Of a DNA stretch of 35,835 nt, positions 1-35,835 are shown piece after piece. The notes beneath the pieces are model-generated. The model ran no database searches. It saw only the letters and a list, made by a program, of their open reading frames with translations, and had not been told where the DNA came from. Source of the stretch: a bacterium (GTDB taxonomy: Bacteria; DRYD01); assembly GCA_030549815.1 (NCBI GenBank), contig JAUQQQ010000002.1, positions 47,530 to 83,364 on the forward strand. Direction: 5' to 3'. The stretch's first letter is position 1. Each line of letters starts with the position of its first letter. A program made the position numbers and the translations under genes.

Positions 1-217
1 CTAACCACTTATTAAAGTAAAGTAAACTACAAATGAAATTGAAAGTTATTCTATATTAAGTTATTCTATTAAGGAAGAGAGCAAAGGAGATATTGGAAAG
101 GTTTTATAGATGTTTTAATGGTTTTTATTTTAGTCTGGATGGAATTGAAAAGGGTAAGGAAAAGCTCGCTGAATTTAAAAATTAAAGAGAATATAGAAGT
201 TAATAAGTATAGAATTT

Positions 218-780
218 ATGAAGGTATTTATAGGACCATATGAAATAACAGGATATTATATTAGATTGCATAAAGCATTAAGAAAAATGGGAGTAAAATC
301 GGATTACTTTTGTGAATTTCATCCATTTAATTATGCTAATCTTTCTGATTATGATACTTTACTCGGTAAAGTTTTATTTTTATTAACAAAATACAGGTTT
401 ATATTTACGAAGTTTAAAACTAAATTTTTTAGTGCCAAAAGGTTTTCAAAAATTTTTTTAATATCTTTATAGCTTTTACAAGAATTTTGATATTTTTTAT
501 TCCCTTATTAAATATGATGTTTTTATTTTTAGGTGGAATAGAAGGTATGTCAAAAGTTTTAGTGGTAATATCAAATTTGGATTAAACTGAAGAATCCAGG
601 AAATCGTTTAGTAAATATTCATTGTTATGAGAATGTCCTATAGTTTCGGCAAATGTATGGAATGTGAAAAGGAATAATGAAGAAGATAAGTAAGTTGATA
701 GAGAATCCAAATTTAAGAAAGAAATTATGAAGGAAAAGAAAGGAATATATAGAAAAATATCATTCATGTAAAACATTCGT
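218..780 (+). pseudogene. Decayed glycosyltransferase (GT4-like) remnant
   Basis: The 84-codon open stretch from 218 begins like a sugar transferase N-terminus (MKVFIGPYEITGYYIRLHKA). After its stop at 470-472, coding-like text resumes in another frame at about 477 (YKNFDIFYSLIKYDVFIFRWN). A third piece at about 683-780 reads SKLIENPNLRKKL, stop, RKRKEYIEKYHS, which resembles the C-terminal helix of GT4 glycosyltransferases (usually ending LRKKL.E..R.YVEKYHSW). Several stops and a large internal loss mean no functional enzyme is likely. It sits upstream of an epimerase remnant and asnB, as in a surface-polysaccharide locus. The first 217 bases hold no gene I can support. The family call is by eye. 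Confidence 0.55.
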
Positions 781-891
781 ATTCTTACCTAAGAATATAT
801 TGGAAGAATTGGGAACATGAAAGTTAATTTAATCGATCTTTAAATGCAAAGAGCAAGTGGGTTAAGATAAATTATAGGAAAAGGAAGTTGG

Positions 892-1538
892 ATGGGAATG
901 AAGGTTTTAGGTGGAACAGGTTTGTTAGGAAGTAGTTTGACAAAAATTCTTGTCGTTAATTATTATGTTTCTGTACTTATTAGACCTTCTTCAAAGGAAA
1001 AGTTGAAAAATATTATTAAAGATAGATATGAAAAAATAGAAAATGTTATTGAATGTGATTTGCTAACTTCTTATAAAGAGATAGATTTAAGCGGATATGA
1101 TACTATTTTTTATCTAGTTCCATCAAGAAATTATAGAAATTTTTCTTATTTTTCAGAAGAAATAATGATGATTATTACTTTTGCTTCCATCGTGTCAGCA
1201 AAAAAAGCAATGGAGGTTGGATTTTCTAAATTTGTTCATGTATGCACGAGAAGAATCTATGATAATAGTTTAAATTCTAAAAAAATACAAAGGAAAAATT
1301 TTTATTAATGTTAATTATAGACCTTATCAAAATTAGTATTAAAAAACTTTGCATGATGGTATCCAAAATTTTGGAAAAAAAATCTATCCTTAGAAAGGTT
1401 AAATTTTCTTATGTAAATAAAAAACCGAGAAATTTACGTGGAGATATTACTAAAATGACTGATTTATTACATAATCCCATGGTTTCATTGGAAGAAGGAT
1501 TAACAAAAACAATAGATTTTGTTTTACCTGCTTTATAA
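892..1538 (+). pseudogene. Frameshifted, internally deleted NAD-dependent epimerase/dehydratase
   Basis: The first open piece (892-1308) has a Rossmann start, MKVLGGTGLLGSSL, that is shorter than the usual GGTGFLG context, followed by a plausible SDR core (DLSGYDTIFYLV, then SKFVHVCTRRIYDNS where S..VYG would be expected). The second piece (1308-1538, another frame) ends NLRGDITKMTDLLHNPMVSL and EEGLTKTIDF. That is the typical C-terminus of extended SDR epimerases, where the phrase 'chain ends with RGD..ka...LG..P.vsLEEGl..ti.w' is common. The middle, including a proper YxxxK, is missing. A nucleotide-sugar epimerase relic is the best reading. It ends 4 bases before asnB, so the two probably formed one transcript. 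Confidence 0.65.
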
Positions 1539-1542
1539 AGCA

Positions 1543-3528
1543 ATGTGTGGGATTTGTGGAATTTTTTCATTAATTCCTATTAGCTCTGAATTCATTGTGA
1601 TAATGAATGAAACTTTAAAACATAGAGGACCAGATGATGAAGGATACATACTCTTTGATTTTGAAAAAGTAATTCCTCTTGCAGGAAAGGATAGTAAAGT
1701 TGATTTTGATAGTATTAATGGTAGAGTTGCTAACTTATTTTTGGGTCATCGGCGACTTTCTATCTTAGATCTTTCTGTTAATGGACATCAACCTATGTCC
1801 GACATAAATCAAAAAGTTTGGATTGTATTTAATGGAGAAATCTACAATTACCTTGAAATCAGAGAATTACTTGAGAGTAAAGGATATAAATTCAAAACAA
1901 GGACTGATACTGAAGTAATAATATATTCTTATTTAGAATGGGGTTATAGGTGTGTAGATTTATTTGATGGAATGTGGGCTTTTGTTATATTGGATGTTGA
2001 GAAAAATATCCTTTTTGGTTCGAGAGACAGATTTGGAGTAAAACCACTATATTTCTACAAAGATGATGATAAATTTATATTCGCATCCGAAATTAAAGCC
2101 ATCGTAAAGAATAACCTTTATAGAAAAAGTATAAATGAAAAAGCAGTTGCAGATTATATTAAATTTGGTTTTGAGGAACAAAACGTAGAATCATTTTTTT
2201 CCAAGGTTTTTCAACTTCTTCCATCACATTCTTTTGAATTGAACTTGAAAAATAATGAGCTTAAGATATTTAGGTATTATAATTTGGAATATAATAACCA
2301 ATATGAAAAATTTGACAAATCCAAATTAGTTGAATATTCTAATAAAGTCCGAGAATTAGTATTTAAAGCAATAGAATTTCGATTAAGGTCTGATGTAGTT
2401 GTAGGTTCCTGCTTAAGTGGAGGAATTGATAGCAGCACTATAGTTTGCTGTATAAATGAAATACTACAGGAAGGGGCTCCCACCACAAAGGATAAGAAGA
2501 TAGAAAATATTGGTGAGAAACAAAAGGTTTTCAGTGCTGTTTTTCCCAACGAACCTATTGATGAAAGTAAATGGATGAAAATTGTTGCTGAAAAAACTAA
2601 TGCTCAATGGTTTTATACTACACCAAATTTTGATGAATTGATTGATTCCTTGGAGGATTTAGTATATTATCAAGATATACCTTTTGGTTCTACATCTATT
2701 TTCGCACAATATAAAGTTATGGAATTGGCAAGTAGAAATGGAGTCAAAGTTTTACTTGATGGTCAAGGAGGAGATGAAGTATTTACAGGATATATTGGAT
2801 ATTACAAAACTTTCTTCTACGAAATCATAAAAAACAGAGATTTCTTAAAACTTTTTAATGAACTAAATTTCATTAAAAATTATTTACTTTTTAGAAAAGA
2901 TATTGTAAGAATATTCTGGAGAGTTGTTAAAAAAGAATTTTTATCTTCTCTTTTTTCTATCTTTACTAAAAATTCTAACAAGCCTAATTATTCTTCCGAA
3001 ACTAATTATTCTTTTATTGAAGATTTTGTTTTTTACGAGAAAAATATTTATTATTTACAGGAAATTATTAATAGTGCTTTATGGAAACGTGAAAGGAGTG
3101 TAAATGAACATTTGTATAAGCAACTGAATTTTAATCTAATTAACTTGCTTAGGTACGAAGATAGAAATTCCATGAGGTTTTCAATAGAAGCAAGAACACC
3201 ATTTGCAGATTATCTTCCTCTTATAGAATACGTTTTTTCCATTCCCTCTACTTACAAAATTCACGATGGTTTTAGTAAGTATATCCTGCGGTTTTCTATG
3301 AAAGGAATAGTACCTGATGAAATACTAAATAGAACTGATAAAATCGGTTTTCAAACACCTCAGGAAAAATGGATTTTAAATAATAAACAAAAATTAATCG
3401 ACTTAATCGATAAAGAATTTATAAAAAAGTATATAAATTTGGAGAATATTGAAAAAGATGAGAATTATTATGGTTTATTTTGGAGATTAATTAATTTATC
3501 GATTTGGAAGAAAGTATTCTTTGCGTAG
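1543..3528 (+). CDS. asnB: Asparagine synthase (glutamine-hydrolysing)
   Basis: The enzyme makes asparagine from aspartate, ATP and glutamine-derived ammonia. The start is the ATG at 1543 because the next codon must be the nucleophilic Cys2 (MCGICGIF). The N-terminal class II amidotransferase domain shows [19 protein letters not shown] and FNGEIYNY. The synthetase domain has the PP-loop SGGIDSS near residues 292-298 and [12 protein letters not shown]. Length is 661 aa, within the range of bacterial AsnB-like proteins that act in polysaccharide loci. There is no good ribosome site before the start, but an epimerase relic ends 4 bases upstream. The only oddity is a GC-rich stretch at about 2468-2489 encoding EGAPTT in a variable linker. 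The gene looks intact amid decayed neighbours. Confidence 0.93.
2468..2489 (+). repeat. Possible diverged GC-rich palindromic insert in asnB
   Basis: AGGAAGGGGCTCCCACCACA encodes EGAPTT in an otherwise AT-rich linker of AsnB. It resembles insert 2 of the broken nuclease gene (GGGACCCCTACCCCAAAG) by eye; with a few differences it could be an old copy or chance. Confidence 0.4.
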
Positions 3529-3599
3529 ATTATATTTCCTACTTTCTAAAGGTTTGCTTAACTTATGTAGATTTTAACAACCTTTTTTATTCTATTTTT

Positions 3600-4040
3600 A
3601 TTACAAAAGTATCTAAAACATTTGAACTCATTCCTGCTTTGCTTGATAGTCCTGAGGATGCTGTTATTTCTGATGAATTAAATCATGCTTCTATTATCGA
3701 TGCAATAAGACTTTCAAAAGCTAAAAGGTTTATTTATAAGCATTTGGATATGAATGATTTGGAGGAAAAATTAAAGGAAGCAAGTGGATGTAGGAGAAAA
3801 GTTGTTGTTACTGACGGTGTTTTCTCAATGGATGGTGATATTGCTCCTTTACCGAAGATTGTAGAATTATGTCAAAAGTACGAGGCAATTTTGGTTGTTG
3901 ATGATGCTCATGGAGAAGGAGTTTTGGGAAATAAGGGTAGGGGTATAGTGGATCATTTTAATCTACATGGGAAAGTTGATATAGAGGTAGGGACATTGTC
4001 AAAAGCGTTTGGAGTTGTTGGTGGTTTTGTCAGTTCTAAT
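3600..4040 (+). pseudogene. kbl: Fragment of 2-amino-3-ketobutyrate CoA ligase / AONS-family aminotransferase
   Basis: An open frame from 3504 to 4082 contains the middle of an alpha-oxoamine synthase: [48 protein letters not shown] and the PLP-lysine segment [14 protein letters not shown]. Family members (Kbl, BioF) are close to 390-400 aa. Here roughly the first 100 and the last 130 or so residues are absent, so the protein cannot be complete. Homology begins near 3600 and ends near 4037, where an antisense lipoprotein remnant starts. The [14 protein letters not shown] wording fits Kbl somewhat better than BioF, but the fragment cannot decide between them. Confidence 0.8.
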
Positions 4041-4295
4041 TCTATTAACATAAATTTTTCAATTTCTATCTATTGCTATTGAAGGAAAAATATTACTATT
4101 ACTACCAGTGATATTTTACAGAATAACGTTACTATTGTTATCACCGTCTATATCTATATCTCTTCCAAAATTACTTCCATTGAATTTGATACTTTTCCTA
4201 TTACAGGCAGAAATGCTTTTCTACTACAAATAGGTATCAATTAAAACTACTACTCTTACAATTACCAGAGCCAAAATCCATTTCTTTTTTCTCAT
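4040..4295 (-). pseudogene. Remnant of SBBP-type lipoprotein gene, paralogue of the gene at 25520
   Basis: Reading the minus strand from an ATG at 4295 gives MRKKKWILALVIV, several in-frame stops, then GRDIDIDGDNNSNVIL, stop, NITGSNSN, and SIAIDRN, stop, KIYVN, all in one frame. The complete lipoprotein at 25520 has the same order: MKKNILILVLVMIG, SRDIDGDGDNYTGVIL, NNIAGGGDDSG, SIAIDGSGKVYVTG. The Cys lipobox region is damaged and at least four stops interrupt the frame, so it is dead. Its 3' end abuts the truncated Kbl fragment, suggesting insertion or recombination into that gene. The alignment is by eye but collinear over about 80 codons. Confidence 0.75.
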
Positions 4296-4364
4296 TTTTA
4301 TCTTATATATATTTTAAGCTTTTTAAAGAGGAATTTAAAAATAGCTAAAGTAATTATATTACTG

Positions 4365-4658
4365 ATGGATAAGTATTTTTCATTAGAAGAAAGAATTGTT
4401 AAGTTTTTAAAAAATTATAATCTTGAAGGTTTGGGTATCTTTTTTATGGAATCTATGATACCGTTTAGGAGGGTAGTAGGACACTTAATTGTTTTTAGTG
4501 AACCGTTTTTATCTCTTTTTATACATAATCAAATAATATCTGAAATTCAAGAGTTATTCTATGACAAACAAAAATATGAATCTCTTTATAAATTAATTCA
4601 GCAAAGTTTGGGCAATAAAGAGGAATCTATTGAGGAAAAAGATGGGACAATTAATTAA
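4365..4658 (+). CDS. Small conserved hypothetical protein
   Basis: 97 aa, no signal peptide and no clear membrane segment. The first 50 residues (EERIVKFLKNYNLEGLGIFF, then MESMIPFRRVVGHL and FSEPFL) resemble a family of short proteins of unknown function, found in assorted anaerobes and thermophiles, with an 'aifFLES.kPl..igsq...f..Pf' pattern. I recall the pattern, not a name. The C-terminus is helical and charged. It overlaps the start of pgi by 17 bases and probably shares its transcript. Function unknown. Confidence 0.6.
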   Translation: MDKYFSLEERIVKFLKNYNLEGLGIFFMESMIPFRRVVGHLIVFSEPFLSLFIHNQIISEIQELFYDKQKYESLYKLIQQSLGNKEESIEEKDGTIN

Positions 4659-6036
4659 AAATAAAGTGATCGAAGATATAAAAAGAATAATAAGAAAGGA
4701 TATTAGTGTTTGGATTGAAGATGAAGAAATAGATAATAGAATAGATTGGATTGATTTGGATTCAAAGAAAATAGTAAATGGAATAAAAGAAAAACTTGGT
4801 AATATAGGAAATTTTGATAATGTTGTTTTATTGGGTATGGGCGGTTCTTCATTGGCTCCTCTTGTTTTTACTACCCTTTTCCCTAAAAATAAAGATATTT
4901 TTGTTTTAGACACTATAAACCCGGATCAAATAAAATTTGTACACAATAAAATCTATGGACAAAGAAATATTTTTATCGTCTCGAGTAAATCTGGAACAAC
5001 ATTGGAAACAAAAATCCTATACAATTATTTTAAAGAAAATTTCAAAGATGATACCTTTATTTTTATAACTGATTATTCTACATTACTAGACAAAGAAGCA
5101 AAGGAGAATAATAGTATTGTTTTTAATCCGAATCCTAATGTGGGAGGAAGATATTCTGCATTTACAGAATTTGGATTGGTTCCAGCTTTTCTTGCAGGGG
5201 TAAATATAGAAAAAATTTCACAACAATATGAAGAAATCAAAGAAACACTCATTGATTTTATTGAAAAAAATTTCCCAGAATTTTTTGATATTATTAATGT
5301 GGAAAAAGAATTTTACTATTTATTCTTCAAGTATAATTCAAATGATTTTGTTTTGGGATTATGGTTGGAACAATTGATTGCTGAAAGCACAGGGAAAAAT
5401 GGTAAGGGAATTTTACCTGTTATATTTAATCATCAATCTTTTAATAGTTTTATTAATAAACATGAGTGTCTGGGAAGTTTAGATTTACAAAAGTTTACCC
5501 AAGATTTACCAAAATGGATGTATGTCTGGTTTATCTATACTGCTCTAATTTCATCCTATCTTCAAGTTAATCCCTTTAATCAGCCAGATGTTCAACTATC
5601 CAAGGATGTTACTAATCAAGTAATGTCAAAGGATGATCTAAAAGTTGAGGAATATTACGAAATAATTGATAATTTTGAAAATTTAATTTATAATTCATTA
5701 GAATATTTACGAAATATTGATGATTGCAGATATGTTGCTATTCAGTTTTATTCTTCGTATGATTATTTTGATTTTGTAGAAGGTTTTAGGAATAAGATTG
5801 TTGAAAACTTGAATAAAGTTGTTGTTTGGGGATTTGGACCAAGATACTTGCATTCGATAGGGCAGTTGTATAAAGGAGGTATAAGAGAAGCTGCGTTTAT
5901 ACAAGTTGTTGTTGAACCCCAAAATACAATGAGCAATATAAACAAAGCTTTCATTTCTCAGGCCATAGGTGATTTATTAACTATGAAAAAATTGGAAAGA
6001 AAAATAAAAGGATTCTATGTTAAGACCAAGAATTAA
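4642..6036 (+). CDS. pgi: Glucose-6-phosphate isomerase
   Basis: Interconverts glucose-6-phosphate and fructose-6-phosphate in glycolysis. The two-SIS-domain architecture is clear: GMGGSSLAP in the first domain, SSKSGTTLETK and GGRYSAFTEFGLVP, then AESTGKNGKGILPV, a segment shared with Thermus-type and bacterial two-domain isomerases. I chose the ATG at 4642, which has GAGGA five bases upstream; a TTG at 4630 would add four residues. At 464 aa it is shorter than E. coli Pgi (about 550) but fits the compact form. The start overlaps the small upstream gene and the end overlaps the next gene by 20 bases, so translation is probably coupled. Confidence 0.93.
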   Translation: MGQLIKNKVIEDIKRIIRKDISVWIEDEEIDNRIDWIDLDSKKIVNGIKEKLGNIGNFDNVVLLGMGGSSLAPLVFTTLFPKNKDIFVLDTINPDQIKFVHNKIYGQRNIFIVSSKSGTTLETKILYNYFKENFKDDTFIFITDYSTLLDKEAKENNSIVFNPNPNVGGRYSAFTEFGLVPAFLAGVNIEKISQQYEEIKETLIDFIEKNFPEFFDIINVEKEFYYLFFKYNSNDFVLGLWLEQLIAESTGKNGKGILPVIFNHQSFNSFINKHECLGSLDLQKFTQDLPKWMYVWFIYTALISSYLQVNPFNQPDVQLSKDVTNQVMSKDDLKVEEYYEIIDNFENLIYNSLEYLRNIDDCRYVAIQFYSSYDYFDFVEGFRNKIVENLNKVVVWGFGPRYLHSIGQLYKGGIREAAFIQVVVEPQNTMSNINKAFISQAIGDLLTMKKLERKIKGFYVKTKN

Positions 6037-6568
6037 GCATAAAGTTTCTGAAATAGAAGAAAAAAGTAATATATCTTCTAAAAAAAGCCTTATTTTTTTC
6101 CTTCTTTTAATTTTGATCTTATTTATTGGAGGTTCTGTCTTGAATAATTATCTTAATAAAAGTTTTTTTAATAGCAGCGATGAGATTAATTATAAAGGTT
6201 TAAATTTTAAATTGTTAACTGATAAAGATAGTTATACTCAAGGTGAGAGGATTACTATAAAACTTGTAATATCAAACAAGACGAAGAATAGGGTTGATAT
6301 TGATTTTCTTACTCCTGAATTAGCTTATTTTACTGTTTACACTTATGTTAATTTAGGTTTAACGAGGTTTTATTACAGGGTATGGACAACAAAACCGGAT
6401 ATACCTCCTCCTGTGAATGTTTATAGATTATCTTTAAAACCTGGTGAGAGTTTATCGATAGTTAAAGTGTGGGATCAGGTTGATATGAATGGTAATCCTG
6501 TAAAGACAGGTAAGTACAAGTTTGTTGTAGAATTAAATGTATTGGAGAAAGTTAGTTTAAATAAGTAG
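6017..6568 (+). CDS. Membrane-anchored BsuPI-domain protein
   Basis: 183 aa. A basic, helical start is followed by one hydrophobic segment at about residues 25-42 (SLIFFLLLILILFIGGSVL), then an exported domain. The domain reads DSYTQGERITIKLVISNKT, then LTPELAYFTVYTY, and near the end LSLKPGESLSIVKVWDQVD and GNPVKTGKYKFVVEL. This is the pattern of the BsuPI (intracellular proteinase inhibitor-like) Ig-fold family, which appears in many secreted bacterial proteins and need not inhibit a protease. The start lies inside the pgi coding end. The TAG stop shares its last base with the first base of the downstream tRNA-Ser. Confidence 0.7.
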   Translation: MLRPRIKHKVSEIEEKSNISSKKSLIFFLLLILILFIGGSVLNNYLNKSFFNSSDEINYKGLNFKLLTDKDSYTQGERITIKLVISNKTKNRVDIDFLTPELAYFTVYTYVNLGLTRFYYRVWTTKPDIPPPVNVYRLSLKPGESLSIVKVWDQVDMNGNPVKTGKYKFVVELNVLEKVSLNK

Positions 6569-6657
6569 GAGGGATGGCCGAGCGGTCGAAGGCGCTCGAC
6601 TGGAAATCGAGTGTATCCCCAAAAGGGATACCGCGGGTTCAAATCCCGCTCCCTCCG
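6568..6657 (+). tRNA. tRNA-Ser (anticodon GGA)
   Basis: Acceptor stem GGAGGGA pairs with TCCCTCC at 6650-6656, discriminator G. The D-arm contains GGCCGAGCGGTCGAAGGC. The anticodon stem CTCGA/TCGAG encloses loop CTGGAAA, so the anticodon is GGA and reads UCC/UCU. The long variable arm, TATCCC with GGGATA, is diagnostic of a class II serine tRNA. The T-arm is GCGGG TTCAAAT CCCGC. CCA is not encoded (CTC follows). The 5' end overlaps the stop codon of the BsuPI gene. Confidence 0.97.
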
Positions 6658-6667
6658 CTCCTCGAAA

Positions 6668-6955
6668 ATGTTTGTTTTGACTGCTAAAATAACTCTGTTC
6701 CTTAATGATCACCCACAAAACCTCAAACAAAAAAGATCCATAATTAGTTCAATCAAACAAAAAGTATTTAGCAAATTTAAAGTATCAATTGCTGAAGTAG
6801 AAAATAATGAAAAACTACATTTAACAACTCTTGGTATCGCCATGGTTTCTAATGATAAAGTTTTTCTCGATAAAACTATTAATAAAATAGAAGATTTTCT
6901 TGTCAATACATTTCACATAAGTATAATTGAAACAAGTGTGAATATATTAGCATGA
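6668..6955 (+). CDS. DUF503/YlxP family protein
   Basis: 95 aa from the ATG at 6668 (MFVLTAKITLFLNDHPQNLK); a longer frame from 6611 would run through the tRNA and is rejected. The pattern LKQKRSIISSIKQKVFSKFK, then VSIAEVENNEKLHLTTLGIA and a C-terminal VNTFHISIIETSVNIL matches the DUF503/YlxP family, usually encoded near infB and rbfA and linked to ribosome function, though neither is here. Its stop TGA overlaps the next ATG (ATGA at 6952), so the two are coupled. The coding start is only 10 bases after the tRNA and has no clear ribosome site. Confidence 0.85.
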   Translation: MFVLTAKITLFLNDHPQNLKQKRSIISSIKQKVFSKFKVSIAEVENNEKLHLTTLGIAMVSNDKVFLDKTINKIEDFLVNTFHISIIETSVNILA

Positions 6956-7773
6956 TTGATACTGTTTGTATTGGTAAAGTAGTATCTTTTTACAATGGGT
7001 ACATACATGTTCGGTATAACTATAGCAATTTTCTTAAATATGCTAATAATTTTAAAATTGGAAAGTTTCTTATTGTTTCGTCTAATAAAGAAAACAATTA
7101 CATAATTGCTCAAATAGTTGATATATATGATGTCTTTAATGAAAGAGAGGAGAATATCAGAGTTTCAATTGCAAACAATGGAGATATAACAGTTACTGAA
7201 AGAGATATATATTTATTTGTTGAAATGAAATTAAAACCATTGATTCAATTTAATGAAAAAGAAATTGATTGGGATGTGGGGATCTTTACAAATAGATTAA
7301 AAGATGTTTTCTTCTTTGATGGCCAGATAAAAAATGCCTTTCTAAAACTGTTTTTCAATAAGATAATAAAAAACTTTGATAAAAATATTAAAGATATTGG
7401 TAAATTAGGAATTAAAAATTTGTTTGATAATTTAGTAATGAAAGGGGTCGTTTTGTTACTTGGTATCGATTTTTACGATTATTCTAATAAATGCAATAAT
7501 AGTAATTTCAAAATATTTTATCTTGATGAATTTAAAGAAAGTAAGAGTAGCTTTTCTGAGAATGAATTAATTTTTTTGATTATTAAAAATAGGAATGAAT
7601 TAATGGAAATAGCTAATGATTATATTATTCCCTCTCTTGTTATTGGTAAAAATTTGCTTAAAGCTGACTATGAAATATTATCCAAGATGATTATGTTAAG
7701 GAATGATTACTTTTTTGCAAAATTTTATTTAATACAAAACGGATTTATTTTACCTTTGAGTTATGAAAAATGA
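6952..7773 (+). CDS. Protein of unknown function with barrel-like N-terminus
   Basis: 273 aa, no signal peptide or membrane segment. Residues 1-55 (CIGKVVSFYNGYIHVRYN, GKFLIVSSNKENN, YIIAQIVDIYDVF) look like a small beta-barrel of the HAS/HerA or translation-barrel type; this is inference from hydrophobic spacing. A second part (residues 70-95, RVSIANNGDITVTERDIY) adds strands. The rest is an alpha/beta region with LGIKNLFDNL and VVLLLGIDFYDYS but no Walker A. A loose resemblance to the N-terminal half of HerA-like ATPases exists, but the ATPase motifs are absent. It is coupled by ATGA to the DUF503 gene. I do not recognise a family. Confidence 0.6.
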   Translation: MIDTVCIGKVVSFYNGYIHVRYNYSNFLKYANNFKIGKFLIVSSNKENNYIIAQIVDIYDVFNEREENIRVSIANNGDITVTERDIYLFVEMKLKPLIQFNEKEIDWDVGIFTNRLKDVFFFDGQIKNAFLKLFFNKIIKNFDKNIKDIGKLGIKNLFDNLVMKGVVLLLGIDFYDYSNKCNNSNFKIFYLDEFKESKSSFSENELIFLIIKNRNELMEIANDYIIPSLVIGKNLLKADYEILSKMIMLRNDYFFAKFYLIQNGFILPLSYEK

Positions 7774-7798
7774 AGTTGGTTATAGAGGGAGGTAAAAT

Positions 7799-8899
7799 AT
7801 GGGTAAAACAAAAAAATTGAACATATTCATATATATTGTGCTTGTAGTTATTTCAATTTCCTTATTATTATTTTTTGATTCAAAAGCTAAGATAAAAACT
7901 CAAACTTTATATGATTTGCAACAAGAAATAAGAGAAGTTGTTTCTGTTGCTAAACCTTCTATCGTGAGTATTTTATCAAATCCATCAGTTGATGATGAAA
8001 CTTTACAAAGATATTATGAATATTTTAAAAATACCCCTTTTGAACAATATTTTGATTATAAGGCAAGGATTGTTGGGACAGGTGTTATTGTTTCCTCTGA
8101 TGGTTTAGTCGTAACTAATGCTCATGTGGCAATGGGAGCCCCAGTTATTACCATTAAAGATTCAAATGGAAAGGTATATAATGATGTATCAATACTGGCT
8201 ATAAGTAATCAACTTGATTTAGCTTTGCTCAGGATAAATAGTTTGTCTTCTAAGTTGAATCCTATTACTTTTGCTGATTCTGATAGTGTTAACATAGGCG
8301 ATATTGTTTTTGCTATTGGTAATCCTTTTGGTTTTGAGATGACTGTTACAATGGGTATAGTTTCTGCTAAAAATAGAAGTTTGAAAGCTATTCAAGGATT
8401 TAGTTATTCGAATTTAATCCAGACAGATGCAGCTTTGAATCCGGGTAATTCAGGTGGGGCACTTGTGGATATTTATGGAAGATTGATAGGTATAAATACT
8501 GTTATTGCATCTACTTCGGGAACTAATAGTGGAGTTGGTTTTGCTATACCTTCTAATACTGTTAAAAGTTTTATCGAGAAGAATAAAAACAGGATAGTTA
8601 GCAGTAGTTCAGGACAGCCATTCCTTGGAGTTAGAGTGGCTGACATACCCGATTATGTTAAAAATTACTTAGGAATTGATTATGGAGTTATTGTTGGTGA
8701 GGTTATTCCCAATACTGCAGCAAGTAAATATGGTATTAAAGTTAATGACATAATCATTGAATTTAATGATGAAAAAGTAATGGATGCAAATCAATTTATA
8801 GATTTGATTTTGCAAACTAAACCAGGACAGAAAGTGAATATCAAAATTATTAGAAAAGGAAAAATTATTAATCTTGAAGTTGTTATGGGTAAAAAATGA
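7799..8899 (+). CDS. htrA: HtrA/DegP-type periplasmic serine protease
   Basis: 366 aa. An uncleaved or signal-type hydrophobic segment at residues 8-26 is followed by a trypsin-like domain with His109 (VTNAHV), Asp140 (LDLALL) and Ser218 (GNSGGAL), so the catalytic triad is complete. GNPFGF at 174-179 and a single PDZ domain (about 275-362, FLGVRV, PNTAASKYGIKVND, NQFIDLILQTKPGQ) complete the DegS-like layout with one PDZ. A membrane-anchored quality-control or signalling protease facing the periplasm is likely. GAGGGAGG precedes the ATG by 7-8 bases. The stop overlaps the next start (ATGA). Confidence 0.93.
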   Translation: MGKTKKLNIFIYIVLVVISISLLLFFDSKAKIKTQTLYDLQQEIREVVSVAKPSIVSILSNPSVDDETLQRYYEYFKNTPFEQYFDYKARIVGTGVIVSSDGLVVTNAHVAMGAPVITIKDSNGKVYNDVSILAISNQLDLALLRINSLSSKLNPITFADSDSVNIGDIVFAIGNPFGFEMTVTMGIVSAKNRSLKAIQGFSYSNLIQTDAALNPGNSGGALVDIYGRLIGINTVIASTSGTNSGVGFAIPSNTVKSFIEKNKNRIVSSSSGQPFLGVRVADIPDYVKNYLGIDYGVIVGEVIPNTAASKYGIKVNDIIIEFNDEKVMDANQFIDLILQTKPGQKVNIKIIRKGKIINLEVVMGKK

Positions 8900-9891
8900 A
8901 AAAAATAATTTCAATATTTATCTTTATTTTTTCTATTTCTTTGTTCTCTTTTTCTTTGGTAAAATACTATGAAAATCTTGTAATAAATTATTCATTTGAG
9001 AATGTATATACAGGAAGAATAGAAGACAAGATGTTTTTAGCAAAAAACCTATTCTCAAAAGATTATTTAATAATTGTCCCTAATATTTATAATTTTTCGG
9101 AAGGAATTTTTATTGATAAAAAGGATGACTCTACTTACTTTAGTGTCTCTAACACCAATAGCTTTAGTAATAAGTTTTGTATATTCGCGACTATATTTAA
9201 TAAAGACTTAATTATTTATCGTAATAAAATTTTTGTAACTTATTCTGATTTTTATATCATTAATTTTTTTAGTGGTTATGAAAATGAAAAAAAAACATAC
9301 TTTTTTATAGGATTATTAAATAAAACTTTTGATATTAATGGTGTTTTGGGAAAATTTTCCTTTGATGAATTTAAGGGAATAGATATCACAAAATCTGTAG
9401 AATTTGGGACTAATTTAACGGATTATCCTTTCTATTTTTCTCAATATGAATCTGATGATTTCAAAGGATACTTGGTTCTGTCTTTAATTGAAAAAAATTA
9501 TACAAGAGATTTTAACGACCTTAAACTTACTTTTGAATCTAAAAGATTTAACTCGGATTCTATATTAGTTTGTTTTTTTGATTCTAATATGGATTTAAAA
9601 AAATATTTTGCTTTAAGGTTTCCAAGGAATATTATTGATTTTTCTGTTGTAAGGAAGTCTTTGGATTCTGTTTTATTAAGAGTTGATTTTGTTGATAGAA
9701 TTTCTGGGTACTACATTGCTACCAATTTTGTTAATATCTCTTTTAATGATACTTATATAACTGGCACTTCTTATGATGTTTTTAATCAATTTTATTTGGA
9801 TAACTTTGTTGGTGTAAATTGGAATAAATTACAATTTAACTCTAATGATGTTAATGTTACGTTTAAGTATGTCAAATTAATTAGGAGGTAA
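8896..9891 (+). CDS. Exported protein of unknown function
   Basis: 331 aa with a signal peptide ([20 protein letters not shown]). The mature part is rich in Phe, Tyr, Asn, Asp and Ser with alternating hydrophobics, typical of beta-rich periplasmic or outer-membrane-associated proteins. No cysteine lipobox is visible and no catalytic motif or repeat stands out. It is translationally coupled to the HtrA protease and is a possible partner or substrate, but nothing in the sequence proves this. A GGAGG for the next gene (msrA) lies inside its final codons. I do not recognise a family. Confidence 0.6.
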
Positions 9892-9895
9892 TATT

Positions 9896-10438
9896 ATGAA
9901 GAGGATAACATTGGGTGGAGGATGTTTCTGGTGTTTGGAAGCAGTTTTTAAAAATGTTAAGGGTGTATTAAAAGTTGTTCCTGGATATAGTGGTGGGCAT
10001 GTTAAAAACCCTACTTACAAACAGGTATGCCAAGGAAATACGGGACATGCTGAAGTTATTGATATTACTTATGATAATTATGTTATAACATTGCAAGAGC
10101 TGTTGAGCATATTCTTCTTTGTTCATGATCCAACTACAAAAAACAGGCAAGGAAATGATGTTGGACATCAGTATAGGTCCATTATTCTGTATCATGATGA
10201 TGAACAACGAAAAATAATTGAAGATTATATCAAAAGATTGCCATCTATGGAAATTTTTAAAAGTTATGAAGAAGATGAGATAACTACCGAGGTGGTTCCT
10301 TTTGAAGAATTTTTTGAAGCCGAGGATTATCATCATAATTATTTCGAAAATAACCCCTTAAATCCTTATTGTTCTTTTGTTATAAAGCCAAAAGTAATAA
10401 AATTTATGGATAAATTTTCGAAAATTTTAAAAATATAG
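9896..10438 (+). CDS. msrA: Peptide-methionine (S)-S-oxide reductase
   Basis: Repairs methionine-S-sulfoxide in proteins. The N-terminal active site [12 protein letters not shown] carries catalytic Cys10 and the invariant Glu15. [50 protein letters not shown] and YRSIILYH are family hallmarks. 180 aa is normal. The usual AEDYHQNYF appears as [10 protein letters not shown] possible resolving cysteine lies in NPYCSFVI. The signal-less start means a cytoplasmic enzyme. AGGAGG lies 6-7 bases before the ATG. No MsrB is nearby. It ends 42 bases before a convergent gene. Confidence 0.96.
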
Positions 10439-10480
10439 AAACTAATCTTCCACAGACTTTTTTATTACACTTCCTATCTA

Positions 10481-11173
10481 TTAGCTTATCTGATAATTGA
10501 TTAACCATTCATTATCGTCTTGCTTAATTTTTCCTTCAACTTTAAGATCTGTTGTTACGTCTACTGAAAGTTTAGTTTCAACTTGTTCGTCATATTCAGG
10601 TGTTTTTGATATGTAGGTTGCTCTTACCAATTCTTTTGTACATGTGCAATTTTGTTTTACTTTATAAAAACTTTCATCGGTTTCTGGGTTGTAAGTTATG
10701 GTTAATTGGGAATAATTACCGCTTTTAATAAGCCCATTAATGTCTAATTTTGTTAATTTAGGGTTTGCAAGTAATACTGATGATAGTTTTTGGAATCCCC
10801 ATTGGTCATGGGTTTCATTATATTGAGAATTAATCATTGACAAATCTTTTACATTTTTAAGGAATACTTGTTTTTTTAGATCGGGATTAGCATTGGATTC
10901 AGTTAGCATTACATAAGCATTTATTTCATTTTTACCCACTTTTCCAGAAACTTCTATTGTTGTTGAATTCATTGGTTTGAAGAAAAGGTTTATTGGTACG
11001 TTAGCGAATGTTCCTTCTATTTTAGCATATCCTTGGGTTTTTATTTTTTCACTAACTTTTGACATTATGTAAGCGTCGTTAAATGGTAAAAGTGCTTGTT
11101 CTAATGAGTTATCTATCTTTGAGAAATCTATTTTGAATGTGTCTTTTATCGTTTTTATGGTTTGTATTTTCAT
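10481..11173 (-). CDS. Soluble protein of unknown function
   Basis: 230 aa on the minus strand, the only one here between plus-strand blocks. AAAGGAGGGAAATTAT precedes the ATG, a strong ribosome site. No signal peptide and no membrane segment. The middle and C-terminus are strand-rich (YAKIEGTFANVPINLFF, STTIEVSGKVGKNEINAYV, KLSVDVTTDLKVEGKIKQDD), suggesting a beta-sandwich or lipid-binding-like fold. A CTCT motif (NCTCTKEL) near residue 176 has two close cysteines. It is divergent from fliM across 149 bases and convergent with msrA. I do not recognise a family. Confidence 0.6.
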   Translation of the reverse strand: MKIQTIKTIKDTFKIDFSKIDNSLEQALLPFNDAYIMSKVSEKIKTQGYAKIEGTFANVPINLFFKPMNSTTIEVSGKVGKNEINAYVMLTESNANPDLKKQVFLKNVKDLSMINSQYNETHDQWGFQKLSSVLLANPKLTKLDINGLIKSGNYSQLTITYNPETDESFYKVKQNCTCTKELVRATYISKTPEYDEQVETKLSVDVTTDLKVEGKIKQDDNEWLINYQIS

Positions 11174-11322
11174 ATAATTTCCCTCCTTTCTTTTACTAGT
11201 GCTAATTATTTTTATTTCCTAAGATTTTAGATTGTTGTTTTGTAAAAAAAATGTAAAAAATATTTATTTTTATAGTTTTTAGAAAAAGGTAGAGAGTATG
11301 ATTTTAAAGAAAAATATAAAGG

Positions 11323-12330
11323 ATGATGAAGCAAAATCCTTTTGATAAGTATTTAAAAAGAGAGACAAGTTTTAATAGAAATATTGAACAGATACCTTCG
11401 CAAGGTTTTTCTATTACAAAACCACACTTTACTGCTTTTGAAACAAAATTTATTACTAATTTCTTTAGGGATTGTTTTGAGCAACTTTCTATATCTCTTT
11501 CTGAAATAGTACAAAGGAAATTGGTTTTAGAATTATCTAATTTTGATGTTTTACAGTTTTCAGAATATGTTGATTATATTCCAAATCCAAGCTTGGTTGT
11601 TCGTTTTGATATAGAAGATAGTTTGACAGTTTATCCAAAATCTGTTATCATTCTTGATCCCTACATAGTTTTTATCTTTTTAAATTTGTTGTTAGGAGGA
11701 AAGGGGGAAGCTGCCTCAAAAATAAGGGAATTTACTAAACTTGAGATTAATTTATTTACCACTTTTTTTGTTGATGAGTTTGTTAAGGTCTACAATAAAA
11801 TGATGAATACTTTAGCTTCGCAAGAAAATAAGAAAGTAGGATTTTTGAAGTTAGAAAAATTATCTTCTGAGTCTGCACTTGCTCTTGTTATACCTTACAC
11901 TGCTTATATTGCTAAGATAAATTTTAACATAAGGTTAGAGATGGTTGAATCGACTGGTAATTTTATACTTCCTTTCAATTACTTACGTGATATTGTGCCT
12001 GCTCAAAAAAGTGTTATTTCAACTTCTGTTAATCCTGACATACTTAATAAAATACTTAAGGATCAAACTAAAATACTAAGCGAAAAAGATATTAGTTTTA
12101 GCAGAGTGGAGGTTGTTGTTGAACTTGGTAAGACTGAAGTTTTGTTTGGAGATTTATTGAATATTGAAGTGGGTGATGTAATAGCTCTGGACAATAAAAT
12201 AAATGAAGATGTAAAGATAAAGATAGAAGGAAAAACAAAGTTTCTGGGAACTTTAGGATTAGTGGGAAATAAAATTGGAGTTAAGATAACAAAGATCTTG
12301 ACTGATCAGGAGTCGGAGGAGTATTCCTAA
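11323..12330 (+). CDS. fliM: Flagellar motor switch protein FliM, no CheY-binding N-terminus
   Basis: 335 aa. Residues 36-230 form the CheC-like middle domain with the signature LLLGGKGEA at 122-130 and FTKLEINLFTTFFVDEF. Residues 255-328 form a SpoA domain (VEVVVELGKTEVLFGDLLNI, VGDVIALD) that binds FliN in the C-ring. Canonical FliM begins with a CheY-P binding peptide (LSQxEIDALL). Here the start is MMKQNPFDKYLKRETS, and an in-frame TAA lies just upstream at 11317-11319, so no longer form exists. ATG at 11323 or 11326 is equally possible. First gene of fliMNOPQ. Confidence 0.9.
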   Translation: MMKQNPFDKYLKRETSFNRNIEQIPSQGFSITKPHFTAFETKFITNFFRDCFEQLSISLSEIVQRKLVLELSNFDVLQFSEYVDYIPNPSLVVRFDIEDSLTVYPKSVIILDPYIVFIFLNLLLGGKGEAASKIREFTKLEINLFTTFFVDEFVKVYNKMMNTLASQENKKVGFLKLEKLSSESALALVIPYTAYIAKINFNIRLEMVESTGNFILPFNYLRDIVPAQKSVISTSVNPDILNKILKDQTKILSEKDISFSRVEVVVELGKTEVLFGDLLNIEVGDVIALDNKINEDVKIKIEGKTKFLGTLGLVGNKIGVKITKILTDQESEEYS

Positions 12331-12344
12331 GGGAGGGATGTTAA

Positions 12345-12653
12345 ATGAATGATAAAGAAAACGTGGTTAAACCTTTTAATTTACCTCAGTTAGAAAAGAC
12401 TCCTGTCCAGAGTAGTGCTGAATCAAACTTGGACTTGCTACAGGATATCCCATTAACTGTTACTGTTGAGATAGGAAGAGCAAGGATGTTAGTTAAAGAT
12501 GTTTTGAAATTAGCTGTTGGTGCTGTTATAGAGTTAGATAAGCTTGCAGGAGAACCTGTTGATATCCTTGTTAATGGTAAAATAATCGCTCGTGGGGAAG
12601 TTATTGCTGTAAATGAAAACTATGGTATTAGAATTACCGAAATAGTAAAGTAA
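12345..12653 (+). CDS. fliN: Flagellar motor switch protein FliN
   Basis: 102 aa, the usual short FliN. A variable N-terminus (about 30 residues) precedes a SpoA domain: LLQDIPLTVTVEIGRARMLV, DVLKLAVGAVIELDKLAGEP, VDILVNGKIIARGEVIAVNE, YGIRITEIV. It forms the base of the C-ring with FliM and docks the export ATPase complex. GGGAGG lies about 8 bases before the ATG. It follows fliM by 14 bases. Confidence 0.95.
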   Translation: MNDKENVVKPFNLPQLEKTPVQSSAESNLDLLQDIPLTVTVEIGRARMLVKDVLKLAVGAVIELDKLAGEPVDILVNGKIIARGEVIAVNENYGIRITEIVK

Positions 12654-12655
12654 TT

Positions 12656-12931
12656 ATGGAACTGTTTCAATTGGGATTGGTTTTTATATTTTATGCAGTA
12701 GTTATTGGGTTTATGGGATATTTTGTTTTGAAATTTGTAAACCGTGTTCAATATCCCAATAGTTTTAAAATTTCTCAAGTTATAGACAGGATTTATCTGG
12801 CTCCAAATAAGGGTATCATTTTTGTGAAAGTATCTAATAAGGTTTTAATGATAGGAGTTGCTGATAATAATATTATTCTTTTAAAAGAATTTAATTATGA
12901 CGAGTTATCAAAAGTTGAAAAAGAAAAATAG
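12656..12931 (+). CDS. fliO: Flagellar biosynthesis protein FliO
   Basis: 91 aa, one N-terminal membrane helix at residues 7-28 (GLVFIFYAVVIGFMGYFVLK), then a short cytoplasmic domain (SFKISQVIDRIYLAPNKGII, VSNKVLMIGVADNNIILLKE). That order, with 'pnkgi..v.v..k.llIGv.d..i.ll', is the FliO pattern. FliO helps assemble the FliP ring of the export gate. Sequence similarity in this family is weak, so position between fliN and fliP is the strongest support. The start is 2 bases after the fliN stop. Confidence 0.85.
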   Translation: MELFQLGLVFIFYAVVIGFMGYFVLKFVNRVQYPNSFKISQVIDRIYLAPNKGIIFVKVSNKVLMIGVADNNIILLKEFNYDELSKVEKEK

Positions 12932-12942
12932 GGGAGTGAAGG

Positions 12943-13731
12943 ATGATGTTTGTTAATTTAATTAAAAAGTGGGACAATATATTTAAAGTATTTTGTTTGT
13001 TTTTTGTTTTAAGTGTTCTATTGAATTTTGTTTATTCTGCTGAACCTCCAAAGATAGATTTACCTAATATTTCGATAGAGATGAAAGATACAAAGACGAC
13101 AGATGCTTTAGCTGCACCTTTAAAAGCTATAGGATTAATTACTGTACTTTCTTTGGCTCCTTATATTTTGATTATGATGACGCCTTACATAAGGGTTGTT
13201 ATAGTTTTTTCGATGTTGCGTTCTGCAATGGGGACTCAACAGACTCCTCCTAATCAAGTGATCATAGCATTCTCATTTTTTGTTACTCTTTATATACTTA
13301 ATCCTGTCCTAACTGAAATTAACGAGAAAGCATTGCAACCTTATTTGCAAAAGAAAATTACACAAGAACAGTTTATTACAAGAGCTTCTAATATTTATAA
13401 ACATTTTATGTTTAAACATACAAAACCTGAGGATTTAACATTTTTTATTCAATATGCTAAGATAAAGAAGCCAGAAAAACCAGAAGATATACCATTACAA
13501 GTTTTAATCCCTGCCTATTTGCTTTCTGAATTAAAAGCTGCTTTTATAATAGGTTTTCTTATTTATCTGCCGTTTTTAGTAATTGATATGATAGTTGGGT
13601 CAGTGTTAATGGCAATGGGTATGTTCATGATGTCACCAATGGTTGTCTCTTTACCGTTTAAGTTACTACTTTTTGTTAGTATAGATGGGTGGAAATTAAT
13701 AACCGAGGGGTTAATAAAGAGTTATCAATGA
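12943..13731 (+). CDS. fliP: Flagellar export gate protein FliP
   Basis: 262 aa with a cleavable signal peptide ending near residue 30. Conserved membrane blocks are LSLAPYILIMMTPYIRVVIV, FSMLRSAMGTQQTPPNQVII, FILNP-like YILNPVL, LIPAYLLSELKAAFIIGFLI, YLPFLVIDMIVGSVLMAMGM and MMSPMVVSLPFKLLLFVSID. FliP builds the core of the type III export gate. ATG at 12943 or 12946; GGGAGTG lies upstream. The stop overlaps fliQ (ATGA). Confidence 0.97.
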   Translation: MMFVNLIKKWDNIFKVFCLFFVLSVLLNFVYSAEPPKIDLPNISIEMKDTKTTDALAAPLKAIGLITVLSLAPYILIMMTPYIRVVIVFSMLRSAMGTQQTPPNQVIIAFSFFVTLYILNPVLTEINEKALQPYLQKKITQEQFITRASNIYKHFMFKHTKPEDLTFFIQYAKIKKPEKPEDIPLQVLIPAYLLSELKAAFIIGFLIYLPFLVIDMIVGSVLMAMGMFMMSPMVVSLPFKLLLFVSIDGWKLITEGLIKSYQ

Positions 13732-13994
13732 GTGCTTTTGATGTAATGAATTTTGTTACTCAGGCAATGTATTTGATCGTTGTTTTGTCTGCCCCTATTT
13801 TGTTAACTTCTATGATTGTAGGTTTGGTTATTAGTTTATTACAAGCGGTGACTCAAATACAGGAACAGACTTTAAGTTTTGTGCCGAAATTAGTTGCTAC
13901 TTTTATTGTTATAGCCTTGGTTGCAAGCTGGATCGCTAATTCTCTCTATTCTTTTGCAATTCAAGTTTTTGAGTATATATCAAATATAAAGTGA
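13728..13994 (+). CDS. fliQ: Flagellar export gate protein FliQ
   Basis: 88 aa from the ATG at 13728, which overlaps the fliP stop; a longer in-frame start at 13689 would overlap fliP by 43 bases and is rejected. Two membrane hairpin segments flank the signature LISLLQAVTQIQEQTLSFVP. FliQ completes the FliP-FliQ-FliR gate, but fliR, flhB and flhA do not follow; a sugar kinase does. GGAGG at 13998-14002 lies downstream, for the next unit. Confidence 0.96.
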   Translation: MSAFDVMNFVTQAMYLIVVLSAPILLTSMIVGLVISLLQAVTQIQEQTLSFVPKLVATFIVIALVASWIANSLYSFAIQVFEYISNIK

Positions 13995-14031
13995 TAGGAG
14001 GATAGGATTGTTTTTTGTATAAATAATTAGT

Positions 14032-15063
14032 ATGGTAATTGAAAGTAAGGCTCCGAATAGAATAGATTTGTGTGGAGGGACATTAGATATATTTCCTCTT
14101 TACATACTTTTGGGATTAAGTATTGTTATTAATGTTTCGATAAGTATTTATAGCCATTGTATTTTAGAAAAAATAGATGAGGATATTTTGGAAATTAATA
14201 TTAAAGATTTGGGTAAATTATACAGAGTTTCAAAAATAGAAAATATAAAGAATAATTTTGATACAAAACTAATTTATGAGACATTAAAGGCATTTAATTT
14301 TGATAGTTTGACAGGTTTTAGAATAACTACTTTTAATGAAGCTCCTTTAAAGTCAGGCTTGGGTGCTTCTTCTGCTTTGCTTATTACCATTATTAAAAAT
14401 TTGATGAAAACTAACAAAATTCTACATTCAAGTTTTAATGATTATGATATTATAGATTTTGCCTCATTTATAGAAGCGAAAGTTCTCCATACTTTAACAG
14501 GGAAGCAGGATTATATTGCAGCTATATATGGGGGAATTAATGCGATATTTTTTGATAAGAATCAATTTGTAATTGAAAGAATTAATTCCGAGAAATTGAT
14601 AAAAGAGTTGGAAAATTATGTTATCTTAGCATATTCTGGATTTGAGCATGAATCGGGTAATCTTAACTGGGCTGTTATAAAAGAGGTTCTTGACAAAAAC
14701 AACGAAGTAATAGATAAACTTATTAAAATACAAGAAATTTCTGAAGATATTTATGAAGTGATATCGTTAGCTGATGTTGAAAAACTTGGAAATTTAGTAA
14801 AGCAAGAATGGAATATAAGAAAAACTCTTACTCCTTATCATACTAATAAATATATTGAAGAGTTTTGTAGTGCTATAGATAAATACTGCTGGGGTTATAA
14901 ATTATGCGGTGCCGCTGGTGGTGGAACTATGCTTATACTTACTAATAAACATAACGAGGTTAGAAAATTAATAAGAGAATTTAATTTTACTGAATTAAAA
15001 TTTGATGTGGATAACTCTGGATTATATACTGCAGTTTCTAATTTTTCTGTTACCCCATCCTAA
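14032..15063 (+). CDS. GHMP-family sugar kinase (heptose- or related sugar-1/7-phosphate kinase candidate)
   Basis: 343 aa. Motif 1 is APNRIDLCGGTLDIFP (residues 7-22), motif 2 the ATP-binding PLKSGLGASSALL (105-117), motif 3 LCGAAGGGTMLIL near the C-terminus. GHMP kinases phosphorylate small sugars or isoprenoids. The RIDLxGGTLDI start separates it from standard HddA (R.sf.GGGTD), so I give no symbol. A gmhA isomerase 1.7 kb downstream makes a heptose-phosphate substrate plausible, but this is inference. No ribosome site is near the ATG; GGAGG lies about 30 bases upstream. Confidence 0.8.
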   Translation: MVIESKAPNRIDLCGGTLDIFPLYILLGLSIVINVSISIYSHCILEKIDEDILEINIKDLGKLYRVSKIENIKNNFDTKLIYETLKAFNFDSLTGFRITTFNEAPLKSGLGASSALLITIIKNLMKTNKILHSSFNDYDIIDFASFIEAKVLHTLTGKQDYIAAIYGGINAIFFDKNQFVIERINSEKLIKELENYVILAYSGFEHESGNLNWAVIKEVLDKNNEVIDKLIKIQEISEDIYEVISLADVEKLGNLVKQEWNIRKTLTPYHTNKYIEEFCSAIDKYCWGYKLCGAAGGGTMLILTNKHNEVRKLIREFNFTELKFDVDNSGLYTAVSNFSVTPS

Positions 15064-15065
15064 GT

Positions 15066-15554
15066 ATGTATATAAAAAACTTTTCAACAGGTAATAAAAT
15101 TGCTCTTCAACCAATAAAAATTGATAACATCGAAATTATAAAAACTGAAAAAAAGGATGATTGTGTAAAAGTAAATTTAAAAATCAATAATCAGAATTAT
15201 AAATTAATTGTTTTCAAAGAGAAAGAGGGCATCAAAATTTTTGCTTTTGATTCATTTGGTAATTACAATGTTTTCTTTGTTTTTGATGAATTAAGGGAAG
15301 AGTCAAAAGTTGATAACTCGAATATAGTTCAGGAAGGAGATTATTATTTTGTTATTTCTCCATTGTCCGGCAAGGTAGAAAAAATTAATGAAGTAATGAC
15401 TGTTCAAAAAGATGATGTAATCGTTGTTATATCCGCAATGAAAATGGAGCATTCTATAACTGCTAATGAAAAATATGAAGTAGTTGAAAGATTAGTTAAG
15501 GTTGGTGATTTTGTCGATATAAAACAAAAGATAGTAAAATTGAAAAAAATATGA
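15066..15554 (+). CDS. Biotin carboxyl carrier (biotinyl-lipoyl) domain protein
   Basis: 162 aa. The C-terminal 75 residues are a biotinyl domain: VISPLSGKVEKINEVMTVQK, then the biotinylation sequence ISAMKMEHS with Lys126, and VVERLVKVGDFVDIKQKIVK. The N-terminal half (residues 20-85) resembles the linker domain found upstream of the biotinyl domain in acyl-CoA carboxylase alpha subunits, or in decarboxylase gamma/delta carriers. The carboxylase or decarboxylase that would use it is not in the window. It starts 3 bases after the kinase stop. Confidence 0.9.
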   Translation: MYIKNFSTGNKIALQPIKIDNIEIIKTEKKDDCVKVNLKINNQNYKLIVFKEKEGIKIFAFDSFGNYNVFFVFDELREESKVDNSNIVQEGDYYFVISPLSGKVEKINEVMTVQKDDVIVVISAMKMEHSITANEKYEVVERLVKVGDFVDIKQKIVKLKKI

Positions 15555-15600
15555 AGGACTTTTTATTTTTTTTGAAAAATAATATAAATGGAAATATGAA

Positions 15601-16188
15601 ATGATGAAAAAAATGAGAATATTGACTGTTATTTTGATAATATTTGTGTTCTGTATTTATCCTTCTTTTGCTTTGGTTAATGAAGGTAAAATATCGAATT
15701 TTAGCTATAGTACTAACTTTCTATTGGAAAGGTCAAATTTAAATAATCAATCTTTTTCTAATATAAAAGAGATAAACTATAATAATAGTTTTGGAAATTT
15801 TAATTTTCAAAATTACGGAATTAAATTTAATAATAATAAAAAGTTTTTTTTCTTTTTTGATATAAAAGATATTGATTTTATTAATAAAAGAAGTTTTTTA
15901 GAAGCTAACAGGTTTTATTCATTAAGCAAAGTCAATGAAATTTTGTTAAATAGGACAACTAATTTAAATAATTTTTATTTTGTAAATCCAGTTTATAACT
16001 TTAATACTTACAATTTTAATACTTTTAATTTAAAGTTTTCATCTGTGTATAATTTGAGAGGAAATATTTATATTGACTTTTCTACTTCATTCGATGTTAA
16101 TAAAGATCTTAGCAATTTTTCTTTTTCTAATTTTTCTAATTTAAATAAAAGTATGAATTCCGAATTGAAGATTTACATAAAATTTTAG
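15601..16188 (+). CDS. Exported Asn/Phe-rich protein of unknown function
   Basis: 195 aa with a signal peptide (hydrophobic residues 6-24, cleaved after SFA). The mature chain is dominated by Asn, Phe, Ser and Tyr with repeated N-F pairs (NNQSFSN, FGNFNFQNYG, YNFNTYNFNTFNLKF, SNFSFSNFSNLN). It has no cysteines in the mature part and few charges except Lys. This composition fits an outer-membrane or surface beta structure. It may be translated from the second ATG at 15604. The next gene follows 12 bases later with GGAGGAG. No family recognised. Confidence 0.55.
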   Translation: MMKKMRILTVILIIFVFCIYPSFALVNEGKISNFSYSTNFLLERSNLNNQSFSNIKEINYNNSFGNFNFQNYGIKFNNNKKFFFFFDIKDIDFINKRSFLEANRFYSLSKVNEILLNRTTNLNNFYFVNPVYNFNTYNFNTFNLKFSSVYNLRGNIYIDFSTSFDVNKDLSNFSFSNFSNLNKSMNSELKIYIKF

Positions 16189-16200
16189 GAGGAGAATTTT

Positions 16201-16737
16201 ATGAAAAATGTGGATATAGGAAAGATAAATGATTTTGTTGAAAAAGCAAAACAAAATCCAGATTTATTGAAAAAGGAAATGAAAGTTGAAGTTGTTTGGG
16301 ACATGGATGAAAATAATAGTCAGATGTTTTCTACTATTACTTATCCTATGGGTAGTCAAGTTTTTTATGTTGATCAGGTAGATTTTTTAGGTGGTAAAGG
16401 AAGAGCTCCTAATCCAATTCAATACTGTTTATTAGGTTTGGCATCATGCTTTTTAGCAACTTTTTCTACTGTTTGCAAGGAAATGAATTTAAATATTAAT
16501 TCTGTTAAGATTATCGCCAAAAATAAATTGAACCTTTCTTTACCTTTGGGTATAAGTGAAGAAAAGGTTAGTGAAGGAATAGATTTTGAAATAATTGTTG
16601 ATTCTTTTGAGAACAAAGAAAAAATAGAAGAAGCAAAGAAGATTGCTTTAAGTAAGTGTCCGGCAGTTTGGTGTATGAAAAATCCAATCCCTGTTAATGC
16701 TGCAGTTCAACATACTAATTTAAGTCAAACCAAATGA
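16201..16737 (+). CDS. OsmC-family protein
   Basis: 178 aa. OsmC/Ohr fold proteins reduce organic peroxides using two cysteines. The first sits in the helix LLGLASCFLATFSTVCKEMN (Cys83), the second in SKCPAVWCM (Cys153). FLGGKGRAPNPIQYCLLGLA matches the 'ggpn..eyll.aLasC' family core. Extra Cys76, Cys92 and Cys158 are present. It belongs to the YhfA/OsmC-like branch rather than Ohr. AGGAGGAG lies 8 bases before the ATG. Role in oxidative defence fits msrA and hemerythrin elsewhere in the window, but the specific substrate is unknown. Confidence 0.88.
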   Translation: MKNVDIGKINDFVEKAKQNPDLLKKEMKVEVVWDMDENNSQMFSTITYPMGSQVFYVDQVDFLGGKGRAPNPIQYCLLGLASCFLATFSTVCKEMNLNINSVKIIAKNKLNLSLPLGISEEKVSEGIDFEIIVDSFENKEKIEEAKKIALSKCPAVWCMKNPIPVNAAVQHTNLSQTK

Positions 16738-16765
16738 TCTATAGTCATGTTTTCTTACAAGTCAA

Positions 16766-17347
16766 ATGATTAACTCGATTAAATCTATTATCAAGCAGTC
16801 AATAGATTTAAAGAAATGTATTATGGAAGATGATGAAATTATAACACAGATATTAAAAGTTGTAACTATAGTTGTCAATTCTGTTCGTAATGGGAAGAAA
16901 ATACTGATTGCGGGTAATGGAGGTTCTGCGGCTGATAGCCAGCACATGGCTGCCGAGTTAGTGGGGCGTCTTAATACTGAACGAAACCCCATCCCTGCTA
17001 TTGCACTAACTACGGATACTTCAATAATTACTGCTATTTCAAATGATTTTGATTTTTCTGATATCTTTAGTAGACAAGTAAAAGCTTTAGCTAATCCGGG
17101 TGATATTCTGATTTTGATATCGACAAGTGGGAATTCAGTTAATTTACTAAAAGCTGCGGAAGAAGCTAAAAATAAAGGAGTAATAACAATTGGTATTCTT
17201 GGCAAAGATGGAGGAAAATTGATAAAATTAGTTGATATACCTATTTTAGTAAAACATGAAAATACCCAAAGAATACAGGAAGCTCAACTAATGATTGAAC
17301 ACATAATATGCGAATTAGTAGAACAACAAATAATGGTGTATTCATAA
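16766..17347 (+). CDS. gmhA: Phosphoheptose (sedoheptulose-7-phosphate) isomerase
   Basis: 193 aa, single SIS domain. Signature LIAGNGGSAADSQHMAAELV and GRLNTER at residues 47-73, LTTDTSIITAISNDF, ISTSGNSVNLLKAAEEA, and the C-terminal catalytic helix QEAQLMIEHIICELVE with Glu and His. GmhA converts sedoheptulose-7-phosphate to glycero-manno-heptose-7-phosphate, the first step to heptose of LPS or S-layer glycans. The next gene overlaps its last 40 bases. HldE or GmhB partners are not recognisable; a GHMP kinase lies upstream. Confidence 0.95.
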   Translation: MINSIKSIIKQSIDLKKCIMEDDEIITQILKVVTIVVNSVRNGKKILIAGNGGSAADSQHMAAELVGRLNTERNPIPAIALTTDTSIITAISNDFDFSDIFSRQVKALANPGDILILISTSGNSVNLLKAAEEAKNKGVITIGILGKDGGKLIKLVDIPILVKHENTQRIQEAQLMIEHIICELVEQQIMVYS

Positions 17348-18462
17348 ATACTTCAATATTAAAACAAAATATTGATGTAATAAAAAGTGTTATTCCTTAC
17401 AAAATAATCTCTGTTTTAAAATCAAACTCTTATGGTTTAGGTATTGAAAATATTTTACCATATGTATTAAATAAAGTATATAAGGTTGCTATTAATGATT
17501 GTGAAGAATTTATTAAACACAAGCTTTATAATTATCCTTTAAATTTCATTCTACTTTTCCCAGAAATCGATCCTGATACTATTTCTCTTATCCTTAGTTA
17601 TAAGAATGTGGAAATTAGTTTGAATAGCTTTGAGATGCTGAAAATTCTTTCGGAATTTAGGGATAAAAAAATAAATGTTCATTTAGAAGTGGATACAGGT
17701 ATGGATAGGACAGGATTTAGGTATGACGAAAATGTTAATCTACCTGGTAATATAAACATTGTTGGTTTATACACTCATTTGAAGAATGATGATATTGGGG
17801 ATAACATCGAGCAAATTTATAGATTTTACGAATTCATTGAAAGAAACAATATTGATTTAAAGTGTAAAGATGTGCATTTATTAAATAGTGCGGGAGTATT
17901 GAATTATTATAAATTAAGAAATATCAAAAATGAAAAAATACGGTTTGTATTGAATTATATGAATTCTGTTAGGGTTGGTATTTTGCAGTATGGTATAGTA
18001 CCTTCTTATAGATATTTAAAATTAAAAGAAGAATTAAGCTTGAAAAACTGTATAAAAATAAAAGTTGATTTTCTGGGAACAAAATTGGTTAAAAAGGGAG
18101 AAAGTGTGGGGTATACAAATAGATATTTTTACCAAGTCCCAAAAGATACTAAGATTGGTTTAGCAAGAGTAGGGTATTCTAAAATACCCTTTGCTAACAA
18201 ATTACTATTCGATGTAGTTACTGATAAAAGAAGGTTTATCACTAATTCTATTGGTTCTATATCTATGGATGTTATTGGTTTTGATTTGAATTTATTGGGC
18301 GAAAATGAAGAAGTTAAGGAAATATACTTGTTTTCTGAAAATATACAAATTGAGGAAATTGCAGAAAAAAATGGATATCCTGTATATAATTTTTTAACTT
18401 CTTTAAATTCACTTAAGAAATATGTTTATGGAGGTGATGAAATATCCAAAAATATAGAGTAA
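17308..18462 (+). CDS. alr: Alanine racemase
   Basis: 384 aa. Fold-type III PLP enzyme that makes D-alanine for peptidoglycan. The PLP lysine is Lys38 in ISVLKSNSYGLG (usually VvKAnAYGhG). HLEVDTGMDRTGF (125-137) and SVGYTNRYF with the second catalytic base Tyr269, plus ISMDVIGFDL, are the other family marks. The substitution of K-A-N-A-Y by K-S-N-S-Y is mild. The start at 17308 overlaps gmhA by 40 bases; a later start would lose the first strand. The last codons overlap the infC start and include its Shine-Dalgarno sequence. Confidence 0.9.
   Translation: MRISRTTNNGVFINTSILKQNIDVIKSVIPYKIISVLKSNSYGLGIENILPYVLNKVYKVAINDCEEFIKHKLYNYPLNFILLFPEIDPDTISLILSYKNVEISLNSFEMLKILSEFRDKKINVHLEVDTGMDRTGFRYDENVNLPGNINIVGLYTHLKNDDIGDNIEQIYRFYEFIERNNIDLKCKDVHLLNSAGVLNYYKLRNIKNEKIRFVLNYMNSVRVGILQYGIVPSYRYLKLKEELSLKNCIKIKVDFLGTKLVKKGESVGYTNRYFYQVPKDTKIGLARVGYSKIPFANKLLFDVVTDKRRFITNSIGSISMDVIGFDLNLLGENEEVKEIYLFSENIQIEEIAEKNGYPVYNFLTSLNSLKKYVYGGDEISKNIE
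18430..18438 (+). promoter_or_regulatory. Strong Shine-Dalgarno of infC deciding an ATC start
   Basis: GGAGGTGAT lies within the end of alr, ending 5 bases before ATC 18444, the first sense codon run after the in-frame TGA at 18438-18440. The nearly full anti-16S match would compensate for a weak start codon. Confidence 0.7.
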
Positions 18463-18941
18463 ACGAAGAAATAAGAGCAAATCAAGTCAGAGTTATAGAT
18501 GAACAAAATAGAAATTTGGGAATAATGAGTTTAAGAGATGCTTTAAAAGTAGCAGAAGAAAAAGGATTGGATCTTGTGGAAGTTGCCCCTAACTCCAATC
18601 CACCCACATGTAAAATAGTAGACTATGGAAAATTTAAGTATGAAATGGTAAAAAAAGAGAAGGAAGCAAAAAAGAATCAAAAAAAACAAGAATTAAAAGA
18701 GGTTAAAATAAAAAATAAAATTGATAAAAGTGGATTAATTTTAAAATTACAAACTATCAAGAGAATTTTGGATGAAGGAGACAAAGTTAAAATAACAGTT
18801 CAGTTGATCGGTAAAGCAAGAGCTCAACCTGAAAAGTATAAATCTATTATTGAAGAAATAATTTCTCAATTACCGAATGTGAAAGTTGAAAAAGAAATAA
18901 CTATAGACAATTTTAATATATATGCGATAGTTTCAAAATGA
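18444..18941 (+). CDS. infC: Translation initiation factor IF-3, non-canonical AUC start
   Basis: The only ATG in this frame with a long reading (18516) would remove the conserved N-terminus. Upstream, in the same frame, the codons read QKYRVNEEIRANQVRVIDEQ, the standard IF-3 start, preceded by ATC at 18444 and a stop at 18438-18440. GGAGGTGAT at 18430-18438 is placed correctly for ATC. From there the protein is 165 aa with N-domain GIMSLRDALKVAEEKGLDLV, linker, and C-domain KITVQLIGKARAQPEKY. IF-3 mRNAs of other bacteria use AUU or AUC for autoregulation. rpmI and rplT do not follow. Confidence 0.9.
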   Translation: MQKYRVNEEIRANQVRVIDEQNRNLGIMSLRDALKVAEEKGLDLVEVAPNSNPPTCKIVDYGKFKYEMVKKEKEAKKNQKKQELKEVKIKNKIDKSGLILKLQTIKRILDEGDKVKITVQLIGKARAQPEKYKSIIEEIISQLPNVKVEKEITIDNFNIYAIVSK

Positions 18942-19855
18942 GGATAGTTAATGTATTGGTATCAATAATTTTTATTTTATTATTAGGTGTGGGATTATTC
19001 TTTTTGTATAGGATGTTTTATGGGCAACAAGAAGAATCAATTATTGTTCCTAATATCGTGAATATGGACGTTTATACTGCAAGAGAAAATTTAAAAATTG
19101 TTGATTTAAAAGTTGATGTTGTTTCAAGTACTTTTTCTGATAAACCTGCTAATGTTATTATTAAGCAGTATCCTGAGGCAGGAATGGAAGTAAAAAAAGG
19201 AGGTATCATTAAAGTAGTTATTAGTAATGGAAAAAGAGAAGTGCAGGATAGTATGCAGAATTTCGTTGATAAAAGATTGGATCAAATTTTATCCGACCCT
19301 ATAACTTCTATGTTTTTGAAAAAATATAATTTGACTATTAAAACTATATACTATGATACTTTACTACTTGAGAATAATCGCATTCTTATGCAGTTTCCTT
19401 TAAATCAATTTCCGAAAAACAGGGTTATAAATTTGTTGGTTTCAAAGAAATTAAATCCTCAAGATATTACTAATAAAAATTATAATGATTTATCCGATTT
19501 TTTATATAATGTAAATTTTGATGGTGTTTTGGTTCAAATTAATAACACTGATAGTAACGAAGACAGAAAAGTAACTGATTTGCAAGTTAGTAATGATAGT
19601 ATTATTGTAAATGCCGATTTAAACTATAGTCAAATACCCTCTTTTAAAATAACAAATTTATACATAAAACCTTCTTATAGTGATTCGCTGAGTTACATTG
19701 AAGTTATCTTGTCTGATTTTCTGGGAAGTAGAGTAATATTAAAGCAGTATTACGTTGGAACTTTTGTTAATACATTACAAGTTACCTATGTTGGTGATGG
19801 AAAAATAATTATCAGGGTTAACGGAAAGGAAGTTTCGTCTTATTCTTTACCATGA
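18938..19855 (+). CDS. Membrane-anchored PASTA-domain protein
   Basis: 305 aa. One N-terminal membrane helix (residues 4-27) is followed by a clear PASTA domain at about 36-97: VPNIVNMDVYTARENLKIVD, KPANVIIKQYPEAGMEVKKG, GIIKVVISNG. A weaker second PASTA-like unit follows (about 105-168, ILMQFPLNQFPKNRVINLLVS). The C-terminal half is strand-rich and unrecognised. PASTA domains bind peptidoglycan in kinases and PBPs, but here there is no kinase or transpeptidase domain. It overlaps infC by 4 bases and trmB by 4 (ATGA). Confidence 0.85.
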   Translation: MRIVNVLVSIIFILLLGVGLFFLYRMFYGQQEESIIVPNIVNMDVYTARENLKIVDLKVDVVSSTFSDKPANVIIKQYPEAGMEVKKGGIIKVVISNGKREVQDSMQNFVDKRLDQILSDPITSMFLKKYNLTIKTIYYDTLLLENNRILMQFPLNQFPKNRVINLLVSKKLNPQDITNKNYNDLSDFLYNVNFDGVLVQINNTDSNEDRKVTDLQVSNDSIIVNADLNYSQIPSFKITNLYIKPSYSDSLSYIEVILSDFLGSRVILKQYYVGTFVNTLQVTYVGDGKIIIRVNGKEVSSYSLP

Positions 19856-20496
19856 ATTATTCTAACATAATTTTTCCTATAAATTTTTACCAAAAATGTT
19901 TTAAATTATCTAATGAAGATTTTTTTATTAAAGTTGATAAAAGAAATTTTATTGAAATGGTATTTGAGGAAATAAATTTTTTAGTTGTGGAAATAGGTTT
20001 TGGTAAAGGAGATTTTTTAATTCATTACTCTTCTGATTATCCTAACAAACAATTTGTTGGTATAGAAAAGTCTGATAATTTAGTTAAAGAAGTGGCTAAA
20101 AGATTGGAAAGAAATGGTATAAGAAATGTGAGGTTAATTAATGCGAAAGCTGAATTTGCTTTATATTTTCTTTTCCCTGATTCTTCTATTGATATGGTTA
20201 TAATTAATTTTCCAGATCCTTGGCCCAAAAAAGCACACATTGAAAGAAGATTGGTTAATTCAAATTTTTTGAAATTACTTAGTAAAAAACTAAAGAAGGG
20301 ATCTTCCATTTACTTTTCTACGGATGTTGAAAATTACAAAGATTTTGTTATAGATTCACTTAGAAAAATTGATAGTTTAAAATTGGAAAATGTTATCCTT
20401 GGATTCTGGGAAGAGCGATACCAAACTAAATATTTAAAAAAGTGGCTTAAACAAAATAAAAAAATATTTTCTCTTCATATAATTAAGATGTATTAA
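19852..20496 (+). CDS. trmB: tRNA (guanine-N7-)-methyltransferase
   Basis: 214 aa. Class I SAM methyltransferase: SAM loop LVVEIGFGKGDFLIHYS at 44-60, FVGIEKSDNLVKEVAKRLER, RLINAKAEFALYFLFPDSSI, and the TrmB signature VIINFPDPWPKKAHIERRLV at about 119-138. It makes m7G46 in tRNA. Length is normal. The start is coupled (ATGA) to the PASTA gene. Nothing unusual. Confidence 0.96.
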   Translation: MNYSNIIFPINFYQKCFKLSNEDFFIKVDKRNFIEMVFEEINFLVVEIGFGKGDFLIHYSSDYPNKQFVGIEKSDNLVKEVAKRLERNGIRNVRLINAKAEFALYFLFPDSSIDMVIINFPDPWPKKAHIERRLVNSNFLKLLSKKLKKGSSIYFSTDVENYKDFVIDSLRKIDSLKLENVILGFWEERYQTKYLKKWLKQNKKIFSLHIIKMY

Positions 20497-20517
20497 TAGT
20501 GAAAGGCGGTAGGATTT

Positions 20518-21366
20518 ATGAACCTATTGTTAGATTTTGATGGAGTTTTATTTGACTCTTCTTGGGAAGTTACTGCTATCATACTTTTGACTTATACTAA
20601 TTTCCCTAATTCCAATATTTACAAATATTTGAAAAATTCGAATACCATAAGAATCTTTGAAAACATAGGTAAATATTCTCCTGAGCATGCTTTTTTAATC
20701 TTACAGAATGAAAATAAAAAAATTAATAATTATTTCCGAAAGTTTAGAACTTACTGTATTGATGTTGACGATTTCTTTGTTGTATCCTCTCTTTTGGATG
20801 ATAATTTTTTTGATTTGCATAATTTGACTTATAAAAGAATAAATGATGATTTCTATTACAATTATAAAAGAAAATTAATAACCAATAATAATGAGAATTT
20901 AAAAAAGTTTATTAATCTCTTTTATGAATCAAGAAGATATATCAAGGAAAACAATGAAGAGTTCTGGATTAAACTTAATAAGCCTTTTGAGGAAGAAATT
21001 AATTTCTTACTACAGATTTACAATTATCATAATATCGGGATCCTTTCAACTAAACAGAAGTATGCGATTATTTCTATATTGAGATATTACAACATACCTA
21101 TAGAAAATGATAAAATTTTTGCTAAGGAAAATGATTTTATTCATAAAGGAAAAAAGATAAAAGAAATTGCTAATTTATGGTCAGTTAAAGAAGAAGAAAT
21201 TAATTTCGTCGATGATTTAATTGAGAATTTGCTTAAAGTGAAACAGTATGCTCCGAAAGTTAATTTGTTTATTTCAGCTTGGGGATATAATAATTATAAT
21301 CACAGAAATTTAGCTAAGAAAAATGGTATTAAAGTTATTAATTCTTTAAAGGAACTGTTTAAATAG
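20518..21366 (+). CDS. HAD-superfamily hydrolase
   Basis: 282 aa. Motif I LLLDFDGVLFDSSW at residues 3-16 (nucleophile Asp7, acid/base Asp9), motif II IGILSTKQKYAI near 180-191, motif IV INFVDDLIENLLK near 228-240. The cap region (residues 30-150) is long, Asn/Phe/Tyr-rich and does not resemble a named subgroup. Substrate unknown. A role in dephosphorylating heptose intermediates is conceivable because gmhA is 3.7 kb upstream, but it lacks the GmhB zinc-cysteine pattern. GAAAGGCGG precedes the ATG. Confidence 0.85.
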   Translation: MNLLLDFDGVLFDSSWEVTAIILLTYTNFPNSNIYKYLKNSNTIRIFENIGKYSPEHAFLILQNENKKINNYFRKFRTYCIDVDDFFVVSSLLDDNFFDLHNLTYKRINDDFYYNYKRKLITNNNENLKKFINLFYESRRYIKENNEEFWIKLNKPFEEEINFLLQIYNYHNIGILSTKQKYAIISILRYYNIPIENDKIFAKENDFIHKGKKIKEIANLWSVKEEEINFVDDLIENLLKVKQYAPKVNLFISAWGYNNYNHRNLAKKNGIKVINSLKELFK

Positions 21367-21386
21367 ATTGAAAGGAGGAAAAAGTT

Positions 21387-22451
21387 ATGAATTATTATAA
21401 AAGAAGAATTAAAGTGAAAGAGTTTCTTTATCTTTCCTCTGTTGATGCCTTTATCACTAACCATAGACCTACTTTTATGTATCTTTCTGGTTTTACCGGA
21501 AGCACAGCAATACTCATCATTACTGAAAAAGAAGATTATTTAATCGTTGATGGAAGGTATATTCTAAGAGCTCATGATGAAGCCGACAAGAAGATAAATA
21601 TTGTTGAATTAATTGATAAATCTTCAATGATGAAAAAAGCATTGGAATTGCTAAAAAATAGTAATGTAAAAAATGTTGGTATTGAGAAGAATAACCTGAA
21701 AGTTAGTGATTATTTATTACTTTCTGAAAGTTTTAAAGTTTTTCCGTTTAATTATTTAATCGAATCTATTCGTTCGGTAAAAGATGAAAATGAGTTGCAG
21801 AAAATAGAAAAAGCATTGAGAATAGCTGAAAAAGTTCTTAGTGAAGTTGAGAAAAAACTGTATGACGGAGTTGGGAAAGTTAGTGAAGTAGAGATTGCCA
21901 ATTTTATAAAGAGTAGGGTAGTGGAGGAAGGTGCTCAGGGTGTTGCTTTTGAACCAATAGTTGCTTTTGGAAAGAATACGGCTTTCCCTCATTATTCTCC
22001 CAATAATGTTGTGCTCAAAGAAGGGGATTTTGTTATAATCGATATGGGTGCTATTGTTGATTATTACCATAGCGATATAACAAGATCTTTTTGTGTTGGC
22101 AAAAATAAAGAATTTGAGAGATTGTATAATGTGGTGCTTGAGGCACAGCAGAGGTCGATAGAGAATGTTAAAGCTGGTTTGTCTCCTGTTGAAGTTTATA
22201 ATATTGCTGTAAAAACGTTTGAGAAGTATGAATTACAAGATAAATTTGTTCATGGTTTAGGGCACGGTGTGGGATTGGAAATCCATGAATTACCATCTTT
22301 AAGCTCAGGAGGGTTTGGTTTTCTTAAGAATAATAATGTTGTAACTATTGAACCTGGTGTCTATATCCCTGAAATTGGGGGAATAAGAATTGAGGATATG
22401 GTCGTTGTTAATGATGATAAACCTTTGGTTTTGACAAATTATAAAAAATAG
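21387..22451 (+). CDS. M24 metallopeptidase (Xaa-Pro aminopeptidase/dipeptidase)
   Basis: 354 aa. An N-terminal creatinase-type domain (FITNHRPTFMYLSGFTGSTA, DYLIVDGRYILRAHDEAD) precedes a pita-bread domain with all five metal ligands: Asp219 (VIIDMGAIV), Asp230 (HSDITRSF), His293 (GLGHGVGLEIHE), Glu322 (IEPGVY) and Glu336 (IRIEDMV). It hydrolyses Xaa-Pro bonds. AAAGGAGGAAAAAGTT gives a strong ribosome site. It closely fits PepP/PepQ-type bacterial enzymes; the exact specificity is open. Confidence 0.95.
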   Translation: MNYYKRRIKVKEFLYLSSVDAFITNHRPTFMYLSGFTGSTAILIITEKEDYLIVDGRYILRAHDEADKKINIVELIDKSSMMKKALELLKNSNVKNVGIEKNNLKVSDYLLLSESFKVFPFNYLIESIRSVKDENELQKIEKALRIAEKVLSEVEKKLYDGVGKVSEVEIANFIKSRVVEEGAQGVAFEPIVAFGKNTAFPHYSPNNVVLKEGDFVIIDMGAIVDYYHSDITRSFCVGKNKEFERLYNVVLEAQQRSIENVKAGLSPVEVYNIAVKTFEKYELQDKFVHGLGHGVGLEIHELPSLSSGGFGFLKNNNVVTIEPGVYIPEIGGIRIEDMVVVNDDKPLVLTNYKK

Positions 22452-22453
22452 AA

Positions 22454-23572
22454 ATGATTCTTAGCGTATCTTTTAAATTAGCAAAGAGTAATATTTTATA
22501 CAGAAAAGAAAGGACTATTTTAACAATGTTTTCGATCGCTTTTTCTATCTTTATTTCATTTATTCTATTATCCTTAGTTCAAGGCTTTCTTAATACCGTC
22601 GAGAAATCTATGAAAAATAAGAATATTGAAATGGTTATAACTACTAAAGATATTCCTGTGGAAATAGGACCTATAATTATTAATCCTTCTATAAATTCTA
22701 TACCTATGGAATTATATAATACTCTGATGTTGTATCAAAATAACTATACGCTAACACCTGCTTTCAGAAGTATTATTAATCTTGATAATAAACTTATTCC
22801 ATTAATAGCATTAGATTTTGAAAAAATTAAGTATTTTTATCCTTCTATAGAACAGCCATTATTCCAAAAAGATATTGTCTTGATAGGTAAAAAACTAAGC
22901 AGTATTATTAAGACAAATACCATAACTATTCAAGGTAAGAATTTTTCTGTCTATACTATCAACAAAGATTTAAATGGATACGAAGATTATTCTATATTTA
23001 TTGATTTTAGGAATTATCTACAAATATCTAAAAAAACATCGGTAGACCAAATTTGGATTAATAATGTAATTAATAAAAATGAACTTTTAAAAATAGTTAG
23101 TAATTATAATTATTTGACTTTAATTGAATATAGTAAAGTTAATTATATTCAGCAAACGATAATAGCCAGTATAAAGATATTGCAGGTTATAATGATAATA
23201 GCTTCCATATCTATAGCTTTGATTGCTTCTACTAATACAATACTTATAACTACTTTTGAGAGAATACCTGAATTTACTGTAGTATTGGCTATAGGTGCTC
23301 CAAGAAAAGTAGTTTTTGTTTCTTTACTTTTAGAAGGTCTTATTCTTTCTGTGATATCAAGTATTATAGGTATAATTATTGGTATAATTACGATTACATT
23401 AATTAATAATTCTTTATCTACTGCTTTGAATATATCTATTCCATTATTAGCAAATACTTTTACTGTCGTTAAACAAATTTTATTGATATCTACTTTTATC
23501 GGCATAATTTCTTCTATTTTACCCGCTTATATTGCTTCTAATATAAATATCCAAGAAAATATAAGAATGTAG
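22454..23572 (+). CDS. FtsX/MacB-like ABC transporter permease
   Basis: 372 aa with the FtsX-family layout: one N-terminal helix (about 22-45, ILTMFSIAFSIFISFILLSL), a large extracytoplasmic MacB_PCD-like domain (46-230), then three helices at about 238-262, 283-310 and 335-360. FERIPEFTVVLAIGAPRKVV and the following helix are the conserved FtsX core (e.e.aillaiGa....i). Export of lipoproteins or hydrophobic compounds is typical for the family. No ATPase gene is adjacent on either side. It starts 2 bases after the peptidase stop. Confidence 0.88.
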   Translation: MILSVSFKLAKSNILYRKERTILTMFSIAFSIFISFILLSLVQGFLNTVEKSMKNKNIEMVITTKDIPVEIGPIIINPSINSIPMELYNTLMLYQNNYTLTPAFRSIINLDNKLIPLIALDFEKIKYFYPSIEQPLFQKDIVLIGKKLSSIIKTNTITIQGKNFSVYTINKDLNGYEDYSIFIDFRNYLQISKKTSVDQIWINNVINKNELLKIVSNYNYLTLIEYSKVNYIQQTIIASIKILQVIMIIASISIALIASTNTILITTFERIPEFTVVLAIGAPRKVVFVSLLLEGLILSVISSIIGIIIGIITITLINNSLSTALNISIPLLANTFTVVKQILLISTFIGIISSILPAYIASNINIQENIRM

Positions 23573-23784
23573 TAAATATAAACCTGTGTAAGTTGTAATT
23601 TAAAAAATAAATTAGTATTTTTAATAAGAGCAGGATTTTATTTATCCAATTTGTATATTAACGGGGGTATAGAGTAAATATTTATTAAGAATAATCAAAA
23701 TATCAAGCGGTTAAAATACAATGTTAGATTAATAGTAAAAAGATGCGGAAAATGAAGAAATTGCCAATAGGAATAAGTAGTTTT

Positions 23785-23808
23785 GTGGGGCAGGGGTCCC
23801 CTTTTGCA
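23785..23808 (+). repeat. GC-rich palindromic insert 1
   Basis: 24 bases (VGQGSPFA in frame) absent from the usual SSF-KIR context; core GGGGCAGGGGTCCCC. Its reverse complement (GGGGACCCCTGCCCCA) resembles insert 2 in the same gene, so the inserts occur in both orientations. Confidence 0.7.
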
Positions 23809-23841
23809 AAGATAAGGACAGGGGGATATTATTATGTAGAA

Positions 23842-23862
23842 AATTGTGGGACCCCTACCCCA
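23842..23862 (+). repeat. GC-rich palindromic insert 2
   Basis: 21 bases (codons for NCGTPTP) placed between YYYVE and KTYFVKK; core GGGACCCCTACCCCA. It keeps the reading frame. Confidence 0.7.
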
Positions 23863-23984
23863 AAGACATATTTTGTAAAAAAATTAGTAGAAGAAGAATA
23901 TTATTTTTTATCTCGTCCTCGACGTTTATTAGGCGTTCCGCAGGAAAAAGCTTGTTTGTTGATACATTGCGCTGTGCATTCGCG

Positions 23985-24005
23985 GGGTCAGGGGACCCCT
24001 CAACA
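23985..24005 (+). repeat. GC-rich palindromic insert 3
   Basis: 21 bases encoding GSGDPST between CAFA and GKKELFKG; core GGGGTCAGGGGACCCC. It keeps the reading frame. Confidence 0.7.
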
Positions 24006-24666
24006 GGAAAAAAAGAATTATTTAAAGGATTGTATTTAGAAAACAATTGGAATTGGGAGGAGAAGTATCCGGTAGTAAGAGTATCATTTGACACAACATT
24101 TTCAAAAAGAAAAGAATTAGAAGAATTTATTGTAGCAATTCAGGAAAAATACGCAAAGGAGTTCGAAGTAAAGTTAAATTCTAAGCATGTTGGCTTAAGG
24201 AACATTAATTTAATAGAAGGGATATACCAAAAAGTAGGGAGGAAAGTGGTATTATTAATAGACGAATATGATAAGCCAATATTGGATAATATAGAGAAGA
24301 GTGGAATTGGCTAATGAAATAAGAGAAGTATTGAAGGGTTTTTATCAAACAATAAAAGGAATGGATAAGTATTTACGTTTTGTATTTATAACAGGGATAA
24401 GTAAATTTGCAAAAGTGTCGTTGTTTTCAGGATTAAATCAGTTAAATGATATAAGTTTGAATAAGGAATACGGAGATATATGTGGATATACAGAGGAGGA
24501 ATTGTTGAAAGTATTTGGGGAGTTAATAAAGAGTGATAAGGAGTTAGAGGAGATAAGAGAGTGGTACAATGGATATTGGTGGTTGGGAAGTAAGATATAT
24601 AATCCGTTTGATGTTCTATTGTATTTACAAAACAGGGAAAGTGAAAGTTACTGGTTTGAAACAGGT

Positions 24667-24687
24667 AATCCAGGGGAGGGGGCCCCT
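24667..24687 (+). repeat. GC-rich palindromic insert 4
   Basis: 21 bases encoding NPGEGAP between YWFETG and TPEFLVKL; GGGGGCCCCTACCCC continues into native codons. It keeps the reading frame. Confidence 0.7.
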
Positions 24688-25519
24688 ACCCCAGAGTTTT
24701 TAGTAAAGCTAATAAGGGAGAATAATTACTATATACCATCGGTGGAGGAGATTGTGTTAAGAAGGGAAATGTTAGATTGGTTTGATGTGGAAGACATAAT
24801 GATAGAGGTTTTGATGTATCAGACAGGATATTTGACAATAAAAAAGGTAGAGCAAAAAGGAGATATAAAAGAGGTAATGTTAAGTTATCCAAATAAAGAG
24901 GTAAGAACAGCATTAAATTTATATATAAGTAGAAAAATAGAAAAGGGGTCATATAGGTGGATAAAAGAAATAAGAGAAGTATTTGAAAGAGGAGAAATAG
25001 AGAAAATAGAGGAATTGATAAACAAAGTGCTGTTGTCTATACCATATGTATGGTACAAGGATACAAGTAGATATGAGAGTTTTTATTGTGCATTGTTTTA
25101 TGTGTTGTTAGTATCAAGTGGGTTAGAGGTAATAGCAGAAGATGTGACAAGTATAGGGAGAATAGATTTGACAGTGATAAGTAAAGGGAAGGTCTATATA
25201 ATAGAGTTAAAGGTAGATAAAGAAGGAGCAATAGAACAAATAAAAGAGAAAAGATATTATGAGAAGTATTTGGATAGAGAAGAGATATATTTAGTGGGTA
25301 TAGTAATAGATAGTAAAGAAAGGAAAGTGGAAAAGATGGACATTGAAAGATATAGATGATGTAGTAATTGTGGTGAGGGAAATAAAGAAAATGGTATAAG
25401 GTAGAGGTTTATGTATGTCTAATAGAATTTGAATCAGAAATTTTGAAAAATATGCAGGAAAAAATAAAAAAAAAGTAGAACATAAAAAAAGTTGTATAAA
25501 AAGATGGGAGGTGATAAAA

Positions 25520-25858
25520 ATGAAAAAAAATATATTGATTTTAGTATTAGTGATGATAGGAATAGTAGTTTTAATCATATCAGGTTGTAATAGTGGAGGT
25601 AGTGGTGGTGGAACTGTTAATGGTGGGAGTGGTGGTGGAAGCGTTATAGGAAAAGTATCAAATACATTTGGAAATCCTTTAAGTAGAGATATAGATGGAG
25701 ATGGCGATAACTACACTGGTGTTATTCTAAACAACATTGCTGGTGGTGGGGATGATTCTGGTAGATCAATAGCGATAGATGGAAGTGGAAAAGTTTATGT
25801 TACGGGATATAGTTATAATGGTACTAATAATGATGCATATGTAATAAAAATAGAATAG
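25520..25858 (+). CDS. Short SBBP-repeat lipoprotein
   Basis: 112 aa. Start ATG 25520 has GGGAGGTGAT 5-7 bases upstream; the in-frame GTG at 25511 lies inside that site. A lipobox LIISGC (Cys23) is followed by a Gly/Ser linker, a DGDGDNYTG motif (calcium-loop-like), and one beta-propeller repeat: GRSIAIDGSGKVYVTGYSYN and DAYVIKIE. SBBP proteins normally carry many repeats; this one stops after one, so it is probably a truncated or minimal copy. An antisense pseudogene at 4040-4295 is a second, decayed copy. A strong terminator follows 28 bases later. Confidence 0.8.
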   Translation: MKKNILILVLVMIGIVVLIISGCNSGGSGGGTVNGGSGGGSVIGKVSNTFGNPLSRDIDGDGDNYTGVILNNIAGGGDDSGRSIAIDGSGKVYVTGYSYNGTNNDAYVIKIE

Positions 25859-25885
25859 AGAAGAAAGTAGAAAAAGGGAAGAAAG

Positions 25886-25914
25886 AAGGGGGGGGAATTT
25901 TCCCCCCTTTTTTT
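25886..25914 (+). terminator. Rho-independent terminator
   Basis: G run 25888-25895, loop AATTTT, C run 25902-25907, then seven T. Follows the SBBP lipoprotein. Confidence 0.9.
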
Positions 25915-26010
25915 ATTTTACAATATATCATTTTCAACAATCTTATAATGCGTTGAAGATTCTTACAGGTAGAGCATAAATCTGTTCATCCTAAAATAAA
26001 TTGAAGCTTT

Positions 26011-26040
26011 TTGTCAAGCAATGTAAAAAATAAGTATTTT
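26011..26040 (+). promoter_or_regulatory. Possible promoter of the hemerythrin gene
   Basis: TTGTCA (26011-26016) and TATTTT (26035-26040) with an 18-base spacer, 64 bases before the ATG at 26105. AT-richness makes chance matches common, so this is a weak call. Confidence 0.3.
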
Positions 26041-26071
26041 ATACGTAAGGAGTGGTTTTTATTTTAAGGAA

Positions 26072-26085
26072 ACCTATTAATAGGT
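26072..26085. promoter_or_regulatory. Perfect 14-bp palindrome upstream of hemerythrin
   Basis: ACCTATTAATAGGT is a perfect palindrome 19 bases before the start codon. It could be an operator for a dimeric regulator, but no known box is matched with confidence. Confidence 0.4.
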
Positions 26086-26104
26086 AAAGGGGGAGGTGGT
26101 AAGG

Positions 26105-26614
26105 ATGCAAAGTGTAGATATACTTTACAACGAACATAGAGTTATTGAAAAAGCCCTGAATTTACTTGAGAAAATTAATCAAAAATTACATAATGATGAA
26201 AATGTTGATATACAGAAAATAGAGGGTTTGTTAGATTTCTTTATCAATTTTGCTGACGGATGCCATCATCTTAAGGAGGAAAATTCTTTATTCCCTATTT
26301 TGGAAAGAAAAGGAATATCGGGGCCAACTTTCGTAATGACTACCGAACACCAAGAAGGTAAAAAATTAATCCTAAAAATGAAAGAGTTATTACCTAACAT
26401 AAAAGAAAACAGAGAAGATTTCTTGGAAGCATCGAATGAATATGTTGAATTGCTGAAACAGCACATCTGGAAAGAGGATAACGTCCTATTTAACATGGCT
26501 AAAAACGTATTAAGCACTGATGAAGATATTACTATTACCAACGAATTCAAAAAATTGCAATGTAATTCAAAACACGATTACTACCACAATTTGATTGAAA
26601 AAATGGAAATATAA
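26105..26614 (+). CDS. Hemerythrin (HHE-domain) protein
   Basis: 169 aa. Start ATG 26105 (GGGGGAGGTGGTAAGG upstream). Iron ligands by pattern: His11 in YNEHRVIE, His54/His55 in CHHLKEE with Glu, His82 in TTEHQEGK, His120 and Glu124 in LLKQHIWKEDNVLF. The fold binds a di-iron site used for oxygen, NO or stress sensing in microbes living near the anoxic limit. The second His in HLKEEN and the KEDNVLF end match the standard HHE family. It precedes membrane-protein genes, separated by about 25 bases. Confidence 0.92.
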   Translation: MQSVDILYNEHRVIEKALNLLEKINQKLHNDENVDIQKIEGLLDFFINFADGCHHLKEENSLFPILERKGISGPTFVMTTEHQEGKKLILKMKELLPNIKENREDFLEASNEYVELLKQHIWKEDNVLFNMAKNVLSTDEDITITNEFKKLQCNSKHDYYHNLIEKMEI

Positions 26615-26639
26615 TAAAAATGGGGGGATGTGGGTTCCT

Positions 26640-27519
26640 ATGAGAACCCTACACAAATTGTTTATTATAGCGATAGTATTAATGCTTACTTTTTATCCGA
26701 TTTTTGCTAATCCTAACCCATCTATTTCTATTTCTTATACCTTCAGGTTTGAAAACTGGAATTATTTTAAATTCAGGCAATACCAAAACAGTTATAACTT
26801 TTATGGCTTAAAAATAAAACCTGTTTTGAATTTTCCATTTTCACAAAATGCTGGTTTACTCATAGGATTGAATTTAGTAAGCTTAGGAAATTTACCTTCT
26901 AATGCTGTTGCTCCTGCTCCTGCAGGCTTATTAGGTTTGGGAGCAAATTACTATTCATCTAACACTACTCTTAATAATTCATCTATAACTGCGGTTTGTA
27001 TAAGAGACTTACATTTTTACTATAAAAGCAACTCATTTTCTCTGAAAATAGGTAGATTTTCCTTTTCTGATGGGAATGAATTGATAGATAAATTTTCTCC
27101 CTCTTTAAAATTTTTAAAGAACACGAGAATTTCTCAAAGAATTTTGGGACCATTCGGATTTTCTTATGTTGAAAGAGCTTTCGATGGTATAACCTTTGAT
27201 TACAAACCTAATGATAATACTCAGCTAACTTTTCTTTATTCTAAACCGACTTATGGAGTTTTTGAATTATCTACCAAAAAATGATCAATTTTTTATTACT
27301 TTGGGAAAAGATTTTAAATCTTTGGCTTACACGAAAAAATTTGAAAAATACGAAATAGAGATAACTTCTGCTATAAGAAGAAACAAATTTAACTTAGACT
27401 TAGCAACAAGACTTAATATATCAGACAATTTCTCTATAAAAATAGGATGTCAAAACATCTTTTCAAAAAATCGAGAATTCTACATAAGGCCAAGATTTTT
27501 GTTTAATATAAAAATATAG
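26640..27519 (+). pseudogene. Frameshifted outer-membrane porin-like (alginate-export-like) gene
   Basis: The first frame has a signal peptide (MRTLHKLFIIAIVLML, cleavage after FA) and barrel-like text: SISISYTFRFENW, GRFSFSDGNE, and ISQRILGPFGFSYVERAFDG, a segment like the 'R.iGpfg.s.v.RsfDG' of alginate-export family porins. It stops at 27284 after ELSTKK. A second frame begins at 27253 and ends in FNIKI, a typical barrel C-terminus. The two read as one protein if one base is wrong near the A6 run at 27276-27281. At about 290 aa it is shorter than typical porins, so an internal loss is possible. Confidence 0.65.
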
Positions 27520-27555
27520 TTAGTTAATTCGTCTTATAATAAAGGAGGTTCTAAA

Positions 27556-28873
27556 ATGAGAAAACAAAAAATAACCTTAAAAATAATACTAATTAATTTT
27601 ATTTGTTTTTTACTTTTCGTAATGTTTCTTTCTTTTGCAGAAGAAAATATACAAGAAAAATTCAAAGACAGGAATTTATCTATAAGACAAAAATACGATG
27701 ATAATTTGAAAAGTTATGGAGTTTTCAATCAAAGTGCATTTTTACCTAATATTTCAGTTATAACAGATTTCTCTTTTAAATAATTACAATATTAATGAAG
27801 ATTTAAATCTTTTTACTCCTGGTTTTTATAATCAAAACCCTCTTAATACAAAAGGGTTTAATTTGAATTATAGTGAATTAAATATTAATGCTTCTGTTGA
27901 TCCATATTTTGATCTTTACTTTGTTTCATCTTTCAATGAAAATAATGTTGAAATAGAGGAAGCTTATGCTGTAACAAGATCATTATCAGGTTTTCAATTA
28001 AAAATAGGAAAATTTAGAAGTTCTTTTGGAAGAATTAATTCACAGCACGAACATGTTTGGGATTTTGCAACACCACCAATGATATATGAACTTTTCTTAA
28101 CAGATGAAATGTTAAATGAAAAAGGTATTCAAATAAATTATCTTTTCCCATCAAATATATACATATTATCAGGTATAGAGTTATTACAAGGGGATAATGA
28201 AATGAGCTTTGGAAACAGTAGTATATCTATAAACACAAGGTTGGATGGTACTGGGCAAGACATTCTAATTAAATCTCCTACAAAACCTAATTTATTTGTT
28301 GGATTTGTAAAAACATCTTTTGATGTAGGGAATCTTTCAGTTTTAACAGGTTTTTCTTTTGCTACTGGTCAATCAAGATTTGATAAAATCCAAGATCAAA
28401 ACTTTGCTTTTTCAGGGAAAACTAAACTATATAACTTTGAGTTAACCGCAAAATATTTTATAGATTCTTACAGATACATATCTTTTCAAACTGAATACAT
28501 ACAAAGGTCAAGAAAAGGTAATTCTTATGAATACGATAATCTTGGAGATTTAGTAACAAATCAATATGATTCTAATCAATCTGGCTTTTATAGTCAAATA
28601 GTATATAGGTTTAATAAACAGTGGCGAATAGGATTACAATATAATAAAATAACCAATAACTCAGTAAAAATAAATGGATTAAATCAGAGTTTACCAGTTA
28701 ATTTAGATGCTAATTATTTAATGTTGGATTTTAATCCAACAGAGTTTTCAAGAATTAGGATACAATATGGAAACAAAGATTACCTTTTTGAAAATACAAA
28801 TAAGAAAAGAATTAATGAGTTTATTTTACAATTTAATTTTGCTATAGGATCTCATGGTGCACATCCATTTTAA
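27556..28873 (+). pseudogene. Frameshifted metal-associated outer-membrane protein
   Basis: Frame 1 (27556-27783) has a signal peptide (LKIILINFICFLLFVMF) and ISVITDFSF; frame 2 continues from about 27779 as NNYNINEDLNLFTPGFYNQN, FNLNYSELNINASVDPYFDL, EIEEAYAVTRSLSGFQLKIG, KFRSSFGRINSQHEHVWDFA and ends HGAHPF. A single extra A near 27778-27780 explains the break. The family recalls barrel proteins found beside ZnuA-type zinc transporters in other Gram-negatives, often termed zinc-regulated. AAAGGAGG precedes the ATG. The ZnuA-like gene follows 33 bases after the stop, supporting a metal-uptake role. Confidence 0.75.
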
Positions 28874-28906
28874 TAAAAAATAGAAAAAGAAAGGGGATTG
28901 ATAAAA

Positions 28907-29797
28907 ATGAAATTATATAGATCGATACTTATTTTTATCTTTATTATTTTCTCTATCACATTTGCTAAAGTTAAGGTTGTAGTTAGTTATCCATGGATAG
29001 GGTACTTAGTTAATGAAATAGGCAAAGATAAAGTTGATGTTTTTATTCTTGGAAAAGGGACAGAAGATCCACATTTCATTGTTCCTAAACCATCTTACAT
29101 AGCAAAATTAAGAAATGCTGATTTATTAATCATTCAAGGGGCATCGTTGGAAATTGGTTTTATACCTGCACTTATCTCACAAGCTAATAATCCAAAAATA
29201 CAACCGGGTAATAATGGATTTCTTGATTTATCTAAAACTGTTGATTTAATAGAAAAACCGGAGAAAGTGTCGAGAGCAATGGGAGATGTTCATCCCGATG
29301 GAAATCCACATTACAATTTAGATCCAAATAACATACCTATCTTGGCAAATGCAATAGAAATGAAACTTTCGCAAGTAGATAATTCTAACTCCAGTTTCTA
29401 TAAATCTAATCTACAAATTTTCCTTTCTAAATGGAACGAAAAACTAAAATATTGGAATGAAGAATTTGGAAAATTGAGAGGATCAAAGGTAATCGAATAC
29501 CACAAAAAATATGACTATCTTTTTACGAGATATGGTATTGAAATAGTAGAGACCATTGAGCCATTACCAGGTATACCACCAACAGCAAAATATATTCAGG
29601 AAATAATATCAAACTCAAAAAGTTTGAATGTAAAATATGTAATAGTTGATGTTTATAATGATAAAAAAGCTGCACAATATGTTGCACAAAGCATAGGTGC
29701 TAAATTTGTTGTGTTACCCCAGGATATTGGAGCATTACCTAACGTTAATGATCTTTTTCAATTATTTGATACTATCCTTAATTTATTAACAAAATGA
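28907..29797 (+). CDS. znuA: Zinc/manganese ABC transporter substrate-binding protein
   Basis: 296 aa from the ATG at 28907, which AAGGGG precedes by 10 bases. A signal peptide (ILIFIFIIFSITFA) leads into the ZnuA/PsaA cluster A-I fold: VVSYPWIGYLVNEIGKDKV, DPHF with His56, DVHPDGNPHY with His129 and His135, IEYHKKYDYLF with a late His, and VIVDVYNDKK with a C-lobe Asp. The EDPH and GNPHYNLDP motifs are classic. Imports zinc or manganese with the adjacent permease. Stop overlaps permease start (ATGA). Confidence 0.9.
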   Translation: MKLYRSILIFIFIIFSITFAKVKVVVSYPWIGYLVNEIGKDKVDVFILGKGTEDPHFIVPKPSYIAKLRNADLLIIQGASLEIGFIPALISQANNPKIQPGNNGFLDLSKTVDLIEKPEKVSRAMGDVHPDGNPHYNLDPNNIPILANAIEMKLSQVDNSNSSFYKSNLQIFLSKWNEKLKYWNEEFGKLRGSKVIEYHKKYDYLFTRYGIEIVETIEPLPGIPPTAKYIQEIISNSKSLNVKYVIVDVYNDKKAAQYVAQSIGAKFVVLPQDIGALPNVNDLFQLFDTILNLLTK

Positions 29798-30558
29798 TAG
29801 ATTTGTTTTTCAAATCTTTGTTAATAAGTGGATTACTTGGTTTTATATATTCTTACTTTGGAATGGAAATAGTAAGGAGAGGGATAATATTTACCGATAT
29901 TGCAATTGCACAGTTTTCTGCTGTAGGTTTAGCTATAGGTATTACATTTTTAACTAATGCAGGATTTCTTCCTCTTATCTTTGGTTTATTAGCAGCAATC
30001 CTTATATCCACTGCATCCAGTAGTAAAGAAAAAGAAGAAGAAAAAATGGAAAAAAGGAAAAATTTAACGGAAGCGTTCATTGGTATGCTTTATTCTTTAG
30101 GGCTATCTTTATCCGTATTGATACTTTCAAGAAATCCACATGGTATGGAAGAATTCATAAATCTGACAGCAAATGATATACTTTTTGCCAATTACTACGA
30201 TATTTTTAAAATTTTTGCTCTATTTTTAATAGTATTGATTTGGATAATTTTGGAGAAAAGGATAAATTTAATTTTTCCGAAACTAAAGGAACTGATGTTT
30301 TTTGTTTTATTTGCCTTATCTGTTACACTGTCGGTAAAGATAGTAGGTGTATTAATAATATTTTCTTTACTTGTTTCTCCTGCACTTGTTTCCACTTTAT
30401 TTAATAAAAACTTTATTTTTGCATGGATTTATGGAACAATCGTTAGTTTAGCAGCGATTATTATATCTTTTCATTTTGATTTTCCAACAGGATTTGCTAT
30501 TGTTTTTCTTCATTCCTTTCTATCAATCCTTACATTTTTCATAAAGAAGGATTATTAA
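29794..30558 (+). CDS. znuB: Zinc/manganese ABC transporter permease (ABC-3 family)
   Basis: 254 aa with about seven membrane helices and the ABC-3 core: GMEIVRRGIIFTDIAIAQFS, AVGLAIGITFL, EEFINLTANDILF, and LSVTLSVKIVGVLIIFSLLV followed by SPALVSTLF. An insert of charged residues (SSKEKEEEKMEKRKN, about 72-86) lies in a cytoplasmic loop. It is coupled to znuA. A ZnuC-type ATPase gene is not present downstream or upstream in the window, so one must be encoded elsewhere if the system works. No strong terminator follows. Confidence 0.92.
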   Translation: MIDLFFKSLLISGLLGFIYSYFGMEIVRRGIIFTDIAIAQFSAVGLAIGITFLTNAGFLPLIFGLLAAILISTASSSKEKEEEKMEKRKNLTEAFIGMLYSLGLSLSVLILSRNPHGMEEFINLTANDILFANYYDIFKIFALFLIVLIWIILEKRINLIFPKLKELMFFVLFALSVTLSVKIVGVLIIFSLLVSPALVSTLFNKNFIFAWIYGTIVSLAAIIISFHFDFPTGFAIVFLHSFLSILTFFIKKDY

Positions 30559-30818
30559 GGAATTCATTAATTTTTACCAAAATAAATATTATACTTTACA
30601 ACTCTTGGATTTTAGTACTGACAAAAATAATCGTAGATTGTTGTATTTTATGTAGATGGGGAATTAGAGAATATTGCAGTAATACTTTTTTTATTTATTT
30701 TCAATTTAATAAACATTTTTATTTAATAAAAATTGATTTATAACCTTTTCATTAGAATCTTTCTTTTTTAATTAATTCTAGTTAATTAAATAGAATTATA
30801 GCAGCAACTGTTGATAAT
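30559..30818. other. Convergent intergenic region, no gene
   Basis: 260 bases between convergent znuB-like and acpS ends. It has AT-rich inverted repeats (TTAATTAA twice at about 30768-30790) but no hairpin with a run of T that I would call a terminator. No ORF is convincing. Confidence 0.6.
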
Positions 30819-31214
30819 TTAATAAAAAAGCAAAATTAAACTCATCGATACAGTGTAGTTAGTTTCATGACTTATACTAATATTAATCCTTAAATCCTTA
30901 ACCTTTAGCTCATTTTTTATTTTTTCTAAATGAATTTTCTCTATTTGGACAGTTGAAAAAGGAATAACAGTAATATTTTTGAAATTCGGTTTGAATTTAA
31001 GTGCTTTTGTAATTGATTCTTTCGCAGAGAATCTACCCGCCAAAAATTCTACTTTTCTTTTCTCATTTTTTATCTGTTCAAAAGATTCAATTTCAGTTGG
31101 ACTTAAAACTCGTTGAATAAATTTTTGATCTCTTATTTTTTTTCTTATTCTCCTATTATCAACGATATCTATCCCAGTTGCTATGTTGATATTTTCTGAG
31201 ATTCGTAATTCCAT
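30819..31214 (-). CDS. acpS: Holo-[acyl-carrier-protein] synthase
   Basis: 131 aa. Phosphopantetheinyl transferase of the AcpS class: GIDIVDNRRI with metal Asp16, EFLAGRFSAKESITKAL with Glu66 and Lys70-region, and INISISHETNYTVSMSLI. It primes ACP for fatty acid synthesis. It is about 10 residues longer than common AcpS. The only ATG in frame overlaps galE by 34 bases; the first 12 residues are unconserved, so a later non-ATG start is possible. Last gene of the mtaB-galE-acpS run. Confidence 0.93.
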   Translation of the reverse strand: MELRISENINIATGIDIVDNRRIRKKIRDQKFIQRVLSPTEIESFEQIKNEKRKVEFLAGRFSAKESITKALKFKPNFKNITVIPFSTVQIEKIHLEKIKNELKVKDLRINISISHETNYTVSMSLILLFY

Positions 31215-32179
31215 ACGGATTGTAATATATCTTCTATTGTGTATTTTGGATAAAATCCAAGTTTGTTTTTTATCTTATTTGCTTTAGCAACAAGTGCAGG
31301 TACATCCCCTTCCCTCCTACTATCAATAATATATCTAAAATTCTTATTTACCTTTCCCTTAAACATTTCAATTGCTTTTAAAACAACCTCCATTACTGAA
31401 TATCCATTATTTATACCAACATTAAAGATTTCATTTTTAATTTCCTCACCAAGTAATTTTCTTAATGAAAGAAAATGGGCATTAGCTAAGTCTTCAATAT
31501 GAATAAAATCTCTTATACAAGTTCCATCAGGAGTAGGAAAATCATTACCAAAAATCTTAAAAATATTACCTTCTAACATTGATCTAATTAATAAAGGTAT
31601 CAAATGGGTTTCAGGATTATGTTCCTCTCCAATACCATCTATAGCACCAGCAGGATTAAAATATCTTAAAATTACATAATTAATTCCTCTTTCAGAATAT
31701 TTTAATATTAAATCCTCGCAAATTTTTTTTGAAATTGCATAAGTAGATACAGGTTTTAAAGGATGATCTTCATCAATAGGTAAATATTCAGCAACACCAT
31801 ATACACTCGCACTCGATGAAAATATCAAATTACTAACAGCGTATTTTTTCATAAGTTCCAATAAATTTAAAGTCGAATTAATATTGTTATGAAAATATTT
31901 ATATGTTTCCTTTTCAGATTCTGAAACGATTGTATATGCTGCAAAATGGATTACTCCATCTACCTTTGTATCATTGAAAACAGTTTCTAATAAATCCATT
32001 CTACACATATCAATCTTGTAAAATTTTATGTTATTGGGGAATAAAATTTGCAATTTTTTTATATTTTGCGTTTCTTCTTTATCTATAATTATACATTTAA
32101 AATTTGGGTTTAGTTTTAGGATAAAGAGAGCAGTACAAGCTCCAATATATCCAGCTCCACCTGTAAGAAGTATATTCAT
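31181..32179 (-). CDS. galE: UDP-glucose 4-epimerase
   Basis: 332 aa extended SDR: GGAGYIGACTALF (7-19, NAD loop), VIHFAAYTIVSES, FSSSASVYGVAEYLPIDEDH with Ser123, YAISKKICED with Tyr147 and Lys151, ILRYFNPAGA, and CIRDFIHIEDLANAH. This is the GalE subgroup pattern. Produces UDP-galactose for surface glycans. It starts inside the stop of mtaB (4-base overlap) and overlaps acpS at its 3' end, so the three are translated together. Confidence 0.95.
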   Translation of the reverse strand: MNILLTGGAGYIGACTALFILKLNPNFKCIIIDKEETQNIKKLQILFPNNIKFYKIDMCRMDLLETVFNDTKVDGVIHFAAYTIVSESEKETYKYFHNNINSTLNLLELMKKYAVSNLIFSSSASVYGVAEYLPIDEDHPLKPVSTYAISKKICEDLILKYSERGINYVILRYFNPAGAIDGIGEEHNPETHLIPLLIRSMLEGNIFKIFGNDFPTPDGTCIRDFIHIEDLANAHFLSLRKLLGEEIKNEIFNVGINNGYSVMEVVLKAIEMFKGKVNKNFRYIIDSRREGDVPALVAKANKIKNKLGFYPKYTIEDILQSVWNYESQKIST

Positions 32180-33501
32180 ACTGGCAGGGTAACTAAACCT
32201 TTTGCTACAGCAAAGTTACCCTTTTCCTCCTCTATCCCATCTATTTTTACTTTAACAAAGCAGTTCGCTTTATCAACGTTTGTTTTTATTCTTATAAAGT
32301 TATGCGTGTATCCGTATCCTCCTTCCTCAACTAAAATATCATATTCTTTACCTTGTCTTTCTGTGATAAAATTCTTGCTTTGTTCTAAACTTAAGATCAT
32401 TAATTTTTTTTCAAATTCTTTGACCTTTTCATGGTCAATCTTTATATGTCTCATTTTTTGATACGCAAGTGTATATGGCCTAAATGAAAAAGGGAAAATA
32501 TGGATTCTGTGAAATTTAGCTTTTTTAGCAGCCTCCAATGTTAGATTAAAATCTTCTTCTGTTTCAGTAGGAAATCCAACAATTATGTCTGTAGATATTC
32601 CTAAATCAGGAATTGTTCTATACAATTTATCTATAATATCGAGATATTGTTCTATAGTATAATTTCTTTTCATCAATTTTAATATTCTATTACTTCCACT
32701 TTGTAGAGATAGATGTAAGAATTTACATATTTTGGGAGAAGATGCCATTACCTCGATTAATTCTTCATCAAGTGTTATTAAATCCATCGAACTTAACCTT
32801 ACGCGAGCGTTTTCGGGAATATACGGAATAATTGCTTTTAGAAGTTTTGCTAAACTTGTATTTATATCCAATCCATACTCTCCTAAGCAAATACCTGTAA
32901 GTGTTATTTCTGCTCCAAAATCAGAATTATTTTCTATATTCTTACAAATATCTTTTATTTCATTAACTACTTGTTCTACTGGTTTGCTTCTACTTCTTCC
33001 TCGAGTATATGGAATTATACAAAAAGTACAGAAATGATTGCATCCATCTTGAACTTTAATATAGTATTTTGATCTTTGAATGAATTTTGGACTAATTTCT
33101 AAGGAATCGAAATGTAGTTTATCTATTATTTCTTTTTCTATTATTTCGATTACCTTTTCTTTTTGAGTAGAAGGTATTATGTAGATATTGTCAACATTTT
33201 TTTTCAATGATTCGTTATCTTGAACAATTCTTTCTTTTACTTGATTTATAAAGCTTTTATTAAGTGGAACAATACAACCGGTTATGAATATTTTTGAAGA
33301 AGGATTAGTAGCAAAAATTTTTCGGATTAATCTATAGGATTCTTTTTCTGCTTTATTTGTCACAGCACAAGTATTAAAAATAATAATATCAGCTTTTCCA
33401 TCTTTTGAAGGTTCAAAACCAAATTTCAATAATTTATCTTCAAAAAATTCTATTTCAGCTTGATTTACTCTACAACCTAAAAAATATGTGCTATACCTCA
33501 T
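32176..33501 (-). CDS. mtaB: tRNA t6A37 methylthiotransferase MtaB
   Basis: 441 aa. Adds a methylthio group to t6A37 of tRNA. N-terminal UPF0004 cysteines Cys10 (LGCRVNQAE), Cys45 (NTCAVT) and Cys76 (TGC), then the radical SAM triad Cys154, Cys158, Cys161 (CNHFCTFCIIPYTRG) and LSLQSGSNRILKLMKRNY. LGCRVNQAE favours MtaB over MiaB (GCQMN) and RimO (GC.kN..D). A short TRAM-like domain ends the protein. No ribosome site precedes the ATG, and TATAAAT lies close upstream (rough promoter), so the mRNA may be nearly leaderless. Confidence 0.92.
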   Translation of the reverse strand: MRYSTYFLGCRVNQAEIEFFEDKLLKFGFEPSKDGKADIIIFNTCAVTNKAEKESYRLIRKIFATNPSSKIFITGCIVPLNKSFINQVKERIVQDNESLKKNVDNIYIIPSTQKEKVIEIIEKEIIDKLHFDSLEISPKFIQRSKYYIKVQDGCNHFCTFCIIPYTRGRSRSKPVEQVVNEIKDICKNIENNSDFGAEITLTGICLGEYGLDINTSLAKLLKAIIPYIPENARVRLSSMDLITLDEELIEVMASSPKICKFLHLSLQSGSNRILKLMKRNYTIEQYLDIIDKLYRTIPDLGISTDIIVGFPTETEEDFNLTLEAAKKAKFHRIHIFPFSFRPYTLAYQKMRHIKIDHEKVKEFEKKLMILSLEQSKNFITERQGKEYDILVEEGGYGYTHNFIRIKTNVDKANCFVKVKIDGIEEEKGNFAVAKGLVTLPV

Positions 33502-33829
33502 ATATATTTATAATCCAACACAAAACACTAAAAATCCTTTTTTTTATTTAATATTATTCTTTTTTTTAGTTTCTGACTATTAACTAATTATCAAGTAGAT
33601 TTCATCGGTAATGATCCATTTAGATTTAATTTGTAGTATGTATAGCATAAATTTTTTAACTTAAGAGATATTCTAACAAGGAAACATCAATCTATATTAA
33701 GGGATAAAAACAAAATTCCAAAAGAATACTTTTAAAGTAGGGTAGGGGATTATAATTTGAAGGAATTTTTTGATAATTTTTTGAATAATAGGTAAAAGGG
33801 ACTTCTAAGTAAAAGATTAAAAAATTGTA
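33502..33829. other. Divergent intergenic region, no gene
   Basis: 328 bases between divergent mtaB and the MNT gene. TATAAAT on the minus strand near 33510 could be the mtaB promoter. Short coding-like scraps occur (RKHQSILRDKNKIPKEYF near 33680) but no gene is supported. No repeat or RNA hairpin stands out. Confidence 0.5.
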
Positions 33830-34252
33830 ATGAAAAGATACAGAGAAAAAATTAAGAAACAAATAATCGAATTGGAAAAACTTTTTGTAAGTGCTTACAA
33901 AGAAAGATTAATCTCATTAGTGATTTTTGGCTCTGTAGCAAATGATAAATTTACCCCTGAATCAGATATCGATTTGTTAATTATCCTGAAAAATAAGAGA
34001 AGTAGTTATGAAGAATTTGATTTTTACTTTGATAACGTCGAAAATAAAATGAAGTTCAATTTTCTTAGAATAAACCCATTGTTTAAAGATCTACAGGAAA
34101 TGAAGCCTTCATTACCATTCCTTTGGAGAACAAATTTTATAATTTTATTCGATAGACAAAATTTTTTCAAAAACTTTATTAATGAATTGGAAGAATTTAA
34201 GAAAAATAAAATAGTTATCAAAGAAAATTATGAAATTATAAATGACAAATAA
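33830..34252 (+). CDS. MNT-type nucleotidyltransferase (HEPN/MNT module)
   Basis: 140 aa. Minimal nucleotidyltransferase: VIFGSVANDKFTPESDIDLLII with the GS pair at 34-35 and metal carboxylates Asp46 and Asp48. The next gene's HEPN-like reading starts 10 bases inside its end, the classic order of MNT-HEPN toxin-antitoxin pairs, in which MNT is antitoxin by adenylylating the HEPN toxin. No clear ribosome site is before the ATG. It is longer than the shortest MNTs (about 100 aa), with a helical C-terminal tail. Function is inferred from family and partner. Confidence 0.88.
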   Translation: MKRYREKIKKQIIELEKLFVSAYKERLISLVIFGSVANDKFTPESDIDLLIILKNKRSSYEEFDFYFDNVENKMKFNFLRINPLFKDLQEMKPSLPFLWRTNFIILFDRQNFFKNFINELEEFKKNKIVIKENYEIINDK

Positions 34253-34647
34253 AAAATTAGGTTTAGATTATTACAAGAGAGCTTTTATTAGGTTTAAGTT
34301 AGTAATTTTTTTTATGAAAGAAGAAGACTATGCCGATGTTGTGAAGAATTTGTCAGGAAGTTGTAGAACTTTGTCAAAAGGCAATACTTATAATGATTGG
34401 GATTAACCCACCTAAGTGGTACGATGTAATAGATATAATAATAGAAAATAGAGAAAAAATCCCTGAACATATATTTAAGGAAATTTTAGGTTTAAGGAAG
34501 GATACAAAATGGTTGAGATCCCAGAGAGAAATTTCTTTTTATGGATCAGATGACTTTATACCTACTACTGAATACTCAATTTCTGATGCTAATAAAGCAA
34601 TTGAAATAGCTCAAAAATTCATAAAAATAACCCAAAATTTTATCTAA
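34242..34647 (+). pseudogene. Frameshifted HEPN-domain partner of the MNT gene
   Basis: From ATG 34242 the frame reads LGLDYYKRAFIRFKLVIFFM and KEEDYADVV, then shifts near 34341-34350. In the next frame it continues ICQEVVELCQKAILIMIGIN, PPKWYDVIDIIIENREKIPE and ISDANKAIEIAQKF, to the stop at 34647. The combined text (about 134 aa) matches the HEPN family ('YkrA..rl......yadvvr.sqe.vEl.lKA.L...gi..Pk.HDv...l....'). One surplus base explains the break. A typical Rx4-6H motif is not seen; PKWYDV has Tyr where His is common. Confidence 0.75.
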
Positions 34648-34693
34648 AAATAACCTATTTAATTTCAAAAAAATAAAAAAGGGGGGAAAAATA

Positions 34694-35835
34694 TTGAGCA
34701 GTAATGAAATAAAAGCAAAAATATTTTTTACTCCTGTTCAAAAAGAAAAAAATAATGATATTAAGTTGGAATGTATAGAAATAAGAAAAGATGAAGATTA
34801 TAAAAAAGAAATAGTTAGAAAAAATTTAAAAATTTTGGGTCCCCAAAGAAAAAACGGAAATGAATTTATAAATTTTGACATTAACGTTGATAAAAATATA
34901 ATAAAAGAAAAGATCATAGAAATTCGTAGTTTTGCTAAAGGAAAAGCAAAAGAAGAAAACAGATATTTTGGAATAATTCTGGATAAAAATTTCATATTTA
35001 TGTATCATTTCAAAAATGAAAAATCTATCTCATTTGAAAATTCTCAAATTAAGGAATTTCCTAAGTGCTTAGATAAATCAATTTTACTTCATTACATATT
35101 GAAAATAAAAAAGGATTTATTTGAAGAAATTATGAAAACTAACAAAAGCAATAAAAGGAAAAAATATAAAAGGGCTGATCAAGAAGAATATAATTATCTA
35201 ACATTTTCCAAATATAAAGCAAAGTGGTTTGTTGAATTTCTCAAAAATTATTGGGAAATGAAAGAAGAAATTAAGTATGACCAAAAGGGAGAAATAAAAA
35301 TTAAAATCAAAGTTTCAGATGATATAGATATAAATTTAGAGACATATTTACAAAGAATTAAAATTGAAAATAAAATTTGCCTTATTAATGATTTTATAAA
35401 ATTTGACCCTGAGGCTGGAGCAGATATAAATGTCGAAAAAGCTGATATACAAGAAATCAAAATATATAATCAAACTTACACTAAAGATGAATTAATTACA
35501 GCAATAGAATATGAAAAATTAGGAATAGGAGTTTTTATAAGAAAATACAACCAAATGATAGAACAGAACAGAAGTGATGTTAGTGAAGACAAAGATTATG
35601 TTTATATTGGAGATGAAAAAATACCAAAACCATCCTCTGATGAGGAAAATAAAAAGTTGATATATATTTTAGGCGAAGCCTCCCTTAGGGTAGGCGAAGC
35701 CTCCCTTCGGGTAGGCGAAGCCTCCCTTGGGGTAGGAATTGATAATAAAAGTAATAATGAGAAAAATGAAAAATGCAGATTAGTTGAAGAAATTGTAGAA
35801 GAGATACAAAATGATCTTAATATTGGATTTGTAGA
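34694..35835 (+). CDS. Large protein of unknown function, open at window end
   Basis: Open from TTG 34694 (GGGGGG 7-8 bases before) for more than 380 codons to the window edge; no ATG gives a longer version. No signal peptide or membrane segment. Early text has LKILGPQRKNGNEFINFDIN, KIIEIRSFAKGKAKEENRYF and GIILDKNFIFMYHFKNEKS, then LTFSKYKAKWFVEFLKNYWE and VSDDIDINLETYLQRIKIEN. The chain is very Lys/Glu/Ile/Asn-rich. A 21-bp unit occurs three times in frame at 35670-35732. It lies 46 bases after the HEPN remnant, so a defence or accessory role is possible, but I recognise no family. Confidence 0.75.
   Translation, partial: MSSNEIKAKIFFTPVQKEKNNDIKLECIEIRKDEDYKKEIVRKNLKILGPQRKNGNEFINFDINVDKNIIKEKIIEIRSFAKGKAKEENRYFGIILDKNFIFMYHFKNEKSISFENSQIKEFPKCLDKSILLHYILKIKKDLFEEIMKTNKSNKRKKYKRADQEEYNYLTFSKYKAKWFVEFLKNYWEMKEEIKYDQKGEIKIKIKVSDDIDINLETYLQRIKIENKICLINDFIKFDPEAGADINVEKADIQEIKIYNQTYTKDELITAIEYEKLGIGVFIRKYNQMIEQNRSDVSEDKDYVYIGDEKIPKPSSDEENKKLIYILGEASLRVGEASLRVGEASLGVGIDNKSNNEKNEKCRLVEEIVEEIQNDLNIGFV
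35670..35732 (+). repeat. In-frame triple 21-bp palindromic tandem repeat
   Basis: Three units of 21 bases: TAGGCGAAGCCTCCCTTNGGG with N = A, C, G. Each holds two small hairpins (GGC GAA GCC and CCCTT.GGG) and is a multiple of three, adding GEASLRV-type heptapeptides to the protein. Much richer in G and C than its surroundings. Confidence 0.9.

Follow-up and report, generated by a model that had tools for sequence, protein, structure and literature searches.

Palindromic inserts in a broken DUF1703 gene

The stretch of DNA analysed here (the window; 35,835 nucleotides) belongs to contig C5 of the draft genome G000 (1.59 Mb, 29.5% GC) and contains a broken gene whose three fragments match the Pfam domains AAA-ATPase_like (PF09820) and PDDEXK_9 (PF08011), that is, DUF1703. 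This agrees with the initial annotation, which had described a broken AAA-ATPase/PD-(D/E)XK gene. There are about 14 DUF1703 paralogs in G000, the window copy being L020, and five of them (L010, L011, L012, L014 and L015) are free of inserts. As listed in Table 1, alignment to insert-free paralogs recovers the four palindromic inserts already recognised in the window gene, at slightly shifted coordinates. Of the two lengths originally given, 21 nt stands, while the 24 nt assigned to the first insert does not, since S1 is 21 nt long; likewise, the tally of four is right for those inserts but overlooked a 14-nt insert of another class (S5) and one extra base near 24310. The S1 junction has a 5-nt direct repeat, TTTTG, because of which the insert can be slid to 23786-23806. 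S2 is oriented opposite to S1, and pairwise comparison finds the reported similarity of the first insert to the reverse complement of the second. The S5 sequence is present in four paralogs only, is absent elsewhere in the G000 genome, and shifts the reading frame of the window gene. The insert lengths (21, 21, 14, 21 and 21 nt) plus the one base give a total divisible by three; the gene is broken because the stretch from S5 to S6 is out of frame and runs into a stop.

In the DNA alignment of the copies, every G000 insert has clean empty sites among the paralogs. Those in L010, L011, L012 and L014 bear out the expectation that relatives lack the inserts, and mean that close homologues do not carry the same codons at these positions. 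The palindromes are also ruled out as ordinary codons of the family by their absence from paralogs and from 80 foreign DUF1703 homologues (the best matches in other taxa), apart from the sister-genus MAG RSWP7. DUF1703 genes of both genera often adjoin a lipoprotein-like gene that contains SBBP beta-propeller repeats (PF06739), which suggests a recurring gene pair. Two intact DUF1703 proteins gave no match in PADLOC, and DUF1703 as a known defence family was dropped on that account.

Table 1. Features of the window gene and related loci. Unprefixed positions are those of the window; a slash in a peptide marks the insertion point.
Feature	Location	Strand	Site, state or basis
Broken DUF1703 gene, insert host	23743..25359	+	Pfam matches on three fragments; alignment to intact paralogs
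Insert S1, TTTTGTGGGGCAGGGGTCCCC, 21 nt	23781..23801	+	ISSF/xxIR; empty in L010-L014, filled in 6 aligned paralogs
Insert S2, AAATTGTGGGACCCCTACCCC, 21 nt	23841..23861	-	YYYVD/KT; empty in 7 aligned paralogs, filled in 4
Insert S5, ATTAGGCGTTCCGC, 14 nt, another class	23928..23941	+	Walker A motif (P-loop), RRF/GKS
Insert S3, CGGGGTCAGGGGACCCCTCAA, 21 nt	23983..24003	+	AFE/GKKE; filled in L018 and L020 only (alignment)
One extra base, S6 site	24309..24310	+	Alignment; paralog L018 has a 21-nt palindrome (S6) there
Insert S4, GGGGAGGGGGCCCCTACCCCA, 21 nt, near-perfect palindrome	24673..24693	-	ETGNP/EFL; empty in 7 aligned paralogs, filled in 4
Lipoprotein-like SBBP neighbour of DUF1703	25511-25858; L018:3172-3648; L226		
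Double hairpin, 30 nt, GAATGACGAAGTCATTC TCTCGTAAGAGA A	G000:C5, about 1760-1790 (L021)		One insertion, in a DUF1703 copy
Probable degenerate hairpin copy in a broken HD-domain gene	G005:C100:10976-11011 (L456)		Covariance model, weak match, E 0.06

Distribution of the palindromes in G000

The motif GGGGNCCCC (at most one mismatch) occurs eight times in the window versus 0.88 expected, a number reached by 0 of 100 shuffles, and AGGGGNCCCCT is found at nine places in G000 versus none for the reversed control. A regex for G-run/G-run/C-run palindromes returned 25 in the assembled contigs; 23 are in DUF1703 genes or relics, and the remaining two resemble a tRNA and a chance match. Shuffles, reversed control and this gene-family bias together rule out a chance motif. 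All exact GGGGNCCCC matches in G000 are also within DUF1703, the genome regex found no palindromes of the G-run/C-run type in intergenic DNA, and GC-rich 18-mers elsewhere, labelled by reading alone, resemble rRNA, tRNA or isolated cases. The initial annotation had envisaged spread into genes in general, which does not hold: within G000 the elements are confined to DUF1703 paralogs, where the palindromes occupy eight sites in both orientations. The family makes up ~1.4% of the genome (estimated as ~14 copies x 1.55 kb), and uniform insertion would place eight independent sites all in DUF1703 with a probability of ~1e-15 by hand calculation.

The G000 sites are S0 (KKLP/IGIS), S1, S2, S5 (P-loop), S3, S6 (GIA/EEI), S7 (SLF/SGLN), S9 (YNPF/DVL) and S4. 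The elements are built of G and C runs arranged as perfect or three-quarter palindromes. Inserts are mostly 21 nt long, with lengths of 14, 19, 20, 22 and 30 nt also present; they are short, recurrent and mobile in some sense, as first proposed. Their target duplication is not constant (0-5 nt), and as single strands they fold no better than shuffles. The 30-nt double hairpin in L021 has no second copy in the G000 genome. A perfect hairpin, TATCCAACGAAGTTGGATA, is repeated at G000:C5:479, C14:4, 94 and 513, and C19:53713, all near contig ends. A known RNA family is ruled out, Rfam matching nothing except a nearby tRNA, and the full G000 palindrome had 0 matches in viral contigs.

An unrelated hairpin in the same gene family of a sister genus

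Two genomes of a sister genus, G004 and G005 (drafts, 88% and 87% complete), were covered by pattern and covariance-model searches, the latter scoring 150 of the roughly 600-800 candidates in each genome. They carry a hairpin family that is unrelated to the G000 class and occupies the same gene family: CATATAAC-stem-ATAC-stem'-TCGTTATA, 21-36 nt, with ends TTTCATATAAC...GTTATA and a TA to TATA direct repeat at 8/8 junctions. Insert size over both genera is therefore 14 to 36 nt. The hairpin lies at several positions of the DUF1703 gene in G004, and in two DUF1703 copies, in frame, in G005. Exact pattern matches number 37 (35 in G004, 2 in G005), with none in any other genome searched; those outside the aligned copies proved on reading to be DUF1703 too, so that the 37 are in DUF1703 wherever checked. 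The congeneric genomes G001 and G002 have decayed DUF1703 copies without hairpin inserts. Fragmented DUF1703 genes in G138, G205, G325 and G056 reflect mostly contig ends or deletions, and hairpin inserts were not recognised in them. A loose version of the pattern gave the inner stem in 0/80 among the viral-contig matches listed.

A model from seven site variants has an outer stem TATAAC/GTTATA, an internal loop NTC/TC, an inner stem of 4-5 pairs and a loop around ATAC. In this element, the G000 class being too uniform in G and C for compensatory change to show, the hairpin is conserved by such change, as in mobile hairpins of the GC-cluster type: 73/73 cells are paired, 13 changes are double-sided, all variable pairs change on both sides, and 0/500 shuffles reach the score. 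Slid registers come nowhere near; the rows were N-padded by hand into register, which favours structure, yet complementarity is visible within each single element. The covariance model also picked up a copy in a broken HD-domain gene of G005, graded as probable only because its inner stem is degenerate. The G004 ortholog (L490) is uninterrupted, an empty site, and the pair suggests, on sequence comparison, that the element may have moved beyond DUF1703. Sites S2/a and S7/b of the two genera lie no more than about 5 nt apart; shared insertion sites are not significant, as ~0.4 such pairs are expected by chance (hand estimate).

Near-identical inserts in diverged paralogs

Paralogs with near-identical inserts at the same site differ by 15-40%; L020 and L021, for example, have S1 and S5 in common and are 64% identical overall. 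Between filled paralogs, same-site inserts are 0.981 (G004) and 0.942 (G000) identical, with flanks within 15 nt at 0.886 and 0.860, respectively. Insert divergence far below flank divergence disfavours inheritance from a filled ancestor, and the pattern fits short-tract gene conversion better than descent. Over flanks of 0-30 nt, filled pairs are slightly more similar than label shuffles (0.856 vs 0.820 and 0.847 vs 0.800; 0/1000 each), the effect being weaker at 30-150 nt (27/1000 and 7/1000); given copy relatedness and recombination, such shuffles are a rough guide only. In Cardinium, ready recombination among DUF1703 paralogs has been reported (PMC6387759). In L019 (G000:C5, about 108.8 kb), a deletion of several hundred bases has the palindromic inserts S6 and S4 as its ends, as if the two inserts had recombined.

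State of the host genes

All six multi-insert copies in G000 have further frameshifts, stops or a deletion, the further lesion in the window copy being the extra base at the S6 site. No further lesions were found in L013, which has one in-frame insert, or in the insert-free G000 copies tested. In G004, another lesion is present in 4/8 filled copies versus none of the insert-free copies. Contrary to the initial annotation, the elements do not reliably keep frame: some have a net length of 14, 19, 20 or 22 nt, several introduce a TAG in frame, and the copies with more than one insert are pseudogenes. Broken frames and added lesions likewise rule out selection for frame in most copies. Two filled G004 copies, L167 and L169, are free of other lesions across some 500 codons, although insert a ends their reading frame near residue 45. 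In G004, dN/dS is the same in copies with and without inserts (0.336 vs 0.320). For L018 and L020, which have five inserts in common, dN/dS is 0.08, so that loss of function looks recent; judging from these ratios together with the lesions, host copies probably experienced long purifying selection followed by recent inactivation.

Interpretation of the inserts

We consider it likely (probability roughly 0.6) that the inserts are minimal non-autonomous palindromic mobile elements, almost confined to DUF1703, which combine rare insertion, copying between paralogs and accumulation in dying copies. A rare transposition-like event would put an element at a new site, and short-tract gene conversion would copy it, as an unpaired loop, into the corresponding site of further DUF1703 paralogs. 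Insertions that break a copy would be tolerated because the family is redundant; broken copies would gather more elements plus ordinary lesions, and elements would recombine with each other, deleting the DNA between them. The same process, with an unrelated hairpin family and TA/TATA sites, would also operate in the sister genus. We infer gene conversion as the copying step, recent inactivation of the hosts and an enzyme for new insertions; no mobilising enzyme, transposase or other, was identified for either element class. Several observations sit uneasily with this model. Flank co-conversion is weak for pure gene conversion, and the G000 class combines inconsistent target duplication with single-strand folding at shuffle level. 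Redundancy accounts for tolerance, not for absence from intergenic DNA, and rare insertion with paralog copying leaves the near-restriction of new sites to DUF1703 unexplained.

Alternatively, ordinary MITE-like elements could insert widely and be purged except from redundant, dying DUF1703 copies, in keeping with the direct repeats at all sister-genus junctions, the inverted termini, both orientations and the one probable copy beyond DUF1703. Tolerant intergenic DNA should then harbour copies, and the G000 regex and exact-pattern searches found none there; with the variable target duplication of the G000 class, this makes such a purge unlikely. Similarly improbable is a homing-like system in which hairpins of 21-36 nt would be copied site-specifically between DUF1703 paralogs with almost no flanking DNA, possibly by the family's own nuclease, different lineages having unrelated hairpins. 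Doubtful, too, is the proposal that a dedicated enzyme, possibly the DUF1703 nuclease itself, targets the elements to DUF1703, each acting as a homing element whose insertion destroys the site that the enzyme cleaves. The extreme DUF1703 bias in both genera, the occurrence of unrelated element classes, one per genus, in a single gene family, and near-identical variants per site across diverged paralogs with little flank carried over all speak for targeting. Against it are the probable HD-domain copy, the insert-free best homologues of other taxa, and the lack of any motif common to sites beyond TA in one genus. The DUF1703 nuclease may play a part. Equally doubtful is that inserts are removed or skipped in expression, by translational bypassing or RNA-level excision, leaving host genes functional: the otherwise lesion-free L167 and L169, the dN/dS values and the conserved sister-genus hairpin are compatible with this, but stops or frameshifts outside the inserts affect all multi-insert G000 and half of the filled G004 copies, and near-identical inserts in diverged copies imply recent arrival, which alone accounts for the intact rest of the host copies.

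Comparison with known elements

REPs are extragenic palindromes of 20-40 nt. The inserts resemble them in palindrome size and in the GTAG within many G000 copies, but all insert copies examined are intragenic. REP elements have RAYT transposases (PMC3733652). Searches for a Y1 transposase gave zero matches in G001, G002, G004 and G005 and only partial matches in G000, and a RAYT/REP system is ruled out by the sister genus lacking one. A fragment of a Y1 (IS200/IS605-type) transposase lies at G000:C3:73787-74011.

The initial annotation had likened the inserts, as much shorter elements, to Rickettsia palindromic elements, which are about 100-150 bp, occur across unrelated genes and often keep the frame so that a peptide is translated from them (PMC10969869). 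Both are palindromic inserts within bacterial coding genes; however, the kinship does not hold, as size, genomic spread and in-frame translation all differ, the present inserts being 14-36 nt, in one gene family and often frame-breaking. The inserts resemble the mobile hairpin clusters of yeast mitochondria more closely than any bacterial element found. Yeast GC clusters (the GC42 class is 42 nt with an AG target site) are likewise short mobile palindromes, rich in GC against an AT-rich genome; they leave footprints like those of co-conversion, and their stems are constrained (PMC4478555). Unlike them, the inserts here are about 21 nt, bacterial, and inside coding sequence of one gene family. 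Repetitive hairpin-forming elements of sponge mitochondria share small hairpins and repeated invasion but are organellar and intergenic rather than within bacterial coding sequence (PMC2800124).

In the open-access literature, most subscription journals being outside this scope, we found no report of such inserts in DUF1703 genes. Among published cases, the GC clusters and hairpin elements of mitochondria come nearest, as do, in bacteria, the Rickettsia elements; mobile hairpins this small are documented in organelles, and we found none reported inside bacterial coding genes. Restriction to one recombining family provides a natural system for tracing, at each individual site, insertion, copying between paralogs and deletion between elements, and raises the testable question of what DUF1703 nucleases do to DNA. 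If the homing-like reading were true, hairpins of 21-36 nt would be among the smallest mobile DNAs.
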